From Falsiroseomonas oleicola (lineage in GTDB: Bacteria; Pseudomonadota; Alphaproteobacteria; Acetobacterales; Acetobacteraceae), in the NCBI RefSeq assembly GCF_019029495.1, contig NZ_JAERQM010000005.1, forward strand, positions 62,001-126,000: 64,000 nucleotides of DNA, given 5' to 3'. The notes beneath the pieces are model-generated. The model saw only the letters and a list, made by a program, of their open reading frames with translations. It was not told where the DNA came from and did not search any database. A program made the translations under genes and the position numbers. This document shows, one piece after another, positions 1-64,000 of this stretch (positions within the stretch are counted from its first letter, which is position 1; each line of letters begins with the position of its first letter).

Positions 1-1392
1 GCCTTCCGCATGGTCGATCACGGGGCGGGGATAGGTCTGGCCCAGCCGCACCCCGGCGGCGGCGAGGATCTCCGGCGGCGCCTCCCAGGGCTTGTGGACA
101 TAGGCATCCGGCAGCTTCGCCAGCTCCGGCACCCAGCGGCGGACGAAGGCGCCGTCCGGGTCGAACTTCTCGCCCTGGAGCATCGGGTTGAAGACCCGGA
201 AATAGGGCGCCGCATCCGTGCCGCAGCCCGCCACCCATTGCCAGGAGGCGCTGTTGGAGGCGAGGTCCGCATCCACCAGCGTGTCCCAGAACCAGGCCGC
301 GCCGTCCTGCCAGGGCTGCATCAGGTGCTTCACCAGCAGGCTGGCCACGATCATCCGCACCCGGTTGTGCATCCAGCCGCTGCGCCAGAGCTGGCGCATG
401 CCGGCATCGACGATGGGATAGCCGGTGCGCCCCTGCTGCCAGGCCGCCAGCAGCTTCGCATCCGGCTGCCAGGGAAAGCGGGCGAATTCGGCGCGCAGCG
501 GTGCCTCCGGCATTTCGGGGCGGTGCCACAGCAGGTGATAGGCGAATTCACGCCAGAGGATTTCCTTCAGGAAGGTCTCCGTGCCCTTCGCCCCCGCCTT
601 GGCGGCGCGCGCCGCATGCCAGACCTGGCCTGGCGAAATCTCCCCCCAGCGCAGATGCGGCGAGAGGCCGGAGGAGCTGTCGCGGCCCGGCAGGTTGCGC
701 TCGGCATCGTAGCGGTCGAGGGCCCGGGCGGTGAAACGCGCCAGCCGCGCCGCGGCGCCATCCTCCCCCGGCTGCCAATGCGTGCCGAATTCCGCCGCCC
801 AGTCGGGCTCGTCCGGAACGGGGTAGAGCGGCAGATCGTCCAGCGCCTCGCCGCCCGCGGGCAAAGCGGGGCAGGAGATGCGCGCGGGCGCCGGAAGGGG
901 CGCCGCTGGCTCACCGAGCGCAAAAATCGCCTTGGCGAAAGGGCTGTAGACGGCATAGGGCGTGCCGCTGCCGGAGGTGACGAGGTGCGGTTCCCGCAGG
1001 ATGGCCGTGGTGTGCAGCACCAGGCCGGCACCGGCACCCTCCAGCGCCTCATGCACCCGCCGGCTTTGCCCCCGCGCCCAGGGCTCATAGGCGCGGCCGG
1101 CATGGACCTGCCGGGCGCCGACCGCCTGGGCCAGGGCCGGAAGCACGACCTCCGCCCGGCCGCGCGCCAGCAGCAGCCCGGCGCCGCGCGCGGCCAGGGC
1201 CTCACGCAGGGAGGCCAGGCTGGCGCGCAGCCACCAGCGCGCCGCGCCGCCCAGGCCATGTGGGCCGGCGGCGTCCTCGTCCAGGATGAACACCGGCAAT
1301 ACGGATCGCCCCTCCGCCAGGGCGGCGGTCAAAGCGGGGTGGTCGGTCAGGCGCAGGTCCTGGCGGAACCATAGCAGCGAAGTCTCGGTCAT
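1..1392 (-). CDS. phrB: Deoxyribodipyrimidine photo-lyase (3' end beyond window)
   Basis: Light-driven repair of cyclobutane pyrimidine dimers, using FAD and an antenna chromophore. The 464 visible residues begin MTETSLLWFRQDLRLTDHPA, the classic photolyase N-terminus. The FAD-binding core is intact: GYPIVDAGMRQLW, then WMHNRVRMIVASLL, then LASNSASWQWVAG. The C-terminal signature KFDPDG..VRRWVPEL and the PRPVIDH motif are present, so only the last few residues lie left of the window. The start is set at the ATG at 1392. An in-frame ATG three codons upstream (1401) is possible, because the GGAG lies between the two. Its neighbours to the right are other DNA repair genes (helicase and phosphoesterase of the ligase-associated set). 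Identity is certain; cofactor class (folate or deazaflavin) cannot be told. Confidence 0.96.
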   Translation of the reverse strand, partial: MTETSLLWFRQDLRLTDHPALTAALAEGRSVLPVFILDEDAAGPHGLGGAARWWLRASLASLREALAARGAGLLLARGRAEVVLPALAQAVGARQVHAGRAYEPWARGQSRRVHEALEGAGAGLVLHTTAILREPHLVTSGSGTPYAVYSPFAKAIFALGEPAAPLPAPARISCPALPAGGEALDDLPLYPVPDEPDWAAEFGTHWQPGEDGAAARLARFTARALDRYDAERNLPGRDSSSGLSPHLRWGEISPGQVWHAARAAKAGAKGTETFLKEILWREFAYHLLWHRPEMPEAPLRAEFARFPWQPDAKLLAAWQQGRTGYPIVDAGMRQLWRSGWMHNRVRMIVASLLVKHLMQPWQDGAAWFWDTLVDADLASNSASWQWVAGCGTDAAPYFRVFNPMLQGEKFDPDGAFVRRWVPELAKLPDAYVHKPWEAPPEILAAAGVRLGQTYPRPVIDHAEG

Positions 1393-1547
1393 TCCCTCCA
1401 TGTAGGGGCATTCCGCCCGGAAGGCAGCCATCACTGGTTCAACAGCGAACGAACCAATCCTGAGACAGCGCGTTCTTCCCCCGACCGCTTGATACCTGTC
1501 CAACCTCGCGGGCGGGCATCGCGGGCCATTGTTGAAGGATATTCCGA

Positions 1548-2147
1548 ATGATCCAGACCCGAATGATGCGTCGCGGCTTCCTGACGATCGGCACCATGGC
1601 CGCGGCCGGCACCATCGCCGCGCCCGCCCTCCTGCGTGCCCAGACCGTCCCGCCGACCCGCACCCTGGCCGACACCATGGCCGCCGACCCGCGCTTCGCG
1701 CGCTTTCTCGACCTGATTTCGCGCGCGGCGCTGGTGGAGGAGTTCCGCTCCGCCCAGCCGATGACGGTCTTCGCGCCGACCGATGCCGCCTTCTTCGGCG
1801 CGCCGGCCAATCTGCTTCAGCAGCTGACCGGCACCGGCGGCAGCCAGGACCAGGTGGACCGCCAGCGCCTCGCCGCGCTGATCAACTACCACGTCGTCCC
1901 GGGCGCCTTCCGCGCCTCGGAACTGATGGGCAATGACCGCCGCCTGCGCACGCGCAACGGCGCCGACATTTCCATCAACGGCACGACCGAGGGTGTGTTG
2001 GTTCGCAACCCGGCGCCGGCGCAGCAGATCGCGGGCTTCGGCGCGGCGGGTGCCAACCTCAACGCGCAGCCGGCGCGTGTGGTGGCGGCCGATATCGTGG
2101 CGAGCAACGGCGTGATTCACGCCGTCGACCAGTTGATGTGGCCGTGA
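1548..2147 (+). CDS. Secreted fasciclin (FAS1) domain protein
   Basis: A 199-residue exported protein with one FAS1 domain, a fold used for surface adhesion or small-ligand binding. The N-terminus has a Tat-like RRGFLTIG motif followed by a hydrophobic stretch and an AxA-type cleavage region near residue 32. The FAS1 signatures are visible: TVFAPTDAAF around residues 65-75, YHVVPG near 110, and NGVIHAVDQLMWP at the C-terminus. The start at 1548 has an AAGGA eight bases upstream; a second ATG at 1563 is less well placed. The gene stands alone, divergent from the photolyase, and ends at a strong hairpin. The ligand is unknown. Confidence 0.9.
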   Translation: MIQTRMMRRGFLTIGTMAAAGTIAAPALLRAQTVPPTRTLADTMAADPRFARFLDLISRAALVEEFRSAQPMTVFAPTDAAFFGAPANLLQQLTGTGGSQDQVDRQRLAALINYHVVPGAFRASELMGNDRRLRTRNGADISINGTTEGVLVRNPAPAQQIAGFGAAGANLNAQPARVVAADIVASNGVIHAVDQLMWP

Positions 2148-2175
2148 TTTCGGCGACTTCGGCCGGATAGCGCAG

Positions 2176-2202
2176 CGCGCCGCTCCTCACGGGGGCGGCG
2201 CG
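2176..2202. terminator. Hairpin terminator between convergent genes
   Basis: Perfect 8-bp stem CGCGCCGC/GCGGCGCG (2176-2183 and 2195-2202) just after the fasciclin stop. It overlaps the end of the convergent phosphoesterase gene. No clear U-run follows, so termination is inferred from position. Confidence 0.5.
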
Positions 2203-2924
2203 TTCGCCGCTTCAGGGGCCCGCGCCAGCATCCGCAGCGGCCCGGTCGGGAAGCTGTAGAGCCGGTCCGGCCCCAGCAGGAAGGCCCGCCCGCCGCGCGG
2301 GAACAGCCCGGCGATGGCCGGGTCGCGCAGGTCGAGCCCCCCCGTATAGGCGCCGAAGGCCGGCAGCATCATCCGCCGCCCATCGGTCATGAAGCAGGGC
2401 CGCGTCACCGATCCGGCGCGGGTCGGCATGCTCGCCTTGGGGTGGAAATGGCCGGAGATCTCACCCGGCGGCACCGGCTTTCCCATGGCGGCGGGCTGGG
2501 CGATGTGCCGAAAGGTGAAGGGGCCGAGGCGCCATTCCTCCGCCGCGATGCCGGCAAGACCCACCGGAGGTTCCGGATCGTGGTTGCCGAGCACCCAGAC
2601 CACCTCCTCCAGCCCCGCCAGCATCCGGGTCAGCGCCGCGCAATCGGCCGGCGGCAGCCGGGCGCAGCCATGCCGGTCATGAAAGCTGTCGCCCAGCAGC
2701 ACCAGGCGGCGGGGCTTCCAGCGGCGCAGGCCCAGCGCCAGCCGTTCCAGCGTTTCCCGCGTGTCATAGGGCGGCAGGAATCGGCCGGCGGCGGCGAAGC
2801 TGCTGCCCTTCTCCAGGTGCAGATCGGCGACCGCCAGCAGTTTCTCGGCAGGCCAGACCAGGAAGCCGGCGGGGTCCAGCATCAGGCGCTGGCCGGCGAT
2901 ATGGACGGGGGCGGCGGCGGTCAC
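2187..2924 (-). CDS. pdeM: Ligase-associated DNA damage response phosphoesterase
   Basis: Calcineurin-like metallophosphoesterase of the P_estr_lig_assc family, a predicted nuclease or phosphodiesterase acting with the ligase-associated helicase, exonuclease and ligase. Of 245 residues, the metal-binding motifs appear in order: VADLHLEKG near 30-38, LLGDSFHD near 80, LGNHDP near 118, and GHFHPKAS near 165. The start is a GTG that overlaps the TGA of the helicase (GTGA, 4 bp), indicating translational coupling. The usual partner exonuclease and ligase are not adjacent; they lie at 14522-17190 on the other strand. Confidence 0.9.
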   Translation of the reverse strand: MTAAAPVHIAGQRLMLDPAGFLVWPAEKLLAVADLHLEKGSSFAAAGRFLPPYDTRETLERLALGLRRWKPRRLVLLGDSFHDRHGCARLPPADCAALTRMLAGLEEVVWVLGNHDPEPPVGLAGIAAEEWRLGPFTFRHIAQPAAMGKPVPPGEISGHFHPKASMPTRAGSVTRPCFMTDGRRMMLPAFGAYTGGLDLRDPAIAGLFPRGGRAFLLGPDRLYSFPTGPLRMLARAPEAANAPPP

Positions 2925-5488
2925 TTCGGCGCCCCATAGTTCTTCGGCGCGCTGCGGATGAAGCGGCTGTTCCGGCGCTTGGCGTCCCGGGGCTTCCGGG
3001 CACGGTCGCGATCGCCGCGTGGCGGGATGGATTCGGTCACCTCGGCCAGCAACTCCCCAAAGATCTCGGCGCCATCGGTGGCGTCCGCGACCAGCGCGGC
3101 CGCTTCCGCCAGCAGCGCATCCTCCGCCCCGCCGGCCACCCATTCGCGGCCCTCCTCGATCAATGCGGGGACGGAAAGCGGGGAGGGGCGGGGCAGGGCC
3201 ATGTGGCGGATGCCGCCGGCCCGCGCGCGGGCCAGGATCAGCGCGATGCGCGCCACATCGGTGAGCCCCGCTGAGGCCTCCCGCCGCGTGGCGCGCAGCA
3301 GGATGTGGTCGGGTTCGTGCCGGCGCAGCACGTCGTAGATCAGATCGGCATTCATCGTCATCGCGCGGCCCGACTTCTCCTGCCCCGGGTGGTTCTTCTC
3401 GATCAGCCCGGCAATGGTGGCGATATTGCGGAAGGTGCGGCGGAGCATGCTGCTCTCGGCCATCCATTCCTCCAGCTCCTCGCCCAATATGTCCTCCTCG
3501 AACAGGCGCTCGATGCCCTGGGGCTCGAAGGCGCACCAGGCGGCGAGGACGTAGTCCGTGGCGAGATAGCCCAGCGGCGCCATGCCGAGATGTTCCATCC
3601 GCTTGGTCACCAGCATGCCGAGCGACTGATGCGCCAGCCGCCCCTCGAAGCAATAGGCCACCAGGAACCAGCGTTCGCCACGCGGAAAGGTCTCCACCAG
3701 CAGCCCGTCGCGCGGCGGCATGATGGAGGCGTGCTGTTGCAGCCGCAGCCATTCGCGCACCGATTCCGGCAAAGCGGGCCAGGCGGCCGGGTCGTGCAGG
3801 ATGCCGCGCACCCGGGCGGCGAGATGGGTGGTCAGTGGCATCCGGCTGCCGGCATAGGCGGGCACGCGAGGCTCGCCCTCCCCACCGCGGGAGACGAGGC
3901 AGGCCAGCGCGTCCAGCCCCTCGAAGCGCAGAAGCTGCCCGGCGAAGATGAAGCAGTCGCCGGGGCTGAGGGTGGAGACGAACCATTCCTCCACCTCCCC
4001 CAGCACCGGCCCACCGCGCAGCCGCACTTTCAGCAATGGCGTCTCGACGATGGTGCCAAGATTCATCCGAAGCTGGCGCGCGGCGGCGGGGCCGCGGATG
4101 TGGATCAGGCCTTCGGAATCGCGGAACAGGCGTCGAAAGCGGTCGTAGGATTGCAGGGCATAGCCGCCGTCCTCGACGAAGCGCAGGGCGTCGTCGAAAT
4201 CCTTGCGGGTGAGCTTCGCATAAGGCGCGGCACGCAGGATTTCGGCGTACAGGTCATCCGGGTGGAACGGGCCGGCGACCGCGCAGGCCAGAATGTGCTG
4301 GCAGAGCACGTCGAGGCCGCCCTCGCGCGGTGGGTCGCCATCCAGCTCATGCGCGTCGATCGCCTGGCGGGCGGCGACGCATTCGATGACCTCGAAGCGG
4401 TTGGCCGGCACCAGCACCGCCTGGCTGGCCTCGTCCATGCGATGGTTGGCGCGGCCGATGCGTTGCAGAAGTCGCGAAACGCCCTTCGGCGCGCCCACCT
4501 GCACCACCTGGTCCACCGCACCCCAGTCGATGCCGAGGTCCAGCGAGGCGGTCGCCACCACGGCGCGCAGCCGCCCATCCGCCATCGCGGCTTCGACCTT
4601 GCGGCGCTGTTCAACGGTCAGCGAGCCGTGATGCAGGCCAATGGGCAAATTGTCGTCGTTCAGCCGCCAGAGCGCCTGGAAGCACAGCTCCGCCTGGGCG
4701 CGGGTATTGACGAAGACGATGGTGACGCCGGCGCCGCGGATGCGGCGATAGACCTCCGGCATCGAGGCGAGGCCCATATGCCCGCCCCAGGGCAGGCGGC
4801 CCTCCGGCAGCAGGATGTCGAGGCTCGGCGGCGCCCCGGGCGCGCCCTGCACCAGCGCCACATCCTTTGCGAGCCCCGTGGGGGAGAGATAGGCGCGCAA
4901 AGGTCCTGGGTGGGCCACGGTGGCGGAGAGGCCGATGCGCCGCGCCTCGGGGGCCAGCGTCGCCAGCCGCGCCAGGCCGAGTGCGAGCTGGTCGCCGCGC
5001 TTGCTGCCGGCGAGCGCGTGGATCTCGTCCACGACGATGGCGTGCAATCCGGAAAACATCTCGGCCGCATCCGGCAGCGTCAGCAGCAGCGCCAGGCTTT
5101 CGGGCGTGGTCAGCAGGAAGTTGGGCGGGTCCACCCGTTGGCGGGCGCGGCGATTGGCGGGGGTGTCGCCGGTGCGGGTCTCGATGCGGATGGGCAGGCC
5201 CATGGCCTCGACCGGGGCGGTCAGGTTGCGGGCGATATCGACGGCCAGCGCCTTGAGCGGCGAGATATAGAGGGTGTGCAGGGACCCCATACCCTCGGGG
5301 CGCGGGTTCTCGTGCAAGTCGACCAGGGAGGGCAGGAAGCCCGCCAGCGTCTTGCCGCCGCCGGTCGGCGCCACCAGCAGGGCACTGGACCCGCCTTGCA
5401 CGGCATCGAGCAGCGCCAACTGATGCGGCCGCGGCGACCAGCCACGCGCGGCGAACCAGTCGCGGAAAAGTTCCGGCAATGTTCCCAT
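2921..5488 (-). CDS. Ligase-associated DEXH-box helicase (Lhr-like)
   Basis: An 855-residue SF2 helicase of the DEXH_lig_assoc family, related to Lhr, predicted to unwind DNA during repair. Walker A is PTGGGKT at residues 41-47, and motif II is VVDEIH near 155. The C-terminal helicase core contains the QRIGRANHRMDEAS motif VI region. The Lhr-type C-terminal extension is present, giving full family length. An upstream in-frame extension exists, but MGTLPELFRDWF matches family N-termini, so the ATG at 5488 is used. The last codon overlaps the phosphoesterase start. An open antisense frame across this gene is a composition artefact. Confidence 0.94.
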   Translation of the reverse strand: MGTLPELFRDWFAARGWSPRPHQLALLDAVQGGSSALLVAPTGGGKTLAGFLPSLVDLHENPRPEGMGSLHTLYISPLKALAVDIARNLTAPVEAMGLPIRIETRTGDTPANRRARQRVDPPNFLLTTPESLALLLTLPDAAEMFSGLHAIVVDEIHALAGSKRGDQLALGLARLATLAPEARRIGLSATVAHPGPLRAYLSPTGLAKDVALVQGAPGAPPSLDILLPEGRLPWGGHMGLASMPEVYRRIRGAGVTIVFVNTRAQAELCFQALWRLNDDNLPIGLHHGSLTVEQRRKVEAAMADGRLRAVVATASLDLGIDWGAVDQVVQVGAPKGVSRLLQRIGRANHRMDEASQAVLVPANRFEVIECVAARQAIDAHELDGDPPREGGLDVLCQHILACAVAGPFHPDDLYAEILRAAPYAKLTRKDFDDALRFVEDGGYALQSYDRFRRLFRDSEGLIHIRGPAAARQLRMNLGTIVETPLLKVRLRGGPVLGEVEEWFVSTLSPGDCFIFAGQLLRFEGLDALACLVSRGGEGEPRVPAYAGSRMPLTTHLAARVRGILHDPAAWPALPESVREWLRLQQHASIMPPRDGLLVETFPRGERWFLVAYCFEGRLAHQSLGMLVTKRMEHLGMAPLGYLATDYVLAAWCAFEPQGIERLFEEDILGEELEEWMAESSMLRRTFRNIATIAGLIEKNHPGQEKSGRAMTMNADLIYDVLRRHEPDHILLRATRREASAGLTDVARIALILARARAGGIRHMALPRPSPLSVPALIEEGREWVAGGAEDALLAEAAALVADATDGAEIFGELLAEVTESIPPRGDRDRARKPRDAKRRNSRFIRSAPKNYGAPK

Positions 5489-5532
5489 TCCTGGGGGAAT
5501 ATGCTGGCGCTTGGGCGAAAGGGGAAGGGGCG

Positions 5533-6030
5533 TCAGCCCAGCGCCGCGCGCAGTTCCGCCAGCGAGGCGTCGAGGCTGCGCCCGGCCGTGTCGATCCGCA
5601 GCGTCGGCCGGTCCCAGACCTCGTATTCGCGTCGTTGCACCGCGGGCCAATCCGGCGGAACCAGGCCGGCGATGTCGACCTGACGGGTTTCGACGCGGCG
5701 GCGATGCTCGTCGGGGTCGGAGCAGACCACCTCCACTTCGACGAAGCCCGCGCCTGTTGCCCGCGCCACATCGCGCCAGGCATCCCGGGTGATCCGCAGC
5801 GGGTTCACCGAATCAGCCACCACCGACAGGCCGAGCGACAGGTTCGCGCGCGCCACCACATAGCCCGCCATGTAGCCAGCCGGCCCGACCTCGGTGATGC
5901 CGCCATCGCGCATGGCCTGTTCGAGATGGTCGATGCGTATCCAGGCGGCGCCAAGCGCCTGCGCCAGTGCGCGGGAGAGGGTGGATTTGCCCGTGCCCGG
6001 AAGCCCGGCGAAGGCGATCAGCCGGCTCAC
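5533..6030 (-). CDS. Small AAA/kinase-type ATPase
   Basis: A 165-residue P-loop protein resembling nucleotide or small-molecule kinases (AAA_33/zeta-toxin-like fold). Walker A GLPGTGKST sits at residues 9-17. A DxxE-like segment IRIDHLEQAM follows near 32-41, and VVADSVNP near 68 looks like the Walker B region. No lid domain with a diagnostic motif is seen, so the substrate is unknown. The GTG start overlaps the stop of the upstream MOSC gene by 4 bp, so the two are probably co-translated. Confidence 0.75.
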   Translation of the reverse strand: MSRLIAFAGLPGTGKSTLSRALAQALGAAWIRIDHLEQAMRDGGITEVGPAGYMAGYVVARANLSLGLSVVADSVNPLRITRDAWRDVARATGAGFVEVEVVCSDPDEHRRRVETRQVDIAGLVPPDWPAVQRREYEVWDRPTLRIDTAGRSLDASLAELRAALG

Positions 6031-6569
6031 ACCCGCTCCAGCGCCAGATGCGGTTCCGCCGGCAGCACCACCCGCACCGCATCCCCCGCCGCCAGCTCGC
6101 CGCCCTCCAGCACCACCGCCATGATCCCGGCCCGCAGCAGCAGCGCCCCATCCGGCGCGCGTTCCAGCGTCGCCTTCATCAGGCCCTTTTGAAAACTGTC
6201 AAGCTGGTGGCAGGGGTTGCGCAGGCCGGTCACCTCGACCACGGCCGTTTCGCCCAGATGCAGCCGGGTGCCGCGCGGCAGGGCGAAGAGGTCGATGCCC
6301 TCGGTCGTCACATTCTCGCCCAGCGCGCCGGGGGCGACGCCAAAGCCCTGCGCTGCCAGGGAGTCCAGCCGCTCGGCCGGGATCAGATGGACCTGCCGCA
6401 GATTCGGCTGGTTGGGGTTCGCCTTCACGCGGGACCGGTGTTTCACCGTCACCCCGCAATGCGCGTCACCCTCCACGCCGAGGCCCGCCAGCAGCGTGAT
6501 CCGCGGCACAACCGGCTTTGAAAAGTCATGGCCGGACGAAGCCGCCACCGCCACCACACGTCCGTCCAT
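6027..6569 (-). CDS. MOSC domain protein
   Basis: A 180-residue single MOSC domain, a fold related to the molybdenum cofactor sulfurase C-terminus that carries or transfers sulfur to metal centres. Typical motifs are GVEGDAH near 32-38, GALGENVTTEGIDL near 81-94, and the conserved cysteine at about 120 in GLRNPCHQLDSF. The ATG at 6569 has GGAGA upstream. An in-frame upstream extension has no domain similarity and is excluded. It overlaps the kinase gene by 4 bp. The precise target is unknown. Confidence 0.85.
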   Translation of the reverse strand: MDGRVVAVAASSGHDFSKPVVPRITLLAGLGVEGDAHCGVTVKHRSRVKANPNQPNLRQVHLIPAERLDSLAAQGFGVAPGALGENVTTEGIDLFALPRGTRLHLGETAVVEVTGLRNPCHQLDSFQKGLMKATLERAPDGALLLRAGIMAVVLEGGELAAGDAVRVVLPAEPHLALERV

Positions 6570-6594
6570 TCCGAATCTCCGCCTGAGGCGGCGA

Positions 6595-7062
6595 TTATTG
6601 CAGGAATCCGATCCAGCGTCCCGCCAGCAGCGCGCCGAGCCACGCCGCCAGCGACACCGCCGCCGCCAGCCGCAGCCGTGCCCCCACCGGGCCGTCTGCC
6701 AAAGCCTCGCGCCAGGGCCGCCCGGCATGCAGCAGCGCCAGGTTGCCCAGCGCCAGCACCAGCAGCGCCAGCTTCGCCAGGAAGGCCGGATTTTCCAGAT
6801 AGGTCCCCGGCCGCGTGCTGAACAAGGCGAGGCCGGTCACCGCCGCCAGCCCCAGCCCGGTCGCCGCCACGCGCACCAGCGGCGGCGCCAACTGCCCCAG
6901 CGCCGAGGCCCGGAACAGCCCCAGCAGCCGCAGGTCCAGCGTCGCGATGGCGCCCACCAGCAGCCCGATGCCGAGCACATGCGCGGCATTGACCAGGAGA
7001 TAGAGCGTCACCGAGCCGCGCAGCGCCGCCGCGGGGGCGGAGGCCGCGATCAGGTCCAGCAA
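6595..7062 (-). CDS. Membrane protein, DUF6644/DUF2214-like
   Basis: A 155-residue integral membrane protein with about four hydrophobic helices (roughly 18-40, 58-78, 92-110 and 133-152) joined by short loops. The pattern NAAHVLGIGLLVGAIATLDLR resembles DUF6644/DUF2214-type proteins, which often sit beside DUF6152 proteins as here, six bases downstream of one. No catalytic motif is visible. Function is unknown; membership is from recalled family character, not a search. Confidence 0.65.
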   Translation of the reverse strand: MLDLIAASAPAAALRGSVTLYLLVNAAHVLGIGLLVGAIATLDLRLLGLFRASALGQLAPPLVRVAATGLGLAAVTGLALFSTRPGTYLENPAFLAKLALLVLALGNLALLHAGRPWREALADGPVGARLRLAAAVSLAAWLGALLAGRWIGFLQ

Positions 7063-7068
7063 GCGGTG

Positions 7069-7455
7069 TCAGCCGCCCTGGATACGCTCGGGGTAGAAGT
7101 CGAAGCGGCGGTTGCCGACGGTCAGCCGCACCGCCTTCAGCCGGCGTTCCGAACTGTCGCGGGACCGGTTGCCCAGCGCCACCACCTCCTGCCCCGGACG
7201 GAGGGAGGCTTCGGTGAAGCCGGCGCGGGCGGTCTGGCGCGGATTGCCCAGCTCCACCGTCCACATCTCGCCCTCCGCCTCGACACGCAAACTGGGGTGC
7301 GGTGGGCCGACATAGACCTCCCGCACCGTGCCGGTCAGCGTGCCCTGGTCGCCCTCGGCCCAGGACCAGCCGTGATGGGCGCGGGCGCCGGTGGCGACGG
7401 CGAGGCCGCCGATCAGGCCGAGCGCGCCGCGCCGGCCCAGTGATGTGAAGCGCAT
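7069..7455 (-). CDS. Exported DUF6152-like protein
   Basis: A 128-residue protein with an N-terminal signal (RRGALGLIGGLAVATGARA, Tat-like twin arginine at 8-9). The mature start AHHGWSWAEGD is the hallmark of DUF6152 proteins. The rest is a small beta-rich domain with a repeated V-V-L-G-N pattern suggesting an OB-like barrel. It is followed six bases later by the membrane protein gene and is probably co-transcribed with it. The conserved His-His after the signal may bind a metal; this is inference. Confidence 0.7.
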   Translation of the reverse strand: MRFTSLGRRGALGLIGGLAVATGARAHHGWSWAEGDQGTLTGTVREVYVGPPHPSLRVEAEGEMWTVELGNPRQTARAGFTEASLRPGQEVVALGNRSRDSSERRLKAVRLTVGNRRFDFYPERIQGG

Positions 7456-7545
7456 GTCATCTTTCTCCGTGCCTGCCGGGCAAGTTGGGTGCCGTGCCGC
7501 CCCTGTCGAGCGCGCGGCGATGACATCCTGTTCAGCCCCCCCGGG

Positions 7546-7788
7546 TCAGTTCGGCTGGCGGGCGGCGACGAAGGCGACGAGGTCTCCAAAGGTGGCGCAT
7601 TCGGCCAGTTGCTGGGCGTCCACCTCCGCCCCGCTGCGGCCCTCGATCTCCACGCTGATGAGGGTGTGGTTCAGGCTGTCCCAGCCTGGCACATCGGCGG
7701 CCGCCATCTCCGCCGTCAGGGCGATGTCGCGGTCGCCGATCACCTCCCGCGCAATGGCCTCAAGATCGGCGAGGGTGAAGGCGGGCAT
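7546..7788 (-). CDS. Acyl carrier protein
   Basis: An 80-residue carrier protein with the phosphopantetheine attachment motif GWDSLNH; the serine is residue 38. It has four predicted helices and is acidic overall, as usual for acyl carriers. It lacks the usual housekeeping acpP sequence and context, so it is a dedicated carrier. It is the last gene of the five-gene operon, and its ATG overlaps the stop of the acyl-AMP ligase gene by one base. The neighbour would load a fatty acid onto it. Confidence 0.9.
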   Translation of the reverse strand: MPAFTLADLEAIAREVIGDRDIALTAEMAAADVPGWDSLNHTLISVEIEGRSGAEVDAQQLAECATFGDLVAFVAARQPN

Positions 7789-9458
7789 CAGCTGTGCTCC
7801 CGGAACTGGGTGAGGTAGCGGCGGCGGTTTTCGTCACGGCTGATCTTGCCGCTGGTGCTTTTCACCAGCCAGCGTTCCGCGACGATGCGGACGTCGCGCG
7901 GCTTGACCAGGAAGGTCTCGGTGACGAGGCGGCTGATGGCGGCGCGGCATTCGGCCTCCGTCACGCCGGCACCGGCGTCGTATTCGGCGACGATCACCAG
8001 CTCCTCGCTGCCGGTCATCTCGCTGCACACGCCGAAGGCGACGGCGCGGCCGGCGCGGACACCCGGGATGCCAGCCAGCAGCGCCTCCACGTCACCGCCA
8101 AAAATGTTCTTGCCGTTGACGATGATGATTTCCTTGAGCCGGCCGAAGACGAAGACCTGCCCTTCCAGCACCGCGCCGAGATCGCCGGTGCGGAAGAAGC
8201 CATCCGCGCCGATGCCGGAGGATGCGGCGTCGCGGCCGCGATAGCCGGCGAAGAGGTCGGCGCCGCGCAGCCCGATCTCGCCGTAATGGCCTTCGGGAAG
8301 GCGTTGCGCGCCATCGAACACCGCCAACTCCATCCCCGGCAGCGGCTGGCCGCTGGAGAGCACCAGGCGATGACCTTCCGGCACTTCGTCCATGACCAGC
8401 CGCGCGGAGGTCGCGGCCATCGCCGTGCCCGGCGGAATGGCCGGCGGCACGGCGAGGCCCAGGCGCGTGGCGGGCCGGCCCTGGCTGACGGCGAAGACGG
8501 TCTCCGCCATGGCGTAGCAGCCGACCACGCTGTCGGGCCGCACGCCGAAATCGGCGAAGGCCGCCTCGAAGTCCCGCGCATCCTGAAGCCGGCAGGGCTC
8601 GGAGCAATCGACCCAGAGCCGCATCGTGTTCAACTGGGCCGGCTTCAACGCCCGCCGCAGCCGGACAAAATGCCGAAAGGCGAAATTCGGCATCCAGGCG
8701 ATGGTGCAGCCATCCGCCGCGATCATCTCGAAGAAGCGGCCCGGCGCGCCGATCCACTCGAAAGGGTCCATCAGCGACAGCGTATCACCGCCCAGCATCG
8801 GCAGCAGGAAGCCGGCGATCAGCCCCATGTCGTGATACAGCGGCAGCCAGGAGGCGATGGCCAGCCGTTCCGCCCCCACCTCCGCCCGCAGCCCGGGCCA
8901 ATAGGCCCGGAACTGCGCGGCCAGCATCAGGCCGCTGATCTCCACCGCCTTCTTGATGCCGGTGGTGCCGGAGCTGTGCTGCACGAACAGCGGCGCGTCG
9001 CTGGCCAGCCTGTCGCGCAGCGCGCCCAAAGCCGCCACCGAGTCCCCCGTCGCCTCCGCCGGCGCCAGCCGCACGCGCGGCGTCAACGCCGGGTCGATGC
9101 GGCCCACCATCGCCGCCATCGCCGGGTCCAGCACGCAGATCGCCGCCGGGTCGATGGCGCGCAGCGCGGCGCGCTGCTGGTCGAAGAAATGCCGCTGGTC
9201 CTGGATCGGCGAGGCCGGCGGGAAGAAGGCGCCGAGCCTTCCGGCGGCGGCGATGCCGAGGAACAGGGCCATCGCCTCCACCCCCGTCGTCGCCACCACC
9301 AGCACCAGCCCGCCGGGGGGCGCCTGCCGCGCCACCCATTCGGCGCGCGCCGTCACGCGCTGCCAGAAGTCCCGCCCGGTCACATCCCGGCGCTGGCCGC
9401 CGCGCCAATGGCGCAGCACCGTCACATCGAGCAGCGAGGCGGGCAGCAGTTCCGTCAC
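7788..9458 (-). CDS. Fatty acyl-AMP ligase-like adenylating enzyme
   Basis: A 556-residue ANL-superfamily enzyme predicted to activate a fatty acid as acyl-AMP and pass it to the adjacent carrier protein. The ATP-binding loop is HSSGTTGIKKAVE near 170. SWLPLYHDMGLI near 214 is the motif typical of FAAL-type enzymes. A7 is FFRTGDLG, the hinge is GRLKEIIIVNGKN, and the A10 catalytic lysine lies in STSGKISRDENRRRYL near the C-terminus. The ATG overlaps the upstream gene by 4 bp. Release to coenzyme A cannot be excluded, but the adjoining carrier protein argues for acyl-carrier transfer. Confidence 0.88.
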   Translation of the reverse strand: MTELLPASLLDVTVLRHWRGGQRRDVTGRDFWQRVTARAEWVARQAPPGGLVLVVATTGVEAMALFLGIAAAGRLGAFFPPASPIQDQRHFFDQQRAALRAIDPAAICVLDPAMAAMVGRIDPALTPRVRLAPAEATGDSVAALGALRDRLASDAPLFVQHSSGTTGIKKAVEISGLMLAAQFRAYWPGLRAEVGAERLAIASWLPLYHDMGLIAGFLLPMLGGDTLSLMDPFEWIGAPGRFFEMIAADGCTIAWMPNFAFRHFVRLRRALKPAQLNTMRLWVDCSEPCRLQDARDFEAAFADFGVRPDSVVGCYAMAETVFAVSQGRPATRLGLAVPPAIPPGTAMAATSARLVMDEVPEGHRLVLSSGQPLPGMELAVFDGAQRLPEGHYGEIGLRGADLFAGYRGRDAASSGIGADGFFRTGDLGAVLEGQVFVFGRLKEIIIVNGKNIFGGDVEALLAGIPGVRAGRAVAFGVCSEMTGSEELVIVAEYDAGAGVTEAECRAAISRLVTETFLVKPRDVRIVAERWLVKSTSGKISRDENRRRYLTQFREHS

Positions 9459-10495
9459 GATGCTTCGCCCGGCCGTGCGGCCAGGCCCCAGCGCATCAGG
9501 CAGCGCAGCAGGGACACGGCATAGCCATGCTCATAGGTCAGCCCCTCCGCGCTGTCGGCCTGGTCGTCATCCGCCCAGATGTAGCGCGGACGCGGATAGG
9601 GGGCGGAAATCAGCGCGGTCTCCCGATCGAGCCAGCTCACCGCGTCGCGGCCACCGCGCCGGCTCTGACTGGTCAGGATCAGGCGCGGGCGGTTCTGGCC
9701 GGTGGCGGCGGCCAGCGCGGCGCGCAGCGGGTCCAGGAAGGGGATCGGCGCGGCGGGATCGTCGATGCGGCAATCGCCCATCAGGAAGACCAGCCCCTCC
9801 GCCCGGCAGGACTGGCGGAAGGCCTCGGCTTTGGCGGCGATGGCGGCGCGCAGCCCGGCATAGTCCTGCGCCATCCAGGGCTCGCCACGATTGTGGTTCC
9901 ACACCGCGCCGCCATCGCGCCGCATGGCGATGCGCTGGCCCTGCGGGGTCACCGCCTCCCGCATCTCCGCCGGATCGGCGTAATGGGCGAAATCCGTGGC
10001 GATGGTCGCGGCCACCGTCTCTGCCTTGTGGACGGCGAGGCAGAAGGGGTTGTGCAGCGTGGCGAATTGCCCGGCCTCCCGGAACCCCCAGCGGTTCACC
10101 AGGGTCCAGGGCAGGCAATGCAGGCCAAGGGAGACAAGGGTCAGCGGCCCCCGCCGCAGCCCATGCAACCGCCCGCGAAACACCTGCCGCCGCGCCACTG
10201 CCTGCCAGACCGGCCGCAGCGCATCATCCGCCATGGCGCGTGGGCGAAGTTGGCTCAGCACCTGCTCGATCGCCGATGGCGGCAGGCAGGCACGCTCCCC
10301 GAAGCGCAGCAGGAACAGCAGATAGGCCTGGCTGGGCTCGGCGATCTCCGCCAGCCGCGCGCCCGCCTCGGCGATCAGCGCGTGGAATTCGCCATAGGCT
10401 TCGATATGGAACAGATGCCGCAGACGCGGGCCGATGGCGGATTCCCGCGTGAAATCCAGTGGCGCGGGCAGCGGTCGGGGCGCGAGCAGCGACAC
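9455..10495 (-). CDS. DUF1796-like putative cysteine peptidase/transferase, copy 2
   Basis: A 346-residue protein paralogous to the gene just upstream. Residues 1-110 are helical and poorly conserved. The C-terminal domain carries SLGLHCLPW (Cys127), a block with NPFCLAVH (His156), NHNRG near 195, VFLMGDCRIDD near 230, and IWADDDQADSAEGLTYEHGY near 310. The SLG-x-x-C followed by PF-x-x-x-x-H resembles DUF1796, described as papain-like cysteine peptidases. The GTG start directly abuts the stop of the upstream copy. Catalysis has not been shown for this arrangement; an acyltransfer role is equally possible given the acyl ligase next door. Confidence 0.6.
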   Translation of the reverse strand: MSLLAPRPLPAPLDFTRESAIGPRLRHLFHIEAYGEFHALIAEAGARLAEIAEPSQAYLLFLLRFGERACLPPSAIEQVLSQLRPRAMADDALRPVWQAVARRQVFRGRLHGLRRGPLTLVSLGLHCLPWTLVNRWGFREAGQFATLHNPFCLAVHKAETVAATIATDFAHYADPAEMREAVTPQGQRIAMRRDGGAVWNHNRGEPWMAQDYAGLRAAIAAKAEAFRQSCRAEGLVFLMGDCRIDDPAAPIPFLDPLRAALAAATGQNRPRLILTSQSRRGGRDAVSWLDRETALISAPYPRPRYIWADDDQADSAEGLTYEHGYAVSLLRCLMRWGLAARPGEAS

Positions 10496-11602
10496 TCAGC
10501 CCGCCTCCGGCATGGCCGTGTCTCGCACCAGGCCCCAGCCGGCCAGTGCTTCCAGCAGCGCCTCTACATAGGCGCCCTCGAAGGCGAGGCCGGCCTCGCT
10601 GTCGGCATAGTCGTCGTCATGCCAGACGTAGTCGGCGGCGGGGTAGGGGCAGTAGTGGAAGCTGGTGCTGGCATCGACCACATGGCGCCCGGGTGGATGC
10701 CGGCGGGCGGTCTGGTTGGTGATGACGATGCGGTTGCCTTGGCGGCCGGTGTACCGCGCCAGGGCGGCGTCCAGCCGTGGCAGGAAATCCAGTGGCTCCT
10801 CCGGATAGGCCACCTGGCAGCCGGCCAGCAGGAACACCGCATCCGGGCGGCGGCAGGCGGTGGCGAAGGCCGCCGCCTTCACGGCCAGGCCGGCGCGCAG
10901 CGGCGCCAGGTCCTGGCCCAGCCAATAGGCGCCGCGATTGTGGTTCCAGTGCGCCGAGCGGTCGGTGCGCATCGCCAGTTCATGCCCGCGCTGGGTCTTC
11001 ACCAGCCGCACCGCCTGGGGTGCGCAGAAGGCCTCGAACCCGCCTTCCAGCGCGGTGATGACGCCGGGGATGGTATGGCCGGCCAGGGAGAAGGGGCCGA
11101 ACAGCGGCGTGAAATCCGCCATCGCGCGCAGCCCCCAGCGCGCCGGCAGGGTCCAGGGCAGGCAGTTCAGGCCGAGGGAGAGGATGGCGCCGCCGCCGGT
11201 CACGCGACGGGGCAGGGCCTCCCGCCAGGCCTGCCGCTGCCGCACGGCCTTCCAGGCGAAGAGCAAAGCGGGGTCGGCCTGCGCGGCGGTTTCCGTGGCG
11301 GCGAGGCCGGCCGCGATCTCCGCCGCCGGCAGGCAGCAGCGTTCGGCGAAATGCAGGATGGTGGTCAGGCACTGGGTGCCGGCCCGCGCGGCAAGGGTGG
11401 TGTCCAGCCGGTTCAGCGCGGCGCGCGTCTCGGCCTGGAGGAGCGGATAGTCCTGCACCTCGAACAGGTAGCGCAGCAGCAGGAAGGTCGCCTGCGGATC
11501 GGTCGCCGCCGCGCCGCGCAGCACGGCCACCGCCCCCGGCAGGTCGCCCGATTCCCGAAGTCGCATGGCCTGGCGGCTGAGGTTGGCGTCCGTATTCGTC
11601 AT
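10496..11602 (-). CDS. DUF1796-like putative cysteine peptidase/transferase, copy 1
   Basis: A 368-residue protein with a TPR-like helical N-terminal part (about 1-125). Its C-terminal domain is shared with the next gene: SLGLNCLPW (Cys147), GPFSLAGH (His176), NHNRGAYW near 215, VFLLAGCQVAYPEEP near 250, and VWHDDDYADSEAGLAFEGAY near 340. All candidate catalytic residues are kept in both copies, which argues against a decayed duplicate. The shared order of motifs shows a tandem duplication that has diverged strongly. It lies 45 bp after the double methyltransferase gene. Not recognised as any characterised enzyme. Confidence 0.6.
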   Translation of the reverse strand: MTNTDANLSRQAMRLRESGDLPGAVAVLRGAAATDPQATFLLLRYLFEVQDYPLLQAETRAALNRLDTTLAARAGTQCLTTILHFAERCCLPAAEIAAGLAATETAAQADPALLFAWKAVRQRQAWREALPRRVTGGGAILSLGLNCLPWTLPARWGLRAMADFTPLFGPFSLAGHTIPGVITALEGGFEAFCAPQAVRLVKTQRGHELAMRTDRSAHWNHNRGAYWLGQDLAPLRAGLAVKAAAFATACRRPDAVFLLAGCQVAYPEEPLDFLPRLDAALARYTGRQGNRIVITNQTARRHPPGRHVVDASTSFHYCPYPAADYVWHDDDYADSEAGLAFEGAYVEALLEALAGWGLVRDTAMPEAG

Positions 11603-11647
11603 GTCTGGCGGTTCAATGCGACCCCGATTCCTGACGCCTGCAGGGCT

Positions 11648-13459
11648 TCACTCCGATGCGCAGGAAGGCCCGGTGCGGGCGGAAGCTGGCCCGGCGGGGG
11701 CCTTGTGGAGCGTAATCCCCATCTCGGCAAGGTCACGCAGCAACTGCCGGCCGAGCCTGACATAGTCACGCCGGTTCTCCGCCCAGCCCGTCGGCCGGCC
11801 ATCCGCCGCCAGCCCGGGCACGCCCTGGCGCTGCAGTTGCCGCCATACCGCCTGGCCGAGGATGCGGGCGAATTCGCCGCCCTCATCTCCCCCCAGCCCG
11901 GCCAGCGGCTCCATCGGTGGCTCCGCCTCCTCCGCACCGCTTTCGAAGCGCGGGCCGGCGAGGCCGATGCTGATATGGCCGCGCAGCGCCTCGGCCGCTT
12001 CCGGCCGGACGAGCTGCGCCACGATGAACAGGTCCCGCCCGCCGGACGCCGTGGGCGTGGCCTGCCAGTGGCCGGCACAGGTGATGTCGAAGCCGAAACG
12101 CTCCAGCAGCGGCCGCAGCAGGCCAAAGCTGTGATATTCCAGCCGCGTGCCGACCTGGCCGGGGCCGGCCACCGCCTCGGGCAGGTCGTGCAGCAGGCGG
12201 GCGAAGCCCTCCGCCGTGGTCGGATCGGCCAGGCTGAACGCCAGCCAGCCGCCTGGCTTCAACAGCAGCGCCGCGTTCAGCCAATAACCGACGAGATATT
12301 GCAGATCGACATGCATCAGCGCGTCGATGCTGACCACCGCATCGACCGTCCGCGCCAGATGCTCCCGCTCGAAGGCCGCGAGCATGCCATCGGGATGCAG
12401 GGGATCGATCGGCAGGAAGCCGAGCCGCCCTTCCTCCACATGCAGCGACAGCTTTGCCGCCGCCGCCTGCATCACCCGGTCGCTGACATCGAAGACGGTC
12501 AGCCGCAGCCGTGGCTGGCTGCGCAGCAGCGCCGCCGTGTAGCGCGCATCGCCCGGCCCGATCTCGATGGCATGACGCCAGGTCTCGACCTCCGCCGGCA
12601 CCAGGAGTTGCGCCAGCAATGCTTCCGCCGGCGGGCGACCGGCATGGCCGGCCAGGGCGCGCGGCACCTCCCGGTCCCACCATTCGGCGTAGGAGGCAGG
12701 CGGGCCGGCGGGTGCCGCCGCCGGGCGCAGCGCCGCGCGGAAGGCCGCGGCGCGGTCCGGAAAGACGAGGCGGGCCGACAGGTAAAGGTCGCGCGGTGGC
12801 CGGCCCTCATGGTTCGACCAGGATTCCAGCAGATCCACCACGAAGCCCAGCCGGTCGAGCACGGCGCGCACCATGTCGGTGGCGACATAGCCGAAGCGGT
12901 CGCAGGGGCGGCCCTGGAAGCGATGGAATCGCCGGATGTCGCGCAGGATCTTCTGGAAGCCGCTGGGGGTATTGGGGTCGGCCAGCGTCATCAGCAGCCG
13001 GCCGCCTGGTTTCAGCATCAGCGCCGCGTTCAGCCAGCAGGCGGTCAGCAGGCTGAGATCGGCCTGCAGCAGGCCGTCGATGGCGAGCACCGCGTCCACC
13101 TCGCCGGCCTGCCCGGCCGCGGCCAGCGTTTCCGCCATCAGCCCCGGTGCCGCCGTGTCCAGCGCTCGCACCGTGACCCGCCCGGCGGCGGCCAGGGGGG
13201 CGAGGCGCGTGGCGGTGGTGGCGCGGGTCGCCTCCCAGGCCTCGAAACACCAGCCGCGTGCCTTGGGGTTGAGGGCCAGAAGGCGTTCGGTGAAGCGGCC
13301 GCCGCCGCCGATCTCCACCACCCTGTGCCAGGTTGCGGGCTGGGCAGGGGCGAAGAGCTTGTCGAAGACGCGCTGCGCACCGGCATCACCTCTCCATTCG
13401 GGGGCGCCCGTCCGGTTCGGCGCCGGATCGGCGATCCGCCCAAGGCTCTGCTGCGTCAT
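11648..13459 (-). CDS. Protein with two tandem SAM-methyltransferase-like domains
   Basis: A 603-residue protein made of two related halves. Half one has motif I VVEIGGGGR (47-55), the acidic loop VLAIDGLLQADL near 125, and WLNAALMLKPGGRLLMTLADP (142-162). Half two repeats this with AIEIGPGDA (297-305), VVSIDALMHVDL near 375, and WLNAALLLKPGGWLAFSLADP (393-413). Both halves look like class I methyltransferases. The linker near 255-290 contains an EWWDREVPRALAGH segment. A C-terminal tail of about 100 residues follows. The start at 13459 was preferred to an upstream ATG whose extension has no domain character. First gene of the five-gene operon; the substrate may be the acyl product. Confidence 0.72.
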   Translation of the reverse strand: MTQQSLGRIADPAPNRTGAPEWRGDAGAQRVFDKLFAPAQPATWHRVVEIGGGGRFTERLLALNPKARGWCFEAWEATRATTATRLAPLAAAGRVTVRALDTAAPGLMAETLAAAGQAGEVDAVLAIDGLLQADLSLLTACWLNAALMLKPGGRLLMTLADPNTPSGFQKILRDIRRFHRFQGRPCDRFGYVATDMVRAVLDRLGFVVDLLESWSNHEGRPPRDLYLSARLVFPDRAAAFRAALRPAAAPAGPPASYAEWWDREVPRALAGHAGRPPAEALLAQLLVPAEVETWRHAIEIGPGDARYTAALLRSQPRLRLTVFDVSDRVMQAAAAKLSLHVEEGRLGFLPIDPLHPDGMLAAFEREHLARTVDAVVSIDALMHVDLQYLVGYWLNAALLLKPGGWLAFSLADPTTAEGFARLLHDLPEAVAGPGQVGTRLEYHSFGLLRPLLERFGFDITCAGHWQATPTASGGRDLFIVAQLVRPEAAEALRGHISIGLAGPRFESGAEEAEPPMEPLAGLGGDEGGEFARILGQAVWRQLQRQGVPGLAADGRPTGWAENRRDYVRLGRQLLRDLAEMGITLHKAPAGPASARTGPSCASE

Positions 13460-13720
13460 CGCGCCTCGCTGTTGCCGGCCGGAAGAAGGACCGGTGCCGC
13501 GGCTGCATGGACAAGGTGTTAAGCATAGAGGGCCGGGCTGTCGCGAGGGAAGTGTTGCGGTGCAGCGCATCGGCGGGCGCTAACGGGTCAGCGAAACCGT
13601 CGTGGTGGCAACAACTTTGCCATAGGCGCCGCCTATCTCGCCCAGAGGTTGATACCGCTTCCGCCCGCCCGTCTGGACGCTTAGGGTGCCGCTATCGGAA
13701 CCAACACAGGGAAGACGCAG
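13460..13720. promoter_or_regulatory. Divergent control region, methyltransferase operon and RTX gene
   Basis: This 261-bp gap must hold promoters for both outward genes. I see no strong consensus. A TTGATA near 13650 could be a -35 for the RTX gene, but no good -10 is spaced 16-18 bp from it. GGGAAG just before 13721 is the RTX ribosome binding site. Confidence 0.35.
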
Positions 13721-14341
13721 ATGCCCAACAAGATCGAAGACGCGGAACTGAACAAGGTTGTCGGTGGGGCCTTCCAGCAGGGCACGGCCGGCAACGACAC
13801 CCTGCTGGGAACCCCCCAGGCCGATGTGATCTTTGCCGGCGGCGGCAACGACCAGATCAACTCCGGCGCCGGCAACGACCAGGTCTATGGCGAGGCCGGC
13901 AGCGACTTCATCCACACCGGCGGGGGCAATGACCTGGCCTTCGGTGGCACCGGCAACGACACCATCAATGGCGGGGCGGGCCAGGACCAGTTGTATGGCG
14001 AGGACGGCAACGACTACCTGGATGGCGGCGCGGGCGATGGCGCGGCCGACCTGGCCTTCGGCGGCGCGGGCAATGACACCTTCATCTGGGCGCCGGGCGA
14101 TGGCAACGACCAGTTCGTCGGTGGCGCGGGCAATGACACGCTGAATGTCGTCGGCATGAGCCTGCATCAGCTCCAGTCGGCCCTGACGCTGGAAGGCAAC
14201 ACCAACCTGCAGATGCATGTGAACAACAACATCGTCACCTTCACCGATGCGCAGGGCAACCCGGCGACCTTCGGCGGCGTGATCAACTTCGGTGGCGAGA
14301 CGATGCGCTTCTCCGAGATCGAGCAGATCCGCATCGGCTGA
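13721..14341 (+). CDS. RTX calcium-binding protein with double-glycine-type leader
   Basis: A 206-residue protein with nonapeptide RTX repeats (GGxGNDxxx) from about residue 20 to 145. These form calcium-bound beta-rolls outside the cell. The N-terminus IEDAELNKVVGGAF resembles the leader of double-glycine peptides (E-L-x-x-V-x-G-G), normally cut by C39-type ABC exporters. The C-terminal 60 residues form a separate module ending GGETMRFSEIEQIRIG, like the uncut secretion end of RTX proteins. No type I secretion genes are in the window. Low in Cys and acidic, as expected. It diverges from the five-gene operon and ends at a hairpin. Confidence 0.85.
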   Translation: MPNKIEDAELNKVVGGAFQQGTAGNDTLLGTPQADVIFAGGGNDQINSGAGNDQVYGEAGSDFIHTGGGNDLAFGGTGNDTINGGAGQDQLYGEDGNDYLDGGAGDGAADLAFGGAGNDTFIWAPGDGNDQFVGGAGNDTLNVVGMSLHQLQSALTLEGNTNLQMHVNNNIVTFTDAQGNPATFGGVINFGGETMRFSEIEQIRIG

Positions 14342-14351
14342 TCCGGAACGG

Positions 14352-14373
14352 CCAGGCCGCCTCGGCGGCCTGG
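14352..14373 (+). terminator. Hairpin after RTX gene
   Basis: Inverted repeat CCAGGCCGCC/GGCGGCCTGG (14352-14361 and 14364-14373), eleven bases after the RTX stop, followed by CTTGAG. A likely terminator, although the U-run is poor. Confidence 0.6.
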
Positions 14374-14412
14374 CTTGAGAATGGCCGGCATCGCCACCCC
14401 CTGATGCCGGCT

Positions 14413-14457
14413 GGCAGGAAGGGCCTCCGCCCCCCCGCGATCCTGGCCCTTCCTGCC
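14413..14457. repeat. 13-bp perfect inverted repeat
   Basis: GGCAGGAAGGGCC at 14413-14425 pairs perfectly with GGCCCTTCCTGCC at 14445-14457 across a C-rich 19-base loop. It lies between the RTX terminator hairpin and the exonuclease gene. It could be a second terminator or an extragenic palindrome. Confidence 0.6.
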
Positions 14458-14521
14458 CCCCCAACCCGCGGCATGTATCGAACCTCTTGATCTCGCAGGG
14501 CTCCGCGCGATCTAGCAGGAC

Positions 14522-15580
14522 ATGCCCCACCCCCAGACCTGGATGCGCGTGACGCCGCAGGGCCTGTACTGCGTGCCCGGCGACTTCTTCATCGACCCGG
14601 CCCGCGCCGTGCCGCGCGCCATCGTCACCCATGGCCATGCCGACCACGCCCGCCCCGACCACGACCACGTGCTGGCCAGCGACGCGACGCTGGCGATCAT
14701 GCGCACCCGGATGGGCGAGGGCCGCGCCGGCCGGACGCAGCAGGTGGCGCCGATGGGGGAGGTCATCCACCACAATGGCGTGGACATCCGCCTGGTGCCG
14801 GCCGGGCATGTGCTCGGCTCCTGCCAGGTGGTGCTGGACTGGCAGGGCAGCCGCATCGTCATCTCCGGCGACTACAAGCGCCGCCCCGATCCCACCTGCC
14901 TGCCCTTCGAGCCGGTCACCTGCGATGTCTTCGTCACCGAGGCGACCTTCGGCCTGCCGGTCTTCCGGCACCCGGACCCGGCCGACGAGATCGCCCGCCT
15001 GCTGCACAGCCTGCGGCTGTTCCCCGACCGCGCGCATCTGATCGGCGCCTATGCGCTGGGCAAGGCGCAGCGGTTGATTGCGCTGCTGCGCCAGGCGGGC
15101 TGGGACCGGCCGATTTTCCTTCACGGCGCGCTGCTGGCGCTGTGCGGATTGTACGAAGGGTTCGGTGTGAAGCTCGGCCCGCTGGAGCCGGTGCCGCTTC
15201 CACAGAAACGCGGCGCCGGCGGGCTGCTGGCCGGGGAGGTGGTGCTGGCGCCACCGGGGGCGGAGGCCACCGCCTGGGTGCGGCGCCTCGCCGATCCGGT
15301 GATCTGCGCCGCTTCCGGCTGGATGCGGGTGCGGCAGCGTGCCAAGGCCAGGGGCGTGGAACTGCCGCTGATCCTCTCCGACCACGCCGATTGGGACGAG
15401 CTTCTGGCCACGACGGCGGAGGTGCAGGCGCCGGAGATCTGGGTGACGCATGGCCGCGACGATGCGCTGGTGCATGCGCTGGCGCTGCGCGGCATCAAGG
15501 GCCGCGCGCTGTATCTGCTGGGACGGGGCGAGGAGGATGAGGAGCCGGCGGCCGAGCCCGTGGCCGAGGCCTCCGCATGA
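14522..15580 (+). CDS. Ligase-associated DNA damage response exonuclease
   Basis: A 352-residue metallo-beta-lactamase/beta-CASP protein of the Xnuc_lig_assoc family, related to mRNA 3'-end nucleases and SNM1, predicted to trim DNA ends for the ligase. The zinc motif THGHADHA lies at 36-43, a second histidine is in PAGHVLGSCQ near 101, and SGDYKRR is near 120. Later motifs are ASGW near 265 and LSDHADW near 285. Its ATGA overlap with the ligase gene shows coupling. Helicase and phosphoesterase of the same system are at 2187-5488, nine kilobases away. Confidence 0.92.
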   Translation: MPHPQTWMRVTPQGLYCVPGDFFIDPARAVPRAIVTHGHADHARPDHDHVLASDATLAIMRTRMGEGRAGRTQQVAPMGEVIHHNGVDIRLVPAGHVLGSCQVVLDWQGSRIVISGDYKRRPDPTCLPFEPVTCDVFVTEATFGLPVFRHPDPADEIARLLHSLRLFPDRAHLIGAYALGKAQRLIALLRQAGWDRPIFLHGALLALCGLYEGFGVKLGPLEPVPLPQKRGAGGLLAGEVVLAPPGAEATAWVRRLADPVICAASGWMRVRQRAKARGVELPLILSDHADWDELLATTAEVQAPEIWVTHGRDDALVHALALRGIKGRALYLLGRGEEDEEPAAEPVAEASA

Positions 15581-17190
15581 GCCTTCCCGCCTTCGCGACA
15601 TTGCTGGAACGGCTGACCTTCACCCCCGGCCGCAATGCCAAGCTCGCCTTGCTGCGCGAATGGTTCGCCACCCAGCCCGACCCCGATCGCGGCATCGGCC
15701 TCGCCGCGCTGACGGGCGAACTGGTGTTCCGCGCCGCCAAGCCGGGCATGGTGCGGGAGCTGGTGGCGGCGCGCAGCGACCCGGTGCTGTTCGCACTCTC
15801 CTACGACTATGTCGGCGATCTCGCCGAGACGGTCGCCCTGATCTGGCCGGCCCGCGCCGGCATCAACGCGCCGCCGCCGGGCCTGGCCGAGGTGGTTGAA
15901 GCCATGGAGGCGACGCCCAAGGCGGAACTTCCGGCGCTGATCGCCGGCTGGCTGGATGCGCTGGATGCCAATGGCCGTCTGGCACTGATAAAACTGGTCA
16001 CCGGCGGGCTGCGCGTCGGCGTTTCCGCCCGTCTCGCCAAGACGGCCCTGGCCGATTGGGCGGGGCAGGAGGTGGCGGAGGTGGAGGAGGTCTGGCACGG
16101 CCTGGCCCCGCCCTATCTCGACCTTTTCGCCTGGCTGGAAAAGCAGGGGCCGCGCCCCTCCGCCGAGGACCGGCCGGTGTTCCGGCCGCTGATGCTCGCC
16201 CATCCGCTGGAAGCGCCGGACTACGCCGGCATCAGCGGCGCGACGCATCGCGCCGAGTGGAAATGGGACGGCATCCGCGTGCAGCTTTGCGCCGCGCCGA
16301 GCGGCCGCGCGCTGTTCTCCCGCGGGGCGGAGGAGATTTCGGGCGGCTTTCCGGAAATCCTGGAGGCGATGGATTTCCACGCCGTGCTGGACGGCGAATT
16401 GCTGGTGATGCGGGCCAATGGGGAGGGGATCGAGGTGGCGCCCTTCGCTGACCTCCAGCAGCGGCTGAACCGCAAGCTGGTCAGCGCGAAGATGCAGGCG
16501 GCCTATCCCATCGGCGTGCGGCTGTACGACATCCTGTTCGACGGCGCGGAGGATCTGCGCGCATTGCCTTTCGATGCGCGCCGCGCCCGGCTGGAGGCCT
16601 GGTTCGCGCGCACCCGCCCCGCCCGGATGGACCTATCCGAAGTCATCCCCTTCACCGAATTGACCGAGCTGGAACTGCTGCGCGCCGGGGCGCGGGCGGC
16701 GGCGATCGAGGGGCTGATGCTGAAGCGCGCCGACAGCCCCTATCTCGCCGGGCGGCAGAAGGGCGCCTGGTGGAAGTGGAAGCGCGCGCCGCTCGGCATC
16801 GATGCGGTGCTGATGTACGCCCAGCGCGGGCACGGCAAGCGCAGCAGCTTCTATTCCGACTTCACCTTCGGTCTCTGGCGACCCGATGGGGAAGGGGGGC
16901 GGGAGCTGGTGCCGGTCGGCAAGGCCTATTCAGGCTATACGGACCAGGAACTGCTGTGGATCGACCGCTGGATCCGCAACAACACCACTGCCCGCTTCGG
17001 CCCGGTGCGGGAGGTGGCGAAGTCCCTGGTGCTGGAAGTGATCTTCGACGCCGCCCAGCGTTCCGGCCGCCACAAATCCGGCGTCGCCCTTCGCTTCCCC
17101 CGCATCGCCCGCCTGCGCACCGACAAGCCGGTGGAGGAGGCGGATGAGCTGGCGACGCTGGAGGCGCTGATCGTGGGGGAGGAGGCGTAG
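15577..17190 (+). CDS. ATP-dependent DNA ligase (DNA_lig_bact type)
   Basis: A 537-residue ATP-dependent ligase sealing nicks in DNA. The adenylation lysine is K229 in EWKWDGIRVQL. Later nucleotidyltransferase motifs are DGELLVM near 275, AIEGLMLKRADSPYLAGR near 375-392, and WWKWKRAPLGIDAVLMYA near 398. The C-terminal OB domain contains RSGRHKSGVALRFPRI. An N-terminal helical domain (1-200) precedes the core, as in human ligase I. Length fits the family linked to cisplatin resistance. It is translationally coupled to the exonuclease. It is not a LigD fusion: no polymerase or phosphoesterase domain is present. Confidence 0.95.
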   Translation: MSLPAFATLLERLTFTPGRNAKLALLREWFATQPDPDRGIGLAALTGELVFRAAKPGMVRELVAARSDPVLFALSYDYVGDLAETVALIWPARAGINAPPPGLAEVVEAMEATPKAELPALIAGWLDALDANGRLALIKLVTGGLRVGVSARLAKTALADWAGQEVAEVEEVWHGLAPPYLDLFAWLEKQGPRPSAEDRPVFRPLMLAHPLEAPDYAGISGATHRAEWKWDGIRVQLCAAPSGRALFSRGAEEISGGFPEILEAMDFHAVLDGELLVMRANGEGIEVAPFADLQQRLNRKLVSAKMQAAYPIGVRLYDILFDGAEDLRALPFDARRARLEAWFARTRPARMDLSEVIPFTELTELELLRAGARAAAIEGLMLKRADSPYLAGRQKGAWWKWKRAPLGIDAVLMYAQRGHGKRSSFYSDFTFGLWRPDGEGGRELVPVGKAYSGYTDQELLWIDRWIRNNTTARFGPVREVAKSLVLEVIFDAAQRSGRHKSGVALRFPRIARLRTDKPVEEADELATLEALIVGEEA

Positions 17191-17213
17191 CGGCCCTCCT
17201 CCCGGCTGCCTGC

Positions 17214-18185
17214 CTACGCCGCCGCGGCCAGCGCCTCGCGCCGCAGCAGCGCCGTCAGATGCGCGGCGATGGCGCCCATGCCGGTCTGCGCGCCGCTGCG
17301 GCCGGCGCGGGCCTCGGCCTCGGGGTTGTAGTTGGTGTTGGTGTTGACGTCGTAGGCGAAGCTGTTGCCCTGCCGGTCGGTGATGAATTCGATGGCGCCC
17401 ACGCCGATCTGGTTGGCCAGCAGGAAGGCCTCCATCCGGTGGATCAGCGGATGCTGGAAGCCTTCCTGGATGACGAACTTCTGGCTTGGCGCGACCGCCG
17501 GGCAGACCTCGCCCTCCGCGACATCGCAGGCATCCGCAGGGCAGAGCTGGAAGCCCTCCGAAGTATCGACGCGCACGGCATAGAGAAACCGCCCGCCGAC
17601 GAATTCGGCGCGGGTGATGAAGGGCTCCGCCGCCTCGATGTAGCGCTGCACCAGCCAGATGCCGTCGCGCGGATGCGCCTCCGGGTCATCCGTCACCTCC
17701 AGCAGCGACAGCGCCTCATGCAGCGCCGCCTCGCTCTTCAGCAGGCGGACGCCGAGGCCCTTGCCGGCGCGGTTGTGCTTCAGGATGATCGGATAGCCGA
17801 GCTTGGCGGCGGCCTCCGGGATGTTCTCCCGCCCCACCACGGCCAGCGTCGCCGGCACCGGGATGCCGTGGATCGCCAGCGCCTGGTATTGCGCGACCTT
17901 GGAGAGTTCGAGCTGCAGCGCGCGGCGGCCATTCACCAGCGGGCGGTTGTGCCGTTCCAGCACCTCGATCACCGCGCCCGCATATTCCGGCGCATAGACA
18001 TGGCCGCGGGTGTGGGAGGAGGCGCTCATCCGGTTGTAGAAAACGCCCTGCGGCGGCGGCCGCGTCAGGTCGATCACGCCCCGATCCAGGAACCACTCCT
18101 CATAGGACGTGCCGAGCGCGGCGAAGGCGCTGCGCAGCGGCGCCACCCAGGCGTCGTTCTCGTGGATGACATGGACCTTGGTCAT
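17214..18185 (-). CDS. ATP-grasp (RimK-like) ligase
   Basis: A 323-residue ATP-grasp enzyme, a family that joins a carboxylate to an amine or thiol using ATP. The ATP-grasp core spans about 100-300: YPIILKHNRAGKGLGVRLL near 165, EPFITRAEFVGGRFLYAVRV near 218, and a metal-binding IEFITDRQGNSFAYDVNTNTNYN near 280. It resembles RimK-type alpha-L-glutamate ligases, but the substrate is unknown. The ATG at 18185 lies downstream of two hairpins. The last gene of a three-gene set with a metallophosphoesterase and a peptide-type binding protein. Confidence 0.8.
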   Translation of the reverse strand: MTKVHVIHENDAWVAPLRSAFAALGTSYEEWFLDRGVIDLTRPPPQGVFYNRMSASSHTRGHVYAPEYAGAVIEVLERHNRPLVNGRRALQLELSKVAQYQALAIHGIPVPATLAVVGRENIPEAAAKLGYPIILKHNRAGKGLGVRLLKSEAALHEALSLLEVTDDPEAHPRDGIWLVQRYIEAAEPFITRAEFVGGRFLYAVRVDTSEGFQLCPADACDVAEGEVCPAVAPSQKFVIQEGFQHPLIHRMEAFLLANQIGVGAIEFITDRQGNSFAYDVNTNTNYNPEAEARAGRSGAQTGMGAIAAHLTALLRREALAAAA

Positions 18186-18195
18186 GGTCGGGACC

Positions 18196-18222
18196 CTCTC
18201 GGCGGCAATTTCACGCCGAGAG
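18196..18222 (-). promoter_or_regulatory. Hairpin covering the ATP-grasp ribosome binding site
   Basis: Perfect 9-bp stem CTCTCGGCG/CGCCGAGAG. Its 3' arm contains the GAGAGGG that serves the ATG at 18185, so the folded form would hide the ribosome binding site. Confidence 0.5.
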
Positions 18223-18249
18223 AAGAGGATTTTTCTGCGACAAGGCAAT

Positions 18250-18290
18250 AGCGGCGGAAGAGAAAGATTTTTATTCCTCTCTGCGCCGCT
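18250..18290 (-). promoter_or_regulatory. Leader stem-loop between phosphoesterase and ATP-grasp genes
   Basis: Inverted repeat AGCGGCG/CGCCGCT (18250-18256 and 18284-18290) with a second inner AGAGA/TCTCT pairing around an A/T-rich loop. It lies in an unusually A/T-rich 124-bp gap. It could end transcription from the phosphoesterase gene or act with the next hairpin. Confidence 0.45.
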
Positions 18291-18309
18291 ATCTCGGAAG
18301 AATCCCGCC

Positions 18310-19185
18310 TTACTCCGCTGCGTCGTCGAGCACGGTCTGCTCCGCCGGCGGCGGGCAGGGCGGCATGTCGCGCAGGAACTTGTAGCGGCCATGCTCCTTC
18401 AGCACGGCCAGGTCATGCGCCACGGCGCCCGGCATGGGCAGCTCCGTCACCACCGCCTCCGGACCCGAGAAATCGACCGCCAGCGCACCGATGGCGGGTG
18501 TGCCGCCATGGCTGGCGGAGCCCAGGAAGGCCAGAGCCGGCAGCCAGAGGTGGCGGATGCCGTCCACCACCCGGTCGCGGCTGGCATGCAGATGGCCGCT
18601 GATGACCATCTTCACCCCGCCCGCCTCCAGCAGCGGCAGCAGCGCCGCGCGGGGCGCCGGGTTGATGGAGCTGGCGGTGGGCTGGTCCTCCGCCGCCGTC
18701 TCGATGAACAGCGGCTTGTGCAGCACCAGCGCCACGGGGCGGCCCTCGGCGCCGTCGATATGCTGCGTCATCCAGGCCATCTGCTCCACCTCCTGCGGCA
18801 GGGAGGAGCCGAGAAGCTGCGCATTCAGGCCGATCAGCCGCCAGGCGCCGACATCCAGCGCGAAGCGGTCGGCGCCGAAGGCCTCGTCCCAGCGCGCCAG
18901 GCGCGGGCCGTCGACGATCTGCGCCGGGTCCTGGCCGGGCGGCTCGTCGCCCACGTCATGGTTGCCGGGGATGGCCAGCACCTGGCCGCGCAGGCGGGAC
19001 AGGGCGCGGGCGGCGAAGTCCATCTCCTCGTCGCTGTCCGGGCCGTTGATGCAGAGGTCACCCGTGACGATCACCGCCTCCGCCATCGCATCATTGGCGG
19101 CATCGCAGGCGATCCGGAAATTGTCCCAGAAGAAGCCATGGGTGGGGGAGAGATGCAGGTCGGAGAGGAAGACGATCTTGCTCAT
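18310..19185 (-). CDS. Calcineurin-like metallophosphoesterase
   Basis: A 291-residue metallophosphoesterase of the 3',5'-cyclic phosphodiesterase/purple phosphatase fold. Metal motifs are in order: FLSDLHLSPTHG (6-17), VTGDLCINGPDSDEEMDFAA near 41, IPGNHDVGDE near 73, LHKPLF near 155, and ISGHLHASRDR near 196. It is cytoplasmic (no signal). The resemblance to CpdA-type enzymes is real, but the substrate is not established. Start ATG 19185; it begins 14 bp after the binding protein gene and is probably in the same transcript. Confidence 0.82.
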   Translation of the reverse strand: MSKIVFLSDLHLSPTHGFFWDNFRIACDAANDAMAEAVIVTGDLCINGPDSDEEMDFAARALSRLRGQVLAIPGNHDVGDEPPGQDPAQIVDGPRLARWDEAFGADRFALDVGAWRLIGLNAQLLGSSLPQEVEQMAWMTQHIDGAEGRPVALVLHKPLFIETAAEDQPTASSINPAPRAALLPLLEAGGVKMVISGHLHASRDRVVDGIRHLWLPALAFLGSASHGGTPAIGALAVDFSGPEAVVTELPMPGAVAHDLAVLKEHGRYKFLRDMPPCPPPAEQTVLDDAAE

Positions 19186-19199
19186 CGTTGGGCGGCCCT

Positions 19200-20753
19200 T
19201 CAGGAGAAGCGAAGCTGCGAGGCGCGGAAGTCCATGTAGTACAGCGGCGGATGCTGCCACTGGATGGCGCGGCGCTTCGCGAAATATTCGCGCACGGGAT
19301 AGAGGATCAGCGCGGGGGCTTCGGCCTCGAACTCATCCAGCAGCGCCAGCCAAAGGCGCTTGCGCTCGGCGGGGTCATTGGCCAGGCGCAGGGCGCGGAC
19401 CAGCTCGTTGAAGCGCACCGGCTGCCAGAAGCCGTTCTTCTGAAGCGAGTAATCCTCCGCCAGATGCACGGCGAGGCCACCGCCCAGCGGGTCCGGGAAG
19501 CGGAAGGCGATGGAGGTGGGGCGGATATCGGCGCCGGGCTGGGTGATGAGGGAGAGGTTCTCCCGCGTTTCCAGCCGCGTATTGATGCCGACGGCCTGCC
19601 ACATCTGCTGCACGATCTGCACCGCCTGCAGCATCTGCAGGTAGTAGCCGGGGGCGATGCGGATGACGATTTCCTCGCCCCTGTAGCCGGCCTCCCGCAG
19701 CAGGCGGCGCGACCGGTCCGGGTCGAAGGCGAAGCCGACGCGGTCCGCGTCGTACAACTCGCCGAAGGCCGGGATCTGCAGCGCGCGCATCGGCCGGAAG
19801 GCCGGCCCCCAGAGGCTGCGGCCCAGCAATTCCGTGTCCACCGCATGGTTCAGCGCGCGCCGCACGCGCGGATCGCGCAGCGCCGGGCGGCTGGTGTCGT
19901 AATAAAGGATATGCGCGAAATCGAGCGCCACATCGACGCCTTCCAGCGTCGGATGCTGGGCCAGCCCCTCCACCTGTTCCGGAAGCAGGTTGGTCACCAG
20001 GTCGTAGTCGCCCGCCTGCAGGCCGGCGAGGCGGGAGGAGGCCTCCGGCACCACGGTGAACACCACCTGCTTCGCCGGCGGCCGACCCTGCCAGTAGTCG
20101 TCATGGCTTTCCAGCACCGCGCGCTGGTCCCGCTGGAAGCTGGCGACGCGATAGGGGCCGCTGCCGACCGGTTTTGCCCGCAATCCGTCCCGGCCGCTCT
20201 CCGCATAGGCCTTGGCGGAATGGATCCAGCCGCCATAGGCGGCCAGACGCTGCGCCATCACCGGGTCCGGCGTCTTGGTGCGGAACACCACGCGCCGCGG
20301 CCCCTCGGCCTCGACGCCCGCGAGATGGCCGAAATTCACCCTTCCCTCGAAGGTCTGCACCGGGTCGCCCCACATCCGCTCGGCGGAGAAGGTGGAGAGC
20401 ACGTCATCGGAGGTCATCTCCGTGCCATCCTGCATCCGCACGCCTTCGCGCAGCGTGGCCACCCAGCTCAGCGGGTCGCGCTGTTCCAGGCTGGTGGCGA
20501 GGAAGGGGGTCAGGTGCTGCCCGCCCTGCGCGGCCTCGGCCCGGAAATCCCGGCGCCAGAGGGTGTCGAAGACATTGGTGGTGATGCGCAGCCCGACATT
20601 GGAGATCGCCTCCAGCGGCTCCAGCGTCGGCGGCAGCGCCTGCACGGCGATGCGCAGCACCGGCCGTGTATCGGCCTGGGCGCCGGCCACGCGCGGCAGC
20701 AAGGCAGGGGTGGCGAGCGATACGCCGAGCAGGCTGCGGCGGCTGAGGGTCAC
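19200..20753 (-). CDS. Peptide-type ABC transporter substrate-binding protein (family 5)
   Basis: A 517-residue periplasmic binding protein of the SBP_bac_5 family (peptides, nickel, opines). The N-terminus MTLSRRSLLGVSLA is a Tat signal with cleavage near AGA-Q27. The family region WVATLREGVRMQDG near 95 and GSGPYRVASFQRD near 200 are typical. No permease or ATPase for this protein is in the window, so it must work with a transporter elsewhere or serve as a sensor. First gene of the set with the phosphoesterase and ATP-grasp enzyme, divergent from dapF. Confidence 0.9.
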   Translation of the reverse strand: MTLSRRSLLGVSLATPALLPRVAGAQADTRPVLRIAVQALPPTLEPLEAISNVGLRITTNVFDTLWRRDFRAEAAQGGQHLTPFLATSLEQRDPLSWVATLREGVRMQDGTEMTSDDVLSTFSAERMWGDPVQTFEGRVNFGHLAGVEAEGPRRVVFRTKTPDPVMAQRLAAYGGWIHSAKAYAESGRDGLRAKPVGSGPYRVASFQRDQRAVLESHDDYWQGRPPAKQVVFTVVPEASSRLAGLQAGDYDLVTNLLPEQVEGLAQHPTLEGVDVALDFAHILYYDTSRPALRDPRVRRALNHAVDTELLGRSLWGPAFRPMRALQIPAFGELYDADRVGFAFDPDRSRRLLREAGYRGEEIVIRIAPGYYLQMLQAVQIVQQMWQAVGINTRLETRENLSLITQPGADIRPTSIAFRFPDPLGGGLAVHLAEDYSLQKNGFWQPVRFNELVRALRLANDPAERKRLWLALLDEFEAEAPALILYPVREYFAKRRAIQWQHPPLYYMDFRASQLRFS

Positions 20754-20881
20754 GGCAGAAGGCCTCCTTCGTCGCGGCGCAACCTAGGCGCGGGCGACGA
20801 CAGGGCGATGACAGGCCGATGTGGGCTGCGTGACGGTCGGCGCGGGTTTCATGGCCGCGCCGGGCGGCCTATATCCATGCT

Positions 20882-21712
20882 GTGAACATACCCTTCCGCA
20901 AGATGCACGGCCTGGGCAACGACTTCGTCGTGCTGGATGCGCGTGCCCAACCGCTGGCCATCACCCCCGCCGGCGCTGCCGCCATCGCCGACCGGCATTT
21001 CGGCATCGGCTGCGACCAGTTCATCGTCATGGAGCCGGGCAGGGACGGCGCGGATGTCTTCATGCGCATCCGCAACCCGGATGGCTCGGAGGCCGGCGCC
21101 TGCGGCAATGCCACGCGTTGCATCGCCGCTTTGGTGGCGGATGAGGCGGGCAAGGACCTGGTGGTGGTTCGCACCATCGCCGGCGACCTGCCGGTGGAGC
21201 GCCTGCCGGGCGGGCTCTGGCGCGCTGATATGGGCGTGGCGCGGCTCGGCTGGCAGGATGTGCCGCTGGCCTGGGATGTCGACACGCTGCACCTGCCGCT
21301 GGCGCGCGGCGCGGTGGCCGACCCGGCCGCCTGCTCCATGGGCAATCCGCACGCCACCTTCTTCGTGCGCGACCTGGACCAGGTGCCGGTGGCGGAGATC
21401 GGGCCGGGGCTGGAACACGACCCGATTTTTCCGGATCGCGCCAATATCGGCTTCGCGCAGATTCTCTCGCCGGAGCATATGCGGCTGGTGATCTGGGAGC
21501 GTGGGGCGGGCATTACCCTGGCCTGCGGCTCCGGCGCCTGTGCGGCCATGGTGAACGCGCATCGCCGGGGGCTGACCGGCCGGCGCGCCACCATCACCAT
21601 GCCCGGCGGCGACCTTCAGATGGAATGGCGCGAGGATGGGCATGTGCTGATGACCGGCCCGGTCGCCACAGCTTTCACGGGTACGCTTGATCTCTCGACC
21701 TTCGCCGGATGA
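20882..21712 (+). CDS. dapF: Diaminopimelate epimerase
   Basis: Converts LL- to meso-diaminopimelate for lysine and peptidoglycan synthesis in the cytoplasm. The 276 residues contain both catalytic cysteines: Cys74 in GACGNATRC and Cys215 in [11 protein letters not shown]. The N-terminus [16 protein letters not shown] is canonical. The start is a GTG at 20882. The stop overlaps the mtaB ATG by 4 bp, opening the dapF-mtaB-ftsY operon seen in many alphaproteobacteria. Confidence 0.98.
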
Positions 21713-22953
21713 GCGTGCGGACGCTGAATTTCGGCTGCCGCCTGAATGCCTATGAGACCGAGGCGATGCGGACGCTGGCCGCACAAGCCGGCCACGACGC
21801 CACGACGCTGATCGTCAATACCTGCGCCGTGACGGCCGAGGCCGAGGCGCAGGCGCGCCAGGCGATCCGCCGCGCGGCGCGCGAAAACCCCGGCACGCGC
21901 ATCCTGGTCACCGGCTGCGCCGCGCAGATCGCGCCCGAGGCCTGGGTGGCGCTGCCCGGCGTGGCGCGGGTGATCGGCAATGCAGACAAGCTGCGCCCCG
22001 AATCCTGGGACCCGGCGGCGCCTGCCGCGCCGGTGCCGGACATCATGCTGGCCGAATCCGCTCCGCCGCTGCCGGTGACGGAATTCGCCGGCCGCGCGCG
22101 GGCGCTGGTCCAGGTGCAGCAGGGCTGCGACCATCGCTGCACCTTCTGCGTCATCCCCTATGGCCGCGGCCCCTCCCGCTCCGTTCCGCTCGGCGTGGTG
22201 GTGGACCAGGTCCGCGCCCTGGTGGCGCGCGGGTATCGGGAAGTGGTGCTGACCGGCGTAGATATCGCCAGCTACGGCCCGGACCTGCCCGGCCGGCCGC
22301 GCCTCGGCCAGATGGTGCGGCGGCTGCTGGCGCTGGTGCCGGAATTGCCGCGGCTGCGGCTGTCCTCGCTCGATCCGGCCGGGATGGATGACGACCTCTG
22401 GCGGCTGCTGGCGGAGGAGCCCCGGCTGATGCCGCATCTGCACCTGTCCCTGCAGCATGGCGACGACCTGATGCTGAAGCGCATGAAGCGCCGCCATTCC
22501 CGCGCCGAGGCGCTGGAACTGGCCCGCCGCGCCCGCGCCCTGCGGCCGGACATCGCGCTCGGCGCCGACCTGATCGCCGGCTTCCCGACGGAGGCGGAGG
22601 ATCATTTCCAGCGGATGCTGGAGATGGTGGCGGAGGCCGGGCTGAGCTTCCTGCACGTCTTCCCCTTCTCCGCCCGCCCGGGAACCCCGGCCGCGCGCAT
22701 GCCGCAACTGCCGGTGCCGCTGCGGCGCGAACGCGCGGCGCGGCTGCGCCAGGCCGGCGCCGACGCACGCCAGGCCTTCTTCGCCGGCCGTCTCGGCCGG
22801 GTGGAATCGGTGCTGCTGGAACAGGGTGGCCGCGGCCATACCGAACACTTCGCCCCGGTCCGGGTGGCGGGCGCCGCGCCCGCCCCTGGCAGCCTGCGCC
22901 CCATGCGGGTGCTGGCCGCCGATGACCAGGGCCTGATCGCGGAGGCAGCCTGA
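21709..22953 (+). CDS. mtaB: tRNA t6A37 methylthiotransferase MtaB
   Basis: Radical-SAM enzyme that adds a methylthio group to t6A at tRNA position 37. The N-terminal cluster cysteines are 10 ([10 protein letters not shown]), 39 ([11 protein letters not shown]) and 70 (VTGCAAQ). The radical-SAM triad is 140, 144 and 147 (GCDHRCTFC). The C-terminal TRAM-like part is short. At 414 residues it matches MtaB rather than MiaB or RimO, as does the CRLN motif. Coupled to dapF by ATGA overlap, and ftsY follows three bases later. Confidence 0.96.
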
Positions 22954-22956
22954 GCC

Positions 22957-24192
22957 ATGGCACTCAAGGGATTCTGGGACCGGCTGCGCGGCCGCGAACC
23001 GGAGGCGCCGCCCGCGCCCGTCACCCCACCGCCGGCCCAGCCGCCCACCCCCGCCGCCCCGGGGCTGGAGACGCCACCCGCACCGCCACCGCCGCCGGTC
23101 GCGCCCTTGCCGCCGCTGCCTGCGATTCAGGTGCCCTTCACCGCCCCGCCCATGGCCGAGGTGGCCCCGCCTGCGCCACCGCCGCCCGAACCCCCCCCGC
23201 CCCGCGACCCCGAGGCGGCCCTGGCCGAGGCGCTCGCCAGCAGCGAGCCCGAGCCCGAATCAGCCACGGGCGGTGGCTGGTTCTCCCGCCTCAAGACCGG
23301 CCTGTCGCGTTCCACCGCCCGGCTGACGGACGCCATCACCACCGTCTTCCGCAAGCGCCGCCTGGATGAGGCGGCGCTGGAGGAGCTGGAGGAGACGCTG
23401 ATCGCCGCCGATCTCGGCGTCGCCGCCGCGCATCGGATCGTCGAGGGCTTCCGCAAGACCCGCTTCGGCAAGGAGGTCTCGGATGAGGAGGTGAAGGCCG
23501 CGCTGGCCGAGGCGATCGCCGAAATCCTCGCCCCGGTGGCCAAGCCGCTGGAAATCCAGCCGCAACGCGCCCCGCATGTGGTGCTGGTGGTGGGCGTGAA
23601 TGGCACCGGCAAGACCACCACCATCGCCAAGCTCGGCCAGCAATATCGCGGGCAGGGGCTGAAGGTGATGTTCGCCGCCGGGGACACCTTCCGGGCCGCC
23701 GCCGTCGAACAGCTTCAGATCTGGGGCGATCGCACCGGCTGCGCCGTGGTCGCGCCGGCGAAGATGGGCGCGGACGCCGCTGGCCTGGCGCATGACGCCC
23801 TGGCCCGGGCGCGGGCGGAGGGGATGGATGTTCTGCTGATCGACACCGCCGGGCGGCTGCACAACAAATCCGCCCTGATGGAAGAACTGGCCAAGATCAT
23901 CCGGGTCATCCGCAAGCTGGACCCCAGCGCGCCGCATTCGGTCCTGCTGACCCTGGATGCAACCACAGGTCAGAACGCCCTGCAGCAGGTGCGTATTTTC
24001 AAGGAAATGGTCTCGGTTTCCGGTCTCGCGGTCACCAAGCTGGACGGCAGCGCCAAGGGCGGCGTGGTTGTGGCCCTGGCGCAGGAGATCGGCCTGCCCG
24101 TGCATATGGTCGGCGTCGGGGAAAAAGCGGGCGATCTGCGGCCCTTCACGGCCCGCGATTTCGCGCGGGGGTTGGTGGGGCTGGGCGAATGA
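22957..24192 (+). CDS. ftsY: Signal recognition particle receptor FtsY
   Basis: SRP receptor GTPase that docks ribosome-SRP complexes to the membrane for insertion of membrane proteins. The NG domain is complete: P-loop GVNGTGKTTT (213-222), DTAGRLHNK near 300, and TKLDGSAKGG near 360. The first 100 residues are not the usual acidic A domain but a proline-rich, low-complexity stretch (about 15-85), followed by a membrane-binding helix near 105-130. Third gene of the dapF-mtaB-ftsY operon. Confidence 0.97.
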   Translation: MALKGFWDRLRGREPEAPPAPVTPPPAQPPTPAAPGLETPPAPPPPPVAPLPPLPAIQVPFTAPPMAEVAPPAPPPPEPPPPRDPEAALAEALASSEPEPESATGGGWFSRLKTGLSRSTARLTDAITTVFRKRRLDEAALEELEETLIAADLGVAAAHRIVEGFRKTRFGKEVSDEEVKAALAEAIAEILAPVAKPLEIQPQRAPHVVLVVGVNGTGKTTTIAKLGQQYRGQGLKVMFAAGDTFRAAAVEQLQIWGDRTGCAVVAPAKMGADAAGLAHDALARARAEGMDVLLIDTAGRLHNKSALMEELAKIIRVIRKLDPSAPHSVLLTLDATTGQNALQQVRIFKEMVSVSGLAVTKLDGSAKGGVVVALAQEIGLPVHMVGVGEKAGDLRPFTARDFARGLVGLGE

Positions 24193-24357
24193 CAACCCGC
24201 TCGGGCAATTGAGGACGCTTTCCTGCAGCTTCCGACACATTGGTCACGGTTTCGCGATCACATTTATTGTTTTGTAAATTCCCTGTCGGGGGCGATGAAG
24301 CCGGACTAGTTTCGATACGGTGCACGCAAATGGTTGGCCTGCACCATATCGGAGACG

Positions 24358-25149
24358 ATGCCGACGATGCGCCGCATCCTGCTTGCCCTCGCCTCCCTGG
24401 TCGCCTTGCCCATCGCGGCCCAGGCCCAGACGGGCAACCCGCTCCATGACCAGCTTTCCGCCCTGAACGAACCGACCCGGCGGGCGGAGGTGTTTCGCGC
24501 CATCACCGGCAGCGGTGCCTCCTGCCAGGCGATCATCGCCACCTATTTCGCGGGCTTCGACCAGGGGCGCACCGCCTATTGGGACATGCGCTGCCGGGAG
24601 GGTTCGCTCTACCGCATGTCGCTGCCGCCGCAGCGATTCGCGCGGCTTGGCCTCAGCGTCTGCGGCGCCCTCGGCGGCGGCATCGCGGCCGGGCCCTGCT
24701 TCCAGGCGGTCGGCACCACGGCCACGGCGCAGGCCGGCACCGGCATGGGCGTTCAACTGGCCGGCGGCGCGGCCAGCGCCGCGCCGCCGCCGAACAGCCG
24801 CTTCGGCGCCATCTACGCCACCGATGCGCCGATGGCGGCCCATGGCTTCGGCAATGGCGCCACGGACCGGCTGGCGGTGAACACCGCCGCGGTGCGGTCC
24901 TGCCAGTCCATGGCCGGGCGCGTGCCCTGCAAGTTCCTGGGTGAGATCGTCAACCGCTGTGCTGTCCTGGTGCAGGCGGTCAGCCGCCATCCCAATGCGC
25001 TGGTGATGACCAGCGACCTCAGCACCATGGTGCTGAACCGCAACTTCTCCGCCACCGGCGCCACGGTGCGGGAGGCGGAGGCGGAGGCCATGCAGGCCTG
25101 CCGAGGGGTTGCTGGCGCGACATGCCGCGTCGTGGCCTCGGGCTGCTAG
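24358..25149 (+). CDS. Exported DUF4189-type protein
   Basis: A 263-residue exported protein. A signal peptide (MRRILLALASLVALPIAAQA) precedes the mature part. The C-terminal 100 residues fit DUF4189: FGAIYATDAPMAAHGFG, cysteines in RSCQSMAG and VPCKFLG, and a final TCRVVASGC. The N-terminal half, with GASCQAIIATYFAGFDQGR, is unfamiliar. The six or more cysteines suggest disulfides in the periplasm. Start is ATG 24358; ATG 24367 is equally possible. It precedes two binding proteins, but a shared role is not shown. Confidence 0.7.
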   Translation: MPTMRRILLALASLVALPIAAQAQTGNPLHDQLSALNEPTRRAEVFRAITGSGASCQAIIATYFAGFDQGRTAYWDMRCREGSLYRMSLPPQRFARLGLSVCGALGGGIAAGPCFQAVGTTATAQAGTGMGVQLAGGAASAAPPPNSRFGAIYATDAPMAAHGFGNGATDRLAVNTAAVRSCQSMAGRVPCKFLGEIVNRCAVLVQAVSRHPNALVMTSDLSTMVLNRNFSATGATVREAEAEAMQACRGVAGATCRVVASGC

Positions 25150-25163
25150 GGCGGGACAGGAAG

Positions 25164-26198
25164 ATGAACATGCGATCCCTTTGCGCGGCCGCGGCCGCGC
25201 TGCTGCTTTCCGTCCCCGCCTTGGCCCAGCCCGCCACCAATGGCCTGGCCGCCCTGCGCGCCCGTGGCGAATTGATCTGTGGGGTGGCCGGCACGCTGCC
25301 CGGCTTCGCCGCCCCCGACGCGCAGGGCGTGATGCGTGGCTTCGACGCGGATTTCTGCCGCGCCGTCGCCGCCGCCGCGCTGGGTGATCCGGCCAAGGTG
25401 CGCTTCGTCCCGATCGACACCCCGGATGCCGGGATGACGGCGCTGGGCGAGCGCCGCATCGACCTGCTGGCCCGCAACACCACCTTCACTTATTCGCGGG
25501 AGGCCGGCCGCCCCGTGGCCTTCGCCGGCATCACCTTCTTCGATGGCCAGGGCCTGCTGGTCAGCCGCGCCTCCGGCATCGCCAGCTTCCGGCACCTCGA
25601 TGGCCGGCGTGTCTGTGTCACCGGCATCGCCGGCACCACGGGGCGGGAGGTGGTGGAAAGCGAGGCGGCCCGCCTTGGCATCAATGTCACCATCGTCGAG
25701 GCCGGTGGCGGCACGGCGCTGCTCCAGGCGCTGACCGATGGGCGCTGCGATGCGGCGTCCACCGATGCCTCCCAGCTTGCCATCCGTCGGGTGACGGAAA
25801 TGCCGAACCCCGACAGCTTCGTTGTCCTGCACGACATGCTGAGCCGCGAGCCGCTCGGCCTGCTGGTGCGGGAGGATGAGGAAGCGCTGCGCCAGGTGGT
25901 GTTCTGGGTGGTGCAGGCGATGCTGGAGGCCGATGAGTTCGGCGTCACCAGCGCGAATCTGGTCGCCGCCCTGCAATCCAACGACCCTGTCCTGCGCCGC
26001 CTGATCGGCGTCGATGTCGGGCTCGGCAAGTCCATCGGCCTGGATGACGACTGGTCTCAGCGGGTGCTGGCGCGCGTCGGCTCCTATGCCGAGGTCTTCG
26101 ACCGCAACCTCGGCGCCGGCAGCCGCTTCGGGCTGGATCGCGGGCCGAATGACAATTGGCAACGCGGGGGGCTGATGTTCCCCCTGCCGCTGCGCTGA
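25164..26198 (+). CDS. Amino-acid ABC transporter binding protein, copy 1
   Basis: A 344-residue periplasmic binding protein of the polar amino acid (SBP_bac_3, AapJ-like) family. The signal peptide MNMRSLCAAAAALLLSVPALA is followed by ARGELICGVAGTLPGFA, the strand that starts lobe 1. VCVTGIAGTTGREVVE near 155 lies at the hinge. The family ending NWQRGGLMFPLPLR is retained. The ATG at 25164 follows AGGA and was preferred to an upstream in-frame ATG. No permease genes follow; instead a paralog begins seven bases after the stop. Confidence 0.9.
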   Translation: MNMRSLCAAAAALLLSVPALAQPATNGLAALRARGELICGVAGTLPGFAAPDAQGVMRGFDADFCRAVAAAALGDPAKVRFVPIDTPDAGMTALGERRIDLLARNTTFTYSREAGRPVAFAGITFFDGQGLLVSRASGIASFRHLDGRRVCVTGIAGTTGREVVESEAARLGINVTIVEAGGGTALLQALTDGRCDAASTDASQLAIRRVTEMPNPDSFVVLHDMLSREPLGLLVREDEEALRQVVFWVVQAMLEADEFGVTSANLVAALQSNDPVLRRLIGVDVGLGKSIGLDDDWSQRVLARVGSYAEVFDRNLGAGSRFGLDRGPNDNWQRGGLMFPLPLR

Positions 26199-26205
26199 GG
26201 GCCGG

Positions 26206-27237
26206 ATGATGCGCATGAAGCTTCTCGCCAGCCTCGCCGGCGGCCTTGCCGTCCTCGCCACCGGCGCCTTGCCGGCCTTGGCGCAATCCACCCTGGCGCA
26301 GGTGCGCGCCCGCGGCGCGGTGATCTGCGGCACCAATACCGGCCTGACCGGCTTCGCCCAGGCGGACGCCCAGGGCCGGCTGCGCGGGCTGGATGCCGAT
26401 ACCTGCCGCGCCATCGCCGCCGCCACGCTCGGCGATGCGGAGAAGGTGCGCTTCGTGCAGGGCACCACGCCCGAGATCATCGCCGCGCTGCGGGAAGGGC
26501 GGGTCGACGTCGCGTCCCGCAACCTGACACAGACCATGGCGCGCGATGCCGAACTCGGCCTGTCGCCCGCAGGCATCAATTTCTACGATGGCCAGGGATT
26601 CCTGGTGCCCAGCGCCGCGCGCCTCACCGATGCGCGCGGCCTGGACGGAAAGCGCATCTGCGTCGTCACCGGCACGTCCAACGAACTGGCCATGGCCGAT
26701 TCGGCACGCCGGCTCGGCATCCGCTACACGCCTGTCGCGGCCCCGGGCTTCGCCGGCATGCGCGATGCCTATGGCGCCGGGCAATGCGATGCGGTCAGCG
26801 CCGACATGTCGAGCCTGGTCGCGCTGCGCCAGACCGGCACGTCCAACCCCACCGCCCATGTCCTGCTGCCCGACATCATCAGCCGTGAACCGCTTGGCCC
26901 CCTGGTGCGGGATGGCGATTCGCAGTGGCGCAGCCTGGTCTTCTGGGTGGTGAATGTGATGCTGGAAGGCGAGGCGCGGGAGATCGGCATGAGCAATGCC
27001 GAGGCGCGTCGCGCCGATCCCTCGCCGCTGGTGCGCCGCATCCTGGGTGCCGAGCCGGGCCTTGGCGCACCGCTCGGCCTGTCGGATGACTGGGCCTTCC
27101 AGGTGCTGCGGCAGGTCGGCCATTACGGCGAGGTCTATGAGCGCAACCTGGGTCGCGGCAGCGTGCTGGGGCTGGAGCGGGGCCTGAACGCGCTTTGGAA
27201 CCGCGGCGGGCTGATGTATCCGATCCCGATGCGCTGA
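26206..27237 (+). CDS. Amino-acid ABC transporter binding protein, copy 2
   Basis: A 343-residue paralog of the preceding gene with the same layout: signal peptide (about 1-27), RGAVICGTNTGLTGFAQAD, a hinge block ICVVTGTSNELAMADSARRLGI, SREPLGPLVRDGDSQWRSLV near 230, and the ending NRGGLMYPIPMR. It is closer than copy 1 to the general amino acid receptor AapJ. The two have diverged in the ligand pocket region, so they probably bind different ligands. Both lack a permease partner here. Confidence 0.9.
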   Translation: MMRMKLLASLAGGLAVLATGALPALAQSTLAQVRARGAVICGTNTGLTGFAQADAQGRLRGLDADTCRAIAAATLGDAEKVRFVQGTTPEIIAALREGRVDVASRNLTQTMARDAELGLSPAGINFYDGQGFLVPSAARLTDARGLDGKRICVVTGTSNELAMADSARRLGIRYTPVAAPGFAGMRDAYGAGQCDAVSADMSSLVALRQTGTSNPTAHVLLPDIISREPLGPLVRDGDSQWRSLVFWVVNVMLEGEAREIGMSNAEARRADPSPLVRRILGAEPGLGAPLGLSDDWAFQVLRQVGHYGEVYERNLGRGSVLGLERGLNALWNRGGLMYPIPMR

Positions 27238-27261
27238 CATCGCCGCTGCCGGCCGCTGGTT

Positions 27262-27627
27262 CTATTCCAGCGGAATCCGCAGCCGTGCGCCGGGCGCGAG
27301 GTCCCTCAGGATCACGTCCTGCCGTTCGGACAGATGCTCGCGGCCGAAGGTGAAACCGCGCGCCCTTTCCCGTTCATCGATGATCATCGGTTCCAGCGTC
27401 GGCGCGTCGGGCCGGGCGAAGATGTCCGGCGGGGCCTCGATGTTCCGGTTCGGCATGGGGGCGAGTTCGCCGCCGCCACGCGGCCGGGCGATGCGCGGCA
27501 GCGGCAGGGGGGTCAGGGTGGAGGGCGCCGGGATGTCCAGCGACATGCGTCGGCCATTGCCCTGCGCCAATGCCGCGCCCGGCAGCGCCGCTGCGAGGGT
27601 GGACAGCAGAAGGAAGCGGCGGTTCAT
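27262..27627 (-). CDS. Small exported protein of unknown function
   Basis: A 121-residue protein with a clear signal peptide (MNRRFLLLSTLAAALPGAALA). The mature part is rich in Pro and Arg and contains IEAPPDIFARPDAPTLEPMIIDERERARGFTFG. No known domain was recognised. The ATG overlaps the NUDIX gene stop by 4 bp, so it is co-translated with it. It may be peculiar to related acetic-acid-type bacteria; this is a guess from not recognising it. Confidence 0.65.
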   Translation of the reverse strand: MNRRFLLLSTLAAALPGAALAQGNGRRMSLDIPAPSTLTPLPLPRIARPRGGGELAPMPNRNIEAPPDIFARPDAPTLEPMIIDERERARGFTFGREHLSERQDVILRDLAPGARLRIPLE

Positions 27628-28175
27628 GCGGACCTCAATGGCGTGATGCCGCGCCGATCCTCGGCCGGGTTGCCGCGCGGCGCGCCGAGCGGCCCGGACC
27701 CTGCCTCCCGCCACGCTTCCAGCACCCAATGGACGGAGGGGAAGGCGAGCGAGTCCCAGGGGATCTCGTCCCAGTCGAATAGCCGGACCTCCAGGCTTTC
27801 CGGGCCGGGGGCGAAGCCGGGGGAGGCGAGGCGGGCGCGGAACAGGATCTGCACCTGGCCGATCCTGGCGATGGAATAGACGGCCAGCACCCCGTCCAGC
27901 ACGAGGTCGACGCAGGCTTCCTCCTGCGCTTCGCGACGGGCGCCTTCCTCGACGGTTTCGCCGAGTTCCATATAGCCGGCGGGGATGGTCCAGAAGCCAT
28001 GCCGCGGCTGGATGGCGCGGCGGCAGAGCAGAACCTTGCCGTCCACTTCGACCACTGAACCCACCACGATCTTGGGGTTCTCATAGGCGATGTAGCCGCA
28101 GTCGTTACAGGTCAACCGTTCCCGGTCTTCCCCATCGGGAATGCGCCGGACGAAGCGGGACGTTTCTGTCGACAT
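27624..28175 (-). CDS. NUDIX hydrolase with zinc ribbon
   Basis: A 183-residue NUDIX hydrolase cleaving a nucleoside diphosphate linked to another moiety. The N-terminal half zinc ribbon CNDCGYIAYENP (23-34) resembles NudC-like proteins. The NUDIX box runs from GYMELGETVEEGARR into EAQEEACVDL, keeping the REXXEE core as REAQEEA. Substrate is unknown; the NADH pyrophosphatase fold is suggested by the zinc ribbon, but the second CxxC is missing. The stop overlaps the small exported protein gene. Confidence 0.88.
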   Translation of the reverse strand: MSTETSRFVRRIPDGEDRERLTCNDCGYIAYENPKIVVGSVVEVDGKVLLCRRAIQPRHGFWTIPAGYMELGETVEEGARREAQEEACVDLVLDGVLAVYSIARIGQVQILFRARLASPGFAPGPESLEVRLFDWDEIPWDSLAFPSVHWVLEAWREAGSGPLGAPRGNPAEDRRGITPLRSA

Positions 28176-28291
28176 AGGTCAAGGGTGGCGCCGAAGCGCC
28201 GGAATCGCAAGGCGTGGCGGATCACGCCAGGGACAGATTCCGTGAAATTGCGCGCCGCCGGCCGTTCAATGCGGCGGCGGCCCGGCCTTTG

Positions 28292-28501
28292 TCAGACCCG
28301 CAGGTCGAGCAGGGAGCCGCGCGGCGGCGGGCTGCCCGGCATGCTGGGCATGGCGTCCAGCGTGCGCTGCTGTGGCGCCTGCAGGGGCTGCAGCGCCTGG
28401 GGTGTGGGGCCGGCGCCACGGGTTTTCGTGGCGCCCTGCGTCCGGGAGACTTCCGCCGTGAAGGCGGAGAGGGAGTTCATGGCGATCATGCGGACGACCA
28501 T
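28292..28501 (-). CDS. Small hypothetical protein
   Basis: About 69 residues if started at the ATG at 28501; longer forms from 28570 are possible. The sequence is MVVRMIAMNSLSAF followed by a Pro/Gln-rich linker and a C-terminal PPPRGSLLDLRV. No domain is recognised. Codon use follows the local pattern, and the C-terminal LDLRV looks conserved in style. Coding status is likely but not certain. Confidence 0.45.
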   Translation of the reverse strand: MVVRMIAMNSLSAFTAEVSRTQGATKTRGAGPTPQALQPLQAPQQRTLDAMPSMPGSPPPRGSLLDLRV

Positions 28502-28568
28502 GAACCGCAGATCTGAATCGGCGGTAAACCGATAGGCGGATTTCTGAGAGGTCGGTCGGATGGGGCGC

Positions 28569-28589
28569 ATGAGGGCAGGGTGCCCTCAT
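28569..28589 (-). terminator. Hairpin downstream of pgk
   Basis: Perfect stem ATGAGGGCA/TGCCCTCAT (28569-28577 and 28581-28589) with loop GGG, about 60 bp after the pgk stop. No U-run follows, so it is a weak intrinsic terminator, or it marks the boundary with the next small gene. Confidence 0.5.
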
Positions 28590-28649
28590 CCGCCGTTAAG
28601 AATCCAGCAACCAATGGTGGAAAGCGTGAATGGATTGAGAAAACGTGAA

Positions 28650-29843
28650 TCACGCCGCCGTGAGCGCCGCCACCCCCGGCAGGGTCTTGCCCTCCAGCCA
28701 TTCCAGGAAGGCGCCGCCGGCGGAGGAGACATAGGTCAGCCGGTCCATCACCCCCGCATGCCGCAGGGCCGAGACGGTGTCGCCACCGCCCGCGATGGAT
28801 TTCAGGCCGGAGGAGGCGGTGAAGCCCGCCACGGACTGCGCCACGGCCACGGTCGCCGTATCGAAGGGCGGGATCTCGAAGGCGCCGAAGGGGCCGTTCC
28901 AGACCAGGGTCGAAGCCTGGCGCAGGCGATTCTCCACCAGCTCCACCGTCTCCGGCCCCACATCCAGCGCCATCATATCCTCGGGCACCCGGTCGATCGC
29001 CACGGTGCGGTGTGGCGCCTGGGCGGCGAATTCGCCGGCGACCACCAGGTCGACCGGCAGGAGGATCTCGCAATTGGCGGCCTTGGCCTCGGCCATGATG
29101 GTCCGCGCCGTGTCATGCATCTCCGCTTCCTGGAGCGACCGGCCCATGGCGTGGCCCTGGGCGGCCAGGAAGGTATTGGCCATGGCGCCGCCGATCACCA
29201 GCACATTGACCTTGCGGGTCAGGTTGCCCAGCAGTTCCAGCTTGGTAGAGATCTTGGCCCCGCCGACGATGGCGACCACCGGCCGCGCCGGATTGCCGAG
29301 CGCCGCATCCAGCGCTTTCAACTCGGCCTCCATCAGCCGGCCGGCATAGGCGGGCAGCAGATGGGCCACGCCTTCGGTGCTCGCATGGGCGCGATGGGCG
29401 GCGGAGAAGGCGTCGTTCACATAGACATCGGCCAGCCTGGCCAGGCCGGCGGCCAGTGCCGGGTCGTTCTTCTCCTCACCCGCATGGTAGCGGGTGTTTT
29501 CCAGCAGCAGCACCTCGCCATCGGCCAGGGCGGCGGCGGCGGCCTCGGCCTCCGGCCCGACGCAATCCTCGGCCCAGGCCACCGGGCGGCCGAGCGCCGT
29601 GGCCAGCGCCGCCACCATCGGCTTCAGCGACATCTCCGGCACCCGCTTGCCCTTGGGCCGGTCGAAATGGCTGCAGATGATGACGCGCGCGCCCTTCTCG
29701 GCCAGTTCGCGGATGGTGGGCGCCAGGCGGTCGATGCGGGTGTTGTCGGTGATGACGCCGTCGCGGACGGGCACATTCAGGTCGGCGCGCAGCAGAACGC
29801 GCTTGCCTTGGGCGTCCAGCGAATCAATCTTCCGGAACGACAT
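28650..29843 (-). CDS. pgk: Phosphoglycerate kinase
   Basis: Transfers phosphate between 1,3-bisphosphoglycerate and ADP in glycolysis, gluconeogenesis and the Calvin cycle. At 397 residues it is full length. The substrate region [11 protein letters not shown] lies near 18-28. A second binding region is HFDRPKG near 60 (HLGRPKG is more usual). [13 protein letters not shown] lies near 155, and the C-terminal [10 protein letters not shown] binds nucleotide. Start ATG 29843. It lies downstream of tkt and gap on the same strand but is separated from gap by two opposite-strand genes. Confidence 0.97.
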
Positions 29844-29903
29844 CGCTTCGGCTCTCCTCAACCTGTGGTGGTGAACAACGGTTCGGTCATGAAAGGACAG
29901 ACG

Positions 29904-30302
29904 ATGCGCTGGCTGATCGCTGCCGCCACTTTCACCCTGCTCGGCCAACCGGTCGTAGCATCGGCTCAGCAGGGCTTCCAGTTGCCCTCGGGCAACGTGC
30001 TCTGCGAGGTGATGGAGAATGCGTTGCGCTGCGAGATCATCGAATTCCGCTTCGCCCGGCCGGCCGCGCCGAAGGATTGCGATTCGGACTGGGGCCATGC
30101 CTATGGCATCGCGGCCCGCGGCAGGGCGCAGGTGCTGTGCGCCGGGGATCTGGTGGTGAATCGCGGCCTGCCCCGGCTGAACTATGGCCAGCGCTGGGAC
30201 GGGACAGGCGTGACCTGCCAGGCGGAGCGCAGCGGCCTGCGCTGCGTCAATGCGGAGGGGGGTGGCCTGGAATTGTCCCGCAGCCGCCTTGGCCTGTTCT
30301 GA
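29904..30302 (+). CDS. Exported DUF6636-like protein, copy 1
   Basis: A 132-residue exported protein. The signal peptide spans about 1-22 ([21 protein letters not shown]). Six cysteines recur at matched positions with copy 2: [32 protein letters not shown] and LRCVNA, probably three disulfides. The pattern F-Q-x-P-S-G-N-x-x-C, the D-W-G-H-A block and G-x-x-L-S-R-x-R-L at the end fit DUF6636. AGGA lies six bases before the ATG at 29904. Confidence 0.75.
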
Positions 30303-30420
30303 GGCCTGTCGCAGAACCCGCTTGCACCGCTGTCCGGCACCACAATGTTCCGTGCAGGCATCTCTTCGACCCGCCCCAGCCGGGGAGGTCGGATAGGGAT
30401 GTCACCACGAAGGACACATA

Positions 30421-30819
30421 ATGCGCTGGCCCCTCGCTGCCGCCACCCTTGCCCTGCTCGCCCTTCCGGTTGCCGCATTGGCCCAGGAGGGGTTCCAGAT
30501 GCCCTCCGGCAACGTCTTCTGCGAGGTGGAGGAGAATGCGCTGCGCTGCGATCTCGTCGATTTCACCTTCGCCAGGCCGCCGCAGCCGGCGGATTGCGAA
30601 ACCGACTGGGGCCATGCCTATAGCCTGGCCGCGCGCGGCACCTCTCGCGTGTTGTGTGCCGGTGACACGGTGGTGAACCGTGGGGCGCGCCGGCTTCGCT
30701 ATGGCGACCGCTGGGATGGCGTCGGCGTGACCTGTCACGCCGAACGCACGGGCCTCAAATGCATCAACGCCGAGGGCCGCGGCTTCGAGCTGTCCCGAAC
30801 GCGCCTCAGCCGGTTCTGA
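30421..30819 (+). CDS. Exported DUF6636-like protein, copy 2
   Basis: Also exactly 132 residues, paralogous to copy 1 throughout. It shares the signal peptide length, six cysteines, FQMPSGNVFCEVEENALRC, DWGHAYSLAARG, and the ending GFELSRTRLSRF. AAGGAC precedes the ATG. The two lie on the strand opposite to pgk and gap, splitting that cluster. Their job is unknown. A strong hairpin follows. Confidence 0.75.
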   Translation: MRWPLAAATLALLALPVAALAQEGFQMPSGNVFCEVEENALRCDLVDFTFARPPQPADCETDWGHAYSLAARGTSRVLCAGDTVVNRGARRLRYGDRWDGVGVTCHAERTGLKCINAEGRGFELSRTRLSRF

Positions 30820-30829
30820 GGCGCCAGTT

Positions 30830-30852
30830 CGCCCGGCGCCAGGCGCCGGGCG
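30830..30852. terminator. Bidirectional hairpin between DUF6636 copy 2 and gap
   Basis: CGCCCGGCGCC/GGCGCCGGGCG (30830-30840 and 30842-30852), 11 bp with a minimal loop, between two convergent stops. No U-run, but the position suits both directions. Confidence 0.6.
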
Positions 30853-30858
30853 GCAGGC

Positions 30859-31881
30859 TCACAGGCTGCCGAACAGCGCTGCCGTGTCCGACATGCGATT
30901 GGAAAAGCCCCACTCATTGTCGTACCAGGACATCACGCGGACCAGCCCGCCATCGACCACCTGGGTCTGGGTGGCGTCGAAGGTGGAGCTGTGCGGGTCA
31001 TGGTTGAAGTCGATCGAGACCAGCGGCGCCGTGTTGTAGCCGAGGATGCCCTTCAGCGGGCCGCTCTCGGAGGCCGCCTTCATCACCGCGTTGATCGCCT
31101 CCTTCGTCAGGCCCTCGGTCTTGGCCGGCACGAAGTCGAGCGAAACCAGGGAGACGTTGGGGGTCGGGATGCGGATGGCGGTTCCGTCCAGCTTGCCCTT
31201 CAGTTCCGGCATCACCAGGCCCACGGCCTTGGCGGCGCCGGTGCTCGTCGGGATGGCGGAGACCGCCGCGGCGCGGGCGCGGTGCAGGTCCTTGTGCAGC
31301 GTGTCGACGGTGTTCTGGTCGCCGGTATAGGCGTGGATGGTGACCATGTAGCCGCGGACGATGCCGAAATTGTCATGCAGCACCTTGGCGATCGGCGCCA
31401 GGCAGTTGGTGGTGCAGGAGGCGTTGGAGACGACCGTCATCTCCTTCGTCAGCACCTGGTGGTTCACGCCGTAGACGATGGTTGCATCGGCATTCTCGCC
31501 AGGCGCCGAAATCAGCACCTTGCGCGCACCCGCGGTGATCAGGGCGCTCGCCTTGTCCTTGGCGGTGAAGATGCCGGTGCATTCCATGGCGACGTCGACG
31601 CCCTGGAATGGCACCTTGGTCGGGTCCCGCTCGGCGCTGACGACGATCGGCGCATAGGTGCGGCCATTGGCCGTGATGATCAGCTTGTTGCCGTCCACAG
31701 CCACTTCGCCGGGGAAGCGGCCATGGACGCTGTCATAGCGGAACAGATGGGCATTCGCCTCGACGCTGCCGAGGTCGTTGATCGCGACGCATTCCACGTC
31801 GGTGCGGTTGCTCTCGATCATGGCGCGCAGCACCAGGCGGCCGATGCGCCCGAAGCCGTTGATGGCAACCTTCACCGTCAT
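30859..31881 (-). CDS. gap: Glyceraldehyde-3-phosphate dehydrogenase
   Basis: Oxidises glyceraldehyde 3-phosphate to 1,3-bisphosphoglycerate, or the reverse with NAD(P)H. Of 340 residues, the Rossmann start is [10 protein letters not shown] (6-15), and catalytic Cys156 lies in [17 protein letters not shown] follows near 185, and the C-terminal [13 protein letters not shown] is canonical. Asp after the second strand (AINDLG, 34-39) suggests NAD preference. It is 20 bp downstream of tkt and co-transcribed. Confidence 0.97.
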
Positions 31882-31901
31882 CGTCGTCTATCCCCTTATT
31901 G

Positions 31902-33950
31902 TCAGCCCAAACGCTTCTTCACGGCGGCCACGGTGGCCTCCGCGGTAATGCCGAAATGGCGGAAAAGTTCATCGGCCGGCGCGCTGGCGCCGAAGCCCTG
32001 CATGCCGATGAAGATACCCTCCGGCCCCAGCCAGCGGTCCCAGCCGAAGGGCAGCGCCGCCTCGATGCCGACGCGCAGCACATCGCCCAGTACCTGGGTG
32101 CGGTAGCCCTCATCCTGCAAGGCGAAAAGCTCCCAGCTCGGCAGGGAGACGACGGCGGTGGGAATGCCCTCGGCTTCAAGTGTCGCCCGTGCGGCGATGG
32201 CCAGATGCACCTCGGATCCGGTGGCGATCAGCGTCGCGCGGCGTGGGCCGGAGGATTCCGCCAGCACATAGCCGCCGCGGGCGCAGCGATTCTCGCCATG
32301 GTCGCTGCGCAGCGCCGGCAGGTTCTGGCGCGACAGCGCGAGGACGGAGGGACCATCGGCCCGCTTCACCGCCAGCTCCCAGCACTCCGCCGTCTCCATC
32401 GCATCGGCCGGGCGGAAGGTGACGAGGTTCGGGATGATGCGCAGCGAGGCCAGCGTTTCCACCGGCTGGTGCGTCGGGCCATCCTCGCCGAGGCCGATGC
32501 TGTCATGCGTCAGCACATGGATGACGCGCTGGTGCATCAGCGCGGCCAGCCGCAGGGCAGGGCGCAGGTAGTCGGCGAAGACCAGGAAGGTGCCGGAATA
32601 GGGGATCAGCCCGCCATGCAGCGCCATGCCGTTCATCGCCGCCGCCATGGCATGCTCGCGCACGCCGTAATGGATGTAGCGGCCGGCATAATTGCCCGGG
32701 GAGACGGCGGGGATGCCCTTGACGTTGGTATTGTTCGACCCCGTCAGGTCGGCCGAGCCGCCCACCATCTCCGGCACCGCCGGCACCAGGGCTTCCAGCG
32801 CGCGCTGGCTGGCGATGCGGGTGGCGATCTTCGGCTGGTCCTCGGCATGCTTCGCCCGCAGCGCGGCCAGCGGCTCGTGCCAGGATTCCGGCAGGCGGCC
32901 GGAGATCGCGCGGTCGAACTCGTCCTTCTGCGCATGGTTGGCCAGGCGCTTCAGCCAGGAGCGGCGGGTGCCGGCGCCACGGCGGCCGGCATCTTCCCAG
33001 CGCGCCTTCAGCCCTTCCGGCACCTCGAAGGGGCCGTGGTTCCAGCCCATCGCGGCCTTGGCCGCATCCGCCTCCGCCTTGCCGAGCGGGGCGCCGTGGC
33101 TGGCCGCGGTGCCGGCCTTGGTGGGCGCGGCGAAGCCGATGATGGTGCGGCAGGCGATCAGCGTCGGCTTGCGGTTGCGCATCGCCCAGGCCATCGCGGC
33201 CGCGACCTGTTCGTGGTCGTGCCCATCGACGCGGCGGGTCGCCCAGCCATAGGCCTGGAAGCGCTTCAGCGCATCGTCCGACAGTGAGATCGCCGTATCG
33301 CCGTCGATCGAGATGTTGTTGTCGTCATACAGCACGCAAAGCCGTTCCAGCTTCATGTGCCCGGCGAAGGAGGCCGCCTCGTGGCTGATGCCCTCCATCA
33401 GGTCACCGTCGGAGGCGATGACCCAGGTGCGGTGATCGACCAGCGACTTGCCGAAGCGCGCCGCCAGCATCCGCTCCGCCAGCGCCATGCCGACGGCGGT
33501 GGCGATGCCCTGGCCGAGCGGGCCGGTGGTGGTCTCGATGCCCGGATGCTCGCCATATTCCGGATGGCCGGCGGCCGGGGAGTGCAATTGCCGGAAGTTC
33601 TTGATGTCCTCGATGGACATCCCCTCCTGCCCCGTCAGGTGCAGCAGGGAATAGAGCAGCATCGAGCCATGGCCGGCCGAGAGCACGAAGCGGTCGCGAT
33701 CCGGCCAGCGCGGATCGGCGGCATCGTATTTCAGGAAGCGGCTGAACAGCACGGTGGCCACATCGGCCATGCCCATCGGCATGCCGGGATGGCCGGATTT
33801 GGCCTGCTCCACCGCATCGATGGCGAGCGCGCGGATGGCATCGGCCATCCGGCGTTCCTCGCTGGCGGGGCGGGCAAGCAGTAAAGCCTGTGCCGCCTGG
33901 GCGGGTGTTGGCTCGGTACGGGGCTGGGTATCGGGTTCGGTGGTGGCCAA
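31902..33950 (-). CDS. tkt: Transketolase
   Basis: Thiamine-diphosphate enzyme moving two-carbon units in the pentose phosphate and Calvin pathways. The 682 residues contain the TPP motif [19 protein letters not shown] near 177, with the DDNNISIDG Asn pair later. [17 protein letters not shown] lies near 92-108 and [15 protein letters not shown] near 490. The start is a TTG at 33950 with GAGGA five bases ahead, just after a good promoter. First gene of the tkt-gap-(pgk) set. Confidence 0.97.
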
Positions 33951-33970
33951 GATCGTCCTCCGGCTGCGTC

Positions 33971-33999
33971 GCTATAGACAGGGCCAGCGGCCGCGACAA
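33971..33999 (-). promoter_or_regulatory. Sigma-70-type promoter for tkt
   Basis: On the minus strand TTGTCG (33994-33999) and TATAGC (33971-33976) are spaced by exactly 17 bp, ending about 20 bp before the TTG start. The leader would be short. Confidence 0.6.
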
Positions 34000-34164
34000 C
34001 CCGAGCAGCCGTGCCCTTGCGGGGACGGCGGACGGAAGCACCCGGCCGGGCGCGATCGAGACGCGCTGAGGATGCGTCGCATTCCCGATTTCTCCTTTAT
34101 TCCCAGGATCTTGAGGGCTGCAAGACACGTGACATGGCGGCTTCGGCGCCGCTAATGTCCCGCC

Positions 34165-34920
34165 ATGCTGACCGCACCCACCGCCGAGGCGTCGCGCCAC
34201 GAGCCCAGCCGCGATGGCCTGCCCCCCATGCCGCCCGGCCCGCCGCATGAGGAAGGCCATGTGCTGGCCGGCGCCCTGGCGCGGGGGGTGACGGAGGCTG
34301 CGATGGCGGGGCTGGTCCTTCCAGTGGCGCTCGGTGCGGCCTTGACGGCGCTCGGCGTGGCGCCCGCGGTGACGGGCGCGGCCGGGGTGGCGCTGGCGCT
34401 GGCCTGCGGCCTCGGCGCCGGCCTGTCCGGCAGCTTCGCGTCGCGTGACGCCGCCGCGCATTATCAGGCGGAGCGGCTGCGGGAGGAGCAGGAGAGCCAC
34501 CTCTACCCGGATCGGGAACGTTGGGAGGTCGCGGCGATCCTGCACCGCTACGGCGTGCGCGGCGATATTTTGCGCGATGCGGTGGAGGCGATCGCCAGTG
34601 ACCGCCGCCGCTGGGTTGATTTCATGATGCGCTTCGAGCTGGACCTGTCGGAGCCCGATCCGATCCGCGCCGACCGGACGGCCCTGGCCGGCGGCGCCGC
34701 CATGGTCCTGGCCGGGCTGCTGGTGATGCTGCCCTATCTGCTGGGATGGCAGGGCGCGCTCGCCTGGTCCTGGGGCCTCGGCGGGCTGGCGCTCTGCGCG
34801 CTGGGCGGGCTGCGAGCCGCCGCGCAGGGCCTGCCGCCACTGGGCGGCGCCGCGCGGGCCCTGGCCATCGGCGCCGCCGCGACGGGCGGCGCCTGGGTGC
34901 TGGCGAAGCTGGTAGGCTAG
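34165..34920 (+). CDS. VIT1/CCC1-type membrane protein
   Basis: A 251-residue protein of the VIT1/CCC1 family, which moves iron or manganese across membranes. The conserved core is GLSGSFASRDAAAHYQAERLREEQE near 90-115, then a cytosolic acidic helical stretch WEVAAILHRYGVRGDIL. About five membrane helices are seen (50-70, 72-95, 175-195, 200-215 and 225-245). An N-terminal 30-residue hydrophilic tail precedes them. The metal-binding domain is short compared with plant VIT1. It diverges from tkt. Confidence 0.82.
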   Translation: MLTAPTAEASRHEPSRDGLPPMPPGPPHEEGHVLAGALARGVTEAAMAGLVLPVALGAALTALGVAPAVTGAAGVALALACGLGAGLSGSFASRDAAAHYQAERLREEQESHLYPDRERWEVAAILHRYGVRGDILRDAVEAIASDRRRWVDFMMRFELDLSEPDPIRADRTALAGGAAMVLAGLLVMLPYLLGWQGALAWSWGLGGLALCALGGLRAAAQGLPPLGGAARALAIGAAATGGAWVLAKLVG

Positions 34921-35058
34921 GGTCGTGGACCGTTGGGGCCGTTATGCGGCCAGCGCGGAAAAGCACCGCCGGACGCGCCCGCAGCTCAACAGTCCACAGG
35001 CCTAGGCGTGACGACCGAAGGGGGCAGGGACCGACGAAACGGTTAGGCCCCCTTCACG
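34921..35058. other. Structured, gene-free segment
   Basis: GGTCGT directly after the VIT stop can pair with ACGACC at 35010-35016, and GTGGAC (34925-34930) with GTCCAC (34992-34997). A GAAGGGGGC/GCCCCCTTC stem (35017-35025 and 35047-35055) encloses a second ACCG/CGGT stem. It may be a structured 3' UTR or a small RNA. No match to tRNA, 6S, SRP or RNase P RNA motifs was seen. Confidence 0.35.
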
Positions 35059-35061
35059 CAA

Positions 35062-35091
35062 CCCTCTCCCCCGCCGGGGGGAGAGGGCTTT
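35062..35091. terminator. Strong hairpin terminator, member of the dispersed palindrome family
   Basis: CCCTCTCCCCC/GGGGGAGAGGG (35062-35072 and 35077-35087) with loop GCCG, followed by CTTTT. It lies between convergent VIT and coiled-coil genes. The same arms recur at 61786-61813. Confidence 0.7.
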
Positions 35092-35102
35092 TGGGCCGCC
35101 AG

Positions 35103-36431
35103 TCAGTTCGCCGGTCGGGGCGCCGGCTCCGGGGCCGGCTGGGCGGCACGCTGTTGCTCAGCCGCCGTCTCGCGCAGCCGGGCGAGGGTGGCCTCCGCCT
35201 GGCGCACCTGTTCGCCCAGCGCCGTCACCTGCCGTGCCGCCTCGGCGGCCGCGCGCTGGCGCTCGGCCAGGGCCGTGCCGGCCTGTTCCGTCTGCTGGCG
35301 CAGTTCGGCCAGGCGGCGGGTCTGTGTTTCCACATTGGCGGTCAGGCCGGTCAGGCGCTGTTCCTCGGCGCGCAGGCGGGTGGACGCCTCCTCCAGCCGG
35401 CGCTCGGCCTGCTCGGCATTGCGCGTGGCGGTGTCGCGCGTCTCGTTCAGGCGGCTGGCCTCGGCCTCGGCGCGCTGCGCGCCCTGGCGGGCCTGGTCGC
35501 GGGTGGTCTCGGCGGTCGTGGTCTCCTGGCGCAGGGTGGCCAGGCGCTGGCGGGCCTCCCCGGCCTCCCGCGTCACGGCGGCCAGCTCCTCACGCGCGGA
35601 GGACAGGCGGCTGGCCGTCTGCTCGGCGCCCTGGGTGGCCTGGTCCAGCCGGCTCTGCACCTCGGAAAGCGCCGAGCGGCGGGCGCCCAGGTCGGTTTCC
35701 AGCAGCGCCGCCTGGTCGCGCAGGCCGCTCAGACGCTGCTCGGCGCCGGCAAGTTCCGCGTTGTTGGTGGTCAGGGCCTCCTGCGCCCGGCCGGCCTCCG
35801 CGGCGAGCTCGGTGAGGCGAGCCTCGGCGGATTGCACGCCGGCGGTCAGCTCGGCCTGCCGGGCCTCCAGCGCGCGCAAAGCCTCGGTGGTGGAGTCACG
35901 GCCGGCGGCGGCCTGCTGCTGCGCCGTCTCCGCCTGTTCCACCTGGCGGGTCAGCTCGGCGAGGCGGGTTTCGGCGGTGGTGACGGATTGCGTCAGCTCG
36001 GTGCCGCGCGCCTGAAGCTGCTCGACCTCCTGCGCCGCGGTGGCGCGGGCCTGCTGGGCCTGTTCCAGAGCCTGGGTGGCGGCGGCGCGGCCCTGCTCGG
36101 CCGCCTCGGCCTCCTGGCGCAGCGTGGTCAGGCGCTGCTCGGCCTCATTGGCCTCGGTGGTGAGCTGGCGCGCGCGGGCCTCGGCAGCGGTGCGGGCTTC
36201 CTCCGCCTGGCGGCTCTGCGCCTGGATGGCGGGCAGGCCGCCGCTGGCGCGGCGCTCGGCATTCAGCGCCGTCTCCAGCTCGCCGCGGCGGGTCTCGCTG
36301 CGCTCGGAGGCCTGGCGCGCGGCGCGGAGATCGGCACTGACGGTGGTCACGGTGATCCAGCCGATCAGGCCGAACAGCAGCAGGAGGCCCGAGACGATCT
36401 GGGCCGGGCGGGGCCACGTGGTGGGATTCAT
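35103..36431 (-). CDS. Membrane-anchored long coiled-coil protein
   Basis: A 442-residue protein with one membrane helix near 12-35 (IVSGLLLLFGLIGWITVTTV). About 380 residues of near-continuous coiled coil follow, rich in Ala, Glu, Gln, Arg and Thr, with repeated LRxEAExAExxRxxA-type heptads. A short Pro-rich end (EPAPRPAN) completes it. No enzymatic motif. The outer part faces the periplasm if the N-terminus is inside. The start is ATG 36431 with GGAG 12 bases upstream; the upstream GTG overlaps that site. Function unknown; a scaffold or envelope spacer role is inference. Confidence 0.75.
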   Translation of the reverse strand: MNPTTWPRPAQIVSGLLLLFGLIGWITVTTVSADLRAARQASERSETRRGELETALNAERRASGGLPAIQAQSRQAEEARTAAEARARQLTTEANEAEQRLTTLRQEAEAAEQGRAAATQALEQAQQARATAAQEVEQLQARGTELTQSVTTAETRLAELTRQVEQAETAQQQAAAGRDSTTEALRALEARQAELTAGVQSAEARLTELAAEAGRAQEALTTNNAELAGAEQRLSGLRDQAALLETDLGARRSALSEVQSRLDQATQGAEQTASRLSSAREELAAVTREAGEARQRLATLRQETTTAETTRDQARQGAQRAEAEASRLNETRDTATRNAEQAERRLEEASTRLRAEEQRLTGLTANVETQTRRLAELRQQTEQAGTALAERQRAAAEAARQVTALGEQVRQAEATLARLRETAAEQQRAAQPAPEPAPRPAN

Positions 36432-36526
36432 AAGGGTCCGGCTCTCCACGGAATGAGCCCCAGCACATGGCCGCCTCCGGCGTCGCGATCACGTGAAGTT
36501 TGCGCGAGGGCGGCAGAAAAAAGGCA

Positions 36527-37774
36527 CTACGCGCCGGGGCGATTGGCCCGCGCCACCACCGCCTCGAACAGCACCTGGCAGCCAGCCTCGGCCTCCTCCG
36601 GTTCGATGCTCTCCATCTCGTTGTGGCTGAGGCCGTCCTTGCAGGGGCAGAAGATCATCGCCGCCGGCATGCGCCGCGCGACATAGACGGCATCATGCCC
36701 GGCGCCGGAGACCATGCGCCGCGCGGGGTAGCCGCAGCGCCGCGCGGCCTGTTCCACCAGGGCGACGCAGTCCGCGTCGAAGGGCTGCGCGTCGTAATGC
36801 AGCACCTGGGTGAGTTCCAGCCTGCAGCCGGTCTCTGCTACCACCGCCGCGGCCATGGTCGGAAAATCGCGGGCGAGGCCGGCGATATCGGCGCTGTCCG
36901 GGTGACGGAATTCGATGGAGAAGCTGACCTCGCCGGGGATGACGTTGCGGCTGTTGGGCTCGACCTTCAGGAAGCCCACCGTGCCGCGGCCATCCTCGCC
37001 CCTGTCGCGCATCAGCCCATCGACCAGGGAAATCACCTGCGCGGCGGCGACCAGCGCATCGCGCCGGGCGGAGGGCGGCGTGGTGCCGGCATGGCTGTCC
37101 TGGCCGATGATGCGCGCATCCCACCAGACCTGAGCCTGGGCGCCGGTGACGATGCCGATCTGGCGGCCTTCCTTCTCCAGGATCGGGCCCTGTTCGATAT
37201 GCAGTTCGAAATAGGCATCGGCCGGGAAGGGGGCGGCGGGGTGCTCGCCCTGGTAGCCGATTTCCTTCAGCGCCTGTTCCACGGTGACGCCCTGCTGGTC
37301 GGGCAGGGCGTAGCTGCGTGCGATGGGATAGATTCCGGCCCAGGTGCCGCTGCCCATCAGCGACAGGCCGAAGCGGCTGCCTTCCTCATCGGTCCAGTTC
37401 ACCAGCTCCAGCGGCGCCTCGGTGGTGATGTTGAGGTCGTGCAGCGTGCGCATCACCTCCATCCCCGCCATCACGCCGAGCGCGCCGTCGTATTTTCCGC
37501 CCGAGGGCTGGCTGTCCAGGTGGCTGCCGAACAGCACGGGCAGGCGGTTGGGGTCGCGGCCCTCGCGGCGGGCGAACATGTTGCCGATGGCGTCCACCCG
37601 CACCGTCAGGCCCAGCGCCTCGCATTGCGCGCGAAAATCGTCGCGGGCGGCCTTGTCGATGGCGGTCAGAGTCAGCCGCCGGACCCCGCCCTTGGGCGTC
37701 GCGCCGTGGCGGGCCATGGCCATCAGGCTGTCCCAGAGGCGCTTGCCGTCGATCCGCTGGTTGGTGCCGCTCAT
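36527..37774 (-). CDS. Zn-dependent amidohydrolase (N-carbamoyl-L-amino acid hydrolase/allantoate amidohydrolase type)
   Basis: A 415-residue M20-family metallohydrolase that cleaves a carbamoyl or ureido group. The metal-ligand motifs are GSHLDSQPSGGKYDG near 82-96, WTDEEGSRFGLS near 126, HIEQGPILE near 193, and QDSHAGTTPPSARRDA near 226. SGAGHDAVYVARRMP near 358 is the dimer-domain motif. The exact substrate (allantoate, N-carbamoyl amino acid or beta-ureidopropionate) is not settled. It diverges from a class II aldolase gene across an inverted repeat. Confidence 0.88.
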   Translation of the reverse strand: MSGTNQRIDGKRLWDSLMAMARHGATPKGGVRRLTLTAIDKAARDDFRAQCEALGLTVRVDAIGNMFARREGRDPNRLPVLFGSHLDSQPSGGKYDGALGVMAGMEVMRTLHDLNITTEAPLELVNWTDEEGSRFGLSLMGSGTWAGIYPIARSYALPDQQGVTVEQALKEIGYQGEHPAAPFPADAYFELHIEQGPILEKEGRQIGIVTGAQAQVWWDARIIGQDSHAGTTPPSARRDALVAAAQVISLVDGLMRDRGEDGRGTVGFLKVEPNSRNVIPGEVSFSIEFRHPDSADIAGLARDFPTMAAAVVAETGCRLELTQVLHYDAQPFDADCVALVEQAARRCGYPARRMVSGAGHDAVYVARRMPAAMIFCPCKDGLSHNEMESIEPEEAEAGCQVLFEAVVARANRPGA

Positions 37775-37799
37775 CGCCCTGTCTCCCGTCTGCCACCCC

Positions 37800-37834
37800 T
37801 GATCTGCGACGGAATGCCGCGCTTGGCCAGATCA
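37800..37834. promoter_or_regulatory. Inverted repeat in divergent gap, possible operator
   Basis: TGATCTG (37800-37806) and CAGATCA (37828-37834), spaced by 21 bp, lie midway between the divergent hydrolase and aldolase genes. The spacing is long for a single dimer site. Confidence 0.35.
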
Positions 37835-37898
37835 CGGGCTTGCGGGGCATCGCGGGTCCTGCGAATCATCACGGCCTCACCTGGAAAGGGCCTCCGCC

Positions 37899-38681
37899 AT
37901 GGCGCATGCGCTGAACGCCGCCCCCGCCATCCTGCGCAATTCGGAGCTTGATGCCGATGCGGTGCGCGCCGCGCGGGTCGATCTCGCCGCCTGCTTCCGC
38001 ATGGCCGCGCGCCTCGGCATGCATGAGGGCATCTGCAACCACTTTTCCCTGGTCGTGCCGGGGCGGGACGACCTGTTCCTGGTGAACCCCTATGGCTGGG
38101 CCTTTGCCGAGGTCACCGCCTCCCGCCTTCTGGTCTGCGACTACCAGGGCAATGTGGTGGCCGGCGATGGCGTGCCGGAGGCCACCGCCTTCTACATCCA
38201 TGCCCGGGTCCACAAGAACCTGCCGCGCGCCAAGGCGGCCTTCCACACCCATATGCCGAATGCGACGGCGCTCGCCATGCTGGAAGGCCCGCCGCTGGCC
38301 TGGGCCGGACAATCCGCGCTGAAATTCTACGGCCGCACCGTGGTGGATGAGGAATATAACGGCCTCGCTTTGGATGAGACGGAGGGCGACCGCATCGCCG
38401 CCTCCATCGGCGATGCCGACATCGTCTTCATGAAGAACCACGGCGTGATGGTGGTCGGCGCCACCGCTGCCGAGGCCTGGGACGACCTGTACTATCTGGA
38501 ACGCGCGGCGGAGGCGCAGCGCCTGGCGCTGTCCACCGGCCGGCCGCTGAAGCCGGTGCCGCCGGAGCTCGCGCGGAAGACCTATGACCAGATGCGCCTC
38601 GGCGACCGGGAAAGCGCCATGCTGCACCTGGAGAGCATCAAGCGCCGGCTGGCGAAAGAGGAGCCGGACTACCTCGATTGA
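37899..38681 (+). CDS. Class II aldolase/adducin family protein
   Basis: A 260-residue member of the class II aldolase/adducin family (L-fuculose-1-phosphate aldolase-like). The metal-binding histidines lie in KAAFHTHMPNATALAM near 125-139, and a further one in MKNHGVMVVG near 180. EGICNHFSLV (47-56) is the active-site loop typical of the group. Without neighbours of known sugar pathways the substrate is unknown; decarboxylase or aldolase roles both occur. The stop overlaps the EamA start. Confidence 0.85.
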   Translation: MAHALNAAPAILRNSELDADAVRAARVDLAACFRMAARLGMHEGICNHFSLVVPGRDDLFLVNPYGWAFAEVTASRLLVCDYQGNVVAGDGVPEATAFYIHARVHKNLPRAKAAFHTHMPNATALAMLEGPPLAWAGQSALKFYGRTVVDEEYNGLALDETEGDRIAASIGDADIVFMKNHGVMVVGATAAEAWDDLYYLERAAEAQRLALSTGRPLKPVPPELARKTYDQMRLGDRESAMLHLESIKRRLAKEEPDYLD

Positions 38682-39565
38682 CCACCCCCCTGGCGCAGAG
38701 GCTCGATCCGCGCGGGCTCGCGCTGCTGCTGGTGACCGTCATCGGCTGGGGCTTCAACTGGCCCTCGATGAAGCTGCTGCTGGGCGTGCTGCCGCCCTTT
38801 TCGATGCGCGTGGTCTGCGCCGTGCTCGGCATTTCTCTTCTGTTCGCCATCGCGGCGGTGAAGGGGGAGAGGCTTGCCGTGCCGCGGGCGCTCTGGCCGC
38901 GGCTGGTGGCGGCGAGCCTGCTCAATGTCACCGCCTGGATGGGCATGGCCACCTTCTCCCTGCTCTGGCTCGCGGCGGGGGAGGCGACGATCGTCTGCTA
39001 CACCATGCCGGTCTGGACCTCCCTGCTCGCCTGGCTGGTGCTGGGGGAACCGCCGAGCCGGCGGCGCCTCGCGGCCCTGGCCTTGGGCTTTTGCGGGCTG
39101 GTGGTGCTGGTGGTGGGGCCGGGGCTGGATGTGGGGCTGGCCAAGCTGCCCGGCGTGGCGGCGGCGCTGGCGGGGGCGGTGCTGTTCTCGCTCGGCACGG
39201 TCGTCACCAAGCGCTGGCCGCTGGCGCTGCCGCCCACCACCTCCGTCGCCTGGCAGCTTCTGGTCGGCTGCACGCCGCTGCTGGCCGGCGCGCTGATCTT
39301 CGAGACGCCGGATTTTTCCGGGTTGTCCGGTTGGGACTGGGCGGTGATGGTCTATGGCGGGGTGGGGCCGCTGGGGCTGTGCTACCTGGCCTGGTTCGCG
39401 GCGCTGCGGCGCCTGCCGGCGGCGGCGGCTTCCTCCGGCACCCTGCTGACCCCGGTGATCGGCGTGGCCAGCGCCGCGCTGCTGCTGGGGGAGCCGCTGG
39501 GGCTGCGGGAGGTGGCGGCGCTGTCGCTGACCATCGGGGGTGTCATACTGGCAGTCCGCGGCTGA
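38678..39565 (+). CDS. EamA/DMT-family transporter
   Basis: A 295-residue drug/metabolite transporter with ten hydrophobic helices in two EamA repeats (about 12-140 and 155-293). The first helix contains WGFNWPSMKLLLG, typical of the family. Repeat two contains YLAWFAALRRLPAAAASS and TLLTPVIGVASAALLLGEPLG. It starts at a TTG overlapping the aldolase stop, so it is translationally linked to it and may export a product of that pathway. Confidence 0.85.
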   Translation: MTTPLAQRLDPRGLALLLVTVIGWGFNWPSMKLLLGVLPPFSMRVVCAVLGISLLFAIAAVKGERLAVPRALWPRLVAASLLNVTAWMGMATFSLLWLAAGEATIVCYTMPVWTSLLAWLVLGEPPSRRRLAALALGFCGLVVLVVGPGLDVGLAKLPGVAAALAGAVLFSLGTVVTKRWPLALPPTTSVAWQLLVGCTPLLAGALIFETPDFSGLSGWDWAVMVYGGVGPLGLCYLAWFAALRRLPAAAASSGTLLTPVIGVASAALLLGEPLGLREVAALSLTIGGVILAVRG

Positions 39566-39583
39566 TCGGGGCATAGGCGGGGC

Positions 39584-40765
39584 ATGACCGACACCCCCCT
39601 GATCCACCTGGCCCCCGGCGGCGACCGCCGCGTGAAGGCCGGCCACCCCTGGGCCTTCTCCAATGAGATCGCCATGACCCCGGCGCTGCGCGCTTTGCCG
39701 CCCGGCACCCCGGCGCGGCTGGAAGGCGATGACGGCGTGAAGCACGGCGTCTGGCACTTCAACCCGCACAGCCTGATCGCCGCCCGCCGGCTGGATGCCA
39801 ACCCTGCCGCCAACATCGACGCCGCCTGGTTCCAGGCGCGGCTGGCGGCCTGCCTGGCGCTGCGGGAACGGCTGTTCGACACGCCCTTCTACCGGCTGGT
39901 CCATGCCGAGGCCGATGGCCTGCCGGGCCTCATCATCGACCGCTACGGCGATGCGGTGGCGATCCAGGCCAATACCGCCGGGATGGACGCCGCTACGCCG
40001 CACCTCGTCGCCGCGCTGAACGCCCTGTTCGCGCCGCGCCTGATCGTCGCCCGCAACGACAGCGCCGTGCGGAAGTTGGAGGGGCTGGCCGAATCGGTCA
40101 CCGCCTTGCAGGGGGAGGGGACGGCGACCGTCGAGGACTCCGGCCTGCGCTTTCCGGTGGACCTGCTGGGCGGCCAGAAGACCGGCTGGTTCTTCGACCA
40201 GCGCGCCAATCGCGCCATGGTGGCGCGGCTTTGCGCCGGGCGCAGCATGCTGGACGCCTTCTGCCACACCGGCGGCTTCGGCCTGGCGGCGGCCGCGGCC
40301 GGGGCGCGGGAGGTCACGCTGCTCGATCGCAGCGAACACGCGCTGGACCACGCCATGCAGGCCGCCCGCCTGGCCGGCCTCGCCGAGCGCGTCACGCCCC
40401 TGAAGGCGGAGGCCTTGGAACACCTGGAAAAAATGGCCGCCAGCGGCCGGAAATTCGAGGTGGTGGTGGCCGACCCGCCAGCCTTTGCCAAGACCCGCAA
40501 GGACCAGCCGGCGGCGCTGCGTGGCTATGGCAAGCTGGCGCGGCTGGCGGCGGGGCTGGTGGCGCCGGACGGCATCCTGTTCATCGCCTCCTGCTCCCAC
40601 CACGTCTCGCCCGGGGATTTCACCGATGCGGTGGGCTGGGGCGTCCATAAGGCGAAGCGGGAGGCGCGGCTGCTGGCCACCGTCGGCGCCGGGCCGGACC
40701 ATCCCGTGCATCCGGGCCTGCCGGAAAGCGCCTATCTCAAGGGCCTGCTGCTGCACCTGACATGA
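39584..40765 (+). CDS. RlmI-type 23S rRNA cytosine methyltransferase
   Basis: A 393-residue class I rRNA methyltransferase of the RlmI/RlmK family (PUA domain at about 1-75, Rossmann core at 200-390). SAM-binding motif LDAFCHTGGFGLAAAAAGA lies near 222, and VVADPPAFAKTRKD near 299 is the family D-P-P-x-F motif. The catalytic cysteine is in IASCSHHVSPGDF near 341. Family members make m5C on 23S rRNA; the exact site is not assigned. Confidence 0.9.
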   Translation: MTDTPLIHLAPGGDRRVKAGHPWAFSNEIAMTPALRALPPGTPARLEGDDGVKHGVWHFNPHSLIAARRLDANPAANIDAAWFQARLAACLALRERLFDTPFYRLVHAEADGLPGLIIDRYGDAVAIQANTAGMDAATPHLVAALNALFAPRLIVARNDSAVRKLEGLAESVTALQGEGTATVEDSGLRFPVDLLGGQKTGWFFDQRANRAMVARLCAGRSMLDAFCHTGGFGLAAAAAGAREVTLLDRSEHALDHAMQAARLAGLAERVTPLKAEALEHLEKMAASGRKFEVVVADPPAFAKTRKDQPAALRGYGKLARLAAGLVAPDGILFIASCSHHVSPGDFTDAVGWGVHKAKREARLLATVGAGPDHPVHPGLPESAYLKGLLLHLT

Positions 40766-41160
40766 CGCCCCGGCTGCTGCGCGCCTTTCGGGCCACAAGC
40801 TATGAGGCCGCCGGCGTCGTGGCGCGGGTCGGCCGGCGCAGCCGCGGGATCGATTCGCTGCTGGCCAGCGCCAGGGCAGGCGAGGCCGCCTTCATCACCG
40901 CCTGGAACCCACGCAGCCGGCGCATGCCGCCGGGCTGGAACCGGCGGATGCAGGACCGGCTGCGTCAGGCGTCGCACGGCCCGGTTTTGGCCGAGGGCTT
41001 CGGCCGTGCCGGGCGCTGGGCGGAGCACCATCTGTTGCTGGCGGGCGATCCGCGCCGCCTGCTTGTGCTCGCCCGGCGCTTCCGCCAGCACGCCATCCTG
41101 CTGGTGCGGCGGGGGCGGCCGGCGCGCCTGCTGGCGGTTCAGGCCGACCGGGTCGGATAG
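40762..41160 (+). CDS. DUF3293 domain protein
   Basis: A 132-residue protein matching DUF3293, with FITAWNPRSRRMPPGWNRRMQDRL at 45-70 as its signature, preceded by a short N-terminal helix and followed by a basic beta-rich half. The ATG overlaps the methyltransferase stop by 4 bp, so it is coupled to it. It converges with the next minus-strand gene, and the 3' ends overlap by 22 bp. Function unknown. Confidence 0.8.
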   Translation: MTPRLLRAFRATSYEAAGVVARVGRRSRGIDSLLASARAGEAAFITAWNPRSRRMPPGWNRRMQDRLRQASHGPVLAEGFGRAGRWAEHHLLLAGDPRRLLVLARRFRQHAILLVRRGRPARLLAVQADRVG

Positions 41161-41534
41161 GCGCTGTAGCCGCCGATCACCACGCGCTGGATGCCGGCGA
41201 AGCGGATGATCTCCTCCCCAAGCTCGATCCGGCCCTTCACCCCCTCCATCACGATCTCGCCCAGCATCAGCCGCGGGGCGGCGGAACCGGGTTCGGTCCT
41301 GATGGCCTCCAGGATCTGCTGGAGCGTGCGGTCGGTATCCTCCAGCCGCAGGGTGCGCACCCCGTCCACCGCGCGGATGAGCAGGTCACCCTCGCCGGGG
41401 TGCCAGACCTGGGTCTCGCTGCCCGGCCGCAGCCGGTGGTTCACCGGCCCGCCACGCCAGCGTCCCTGCGCCGGAAGCTCCGGCATCAGCATGTCCAGGT
41501 CCCAATGTCCGGAGCGGTTGTTGGTGTCGTTCAC
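41139..41534 (-). CDS. Hypothetical protein
   Basis: A 131-residue protein starting at a GTG at 41534 with GGGAG nine bases upstream. It begins VNDTNNRSGHWDLDMLMPELPAQ-like, followed by a beta-rich part with VWHPGEGDLLIRAVDGVRTLRLEDTD and an ending HIRRVVIGGYSA-type strand. No family recognised. The longer frame upstream lacks support. It is preceded by a heavily structured gap and converges on the DUF3293 gene. Confidence 0.6.
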   Translation of the reverse strand: MNDTNNRSGHWDLDMLMPELPAQGRWRGGPVNHRLRPGSETQVWHPGEGDLLIRAVDGVRTLRLEDTDRTLQQILEAIRTEPGSAAPRLMLGEIVMEGVKGRIELGEEIIRFAGIQRVVIGGYSAYPTRSA

Positions 41535-41601
41535 TGCCTGATCTCCCAAGCCATTTGCTGGGTGGATCAAGCGCTTCGCCGCGCCTTGCCTCCAATCCGA
41601 A

Positions 41602-41745
41602 GGCCCTTTCGGCTCCATAGGCGGAGCCGATAGGGCCGGCGACCGTAACGGCGCGCGCCGCGGCCAGATCATGGCCGCGCGGTCGCCGGCACGGGCAGGG
41701 TGACTCTGGGCATGGGCTGCTCCGGTCGTTCACGCGCGACCGGAG
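41602..41745. other. Cluster of strong stem-loops, possible structured RNA
   Basis: Four nested or tandem stems: 41602-41637 (6 + 8 bp with one T-T mismatch), a 10-bp outer stem 41635-41644/41681-41690 enclosing an 8-bp stem 41659-41666/41672-41679, and a 9-bp stem 41720-41728/41737-41745. It lies in a 284-bp gap between two minus-strand genes. Confidence 0.4.
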
Positions 41746-41818
41746 AATAGGGGTGCAGCGGGGGTGATTCCCAGCCTGAAAAGTATACTTTATGTCAATC
41801 CGGTGGGGGTTTGGGGTG

Positions 41819-42931
41819 CTACAGGAACCGTTCCCGGATATCGACGCTGCTTTCCTTGCCCAGCTTGTCGAAATGGTCGCGCAGCCAGCCATCCGCGGCT
41901 TCCCGGCCATAGCGCTTCAGCGTGGTCAGGAACTCCCAGTCCCCGTTCAGCTTGGTGCTGAGCTTGAAGTCGCGCATCCGCGCCTCGTCCTCGATGCAAT
42001 GGACGAACAGCTTGCGGTAGCGCGGCTGCTCCAGCCGCCCGGCCTCCAGCAGCCGCTGCACGAAGTCGATGGCGCGCATTTCCGCCATCAGGGAGGCATT
42101 GAAGCTGATCTCGTTCAGCCGGTTGACGATCTCGGTCGGCCGGGTCGGCAGCTCGTCCCGCACGATGGGGTTGAGCTGCACCAGCACGATGTCCGGCGGC
42201 CCGCCCTGTTCATAGAGCGGCCAGAGCGCCGGATTGCCGAGATAGCCGCCATCCCAGAAGGGCTCGCCATCGATCTCCACCGCCTTGAAGAATTGCGGCA
42301 GGCAGGCGGAGGCGAGCAGCGTATCGACCGTCACCTCCTCCCGCGCGAAGACCCGGGGCTTGCCGGTGCGGACGGAGGTGGCGGAGATGAACAGCTTCGG
42401 CCCCTTTCCGTGCCGCAGGATGTCCGGCTTGATCTCCTCGTCCAGCACCTGCCGCAGCGGGTTGAATTCATAGGGGGTGGGGTTGAGCTGGTAGGGCGAC
42501 ATAACGCGGGTCAGCGTCTCGAAGGCCTGGTAGGCGAAGGACCAGGTCAGGTCATGGCCCCAGATCGCCTTTTCCAGCGGCGTGTTCTGCAAGGGGCTGT
42601 TGGCCATGCGCCCGGCGGCATTGCGCCAGAAGCGGTCGAGCGCCTGGCGCGCGCCATCGCGGCCGCCCTCGCAAAGGCCCTGGACGAAGATGGCCGCATT
42701 CATGGCGCCGGCGGAGGTGCCGGAGACCGCCTCGAATTCCAGCCGCTCATCCTCCAGCAGCCGCTCCAGCACCCCCCAGGTGAAGGCGCCATGGGTGCCG
42801 CCGCCCTGCAAAGCGAGGTTGATGCGGCGGGTCGTCGGGGCGGGGCGGGACGGGCGCGGCGTGGGGGCAGGGGTGGCGCCGGCCGCACCGAGCGTATCGG
42901 CCGCCTCCGCGCGGAACTCGTTCTCGATCAT
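41819..42931 (-). CDS. Patatin-like phospholipase
   Basis: A 370-residue acyl hydrolase of the patatin family. The glycine-rich oxyanion loop is LALQGGGTHGAFTWG, and the nucleophile serine lies in VSGTSAGAMNA near 70. The catalytic Asp is in WDGGYLGNP near 213. The Ser-Asp dyad is intact. The first 40 residues are a Pro/Ala-rich leader without a signal peptide. ATG at 42931. The role may be membrane lipid turnover or storage-polymer mobilisation, since a 3-hydroxybutyrate dehydrogenase lies upstream on the same strand; the latter link is inference. Confidence 0.88.
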   Translation of the reverse strand: MIENEFRAEAADTLGAAGATPAPTPRPSRPAPTTRRINLALQGGGTHGAFTWGVLERLLEDERLEFEAVSGTSAGAMNAAIFVQGLCEGGRDGARQALDRFWRNAAGRMANSPLQNTPLEKAIWGHDLTWSFAYQAFETLTRVMSPYQLNPTPYEFNPLRQVLDEEIKPDILRHGKGPKLFISATSVRTGKPRVFAREEVTVDTLLASACLPQFFKAVEIDGEPFWDGGYLGNPALWPLYEQGGPPDIVLVQLNPIVRDELPTRPTEIVNRLNEISFNASLMAEMRAIDFVQRLLEAGRLEQPRYRKLFVHCIEDEARMRDFKLSTKLNGDWEFLTTLKRYGREAADGWLRDHFDKLGKESSVDIRERFL

Positions 42932-42960
42932 GGGGCGGTGTTCCGGCCGTGCGAACAGGC

Positions 42961-43017
42961 CCCCTCCACCCGAAGGGGGGGTCGGACGCATGCGTCCGAC
43001 GTTGGGTGAGGGGGGCT
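42961..43017. repeat. Composite palindrome, dispersed repeat family
   Basis: A perfect 20-bp palindrome GTCGGACGCATGCGTCCGAC (42981-43000) is framed by CCCCTCCACCC and GGGTGAGGGG arms. The right flank TTGGGTGAGGGGGGCT (43002-43017) is identical to 61814-61829. Confidence 0.7.
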
Positions 43018-43091
43018 TTGCCGCGGGTGCGCGTTGGGAAGATGGCGCCGAAGCCCGCAATAAATCCTTGCTGCCGCGGTCCCCTTAACAA

Positions 43092-43895
43092 TCACTGCGC
43101 CGTCCAGCCGCCATCGATGGACAGCGCCGTGCCGTTCACGCTGCCGCTGTTTGGGCCGCACAGATAAAGCGCCATCTCCGCCACTTCCTCGACCTCCACC
43201 CAGCGCTTGGTCGGCTGGCGGTCGAGCAGGTAGTCGGTCAGGGCCTTGTCCTCCGACACGCCATGCTTCTCGGCCAGCGGCTTCACCTGCGCCTCGGCCA
43301 GCGGGGTGCGGACGAAGCCGGGGCAGATGGCGTTGCAGGTGACGGGGCTGCGCGCGATTTCCAGCGCCACCGACTTGGTCAGCCCGACCACCGCATGCTT
43401 GGCGGCGACATAGGCCGTCTTGAAGGGGCTGGCGACCAGCCCGTGGGCGGAGGCGACATTGACGATGCGCCCGAAGCCCCGCGCCTTCATCCCCGGCAGC
43501 GCCGCCTTGATGGCGTGGAAGTTGGAGACGAAGTTGATGGCGATGATCCGGTCGAACTTGTCGTCTGGAAACTCCTCCACCGGCGAGACGAACTGGATAC
43601 CGGCATTGTTCACCAGGATGTCGCAGGCGCCGAGCTCCGCCTCGCAGGCGGCGACCATGGCGCGGATTTCCTCCGGCTTCGACATGTCGGCCGGGGAATA
43701 GGGCGACTCCGCCACGCCCATCGCGGCGCCGACCTTGGCGCGGGCGGCGGCGATCTCCTCGGGCTTGCCGAAGCCGTTCAGCATCACCTTGGCGCCGGAT
43801 TCGGCAAAACCCAGCGCGATCGCCAGCCCGATGCCGGAGGTCGAGCCCGTCACCAGGGCCGTCCGGCCCTCCAGCTTCCGTGTCATGGTCATCAT
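43092..43895 (-). CDS. bdhA: 3-hydroxybutyrate dehydrogenase
   Basis: A 267-residue short-chain dehydrogenase oxidising D-3-hydroxybutyrate to acetoacetate with NAD, part of PHB and ketone-body use. The cofactor motif TGSTSGIGLAIA lies near 14-25, and NNAGIQFVSPVEEFP near 92 carries the family's specific Q-F-V-x-P-x-E pattern. The catalytic YVAAKHAVVGLTK follows near 155, and the C-terminal SIDGGWTAQ is the hallmark ending. GGGAAG precedes the ATG at 43895; other nearby ATGs exist. Confidence 0.93.
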   Translation of the reverse strand: MMTMTRKLEGRTALVTGSTSGIGLAIALGFAESGAKVMLNGFGKPEEIAAARAKVGAAMGVAESPYSPADMSKPEEIRAMVAACEAELGACDILVNNAGIQFVSPVEEFPDDKFDRIIAINFVSNFHAIKAALPGMKARGFGRIVNVASAHGLVASPFKTAYVAAKHAVVGLTKSVALEIARSPVTCNAICPGFVRTPLAEAQVKPLAEKHGVSEDKALTDYLLDRQPTKRWVEVEEVAEMALYLCGPNSGSVNGTALSIDGGWTAQ

Positions 43896-43936
43896 GGGTT
43901 CTTCCCGCATTGCAGCATCTTGGGGGCCAGGGTCGC

Positions 43937-45376
43937 TCACGGCAGGCGCCGGAGCAAGCCGACAACGCGCTTGACCAGGGGCGAGAGCAGTTTCGGCGTG
44001 TAGAAATCGCTGGCGGCGCGTTTCGCCGCCTCGGCTAGGGTCGGATAGGGCAGCACCAGCCCGGCGAGCGCGGAAAGCGGCAGCTTGCGGCCGATCATCA
44101 GCCCGAAGGTGCCGGCCATCTCCCCCGCATGCGGCGCCAGGATGCCCGCGCCCAGCAGCTTGCCCTTGGGCGTCACCACCAGCTTGGCGAGGCCCGCCTC
44201 GATGCCCTCCGCCACCGCGCGGTCGGTCTCGGCGACGGGGAAGCGCAGGATGCGGATGTCGTGGCCGGCGGCGCGCGCCTCCTCCTCCGTCATGCCCACC
44301 TGGGCCAGTTCCGGATCGGTATAGGTGACGCGGGGCAGGGCGGCGTAGTCCACCTTGGCGGGCAGCCGGAACATCACCCGCCGTGCCAGGATGCCGGCAT
44401 GCTGGGACGCCACATGGGTGAAGGCGCGCGGGCCGATGCCCTGCGGGTTGGCGATGTCGCCCGCCGCGAAGACGCGGCGATTGGTGGTGGAGCGCAGCCC
44501 GGCATCGGTGGTGATGCCGAGCTTCGTCGAGGCCACCTGCCCGGCGGCAAGGTCCAGCCCGGCCAGACGTGGCGCGCGGCCGACGGCCAGCAGCAGATGG
44601 GTGCCGCCGATCTCCTGCCCATCCTCCAGCACAGCGATCAGGCCCGGCCCGCCATCCGCAGCGCGGTCGACGGCGAGGCGGGTCAGCTTGCGGCCCTCCA
44701 GCAGCGTTACGCCATCGGCGGTGAGCGACCGGCGCAGGCCATCGGCCAGTTCCGCATCGTCCCGCCCGGCGATCCGCCCGGCCTCGATCACGGTCACCAG
44801 GCAGCCGAGCCGGGCATGGGCCTGGGCCATCTCCAGCCCGATCGGGCCGCCGCCGAGGATAATCAGATGCCCCGGCGGTTCTTCCAGCTCGAAGATCGTC
44901 TCATTGGTCAGCCAGGGCACCGGGCCGAGGCCGGGGATGTCGGGAACGATGGCCTGGCTGCCGGCGGCGATGACGCAGCGGCGGAAGCTCAGCCTGCGGC
45001 CGGCGGCCTCGATGGTGTCGGGGGCGACGAAATGGGCGGAGGCGTGGATCACCTCCACCCCCATGCCGCGGAAGCGCGCCTCCGAGTCGATGGGGGCGAT
45101 ATGGTCGATGGCGCCCCTCACATGGGCGCGGATCGCCTTCCAGTCGATCTCGGGCTCCGGCAGGCGGATGCCGAATCGGCCGGCGCGGCGGGCGCTGGCG
45201 GCGGCATGGGCGGCGGCGAGCAGGGCCTTGGAGGGGACGCAGCCAAAATTCAGGCAGTCGCCGCCCATCCGGCCACGCTCGATCAGCGCCACCTTCAGGC
45301 CGAGTCCGGCGCCGATGGCCGCCACGGACAGGCCCGCGGCGCCGGCGCCGATCACCACCAGGTCGAAATCGGGCAT
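43937..45376 (-). CDS. MerA/Lpd-like flavoprotein oxidoreductase
   Basis: A 479-residue class I pyridine nucleotide-disulfide oxidoreductase. The FAD motif GAGAAGLSVAAIGAGLG lies at 11-27, the redox-active disulfide is GGDCLNFGCVPSK near 37-49, and the NAD(P) motif is ILGGGPIGLEMAQA near 172-185. A second FAD motif RVFAAGDIAN follows. The C-terminal active-site segment is LPYPTLAEAAKRA: the His of lipoamide dehydrogenases (HPTLxE) is a Tyr. It is thus closer to mercuric-reductase-type relatives, but the extra metal-binding domain and C-terminal Cys pair are absent. Substrate unknown. Confidence 0.85.
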   Translation of the reverse strand: MPDFDLVVIGAGAAGLSVAAIGAGLGLKVALIERGRMGGDCLNFGCVPSKALLAAAHAAASARRAGRFGIRLPEPEIDWKAIRAHVRGAIDHIAPIDSEARFRGMGVEVIHASAHFVAPDTIEAAGRRLSFRRCVIAAGSQAIVPDIPGLGPVPWLTNETIFELEEPPGHLIILGGGPIGLEMAQAHARLGCLVTVIEAGRIAGRDDAELADGLRRSLTADGVTLLEGRKLTRLAVDRAADGGPGLIAVLEDGQEIGGTHLLLAVGRAPRLAGLDLAAGQVASTKLGITTDAGLRSTTNRRVFAAGDIANPQGIGPRAFTHVASQHAGILARRVMFRLPAKVDYAALPRVTYTDPELAQVGMTEEEARAAGHDIRILRFPVAETDRAVAEGIEAGLAKLVVTPKGKLLGAGILAPHAGEMAGTFGLMIGRKLPLSALAGLVLPYPTLAEAAKRAASDFYTPKLLSPLVKRVVGLLRRLP

Positions 45377-45394
45377 GGGCGAGGGGCCTCCTTA

Positions 45395-45415
45395 TGTATC
45401 GTGTGATGTATCGTC
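45395..45415 (-). repeat. Direct repeat upstream of the flavoprotein gene
   Basis: ATGTATCGT occurs at 45395-45403 and 45407-45415 (12-bp period), 19-39 bp before the flavoprotein start and overlapping its probable promoter. AAGGAGG lies just downstream. A possible regulator site. Confidence 0.4.
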
Positions 45416-45449
45416 TGGTCCGGTTGCGCCTTGTGCCCGATCCGCGTGG

Positions 45450-45478
45450 TTGACGGCAGGGGTGGCGCTTCCCTATAC
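45450..45478 (+). promoter_or_regulatory. Sigma-70 promoter for rpmH operon
   Basis: TTGACG (45450-45455) and CTATAC (45473-45478) with a 17-bp spacer, giving a leader of about 140 nt before rpmH. Confidence 0.65.
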
Positions 45479-45571
45479 GTCCGGGCCTTCGCCGGGGCAG
45501 CTTCCGAGGTTCCTCCAGAATCCTCCAGCCGCCGCCGGCCATTCGTTTTTCTGAGATCAGCCGGTCAGCCG

Positions 45572-45591
45572 GGCCAGGGACGTCCCTGGCC
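45572..45591 (+). promoter_or_regulatory. 20-bp palindrome in rpmH leader
   Basis: GGCCAGGGACGTCCCTGGCC is perfectly self-complementary and lies 30 bp before the rpmH start, inside the predicted leader RNA. It may attenuate or stabilise the transcript. Confidence 0.45.
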
Positions 45592-45620
45592 AACTGGGCC
45601 GGAGCCCGCGGGAGTGTGTC

Positions 45621-45755
45621 GTGAAGCGTACTTATCAGCCCTCGAAGCTCGTCCGGAAGCGCCGTCATGGTTTCCGCGCCCGCACGGCGACGGTCGGCGG
45701 GCGCAATGTGCTGGCGAATCGGCGGTCCAAGGGCCGCAAGAAGCTCTCGGCCTGA
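45621..45755 (+). CDS. rpmH: Ribosomal protein bL34
   Basis: A 44-residue basic ribosomal protein, [19 protein letters not shown] followed by [20 protein letters not shown] and a final KKLSA; full length for bL34. It starts at a GTG at 45621. It opens the rpmH-rnpA-yidD-yidC-engB cluster, the conserved order in most bacteria. Confidence 0.97.
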
Positions 45756-45780
45756 GCGCCGGGCGGGCCCGATCTGTGCC

Positions 45781-46158
45781 ATGCCGGCGCGCCCGCCTCG
45801 TCTGAAAATTCGCCGCGAGTTCAAGCTGGTGGCCTCGCGCGGACAGCGCGCGGCCAGGCCTGGGCTGGTGTTGCAGGTGCTGCGGGGGACCGAGGGTCCG
45901 CTGCGCGTCGGCTTCACCGCGACCAAGAAGATCGGCAACGCCGTGATCCGCAACCGCACCAAAAGGCGGCTGCGGGAAGCGGCGCGGCTGCTGTTGGGCG
46001 AAGGCGCGCCACCGGGCTTCGACCTGGTGCTGATCGGGCGGGAAGCGACGGCGGAACGCAACTTCGCCCAGCTTGTCGGCGACCTGCGCGGCGCCCTGCG
46101 CCAAGGCGGCGTTACTGGTGGTGTGACGCCGGCCGAGACCGCGAAGCCGCCCGAATGA
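45781..46158 (+). CDS. rnpA: Ribonuclease P protein component
   Basis: Protein subunit of RNase P, which trims tRNA 5' ends. The 125 residues hold the family motif [13 protein letters not shown] near 58-70, after [15 protein letters not shown] 45781, 25 bp after rpmH; an upstream in-frame start would overlap rpmH and is rejected. The stop overlaps the yidD ATG. Confidence 0.95.
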
Positions 46159-46430
46159 CCCCGCAGCAGCATCTGTTGCGCGGCGCGATCCGCACCTATC
46201 AGCTCACCTTGCGGCCGATCATCGGCTGCAATTGCCGTTTCTACCCGCATTGCAGCGAATACGGGCTGGAAGCGGTGGCCGAACACGGCGCCCTGCGCGG
46301 TAGCTGGTTGACCGCCCGCCGCATTCTGCGCTGCAACCCCTGGCATCCGGGTGGCTATGACCCGGTCCCGCCCCCCACTCCGAAGGGCACCGAGGCGTCG
46401 CACGCCGTCCCGGACCCGACGAAAGGCTGA
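46155..46430 (+). CDS. yidD: Membrane protein insertion efficiency factor YidD
   Basis: A 91-residue protein aiding YidC-dependent membrane insertion. It carries the family motif [17 protein letters not shown] (24-40) and the C-terminal [13 protein letters not shown]. The amphipathic N-terminal helix is present. Coupled to rnpA by a 4-bp overlap; yidC follows 11 bp later. Confidence 0.94.
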
Positions 46431-46441
46431 ATCAGGCCGTC

Positions 46442-48292
46442 ATGGATCAGAAGCGTCTCCTCGCCGCCATCGCCCTGTCGGTCGGCATCCTGCTGTTGTT
46501 CGACCTGTGGAACCGTCCGCAGCGCGAGGCGGAACAGCGCCGCCAGGCCGAGATCGCCGCCCAGGCCCCGGCCGCCACCCCGGCCTCCCCCGACGCGGCC
46601 GTGCCGCTGCCGGTGCCGGCCGGTGGCGCGGCACTCGTCCAGCCCGGCGCACCCGGCGCGGCCCAGGCCACGGCGACGCCGGGCCTGCCGGCCGAACAGC
46701 GCATCCGCATCGAGAATCCGCGCCTGGAAGGCAGCATCAGCCTGCGCGGCGCGCGGCTGGATGACGCCGTGCTGCGCGGATATCGGGAAACGGTCGAAGC
46801 CGGCAGCCCGCTGGTGCGCCTGCTGGCGCCGCGCAGCGATGCCAACCCCTATTTCGCCCAGTGGGGCTGGACCGCCGCCGATGGCCGCACCGCCGTGCCC
46901 GGCCCGGACACCGACTGGACCGCCGACGGCACCAACCTGACGCCCGCCACCCCCGTCACCCTGCGCTGGAACAACGGCCAGGGCCAGGAATTCAGCATCC
47001 GCCTCGGCATCGATGAGGATTTCATGCTCACCGCCGAGCAGAGCCTACGCAACAGCGCGGCCGAGCCCGTACAGGTGCTGCCCTGGGCCCGGGTGCGGCG
47101 TGAGCGCACGCCGGCCACCGCCGGCTTCTTAATCCTTCACGAAGGCTTCACGGGCGTGCTCGGTGAACGCCTGATCGAGTGGAAGTACAGCGACGCGAAG
47201 TCGGAGGCGGAGCGCCGCCGTGGCCCGGCCATGGAGCAGGAAAGCACCGGTGGCTGGATCGGCTTCACCGACAAGTACTGGCTGACCGCGCTGACGCCGA
47301 TGAGCCAGGCGACCCCGATCCGCGCCGCCTACCGCCATTCGGCGGAAGGTGGCCAGGATCGCTGGCAGGTCGACATGGCCCCGCCCGCGCCGCAGAGCGT
47401 GGCCGCCGGCGCCGAGGCCGGCCTTGCCACCCGCCTGTTCGCGGGCGCCAAGGAAGTGCGCCTGCTGGATGGCTATGCCGACAACCTGAACATCGAGGGT
47501 TTCGACAAGGCGATCGACTTCGGCTTGTTCTACTGGATCACCAAGCCGTTCTTCTATGCCATCGACTGGCTGTTCGGCATCTTCGGCAATTTCGGCGTGG
47601 CCATCCTGATCTTCACGCTGGCGCTGAAGGCGGCCTTCTTCCCGCTGGCCAGCAAGGCCTACACCTCCATGGCCCGCATGAAGGTGTTGGCGCCGAAGAT
47701 GACGGAGGTGAAGGAACGCTACAAGGACGACCCGGCCAAGGCGCAGTCGGAGATGATGGCGCTGTACCGGGCGGAGAAGGTGAACCCGGCCTCCGGCTGT
47801 CTGCCCATCCTGCTCCAGATTCCGGTGTTCTTCGCCCTGTACAAGGTGCTGTTCGTCACCATCGAGATGCGGCACGCGCCCTTCTTCGGCTGGATCCGTG
47901 ACCTCTCCGCGCCGGATCCGACCAACCTGTTCAACCTGTTCGGGATCCTGCCCTACGACCCGACCCAGCTTTCCAGCTTCCTGCACATGCCGGCCTGGGC
48001 GATCGCCATGGGCATCACGATGTTCCTGCAGTTCAAGCTGAACCCGACGCCGCCGGACCCGATCCAGGCCAAGATCTTCGCCTGGATGCCGCTGATCTTC
48101 ACCTTCATGCTGGCCAGCTTCCCGGCCGGCCTGGTGATCTACTGGACCTGGAACAACCTGCTTTCCATCGCCCAGCAGTACTGGATCATGCAGATGGACA
48201 AGAAGCGCCAGGCCCGCGCGCCGGCCGTGACGTCGCCGCCGAAGCCGGCGGCCGCCATCGCGGCGAAGCCGGCACCGAAGGGCAAGAAGTGA
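46442..48292 (+). CDS. yidC: Membrane protein insertase YidC
   Basis: A 616-residue insertase that integrates and folds inner membrane proteins. The N-terminal helix (about 6-22) is followed by a Pro/Ala-rich linker and the large periplasmic domain of Gram-negative YidC (about 60-340). The conserved insertase core has FGNFGVAILIFTLALKAAFFPL, then PASGCLPILLQIPVFFALYKV, then the last helices ending WTWNNLLSIAQQYW. The basic tail ends AAKPAPKGKK. The stop overlaps the engB GTG. Confidence 0.97.
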   Translation: MDQKRLLAAIALSVGILLLFDLWNRPQREAEQRRQAEIAAQAPAATPASPDAAVPLPVPAGGAALVQPGAPGAAQATATPGLPAEQRIRIENPRLEGSISLRGARLDDAVLRGYRETVEAGSPLVRLLAPRSDANPYFAQWGWTAADGRTAVPGPDTDWTADGTNLTPATPVTLRWNNGQGQEFSIRLGIDEDFMLTAEQSLRNSAAEPVQVLPWARVRRERTPATAGFLILHEGFTGVLGERLIEWKYSDAKSEAERRRGPAMEQESTGGWIGFTDKYWLTALTPMSQATPIRAAYRHSAEGGQDRWQVDMAPPAPQSVAAGAEAGLATRLFAGAKEVRLLDGYADNLNIEGFDKAIDFGLFYWITKPFFYAIDWLFGIFGNFGVAILIFTLALKAAFFPLASKAYTSMARMKVLAPKMTEVKERYKDDPAKAQSEMMALYRAEKVNPASGCLPILLQIPVFFALYKVLFVTIEMRHAPFFGWIRDLSAPDPTNLFNLFGILPYDPTQLSSFLHMPAWAIAMGITMFLQFKLNPTPPDPIQAKIFAWMPLIFTFMLASFPAGLVIYWTWNNLLSIAQQYWIMQMDKKRQARAPAVTSPPKPAAAIAAKPAPKGKK

Positions 48293-48996
48293 CCATCACC
48301 ACCCCCTCCGGCACCCCGGTGACGCTTCCGCCGGGTGGCTTGGCGGAAGCGGTGGATGACGAGCAGCGCGCCGGCCTGATCGAGGCCGGGCGGCTGCTTT
48401 TCGCGCGGCCCTGCACCTTCTTCTACGCCTCCCAGGCCATCAACCAGCTCCCCCCGATGACGGGGCCGGAGGTGGCCTTCTGCGGCCGGTCGAATGTCGG
48501 CAAGTCGTCCCTGCTGAATGCCCTGACCGGGCAGAAGGCGCTGGCGCGGGTTTCCGTGACGCCGGGGCGCACGCGGCAACTCAACTTCTTCCGCTGCGAC
48601 GAGGGCCAGCTCACCCTCGTGGACATGCCCGGCTATGGCTATGCCAAGGCCTCCAAGACGCTGAAGGAGGACTGGCAAGGGTTGATGTTCGACTTCCTGC
48701 GCGGCCGCCCGACGCTGCGGCGCGTGCTGCTGCTGATGGATGCCCGGGTCGAGATCAAGCCCGCCGACCGCGCCGCGATCGAGCTGCTGTCGGATGCGGC
48801 GGTCGCCTTCCAGATCTGCATCACCAAGGTCGATGACGTGAAGAAGGCCCAGTTGGAGAAGCGGATCCGGGAGCTGGAGGCGCTGGTGAAGAAGCGCACC
48901 GCTGCCCATCCGCTGATGCTGGTGACCAGCAGCGAGACCGGCCAGGGCATTCCAGAACTGCGTGCGGAGCTGGCGGCGGTGGCGCGCCTGGGTTGA
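48289..48996 (+). CDS. engB: Ribosome-associated GTPase EngB (YihA)
   Basis: A 235-residue GTPase needed for large ribosomal subunit assembly. G1 is GRSNVGKSSLLNAL near 66-79, G2 is TPGRTRQLNFF near 91, G3 is DMPGYGYAK near 109, and G4 is TKVDDVKK near 184. G5 is TSSETGQGI near 217. The N-terminal 40 residues are longer than in E. coli. GTG start overlaps the yidC stop by 4 bp. Confidence 0.96.
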   Translation: MTITTPSGTPVTLPPGGLAEAVDDEQRAGLIEAGRLLFARPCTFFYASQAINQLPPMTGPEVAFCGRSNVGKSSLLNALTGQKALARVSVTPGRTRQLNFFRCDEGQLTLVDMPGYGYAKASKTLKEDWQGLMFDFLRGRPTLRRVLLLMDARVEIKPADRAAIELLSDAAVAFQICITKVDDVKKAQLEKRIRELEALVKKRTAAHPLMLVTSSETGQGIPELRAELAAVARLG

Positions 48997-49005
48997 AGAC
49001 CTAGG

Positions 49006-49025
49006 CGGGGCCTTCAGCCCCGTTT
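49006..49025 (+). terminator. Hairpin terminator after engB
   Basis: CGGGGC/GCCCCG stem (49006-49011 and 49017-49022), loop CTTCA, followed by TTT. It ends the rpmH-engB cluster. Confidence 0.65.
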
Positions 49026-49105
49026 AAAGGGGTTTGGTGCAGGGTTCTGGCGGCGTGTTCCCGATTCCCGGGATGCCGACCCTGCCGCCCAAGGACCCAT
49101 TCTCC

Positions 49106-49444
49106 ATGTTCCGACGCCTGCTCCTCGCCACCGCCCTCATGGCGGCAACCGCCGCGCCTGCCTTCGCGCAATGCGACACCCGCTTCACCCTGCGCAACAG
49201 CTCCGGCGCCCAGGTGAACGAGTTCTATTTCGGCCCCTCCAGCAATTCCAACTGGGGCCGCGACCGGCTCGGCGAGAATGTGCTGCCGAACGGCCGCAGC
49301 ATGTCCTTCACCCCGGGCGGCCGTGGCGGTGCCTATGACTTCAAGGTGGTCTGGGCCAATGGCGAGACCGCCGAGGTCATGCGGGTGAACATCTGCGAGG
49401 CCTCCGAGATCGTCGCCACCCCGCGCGGCATCGAGGCGCGATAA
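49106..49444 (+). CDS. Small exported protein of unknown function
   Basis: A 112-residue protein with a signal peptide (MFRRLLLATALMAATAAPAFA), followed by a beta-rich domain: CDTRFTLRNSSGAQVNEFYF, then SSNSNWGRDRLGENVLP, and YDFKVVWANGETAEV near the end. Two cysteines could form a disulfide. AAGGA lies eight bases before the ATG at 49106. The pattern looks like a conserved family of related bacteria, but I cannot name it. It ends at a strong hairpin. Confidence 0.7.
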   Translation: MFRRLLLATALMAATAAPAFAQCDTRFTLRNSSGAQVNEFYFGPSSNSNWGRDRLGENVLPNGRSMSFTPGGRGGAYDFKVVWANGETAEVMRVNICEASEIVATPRGIEAR

Positions 49445-49461
49445 TCACGCGATAGGCGAAG

Positions 49462-49492
49462 GCCCGCCCGGGGCGTCACGCCACGGGCGGGC
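49462..49492 (+). terminator. Hairpin terminator
   Basis: GCCCGCCCG/CGGGCGGGC (49462-49470 and 49484-49492) with a 13-base loop, followed by TTGACC. It follows the small exported protein gene and precedes argB. Confidence 0.55.
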
Positions 49493-49570
49493 TTGACCCT
49501 GCGGGCGGAAGGCCGCAAACCGCGCCGCCCGCGGCGACATGGCCCCGGAGCCGACCGGGGACGCCTGACC

Positions 49571-50455
49571 ATGACCGACGACGCGCTCGACCAGATGGCG
49601 ATCCTCGCCGGCGCGCTGCCCTTCCTGAAGCGCTACGACGACCAGATCGTGGTGGTGAAGTATGGCGGCCACGCGATGGGGGAGGAGGAGACGGCCCTCC
49701 GCTTCGGCCGCGACATCGCACTGCTGGAACAGGTGGGCGTGAACCCCGTGGTGGTCCATGGCGGCGGGCCGCAGATCAACGCCATGCTGAAGCGCCTGAA
49801 CGTGAAGTCCACCTTCGTCCAGGGGCTGCGCGTGACGGATGAGGAAATGCTCGACGTGGTCGAGATGGTCCTGGCCGGCCCGGTGAACAAGCAGGTCGCC
49901 TCCTCCATCACCCGCGCCGGCGCCCTGGCGGTGGGCATTTCCGGCAAGGATGGCGGGCTGATCCAGGCGCGCAAGCTGACCCGCACCTATCGCGACCCGG
50001 ACAGCAACATCGAGAAGGTGCTGGACCTCGGCTTCGTCGGAGAGCCGGAGCGGGTGGACCCGCGGGTGCTGCAACTGCTGATCGGCGCGGATATCGTGCC
50101 GGTGGTGGCGCCCGTCGGCGTCGGTGCCGATGGCCAGACCTACAACATCAATGCGGATACCGTGGCGGGGGCCATCGCCGGCGCGCTGAATGCCGAGCGG
50201 CTGCTGATGCTGACCGATGTGCGCGGCGTGCTCGGCCCCGATGGCCAGTTGATCCCGGAGATGACGGTGGCGGAGGTGAAGGCCGGCATCGAGGCCGGCT
50301 GGATCTCCGGCGGCATGATCCCCAAGGTCGAGACCTGCATCTATGCCGTGGAGCGCGGCGTGAAGGGCGCAGTCATCGTCGATGGCCGGGTGCCGCATGC
50401 GGTGCTGCTGGAACTGTTCACCGGCCAGGGCGCGGGCACGCTGATCCGCCCCTGA
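49571..50455 (+). CDS. argB: Acetylglutamate kinase
   Basis: Phosphorylates N-acetylglutamate in arginine synthesis. The 294 residues contain [10 protein letters not shown] near 28-37 (nucleotide lysine and glycine loop), [10 protein letters not shown] near 61-70, and KDGGLI near 141. [15 protein letters not shown] near 195 is typical. The N-terminal helical extension of arginine-inhibited enzymes is present. ATG 49571. The following genes run on the opposite strand. Confidence 0.97.
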
Positions 50456-50474
50456 GGGCGCCTGCCGAGCCTCC

Positions 50475-51641
50475 TCAGGCCGGCAGCCCCTCCAGCAATT
50501 CCGCCTGCCATTGCAATTCGGCCTCCCCCAGCGCCCAGCTTCCCTCGGCGGTGGGGTGCACCACCTCGGCCGGCGCCAGGCCACCGAGCGCGATCTGCAC
50601 CTCCGCCGCCAGCCGCGCCGACCAGCCGGCGCTGTGGCACAGGCCGGCGATGGCGCGGCCGCTGCGCAGTGCCAGCGCCGCCTCCACACGCGCCTCCGTC
50701 ACCCCCGCCGCCTCCGCCAGGCGCAGCAGCAGCAGGTCGCGGTCGCCGGCCGCGGCGGCGGCGAAGAGCGAATCCTCCCCCGGCTCCGCCGCATCATCCT
50801 GCGCGGCGAGCTGCGCGGCGACCCGGCCACGCAGGCTGTCGGCCAGCCCCTCCGGCAGGTCGGTGCGCGCGGCGAGCACGCCCAGCAGGTGGTCCGTCAC
50901 GATCTCCCCCAGCGCGCGGGCGGCGCGGGGGGGCAGTTGCGCCCGGCGCACCAGGGCCGCCTGCCAGCTCGGCTGGTTGCCGGCGCCGGCCACCAGCCGG
51001 TCCAGCGTCGCCTCCCGGATCGCGGCGGAGGAATTGGCCAGCAGGGCGCTGACGGCGGAGGTATCCGTGGTCTGGGCGATGGCGTCGGAGACGTTTTCCG
51101 TCAGCGCCGGGCGGCGCGCGACGGCGCGGCGGGTGGCCGGTGCTGGCGGGTCGGCGATCAGCGCCAGCAGGTCCGCCTCGGTCAGCAGCGGCGACAGGCG
51201 GATCACCGGCTCCGCCACCGGCATGGCGGTGTCGCGCGCGAGCTGCAGGATCAGCTCCCGCGGCGCGTCCGGCATGTCGCGCACCACCTCGGCGATCGCC
51301 GCGCGCACCTCCACCGCCGTGTCCTGCACCAGCAGGGCGAGGGTGCCGGCGGAGAGCCGCATCATCCGGCTGCGGGCATTGGGGTCCAGCGTCGGCGCCA
51401 GGGTGGCGATGCGCCCGGCCAGCACGCGCCGCACCTCCGCATCCGCATCCGCCGCCAGCAGCCGGGCCACGGCCGGCGGCGTATGGGCATGGGCGGCCAC
51501 GGCCTGTCGCACCGATGCCACCTTGTCGGCGGCCAGATAGGTCAGCAGTTCCGGCGATGTGCCGGGCAGGCGCGCCACGGCCGTACGCGCGGCCGGGTCG
51601 CCATGCCGGGCGGCATGAATCGCCTCGGGGGTGTCTGTCAT
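50475..51641 (-). CDS. DUF2336 HEAT-repeat protein
   Basis: A 388-residue all-helical protein built of HEAT-like repeats of about 35 residues, e.g. GDPAARTAVARLPGTSPELLTYLA then DKVASVRQAVAAHAHTPPAV. The second half fits DUF2336. No membrane segment or enzyme motif. Such proteins are common in alphaproteobacteria and often accompany signalling genes. The ATGA overlap with the diguanylate cyclase gene shows translational coupling. Confidence 0.82.
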   Translation of the reverse strand: MTDTPEAIHAARHGDPAARTAVARLPGTSPELLTYLAADKVASVRQAVAAHAHTPPAVARLLAADADAEVRRVLAGRIATLAPTLDPNARSRMMRLSAGTLALLVQDTAVEVRAAIAEVVRDMPDAPRELILQLARDTAMPVAEPVIRLSPLLTEADLLALIADPPAPATRRAVARRPALTENVSDAIAQTTDTSAVSALLANSSAAIREATLDRLVAGAGNQPSWQAALVRRAQLPPRAARALGEIVTDHLLGVLAARTDLPEGLADSLRGRVAAQLAAQDDAAEPGEDSLFAAAAAGDRDLLLLRLAEAAGVTEARVEAALALRSGRAIAGLCHSAGWSARLAAEVQIALGGLAPAEVVHPTAEGSWALGEAELQWQAELLEGLPA

Positions 51642-52972
51642 CGACGGCGGTCCCCACGGGCCCGTTTCACCGCATACATGGCGGCATCTGCGCGGGCGAG
51701 CAGCGCCTCCACGGTCTCTCCCACCTCGGCGACGGCGATGCCGATGCTGGCGCGCAGCGCCGAGGGCCCCGCCTCCGGCCAGTCGGCCAGCGGGCCGGGC
51801 TCGCCGAGATCGGCCATGCGATAGGCCGCCTCGGCCGCCGAGCTGCCATGCAGCCAGAGGCAGAATTCGTCGCCGCCCAGCCGCGCCGCCAGGTCGCGCT
51901 CACTGGCCGCGCCGCGCAGCCGGGCGGCCATGCCGCGCAGCGCCGCATCGCCCACCTCATGGCCGAACTTGTCGTTCAGCGGCTTCAGCCCGTCCAGGTC
52001 GATGAAGACCAGCGCGCCGCCGGCCACCACCTGCCGGGTCAGGGCGCTGGTGAAGCCGCGCCGGTTCAGCAGGCCGGTCAGCCCGTCGCCATGCGCAGCA
52101 TCGGCCAGCGCGCGCTGGCGCAGCAGCTCGGCCCGCAGCGCCGCCATCGGCAGGGCGAGGGCCGCCAGCAGGTCGCGGTCGTCCGAATCGAGCACCGGCT
52201 GGTCCGGCCGGCGCCAGACCAGCAGGCAGGGGCCTGCCTCGGTCGGTGCCATGGCGAGATGCTGGGCGGCGACGCTGGTGCCGGGCGGGGGCAGGTGCGC
52301 CAAGGGCGGGTGGTCCTTCGTCACATGCGCCACGCGCCAGGTGCCGCCCTCCGGCTCCAGCAGCGCGGCGCCGTCGCAGGACAGGGCGGCGGGCAGGGCG
52401 GTCAGCATCGCCTCCAGCGCCGCCTCGGCGCCGCCCTGGCGCTGGCCGAGGCGCAGCAGGCGGCCGAGGGCATTGGCGCGGCGCAGCGCGCGCGCCGCCA
52501 CCTCCCCCCGACGTTCCGCCGCGGTGACGTCGCGGCCCACACCACGCAGCCCGGCTTCCTGCGGCAGAAGGGTGAATTCCAGGCAGGCCTGGCTGCCATC
52601 GGCGCAGACCAGCCAGGCCTTGGCGTGGCGCTGCCGCTGCCGTGCGGCGAAGGTGCCGCGGCCGAACAGGCCCGGCCCGAAGGCACCCGGGCCGAAGGGG
52701 CCGGGGCCGGGGGTCGCCATCAACGCCGATGCCGGCTTGCCGAGCAGCGTCTCCGCCACATGGCCGAGCACCAGGTCGGGGGCCAGGAAGGTGAAGCGGC
52801 CCTGCGCATCCGTCTCGAACATCAGGTCGGCTGAAAGCAGCGCGAAGTCGCGCCACCGCGACCGGCTTTCGACCAGCGCGGCGGCCAGGGCGTTGTGGTC
52901 CGGGGCGTTCTGGTCCGGGCCGTTCTGGTCCGGTGAGACCTGATCCGGAGATTGGGGAGACATTCCATCCAT
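51638..52972 (-). CDS. PAS/GGDEF diguanylate cyclase
   Basis: A 444-residue predicted c-di-GMP synthase. The GGDEF motif is intact in RLGGDEFCLWL near residue 358, with GDGLTGLLNRRGFTSAL near 294 at the domain start. No RxxD inhibitory site is seen at five residues before GGDEF. An N-terminal PAS-like domain (about 38-155) and a GAF-like linker (175-275) come first. The N-terminus contains a 5-residue repeat (S/G/A-P-D-Q/H-N/V, four times), and PAS carries a second short repeat of G-P-x-x-F. Probably acts with the DUF2336 protein. Confidence 0.88.
   Translation of the reverse strand: MDGMSPQSPDQVSPDQNGPDQNAPDHNALAAALVESRSRWRDFALLSADLMFETDAQGRFTFLAPDLVLGHVAETLLGKPASALMATPGPGPFGPGAFGPGLFGRGTFAARQRQRHAKAWLVCADGSQACLEFTLLPQEAGLRGVGRDVTAAERRGEVAARALRRANALGRLLRLGQRQGGAEAALEAMLTALPAALSCDGAALLEPEGGTWRVAHVTKDHPPLAHLPPPGTSVAAQHLAMAPTEAGPCLLVWRRPDQPVLDSDDRDLLAALALPMAALRAELLRQRALADAAHGDGLTGLLNRRGFTSALTRQVVAGGALVFIDLDGLKPLNDKFGHEVGDAALRGMAARLRGAASERDLAARLGGDEFCLWLHGSSAAEAAYRMADLGEPGPLADWPEAGPSALRASIGIAVAEVGETVEALLARADAAMYAVKRARGDRRR
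52891..52950 (-). repeat. Four 15-bp in-frame tandem repeats
   Basis: Units at 52891-52905, 52906-52920, 52921-52935 and the diverged 52936-52950 share TTCTGGTCCGG cores. They code for the 5-residue repeat in the diguanylate cyclase N-terminus. A change in copy number would keep frame. Confidence 0.7.
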
Positions 52973-53113
52973 GTGGGCAGCGTAATCAGACGCGGATGAA
53001 GGTGTGGTTAGCGCCGGAGATGAGGCACGCCGCGTTGACAGCGCGGAGGCGCCCTAGGCATGGTCCGACGGCACGCGCCGCGATGCGGCCCACCGCCGGA
53101 ACAGCCAGGACAT

Positions 53114-53950
53114 ATGCAGATGACGACGCCCCTCCAGGCCCAGATCGAGGCACTCTGGGCCCGCCGGGACACGCTGAACGCGCAGACCCAGGGCGAGGAC
53201 CGCCAGGCGGTCGAGACCGCGCTGGAGATGCTCGATTCGGGCAAGGCCCGCGTCGCGGAGAAGACCGCGGCGGGCTGGCAGGTGAACCAGTGGCTGAAGC
53301 AGGCGGTGCTGCTCTCCTTCCGCCTGAGCGACAGCGCGCCGATGGATGTGGGCCTTGGCGCCTATGACAAGGTGCCGCTGAAATTCGCCGACTGGGGCGC
53401 CAACCGCTTCAAGGAAGCCGGCTTCCGGGCCGTGCCGGGCGCCGTGGTGCGGCGTTCCGCCTATATCGCGCCGGGCGTGGTGCTGATGCCGTCCTTCGTG
53501 AACCTCGGCGCCTATGTCGACCAGAACACCATGGTGGACACCTGGGCGACGGTCGGGTCCTGCGCGCAGATCGGCAAGAACTGTCATATCTCCGGCGGCG
53601 CCGGCATCGGCGGGGTGCTGGAGCCGCTGCAGGCGAATCCGGTGGTGATCGAGGATGACTGCTTCGTCGGTGCCCGGTCCGAGGTGGCGGAAGGCGTGAT
53701 CGTGGAGACCGGCAGCGTGCTGTCCATGGGCGTCTTCCTCGGCGCCTCCACCAAGATCATCGACCGCGCGACGGGCGAGGTCTTCATGGGCCGCGTGCCG
53801 GCCTATTCCGTGGTGGTGCCGGGCAGCCTGCCGGGCAAGCCGCTGCCGGATGGCTCGCCGGGGCCGAGCCTGTATTGCGCCGTGATCGTGAAGCGGGTGG
53901 ATGCGCAGACCCGCTCGAAGACCTCGATCAACGAATTGCTGCGGGATTGA
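53114..53950 (+). CDS. dapD: Tetrahydrodipicolinate N-succinyltransferase
   Basis: Adds succinyl to tetrahydrodipicolinate in the succinylase branch of lysine/diaminopimelate synthesis. The 278 residues are a left-handed beta-helix transferase: [21 protein letters not shown] near 117-138, [20 protein letters not shown] near 145, and VEDDCF-like [14 protein letters not shown] near 180. The Tyr-Ser-Val-Val-Pro block precedes the C-terminal helix. AGGA lies 3 bp before ATG 53114 and 9 bp before ATG 53120; either may be used. Confidence 0.95.
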
Positions 53951-53957
53951 TCGCCGG

Positions 53958-55091
53958 GTGAGGAACGACACGCCGGACCCGGTTCCGCTCGCCCAGGCGC
54001 TGATCCGCTGCCGCAGCGTCACCCCCGCCGATGACGGGGCGATGGCGGTGCTGGAAGCGGTGCTGGCGCCGCTCGGCTTCGCCTGCCACCGGCTGCGCTT
54101 CGGGGAGGTGGAGAATCTTTTTGCCGTTCGCGGCGAAAGCGGGCCGCATCTGATGTTCGCCGGCCACACCGATGTGGTGCCGCCGGGCGACGCTGGCTGG
54201 ACCGCCGACCCTTTCGGCGGGGAGGTGCGGGACGGCCTTCTGTATGGTCGCGGCGCCACGGACATGAAGGGCGGCGTCGCCGCCTGGATCACGGCGCTGC
54301 AGGACGTGCTGGCTCGGCGGCCTGACCTGCCCGGCACGCTCTCGCTCCTCATCACCGGCGACGAGGAAGGCCCGGCCATCGACGGCACCACCAAGGTGCT
54401 GGACTGGCTGGTGGAACAGTCGAAGATTCCGGATTGCTGCGTGGTGGGGGAGCCGACCAGCAAGGTGGTGCTGGGCGACACCATCAAGGTGGGCCGGCGC
54501 GGCAGCCTGAATGCGACGCTGACCGTCCACGGCACCCAGGGCCACAGCGCCTATCCGCAGCGCGCCGACAACCCTGTGCACCGCCTGGTCCGCGTGCTGG
54601 CGTCCCTGACGGCGGAGCCGCTGGACCAGGGCAGCGAATTCTTCGAGCCGACGACCCTTCAGGTCACAAGTTTCGATGTCGGCAATGCCGCCACCAACGT
54701 CATCCCGGCGATGGCGGTGGCGCGGCTGAACATCCGCTTCAACGACCTGCATACGGAGGCCAGCCTGACCGCGCATCTGCGCGCCGCGCTGGAAGGCGAG
54801 GCGCCGCGCCACGGGCTGGCGATTTCCTGCTCCGGCGAATCCTTCCTGACCCAGCCCGGCCCCTTCGTCGCCGCGCTGCAGGGCGCGGTGCGGGCGGAGA
54901 CGGGGCAGGAGCCGAAGCTGGATACCGGCGGCGGCACCTCCGACGCCCGCTTCATCGCGCGGTATTGCCCGGTGGCGGAACTCGGCGCGGTGGGCGCCAC
55001 CATGCACCAGGCCGATGAGTCGACGCCGGTGGCGGAGCTGCGCGCCCTGGCCCGGCTCTATGCCCGGGTGATCGAGGAGATCGTCGGCTGA
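53958..55091 (+). CDS. dapE: Succinyl-diaminopimelate desuccinylase
   Basis: Zinc hydrolase that removes succinate from N-succinyl-LL-diaminopimelate. The 377 residues include FAGHTDVVPPGD near 67, GRGATDMKGGVAAW near 98, and the catalytic GDEEGPAIDGT near 133. HSAYPQRADNPVH near 190 is family-specific. The GTG at 53958 was chosen (VRNDTPDPVPLAQALIR). It starts seven bases after dapD, and its stop overlaps the next gene. Confidence 0.96.
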   Translation: MRNDTPDPVPLAQALIRCRSVTPADDGAMAVLEAVLAPLGFACHRLRFGEVENLFAVRGESGPHLMFAGHTDVVPPGDAGWTADPFGGEVRDGLLYGRGATDMKGGVAAWITALQDVLARRPDLPGTLSLLITGDEEGPAIDGTTKVLDWLVEQSKIPDCCVVGEPTSKVVLGDTIKVGRRGSLNATLTVHGTQGHSAYPQRADNPVHRLVRVLASLTAEPLDQGSEFFEPTTLQVTSFDVGNAATNVIPAMAVARLNIRFNDLHTEASLTAHLRAALEGEAPRHGLAISCSGESFLTQPGPFVAALQGAVRAETGQEPKLDTGGGTSDARFIARYCPVAELGAVGATMHQADESTPVAELRALARLYARVIEEIVG

Positions 55092-55690
55092 GCGGCACCC
55101 CCAACCCGCCGGCCGAGCCGCCCCTGCGCCTGGCGATCACCGCCGGTCTGATCGGCGCGCTGCTGCTGGCGCGCGGCCAGGCGGCGGGGCTGGCGCTGAT
55201 GGAGACCACCACGGCCGGCGCGCGGCGGTCCTTCGCCGCGGCGCTGATCTGCCTGCCGGCCTTCCTGGCGCTGCGCTTCTTCGCCTGGGCCAGCCTGGAG
55301 GAGCCGACACTGGCGATCGGCCGGCCGCTGGTGGCGGAGCTGACCGGCTATGTCTATGGCTGGTCGCTGTTCGTCCTGGTCAGCCTGCCGGTGATCGCCG
55401 GCTGGGGCCGCGCCGCGCTGTGGCCGCGCTTCGTGGTGGCCTGGAACTGGATCAGCGTGGTGCAGTACCTGGCGCAGATCCTGCTCTCGGTACTGCTGGT
55501 CATCGGCCTGCCGCCCATCATCGGCCAGGGGCTGACGCTGGCGGTGGTGGGCTATTCGCTCTGGCTGGAATGGTTCATGGCGCGCGCGGCGCTGGGCATT
55601 TCCGGCGGGCGGGCGGTGGGGCTGGTGGTGATGGACCTGGCGCTCGGCCTGTTCATCGCGGGCTTCGTGCTGCGGCTCTCGACGGGCTGA
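55088..55690 (+). CDS. Multi-pass membrane protein, likely CTG start
   Basis: About 200 residues with four or five hydrophobic helices. The reading frame stays open upstream of the ATG at 55199 and codes for a plausible first helix (LAITAGLIGALLLARGQAAG). The only in-frame start candidate near dapE is a CTG at 55088, which overlaps the dapE TGA (CTGA) and has GGAGA six bases upstream. No ATG, GTG or TTG is in frame between. If the ATG is used, the protein is 163 residues and lacks this helix. Function unknown. Confidence 0.55.
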   Translation: MSGTPNPPAEPPLRLAITAGLIGALLLARGQAAGLALMETTTAGARRSFAAALICLPAFLALRFFAWASLEEPTLAIGRPLVAELTGYVYGWSLFVLVSLPVIAGWGRAALWPRFVVAWNWISVVQYLAQILLSVLLVIGLPPIIGQGLTLAVVGYSLWLEWFMARAALGISGGRAVGLVVMDLALGLFIAGFVLRLSTG

Positions 55691-55709
55691 CAAGAAAAGG
55701 GAGACGGGA

Positions 55710-56756
55710 ATGGGGACGCGCTACGAGGTGGCGGAGCTTCTGCGCTTCGCGACGGCGGCCTGCGCCGCAGCCGGGCTCGATCCGGAAAAGGCCCGCGCGG
55801 TGGCGGAGGTGCTGGTCGAGGGCGACCTCATGGGCCACGACACGCACGGGCTGGCGCTGCTGACGCCCTATCTCGATGCGCTGCTCTCGGGCGACATGCG
55901 CGCGAGCGGGGAGCCGGAGGTGGTCTCCGCCACCTCCGTCGCCGAGACCTGGGATGGCCGCAAGCTGCCCGGCCCCTGGCTGGTGCGGCGCGCCATCGGC
56001 AAGGCGGAGGCAGCCTCCGCCGCGCAGGGCATCGGCGTGGTCAGCATCGGCCGCTGCCACCATATCGGCTGCCTCGCCGCCTATGGCCCGCCGGTCGCCG
56101 CCGCCGGGCGGATGCTGCTGCTGACCTGTTCGGACCCGGCCACGGGTTCGGTCGCGCCCTGGGGCGGGACGCGGCGCATCTACACACCGAACCCGCTGGC
56201 CGCCGCCTGGCCGACGCCCGATGGGCCGGTGCTGATCGACGTGTCGATGTCCGTCACCACCAATGGCATGACCGGCCGCAAGCGGGCCGAGGGCAAGCTG
56301 TTCGACCACAAGGTGCTGCTGGATGCGGAGGGGACGCCGACGCGCGACCCCAATGCCTTCTGGGCCGATGGCACGCTGATGCCGCTCGGCGGGGTGGAGG
56401 CCGGGCATAAGGGCTTCGCCCTCGGCCTGCTGATCGAGGTGCTGACCAGCGCACTCGCCGGCCATGGCCGCGCCGATCGGCCTTCCGGCTGGGGTGCCTC
56501 CGTATTGGTGATGGTGATCGACCCGGCCCGCTTCGGCGGCACCGCGGCCTTCCTGCGGGAGACGGGGTGGATGGCCGATGCCGTCCATGCCAACCCGCCG
56601 AAGCCGGGCGGCGAGGCGCCGCGCCTGCCGGGCGAACGCGCCATGGCCCGCAAGGCCCGGGCGATGGCGGAGGGCGTGGCGCTGCACCCGGCCATTCCGC
56701 CGGCGCTGGTTAAGCTGGCGCAGCGCTTCGAACTGGCGCCGCCAGCGGCGGGCTGA
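55710..56756 (+). CDS. Ldh2-family malate/L-lactate-type dehydrogenase
   Basis: A 348-residue NAD(P)-dependent oxidoreductase of the Ldh2/MDH2 family (not Rossmann lactate dehydrogenase). Signature motifs are DLMGHDTHGLALLTPYL (38-54) with the conserved histidines, GRCHHIGCLAAYG near 112, and GGVEAGHKGFALGLLIEVLTSAL near 228. Possible substrates include malate, sulfolactate and ureidoglycolate; none is fixed by sequence. It begins 19 bp after the membrane protein gene and may be co-transcribed. Confidence 0.86.
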   Translation: MGTRYEVAELLRFATAACAAAGLDPEKARAVAEVLVEGDLMGHDTHGLALLTPYLDALLSGDMRASGEPEVVSATSVAETWDGRKLPGPWLVRRAIGKAEAASAAQGIGVVSIGRCHHIGCLAAYGPPVAAAGRMLLLTCSDPATGSVAPWGGTRRIYTPNPLAAAWPTPDGPVLIDVSMSVTTNGMTGRKRAEGKLFDHKVLLDAEGTPTRDPNAFWADGTLMPLGGVEAGHKGFALGLLIEVLTSALAGHGRADRPSGWGASVLVMVIDPARFGGTAAFLRETGWMADAVHANPPKPGGEAPRLPGERAMARKARAMAEGVALHPAIPPALVKLAQRFELAPPAAG

Positions 56757-56779
56757 CGACGCCTATTCGTCCTGACCTG

Positions 56780-56886
56780 CGGCCGGCGACGCCGGCCGAG
56801 CGGCCGAATGGCCGCCGCGCCCAGTGGCGCGCAGCCAGGCGGCCGGAGGCCGCGCCCGTCACGCCTTTGGCGTGCCTGCGGCACGC
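56780..56886. repeat. Cluster of five hairpins between convergent genes
   Basis: Stems GGCCGG/CCGGCC (56780-56796), GCGGCC/GGCCGC (56799-56814), GCGGCC/GGCCGC (56838-56852), CACGCC/GGCGTG (56859-56873) and GGCGTGCC/GGCACGCC (56868-56886). The last two share an arm, so only one can form at a time. A bidirectional terminator or REP-like element. Confidence 0.6.
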
Positions 56887-56907
56887 CTGACGGCAAGGGC
56901 CAATCCT

Positions 56908-58071
56908 TCAGCCGCGCGGACGCAGCCTGTCCGCCACCACGGCCACCACCACGCCGGCCAGCATCAGCGCCGCCATCGGCCGCGCCGTGTCCTCGGTCAG
57001 CGCACCGACCAGCCCGGCACCCAGCGCGGCCAGGGCGAATTGCAGCGTGCCCAGCAGGGCGGAGGCGCTGCCCGCCCGCACGCCATGCCGCGCCAGCGCG
57101 CCGACGGCGGAATTGGGAAAGACCAGCCCGGTGCAGGCCAGCGTCACGCAGGCCGGCAGGTACAGGCCGAGGAAGCCGCCCGTCCCGGTGAAGGCGAAGA
57201 AGGTCAGCAGCGCCACCGCCAGCAGGCACACCGTCAGCGCCAGCCGCGGCACATGGCTGCCGATCCGGCCGAGCAGCCAGGGGTTCAGCTGCGTCATGCC
57301 GATGAAGCCGGTGGCGCTGAGGGCGAACAGCAGGCCGAACTCCGCCGGTGCGATGCCGTATTGCGCGATATAGACCTCCGGCGCGCCGGCAATGAAGGCG
57401 AAGACCAGGAACATGGTCGCCCCGCCCATCACCGCATTGGACAGGAAGCCGCGCTCCACCCCGATGCGGCCGAAATCGCCGATCAGCGCCAGCGGCGACC
57501 GGCGCAGCCGGCGCTCCGGTGGCAGCGTCTCCGGCAGCAGCCAGGCCGCCAGCAGGCAGGAGATCAGGCCGTAGCTGGCCGAGACCCAGAAGATGGCGCG
57601 CCAGCCGCCGCCCAGCAGCAGCACCCCGCCCAGCGTCGGCGCCAGGATCGGCGCCGCGCCCATCACCAGCATCAGCCGCGACATCAGCCGCGCCGCGTCC
57701 ATCCCGGTGGCGAGGTCGCGCACCATGGCGCGCGGGATCACCGCGCTGGCGGCGCCACCGAAGGCCGCCAGGCAGCGCCAGGCGGAGAGTTGCAGCATAT
57801 CCGCCGACAGGGCGCAGCCGATCGAGGCGACCGTATAGACCGCCGTGCCGATGATGAGCGGCCGGCGCCGCCCCAGCCGGTCCGCCAGCGTGCCCTGGAC
57901 CAACTGGCCCACCGCCAGCCCGATGAACCAGGCGGAGAGGGTTGCCTGCACCCCGCCCCAGCCGGTGCCCAACTCCGCCTCGATGGCGGGGAAGGCGGGC
58001 AGGTACATGTCGGTGGAAAGCGGGCCGACGGCGGTGAGGAAGCCGAGCAGCAGGGGCAGCCAGCGGGGCAT
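56908..58071 (-). CDS. Bcr/CflA-family multidrug MFS exporter
   Basis: A 387-residue MFS transporter with twelve hydrophobic helices. It begins MPRWLPLLLGFLTAVGPLST, and the motif STDMYLPAFPAIEAEL near 18-33 is typical of Bcr/CflA proteins. Motif A is GTLADRLGRRRPLIIGT near 58. It probably exports drugs or sulfonamide-like compounds. ATG 58071; the upstream in-frame extension has no support. Divergence from other families is not sharp. Confidence 0.85.
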   Translation of the reverse strand: MPRWLPLLLGFLTAVGPLSTDMYLPAFPAIEAELGTGWGGVQATLSAWFIGLAVGQLVQGTLADRLGRRRPLIIGTAVYTVASIGCALSADMLQLSAWRCLAAFGGAASAVIPRAMVRDLATGMDAARLMSRLMLVMGAAPILAPTLGGVLLLGGGWRAIFWVSASYGLISCLLAAWLLPETLPPERRLRRSPLALIGDFGRIGVERGFLSNAVMGGATMFLVFAFIAGAPEVYIAQYGIAPAEFGLLFALSATGFIGMTQLNPWLLGRIGSHVPRLALTVCLLAVALLTFFAFTGTGGFLGLYLPACVTLACTGLVFPNSAVGALARHGVRAGSASALLGTLQFALAALGAGLVGALTEDTARPMAALMLAGVVVAVVADRLRPRG

Positions 58072-58153
58072 GGTCGTCCTGGGAAGGTTGCGTCCAGCCT
58101 TGCCCAGCCATGCCCCGCGACGCCACCCCGAATATGCGGGGGGCGGCCCTGCG

Positions 58154-58774
58154 TCAGCCAGGCTGATCGACACCTTCCCGGTTCACCTTGAAGGCATTGG
58201 GCGGCGGGTAGGTGGCGGCCAGCCAGGCCGGCCCGCCATGGGCGATCCAGGCGCCAGCCGCGACCTGCGCGCAGGCAACGAGGATGGCGAGGTCCACCGG
58301 CCGCATCGCATGCCGCGCCTGGGCGGCCATGATGAGCATGCCATGGAAATCGCCCTGCCAGAGGATGGGCGCGAAGATGGTGGAGCCCATGCGCGAGGTC
58401 TTCAGGTATTGCCGGAAGCCGTCATGCTCGTCCGTGTTTTCCAGCAGCAGCTTGCGGCGGCTGGCATGGACACGGCCCGGATGGCCGCCATCGATCGGCA
58501 CCAGCAGCCGTTCCTGGTCTGGCGGGAAGCCGATGCTGCCCACCAGCATATGGTACTGCCGGTCGGGCGTGACGAAGAAGCTGCCGGCGATGAAGTAGTC
58601 GCGCTCGCCGGGCTTCAGCGCGCCGGGGCGCGCATGCGCCTCGCGGTCGCCGAGCAGGTCGAAGCAGCCCTGCGCCAGCGCGCGGATGGCTTCCTCCGGC
58701 CCTGCTGCTGCCAGGGCGGCGGCGCCGGCGGTCTCGATCATGGCGAGGCCCTTGCAGACGATATCGCTGCCCAT
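58154..58774 (-). CDS. GAF domain protein
   Basis: A 206-residue cytoplasmic protein made of one GAF-like domain (about 60-190). Its features are YFIAGSFFVTPDRQYHMLVGSI, PIDGGHPGRVHASRRKLLLEN and FAPILWQGDFHGMLIMAAQA. No output domain is attached, so it may sense a small ligand and act on another protein. AAGGAG serves the ATG at 58774. A perfect 16-bp palindrome lies just upstream, and the gene diverges from a branched-chain-type ABC transporter operon, suggesting shared control. Confidence 0.7.
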   Translation of the reverse strand: MGSDIVCKGLAMIETAGAAALAAAGPEEAIRALAQGCFDLLGDREAHARPGALKPGERDYFIAGSFFVTPDRQYHMLVGSIGFPPDQERLLVPIDGGHPGRVHASRRKLLLENTDEHDGFRQYLKTSRMGSTIFAPILWQGDFHGMLIMAAQARHAMRPVDLAILVACAQVAAGAWIAHGGPAWLAATYPPPNAFKVNREGVDQPG

Positions 58775-58790
58775 TCATCCGGCTCCTTGA

Positions 58791-58806
58791 ATTTGTCCGG
58801 ACAAAT
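58791..58806. promoter_or_regulatory. 16-bp perfect palindrome, probable GntR-type operator
   Basis: ATTTGTCCGGACAAAT is fully self-complementary. Its TNGTN(n)NACNA core matches operators of FadR/FCD-type GntR regulators. It lies 17 bp upstream of the GAF gene and in the control region shared with the liv operon. Confidence 0.55.
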
Positions 58807-59016
58807 CTTCGGGCCTGGTTCGCGGGCCTGTCAAGCAGGGGGGGGCGGACCTGGCTGCGACAGGCCGTCGGACCTTCCAACAGATTGATCCGTTTACCCG
58901 CTTGCGCAGCGCACTCGCAGCATCAACAATGCAGCAGAAGCGCATCGGCCATGCGTCTGGATTGCAACGGCGATTCGGGCGGAGGCGCTGCAACAAACAA
59001 TTGGGGGCGTCCACGA

Positions 59017-59793
59017 GTGGTCGATACGATCCTCGAGACCGAGGGGCTGACGAAGGAGTTCCGTGGCTTTGCCGCGGTCAGCGATGTGCGTCTGCAGGTG
59101 CGGCGCGGCAGCATCCATGGGCTGATCGGCCCGAACGGGGCTGGCAAGACCACCTGCTTCAACCTGCTGACAAAGTTCCTGCCGCCCACCCGCGGCGTCA
59201 TCCGCTATGACGGTCGCGACATCACGGGCATGAAGCCGGCGGAGGTGGCGCGGCTGGGGCTGGTGCGGTCCTTCCAGATCTCCGCGGTCTTCCCGAACCT
59301 GACGGTGCTGGAGAATGTGCGGCTGGCGCTTCAGCGCCAGCGCGGCGGGTCCTTCGATTTCTGGCGCGGCGAGAACCTGCTGCGGCAATATGACGACCGC
59401 GCCCTGGAATTGCTGGAGGATGTGGGCCTGACCGGCTATGCGCGGCTGACCGCGGGGCAATTGCCCTATGGCCGCAAGCGGGCGCTGGAGATCGCCACGA
59501 CGCTGGCGTTGGACCCGGTGATGCTGTTGCTGGACGAGCCCACGGCGGGCATGACGCATGAGGATGTTGACCGCATCGTCGCTTTGGTCAAGCGCGTCGC
59601 GGCCGGGCGCACCGTGCTGCTGGTGGAGCACAATCTGAAGGTGGTGGAAGGGCTGTGCGACACCATCACCGTGCTGACCCGCGGCCGTGTCCTGGCCCAG
59701 GGCGACTATGCCAGCGTCTCCCGCAATCCGGAGGTGCAGGCGGCCTATCTCGGCACCGATCCGACCATTGCCGGAGGCAGCCAGAATGTCTGA
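59017..59793 (+). CDS. livG: Branched-chain-type ABC transporter ATPase LivG
   Basis: A 258-residue ATPase of the hydrophobic amino acid/urea-type importer (HAAT). Walker A is GPNGAGKTTC near 38-47, the signature region reads LTAGQLPYGRKRALEIATTL near 148, and Walker B is MLLLDEPTAGM near 170. The C-terminal HAAT-specific extension is present. The start is a GTG at 59017. It opens the operon; its stop overlaps livF. Substrate is set by the binding protein and remains unknown. Confidence 0.93.
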   Translation: MVDTILETEGLTKEFRGFAAVSDVRLQVRRGSIHGLIGPNGAGKTTCFNLLTKFLPPTRGVIRYDGRDITGMKPAEVARLGLVRSFQISAVFPNLTVLENVRLALQRQRGGSFDFWRGENLLRQYDDRALELLEDVGLTGYARLTAGQLPYGRKRALEIATTLALDPVMLLLDEPTAGMTHEDVDRIVALVKRVAAGRTVLLVEHNLKVVEGLCDTITVLTRGRVLAQGDYASVSRNPEVQAAYLGTDPTIAGGSQNV

Positions 59794-60493
59794 TCGCGCG
59801 ATGCTGGAAATCCGCGACCTGGAAGCCTGGTATGGCGAAAGCCATGTGCTGCATGGCGTCTCGCTCGACATCCATCCGGGGGAGGTGGTGACGCTGCTGG
59901 GCCGCAACGGCGCCGGCAAGACCTCCACCCTGCGTTCCATGATGGGGCTGGTCGGGCGGCGTTCGGGCAGCATCAGGTTCGAGGGGCGGGAGACGATTGG
60001 CCTGCGCTCCGACCTGATCGCCCGCACCGGCATCGCCTATTGCCCCGAGGAGCGCGGAATCTTCGCGAGTCTCGACGTCACCGAGAACCTGATGCTGCCG
60101 CCGGTCATCGCGCCGGGCGGGCTGGGGCTCGATGAGATCTACACGCTGTTCCCGAACCTGAAGGAACGCGCGCGCAGCCCGGGAACGAAACTTTCGGGCG
60201 GCGAACAGCAGATGCTGGCCATCGCCCGCATCCTGCGCACGGGCGCCCGGCTGCTGTTGCTGGATGAGCCTTCGGAGGGCCTCGCCCCGGTCATCGTGCA
60301 GCAGATCGGCGCCATGATCCGGGCGATCAAGCAGCGCGGCTTCACCGTGCTGCTGGTGGAGCAGAATTTCCGCTTCGCCCAGACCGTGGCGGACCGGCAC
60401 TATGTGATGGAACACGGTCGCATCGTGGACATGGTGGCGAATCAGGACCTGACCGCCAGCCTCGACCGGCTGCACGAATACCTGGGCGTCTGA
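59786..60493 (+). CDS. livF: Branched-chain-type ABC transporter ATPase LivF
   Basis: A 235-residue ATPase partner of LivG. Walker A GRNGAGKTST near 38-47, signature LSGGEQQMLAIARILRTG near 134, and Walker B LLLLDEPSEGLAPVI near 155 are all intact. The ATG lies eight bases inside the livG 3' end (ATGTCTGA), so translation is coupled. It is one of the two nucleotide-binding subunits of a five-component importer. Confidence 0.94.
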   Translation: MSDRAMLEIRDLEAWYGESHVLHGVSLDIHPGEVVTLLGRNGAGKTSTLRSMMGLVGRRSGSIRFEGRETIGLRSDLIARTGIAYCPEERGIFASLDVTENLMLPPVIAPGGLGLDEIYTLFPNLKERARSPGTKLSGGEQQMLAIARILRTGARLLLLDEPSEGLAPVIVQQIGAMIRAIKQRGFTVLLVEQNFRFAQTVADRHYVMEHGRIVDMVANQDLTASLDRLHEYLGV

Positions 60494-60533
60494 GAGCCCG
60501 GTGCCTGACGAACATTCTGGGGAGAATTCGAAC

Positions 60534-61778
60534 ATGACCATCAATCGCCGCACCCTGCTTGGCGCCGCCGCCGCCCTTCCGGCCCTCGGTGGGCTGCCTT
60601 TCCGCTCGGCCCGCGCCCAGGCCGCCAATACCATCCGCATCGGCGTGCTGAACGACCAGTCCGGCACCTATCGCGACCTGTCCGGCCCGGGCTCGACCCA
60701 GGCGGTGCAGCTCGCCGTGCAGGAATCCGGCATCGCCGCGAAGGGCGTGACGGTGGAGGTGGTGCAGGCCGACCACCAGAACCGCCCCGATGTCGGCTCC
60801 ACCGTGGTGCGCCAGTGGATCGACCGCGACGGCATTGACGTGGTGGTCGATGTGCCCACCTCCTCCGTCGCGCTCGCCACCAACACGCTGGTGCGGGAGA
60901 AGAACAAGGTCTTCCTCAATTCCGGCGCCGCGACCTCCGACCTCACCGGCGCGCAGTGCTCGCCGAACACCGTGCATTGGACCTACGACACCTGGATGCT
61001 GGCGCAGTCGACCGGCGGCGCCATGGTGCGGGCCGGCGGCAAGTCCTGGTTCTTCATCACCGCCGACTACGCCTTCGGCCATGCGCTGGAACGCGACACC
61101 GGCAATTTCGTGAAGGCGCAGGGCGGCGAGGTGCTGGGCGCCGTCCGCACCCCCTTCCCGGGCACCACCGACTTCTCCTCCTACCTCCAGCAGGCGCAGC
61201 GGTCCCGTGCGCAGGTCATCGGCCTGGCCAATGCGGGCGGCGACACCATCAACTCCATCAAGCAGGCGGCCGAATTCCGCATCACCCGCGGCGGCCGCGT
61301 GAAGCTGGCGGGGCTGCTGGTCTTCATCACGGACGTCAACTCGCTCGGGCTTGAGGTGGCGCAGGGCCTGGTGCTGTCGGAGACCTTCTACTGGGATCTG
61401 AACGACAAGACCCGCGCCTTCACCCAGCGCCTCGGCGCCATGCCGGGCAATATCAAGCCGTCGATGGTGCAGGCGGGCTGCTACTCCTCCGTGCTGCATT
61501 ACCTGAAGGCGGTGGGCGACATGGGGGTCGCGGCGGCCAAGGCCTCCGGCGCCGATGCGGTGGCGCGGATGAAGGCGATGCCGACCAGCGACGATGCGTT
61601 CGGGGAGGGCACCGTCCGCGCCGATGGCCGCAAGGTGCATCCCTGCTATCTGTTCGAGGTGAAGGCGCCGGGCGAGAGCCGTGGCGCCTGGGACTACTAC
61701 AAGCTGCTCGGCACCACCGGCGCCGACCAGGCTTTCCGCCCGGTCGCCGATGGCGGCTGCGCCCTGGTCCGGAGCTGA
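60534..61778 (+). CDS. Branched-chain-type ABC transporter substrate-binding protein
   Basis: A 414-residue type I periplasmic binding protein (Peripla_BP_6, LivJ-like). The Tat signal NRRTLLGAAAALPALGG is followed by IRIGVLNDQSGTYRDLSG at the start of lobe 1. The block DVPTSSVALATNTLVREKNK near 107 and FFITADYAFGHALERDT near 170 are typical. GGGGAG precedes the ATG at 60534. Homologs bind amino acids, amides, urea or aromatic acids; the ligand is unknown. A palindromic repeat separates it from livH. Confidence 0.93.
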   Translation: MTINRRTLLGAAAALPALGGLPFRSARAQAANTIRIGVLNDQSGTYRDLSGPGSTQAVQLAVQESGIAAKGVTVEVVQADHQNRPDVGSTVVRQWIDRDGIDVVVDVPTSSVALATNTLVREKNKVFLNSGAATSDLTGAQCSPNTVHWTYDTWMLAQSTGGAMVRAGGKSWFFITADYAFGHALERDTGNFVKAQGGEVLGAVRTPFPGTTDFSSYLQQAQRSRAQVIGLANAGGDTINSIKQAAEFRITRGGRVKLAGLLVFITDVNSLGLEVAQGLVLSETFYWDLNDKTRAFTQRLGAMPGNIKPSMVQAGCYSSVLHYLKAVGDMGVAAAKASGADAVARMKAMPTSDDAFGEGTVRADGRKVHPCYLFEVKAPGESRGAWDYYKLLGTTGADQAFRPVADGGCALVRS

Positions 61779-61785
61779 CCGAAAG

Positions 61786-61829
61786 CCCTCTCCCCCCACT
61801 CGGGGGGAGAGGGTTGGGTGAGGGGGGCT
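61786..61829. repeat. Intra-operon palindrome, dispersed repeat family
   Basis: Perfect 12-bp stem CCCTCTCCCCCC/GGGGGGAGAGGG (61786-61797 and 61802-61813), followed by TTGGGTGAGGGGGGCT, which is identical to 43002-43017. It lies in the 106-bp gap before livH and could reduce downstream transcription. Confidence 0.7.
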
Positions 61830-61884
61830 GGCGCCGCCCGATCCTTCCCGACCCCGCCTGGAACTTCACGAAGGCCCGCGCCCG

Positions 61885-62772
61885 GTGATCGAGAACCTGC
61901 TCTTCGAACTTGAGATGGCGGCCCCGCAGGTGATCCTCGGGCTGGTGAACGGCGCCTTCTACGCGCTGCTGTCGCTCGGGCTTGCCATCATCTTCGGCAT
62001 GCTGAACGTCATCAACTTCGCCCATGGCGCGCAGTTCATGATGGGCGCCTTCGTCGCCTGGATGCTGCTGGCCTGGGCGGGCATTCCCTATTGGGGGGCG
62101 CTGGTGCTGGCGCCGCTGCTGGTGGGTGTCTTCGGCATGGCGGTGGAGCGCACGATGATCGCGCGGCTCTACAAGCTGGACCACCTCTACGGCCTGTTGC
62201 TGACCTTCGGGCTGGCGCTGATTATCGAGGGTGTGTTCCGCAACGGCTTCGGCTCCTCCGGCCTGCCTTACGCGCCGCCGCCGGAATTCGGGGCGCTCGA
62301 TCTCGATTTCGATTTCCTGTTCCTGCCGGGCTACCGCGTCTGGGTGGTGATCGCCTCCGCCGCCATGTGCCTGCTGACCTGGCTGGTGATCGAGAAGACC
62401 AAGATCGGCGCCTATCTGCGTGCGGCGACCGAACGGCCGGAACTGGTGCAGGCCTTCGGCATCAATGTGCCGCGGATGATGACGCTGACCTACGGCGCGG
62501 GCGTGGCCCTGGCCGCCTTCGCCGGCGTGCTGGCGGCACCGATCTATTCGGTGAACCCTGCCATGGGCGCCAATTTCATCATCACCGTCTTCGCCGTGGT
62601 GGTGATCGGCGGCATGGGCTCCATCATGGGCTCCGTCGTCACCGGCTTCGCGCTGGGGCTGATCGAGGGCATGACGCGGGTCATCTACCCGGAGGCCTCC
62701 GCCACCGTGGTCTTCGTCATCATGGCGATCGTGCTGCTGACGCGGCCCGCCGGCCTGTTCGGGAGGGGCTGA
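61885..62772 (+). CDS. livH: Branched-chain-type ABC transporter permease LivH
   Basis: A 295-residue inner membrane permease with about eight helices. LVNGAFYALLSLGLAIIFGM (21-40) and VINFAHGAQFMMGAF (43-57) are the LivH N-terminal signature. RAATERPELVQAFGINVPRM near 175 is the EAA-like ATPase contact loop. It starts at a GTG at 61885. It pairs with LivM. Confidence 0.93.
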   Translation: MIENLLFELEMAAPQVILGLVNGAFYALLSLGLAIIFGMLNVINFAHGAQFMMGAFVAWMLLAWAGIPYWGALVLAPLLVGVFGMAVERTMIARLYKLDHLYGLLLTFGLALIIEGVFRNGFGSSGLPYAPPPEFGALDLDFDFLFLPGYRVWVVIASAAMCLLTWLVIEKTKIGAYLRAATERPELVQAFGINVPRMMTLTYGAGVALAAFAGVLAAPIYSVNPAMGANFIITVFAVVVIGGMGSIMGSVVTGFALGLIEGMTRVIYPEASATVVFVIMAIVLLTRPAGLFGRG

Positions 62773-62775
62773 CCC

Positions 62776-63765
62776 ATGGCCGATACCACCATCGCCGTTG
62801 CCGCGCCGCTGAGCGCGCATGAGGAAGCCGGCTTCCTCGGCTTCACCCGCGCCCAGGCGCTGGCCTTCGGGCTGCTGCTGGCCTTCGTGCTGGTCAGCCC
62901 CTTCTTCCTCTATCCCGTCTTCCTGATGAAGATCCTCTGCTTCGCGCTGTTCGCCTGCGCTTTCAACCTGCTGATCGGCTATGTCGGGCTGCTGTCCTTC
63001 GGCCATGCGGCCTTCTTCGGCATGGGCGGCTATGTGACCGCCCACGCGGCCAAGGTCTGGGGGCTGACGCCGGAACTCGCCATCCTTGCCGGCGGCGTGG
63101 TGGGCTGCGTGCTGGGGGTGGGTATCGGCTGGCTGGCGATCCGCCGCTCCGGCATCTACTTCGCCATGATCACCCTGGCCGCGGCGCAGATGGTCTATTT
63201 CTTCTGCCTTCAGGCGCCCTTCACCGGGGGTGAGGATGGCATCCAGCAGGTCCCGCGCGGGGCGCTGTTCGGCGTGATTCCGCTCGGTGCCGATTTCACC
63301 CTGTACTGGGTGGTGGCGGTGGTGTTCCTGGCCGGCTTCCTGCTGATCCACCGCATCGTCCATTCCCCCTTCGGCCAGGTGATGAAGGCGGTGCGGGAGA
63401 ATGAGCCGCGCGCCACCTCCCTCGGCTACCGCACGGATGACTACAAGCTGATGGCCTTCGTGCTGTCCGGCACCCTTTCGGGCGTGGCCGGCGGCACCAA
63501 GGCGCTGGTCTTCGGCATCGCCACCCTGACCGATGTGAACTGGACCATGTCCGGGGAGGTGGTGCTGATGACCCTGGTGGGCGGCCTCGGCACCGTCTTC
63601 GGCCCGGTGGTCGGCGCCGCCGTCATCGTCACCATGCAGAACTACCTGGCGGAGTTCGGCGCCTGGGTCACGGTGATCCAGGGCGTCATCTTCGTCGCCT
63701 GCGTGCTGGCCTTCCGGCGCGGCGTGGTGGGCGAGATCGGCAACCTGCTGAAGGTCAGGCTCTGA
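62776..63765 (+). CDS. livM: Branched-chain-type ABC transporter permease LivM
   Basis: A 329-residue permease partner of LivH with about nine helices. LLIGYVGLLSFGHAAFFGMGGYV near 65-87 and the ATPase contact loop VMKAVRENEPRATSLGYRTD near 197 are the LivM signatures. ATG three bases after the livH stop. Last gene of the operon; two hairpins follow. Confidence 0.93.
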   Translation: MADTTIAVAAPLSAHEEAGFLGFTRAQALAFGLLLAFVLVSPFFLYPVFLMKILCFALFACAFNLLIGYVGLLSFGHAAFFGMGGYVTAHAAKVWGLTPELAILAGGVVGCVLGVGIGWLAIRRSGIYFAMITLAAAQMVYFFCLQAPFTGGEDGIQQVPRGALFGVIPLGADFTLYWVVAVVFLAGFLLIHRIVHSPFGQVMKAVRENEPRATSLGYRTDDYKLMAFVLSGTLSGVAGGTKALVFGIATLTDVNWTMSGEVVLMTLVGGLGTVFGPVVGAAVIVTMQNYLAEFGAWVTVIQGVIFVACVLAFRRGVVGEIGNLLKVRL

Positions 63766-63792
63766 CCGGCAAGGCGGCTGCGATTGGCGCAC

Positions 63793-63814
63793 GACCCGTC
63801 GGAACGGACGGGTC
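63793..63814 (+). terminator. Terminator of liv operon
   Basis: GACCCGTC/GACGGGTC (63793-63800 and 63807-63814) with loop GGAACG, followed by TCGTGCTTC, 27 bases after the livM stop. Confidence 0.6.
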
Positions 63815-63851
63815 TCGTGCTTCGGAAGCATTTGAATCGAGAGCAAGACAT

Positions 63852-63878
63852 CCGTACTGACCGAGTCAGTCGGTACGG
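63852..63878 (-). terminator. Terminator of the right-edge RTX gene
   Basis: On the minus strand a 13-base inverted repeat (63852-63864 with 63866-63878, one mismatch and one G-T pair) lies 11 bp after the partial RTX stop and is followed by a T-containing stretch. Confidence 0.55.
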
Positions 63879-63889
63879 GTGTCGCTCTA

Positions 63890-64000
63890 TCAACGCATGA
63901 TGATGATGGTCTCGATATCCGTGAAGGTCAGGGTCTCGGTTCCCACCATCAGGCTGCCGCTGAACGTAATCGGGTTTCCGTTGCCGTCGACCATGCCCCA
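63890..64000 (-). CDS. RTX-type protein C-terminus (5' part beyond window)
   Basis: The last 36 residues of a protein: NGNPITFSGSLMVGTETL, then TFTDIETIIIMR and a stop. The pattern N-P-x-T-F-x-G then G-x-E-T-x-x-F-x-x-I-E matches the C-terminal module of the RTX protein at 13721-14341. This suggests a second secreted RTX protein with the same end module, which may be a secretion signal. The rest of the gene is right of the window. Confidence 0.6.
   Translation of the reverse strand, partial: WGMVDGNGNPITFSGSLMVGTETLTFTDIETIIIMR

Follow-up and report, generated by a model that had tools for sequence, protein, structure and literature searches.

In the D-alanylation of teichoic acids by DltA and DltC with DltB and DltD, a carrier of its own is charged by an adenylating enzyme, and the system esterifies an envelope polymer. 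Adenylation by fatty acyl-AMP ligases (FAALs) and loading onto acyl carrier proteins (ACPs) is established chemistry for these families, and FAAL-ACP pairs are common starters of lipopeptide and polyketide pathways. In butirosin biosynthesis, the ACP is BtrI.

BtrH is presented in the main text of PMC10318531, from which the name DUF1796 is absent, as a papain-like ACP:aminoglycoside acyltransferase. According to the passages of PMC10143770 that deal with it, FkbH probably loads glycerate. DUF1796 itself (PF08795) is a family of unknown function named "putative papain-like cysteine peptidase." In the literature collection searched, we found no paper on DUF1796 or PF08795, nothing that joins a papain-like protein with an ACP and a FAAL, nothing that combines FkbH, glyceryl, and ACP with polysaccharide, and nothing on a Roseomonas ACP and AMP ligase.

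Here, we describe a minus-strand operon of Falsiroseomonas oleicola that brings these elements together: an ACP, a FAAL-like ligase, two DUF1796-related proteins (A and B), and a two-repeat methyltransferase. All positions refer to the window, that is, the whole 64,000-nucleotide stretch of contig NZ_JAERQM010000005.1 that was analyzed. Our leading reading, which we hold about as readily as we doubt it, is a carrier-fed acylation pathway in which A and B are the acyltransferases and the acceptor is most likely a nucleotide-sugar or glycan.

Like BtrI/BtrH, the operon would combine a dedicated carrier with a Cys-type transferase, but its loading enzyme is different, its acceptor is presumably different, and neither A nor B has a BtrH_N (PF14399) match at E up to 1. 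It would share with Dlt an adenylating enzyme that loads a dedicated carrier and the esterification of an envelope polymer; in contrast to Dlt, it has an acyl-AMP ligase type and predicted cytosolic Cys/His proteins, and a Pfam scan of 10 proteins around the operon gave no MBOAT-type (DltB) and no DltD match. Unlike FAAL-ACP starter modules, it has no megasynthase in view, and a small transferase would receive the acyl group.

The operon and its genes

The features are as follows.

7546..7788, minus strand: acyl carrier protein, 80 aa (Pfam PP-binding 21.6 bits, cut-off 20.8)
7675..7677, minus strand: codon of carrier Ser38 (GWDSL), predicted phosphopantetheine site from its motif position
7788..9458, minus strand: fatty acyl-AMP ligase-like enzyme, 556 aa (Pfam AMP-binding 125 bits)
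9455..10495, minus strand: DUF1796-related protein A, 346 aa, predicted acyltransferase, 40% identical to B
9893..9895, minus strand: codon of A His201 (WNHNRG), invariant column, 23/23 and 17/17 rows
10115..10117, minus strand: codon of A Cys127 (SLGLHC), invariant column, 23/23 and 17/17 rows
10496..11602, minus strand: DUF1796-related protein B, 368 aa, profile-profile match to canonical DUF1796
10940..10942, minus strand: codon of B His221 (WNHNRG), predicted general base, invariant column
11162..11164, minus strand: codon of B Cys147 (SLGLNC), predicted nucleophile, invariant column
11648..13459, minus strand: double methyltransferase, 603 aa (Methyltransf_12 in two stretches, 50 bits)
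11972..12628, minus strand: C-terminal methyltransferase repeat, about residues 278-496 (internal BLASTP, Pfam)
12728..13378, minus strand: N-terminal methyltransferase repeat, about residues 28-244 (internal BLASTP)

All five open reading frames are present, with junctions of -1, -4, 0, and +45 bp. A first-pass annotation had described five minus-strand frames with overlaps of 0-4 bp and one 45-bp gap, a dedicated ACP with a Ser38 motif, an acyl-activating enzyme with its own carrier, and a 603-residue protein with two methyltransferase domains. Each of these descriptions stands: the layout matches the frame coordinates, Ser38 sits in "DSL" of a protein above the PP-binding cut-off, the ACP and AMP-binding domains lie in conserved adjacency, and both Pfam and internal BLASTP recover the two repeats. 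The operon is real and not a chance arrangement, because the five-gene order recurs in 3 of 14 other Falsiroseomonas genomes, with protein identities of 53-84% (76-84% for the ACP).

The ligase carries the motifs SSGTTG and SGKISR, and its solved relatives in the PDB include the mycobacterial FadD enzymes FadD32 and FadD23, a fatty acyl-adenylate ligase, and a polyketide-synthase chain. In the comparison with that polyketide-synthase chain, the region where FAALs carry an insertion that blocks CoA use aligns without a large gap. Among the NCBIfam models, one named a long-chain-fatty-acid--CoA ligase scores highest (244.6 bits against a cut-off of 572), with "fatty acyl-AMP ligase" lower (210.1, cut-off 600); as both subfamily cut-offs are missed, we call the enzyme "FAAL-like." The ACPS family (PF01648) is found in two places in the genome.

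Across 219 columns, the two repeats of the methyltransferase share 34% identity, and the protein shows the motifs EIGGG and EIGPG; a longer start at 13570 is possible and would give 640 aa. A defence system was considered and rejected: PADLOC returned a single 33-bit partial mad2 match on the methyltransferase and zero on the other four proteins.

Adjoining the operon in the window is a gene for an RTX-repeat protein (13721-14341; Pfam scan), and RTX-activating acyltransferases use acyl-ACP. The acyl group might be placed on a protein such as this neighbor, an idea that we regard as very improbable: the RTX protein has no match at the operon loci of the three congeners, and the known RTX acyltransferases belong to a different family.

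Distribution in the Acetobacteraceae

The first-pass annotation proposed a neighborhood search for conserved co-occurrence, and the Cys/His proteins do prove to be kept together with FAAL and ACP across genera. The three genes (DUF/FAAL/ACP) are adjacent on one strand in 8 of the 18 Acetobacteraceae genomes that carry a DUF1796-related gene, spanning five genera; these 18 include G015 and G413, which have the weakest scores. A methyltransferase relative accompanies 5 of the 8 loci, and the methyltransferase is outside the conserved core.

A FAAL of the operon's type occurs in 14/18 DUF genomes versus 38/397 sampled genomes (hypergeometric 1e-12, kinship ignored). By genus, the figures are 10 of 12 DUF genera versus 22 of 102 (1.6e-6, kinship ignored), or 9 if DUF and FAAL are required in one genome (3e-5, kinship ignored). 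Please note that these genome searches scored the best 5 or best 3 candidates per genome, so that misses are possible.

It had also been proposed that relatives with the peptidase-like genes alone would argue against one functional unit. In part, such relatives exist, as 10 of the 18 genomes have no FAAL-ACP pair adjoining the DUF gene; yet six of these ten (including G015, with its weak DUF match) encode a same-type FAAL elsewhere, and in three of the four DUF genomes without this FAAL type, genes for an FkbH-type protein and an ACP-like protein lie next to DUF. G343 and G419 encode an FkbH_N protein, and G413 has a homologue with 46% identity; in all three, an ACP-like frame and the DUF gene adjoin. 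These loci, of the kind of the FkbH-ACP glycerate-loading pairs, resemble the operon in placing a carrier-loading enzyme beside a DUF1796-related gene; they differ from it in that the activating enzyme is unrelated and that the FkbH genes of G343 and G419 are convergent with DUF, not in one operon. Two genomes, G007 and G260, have an additional DUF copy away from the FAAL-ACP pair, the extra G260 copy ending at a contig end.

Invariant residues and kinship with DUF1796

Only Gly144, Cys147, and His221 (B numbering) are invariant, both among 23 relatives and among 17 sequences that reach canonical DUF1796, eight of the latter being DUF1796 proteins from alphaproteobacteria and Bacillota plasmids. 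Left out of the 23-row alignment were G419's interrupted copy (L062), G413's fused double copy (L063), the G260 fragment at a contig end, and the weakly matching G015 sequence. The Cys/His pairs first proposed were 127/156 in A and 147/176 in B. Both cysteines were correctly chosen, and the histidines were not: His176 is kept in 16/23 and 6/17 rows only, so the Cys147/His176 dyad is rejected, and the conserved residues are His201 of A and His221 of B. Loss of the Cys and His in relatives had been raised as evidence against a shared function; with the histidine corrected, both are invariant in every aligned row, and they are lost in the second half of the fused double copy (outside the alignment, judged by eye). 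Neither A nor B has a strong hydrophobic segment.

Against Pfam DUF1796, B scores 16 bits (cut-off 23) and A has no match; we therefore speak of "DUF1796-related" proteins and do not file them as members. Profile-profile comparison of 10 relatives with eight canonical DUF1796 proteins gave 96% probability and E 1.6e-9 over 150 columns, with Cys aligned on Cys, and the catalytic domain alone gave 90.5% and E 1.4e-6. One relative found with the profile of 10 relatives scores 31.7 bits, over the Pfam cut-off. Common to both groups are G, C, and H as the sole invariant columns, whereas the window proteins add about 130 N-terminal TPR-like residues and are accompanied by the FAAL-like enzyme and ACP.

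Canonical DUF1796 occurs in 4/398 genomes of a phylum sample and 0/14 control genomes. The 23-row profile, run on the same 398 genomes with the best 5 candidates per genome scored, gave a match at E 1e-8 solely in the genome that contains the window and missed those with canonical DUF1796. Plasmid searches with B, and with relatives L056 and L059, gave no match; one phage record matches canonical DUF1796 over 28% of the query.

Sugar context

In Bacillota plasmids, nucleotide-sugar and/or glycosyltransferase genes lie near canonical DUF1796 in all six loci opened of 32 records, which were hand-chosen (two top Priestia matches, one further Priestia match, and the three most divergent records). 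Alphaproteobacterial canonical DUF1796 has sugar-pathway neighbors in 3/5 loci. In G620, a Polysacc_synt_2, an Epimerase_2, and an RmlD_sub_bind gene precede DUF1796. Glycosyltransferase genes also adjoin relatives in G343 and G385, as in G315, where the match is under the Pfam cut-off.

The operon itself contains no sugar gene and no glycosyltransferase. That absence, together with the common use of FAAL-ACP pairs to start lipopeptide and polyketide pathways, would suit a small-molecule pathway in which BtrH- or RifF-like transferases acylate a soluble metabolite (as amide or ester synthases) and not an envelope glycan. The documented ACP-dependent papain-like transferase likewise acts on an antibiotic (PMC10318531). 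However, inspection by eye of the first 65 residues of the genes predicted in the window showed no NRPS or PKS gene, and the wider DUF1796 family is located with sugar genes; we consider this pathway unlikely, if worth keeping in mind.

Fold of protein B

The AlphaFold2 model of B (mean pLDDT 89.5) has N-terminal TPR-like helices (about 1-132) followed by an alpha/beta domain (about 134-368). In the model, Cys147 stands directly before helix 148-155 and His221 after strand 217-219, so that one papain-like feature, a Cys at a helix start with a His later in sequence, is present. As modeled, the fold is nonetheless not demonstrably papain-like. A structure search of the PDB with whole B returned TPR proteins and other helical chains, and a search with just the alpha/beta domain drew nothing significant from Foldseek and middling rows from VIA. 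Against BFVD, five of the top six Foldseek rows are named papain-like cysteine peptidase (viral), with E 4.9e-4 to 6e-2 and TM-scores over the query of 0.32-0.41; four viral rows so named have E 5e-4 to 4e-3 and low TM-scores.

Sequence comparison with solved structures yielded three histidine-acid-phosphatase rows (E 0.13-0.15), which we take as chance. Separately, going by range ends only, Cys147 might lie close to the Ser nucleophile position of PAF acetylhydrolase (its catalytic Ser).

Could A and B be true cysteine peptidases that are transcribed with the other genes by chance? In favor are the Cys-then-His order and the name putative cysteine peptidase that Pfam and NCBI give to the related family, but the family name is itself a prediction, and carrier and sugar neighbors recur in several phyla. 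We hold this to be highly improbable.

Proposed pathway

In the carrier-fed acylation that we favor, the FAAL-like enzyme would adenylate a carboxylic, probably fatty, acid and load it onto the phosphopantetheine of the dedicated ACP. Cys147 of B or Cys127 of A, activated by His221 or His201, would accept the acyl group in thioester form from the carrier and pass it to a hydroxyl or amine of the acceptor, for which a nucleotide-sugar or glycan is the likeliest candidate. Docking of partners is the probable role of the N-terminal TPR-like helices, the duplicated methyltransferase may methylate the acceptor or the acyl chain, and the presence of two intact Cys/His copies suggests that two sites or two substrates are acylated.

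We prefer an acyltransferase role because of the DUF/FAAL/ACP adjacency and co-occurrence, the second (FkbH-ACP) carrier route, the G/C/H invariance, the kinship with DUF1796, the sugar context, the BtrH precedent, and the lack of a strong hydrophobic segment. The first-pass suggestion that the Cys/His proteins move the acyl chain thus remains the most economical, while the "cysteine peptidase" activity in its labels found no positive evidence beyond the name. Acyl-ACP thioesterases or editing hydrolases, which would release or recycle the acyl chain, are a quite unlikely alternative, as plain release would be wasteful given two retained paralogs and ATP-dependent loading, and sugar-linked relatives without a carrier would be hard to explain.

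Implications for the family

Published maps of giant viruses place "papain-like" proteins inside glycan clusters, where PMC10117803 and PMC9614988 set them aside as unrelated to glycosylation. We tentatively suggest, with more doubt than conviction, that DUF1796 and its relatives are trans-domain Cys/His glycan acyltransferases (bacteria, plasmids, and giant viruses) misnamed as peptidases, and that the Acetobacteraceae acquired FAAL-ACP or FkbH-ACP donors. The catalytic domain may be an esterase-like (SGNH-type) alpha/beta fold with Cys for the Ser nucleophile, not papain.

A family named by prediction only, which occurs in bacteria and on plasmids and, going by name and fold match, in giant viruses, thereby gains a testable function, and the exact Cys and His for mutation are now defined. 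If the proposal is true, the giant-virus "papain-like" proteins in glycan clusters would be sugar-modifying enzymes.

Composition of the operon

The locus comprises an operon and two nearby genes:

7546-13459, minus strand: five genes encoding an acyl carrier protein (ACP), a FAAL-like ligase (FAAL), two DUF1796-related Cys/His proteins, A (346 aa) and B (368 aa), and a double methyltransferase
13721-14341, plus strand: RTX-repeat protein, transcribed divergently from the operon; HemolysinCabind scores 99 bits
17214-18392, minus strand: ATP-grasp-like protein, with no evident link to the operon

The five open reading frames, their order, and their junctions are as the first-pass annotation described them. 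Pfam matches support three of the five products (ACP, AMP-binding enzyme, methyltransferase); for DUF1796 there is a sub-threshold match to B and none to A. A and B, paralogs in tandem, share 40% identity. The methyltransferase is itself duplicated internally, with repeats 34% identical across 219 columns. Against NCBIfam the ligase falls below every curated FAAL cut-off, and its top model carries a CoA ligase name. Nothing matching the RTX-repeat protein was found where three congeners carry the operon.

Active site and kinship with DUF1796

Only G144, C147, and H221 (B numbering) are invariant across 23 aligned proteins of the A/B type (hereafter DUF proteins), which go down to 17% identity with B. 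The same three alone remain when 17 catalytic domains are aligned, eight of them from canonical DUF1796 (PF08795). The first-pass annotation had paired Cys147 with His176; that histidine is kept in just 16/23 and 6/17 sequences, and H221 is invariant instead. The model of B, at a mean pLDDT of 89.5, has a helix starting at C147 and places H221 after a strand.

Profile-profile comparison of ten relatives with eight canonical DUF1796 proteins gave 96% probability (E 1.6e-9), Cys on Cys; with just the operon proteins' catalytic domains the probability was 90.5% (E 1.4e-6). The best BFVD fold match of B comes from Pyramimonas orientalis virus (A0A7M3UP73) and bears the name glycosyltransferase; it may join a glycosyltransferase and a DUF1796-like domain in one protein.

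Association with FAAL and ACP

Searched with a profile of ten DUF proteins, 397 Acetobacteraceae genomes (102 genera) gave 18 with a match, from 12 genera. In eight of these 18, spanning five genera (G000, G001, G002, G007, G173, G050, G260, and G385), DUF, FAAL, and ACP genes are adjacent on one strand; the G173 locus holds a methyltransferase, a single B-type DUF, FAAL, and ACP. A reverse search with the FAAL (E 1e-60) found 38/397 genomes. The two sets share 14 genomes against 1.7 expected (hypergeometric 1e-12, ignoring relatedness). By genus, FAAL occurs in 10 of the 12 DUF genera (p 1.6e-6), or in nine if both genes must share a genome (p 3e-5), relatedness again being ignored.

In the FAAL tree, the window sequence groups with G173, G198, G103, and G260 in an eight-member clade that has full support. 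G103 has DUF and FAAL on separate contigs, and in G198 the FAAL abuts a contig end. Deep forks of the DUF tree are weakly supported; the association changes four times along that tree and three times along the FAAL one. Numerous FAAL-ACP pairs lie away from any DUF, and some DUF genes occur alone. A double-methyltransferase relative is present in 5/8 loci with adjacent DUF, FAAL, and ACP genes. The link of DUF to FAAL-ACP is strong, not strict.

Two DUF-less FAAL-ACP pairs (L105, 2929-6146; L107, 386-5463) adjoin TPR proteins, one with a GT-D-like domain. Elsewhere, in G156 (L104, 988-5760, minus strand), FAAL and ACP cluster with two further genes, for an Acyl_transf_3 protein and a methyltransferase of FkbM type; this suggests that a membrane acyltransferase may take over the same function.

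Four of the 18 DUF genomes lack a FAAL of the operon type at E 1e-60. In G343 the DUF is convergent with the gene of an FkbH_N protein (48.6 bits), and that gene has an ACP-like frame upstream (by eye). G419 is arranged likewise (FkbH_N, 47.2 bits), its DUF frame (L062, 8128-11292) being broken by a transposase-like insertion (by eye). G413 carries, on one strand, an ACP-like gene (25 bits with an ACP profile made for this analysis), an FkbH-like protein without a Pfam match (46% identical to that of G343 over 552 columns), and a fused double DUF. In G315 the DUF scores at canonical DUF1796 level, with a weak glycosyltransferase match adjoining. For FkbH domains, one report describes glycerate loading in one pathway as probable (PMC10143770). 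The G413 double DUF (L063, 7614-10205, minus strand) has two domains in one frame. By eye, the second has lost Cys as well as His and may serve as a partner without catalytic activity.

A variable site in Falsiroseomonas

B was matched in three of 14 other Falsiroseomonas genomes (G001, G002, and G007), all with the five genes in identical order and place, and had no match in the remaining 11. The site is:

5533-14522: interval from an Lhr-type helicase gene (Pfam WH_Lhr) to a putative metallo-hydrolase gene (Lactamase_B 21.2 bits, just below cut-off)

The metallo-hydrolase gene is present in 15/15 genomes of the genus; identity to the window copy is 82-85% in the three other carriers and 75-78% in the 11 non-carriers. 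G004 and G011 have a nearly empty site, with the flanking matches ending 89-122 bp apart. Among five further non-carriers whose site content was examined (G003, G005, G006, G008, and G009), G003 and G005 carry a glycosyltransferase matching Glyco_transf_61 and Glyco_tranf_2_4 at the site, whereas G009 has one of Branch type together with an FkbM methyltransferase. Within Falsiroseomonas, this distribution marks the operon as an accessory block specific to a clade.

Sugar genes and a proposed function

Sugar-pathway genes lie near three of five alphaproteobacterial DUF1796 loci (G620, G704, and one of two in G110) and were not seen by eye at the other two; in G620, Polysacc_synt_2, Epimerase_2, and RmlD_sub_bind genes precede the DUF1796 gene (79 bits). 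Plasmid matches came from 32 records, 31 of them Priestia. All six hand-picked for inspection have nucleotide-sugar and/or glycosyltransferase genes near DUF1796, in one case galE alone, beside the record end. Three Priestia plasmids (L153, L154, and L157) have up to five DUF1796 places each, the inspected ones among sugar-pathway genes. Within Acetobacteraceae, glycosyltransferase genes adjoin DUF in G343 and G385, and a TylF-type methyltransferase (G103) or an FkbM methyltransferase (G156) lies near it.

Two reports (PMC10117803, PMC9614988) place two "papain-like" proteins of Moumouvirus australiensis and Cotonvirus within a glycan gene cluster, together with genes for a 4,6-dehydratase/5-epimerase, 4-reductase, and 2-epimerase. 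Both consider the "papain-like" proteins unrelated to glycosylation. From their names and the BFVD fold matches of B, we infer that these viral proteins belong to DUF1796.

A FAAL and an ACP together produce acyl-ACP, and those of the operon would do so as well, leaving A and B, with their Cys and His, as the sole candidates in the operon for passing the acyl group onward. BtrH is a precedent for a papain-like, carrier-dependent transferase (PMC10318531). Hydrolysis by A and B, rather than transfer, seems to us quite unlikely. Transfer to a small-molecule acceptor is an unlikely alternative to a sugar, which is probably the acceptor, judging from the gene context of relatives and not from the operon itself. 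We give an even chance to A and B being acyltransferases with a probable sugar acceptor.
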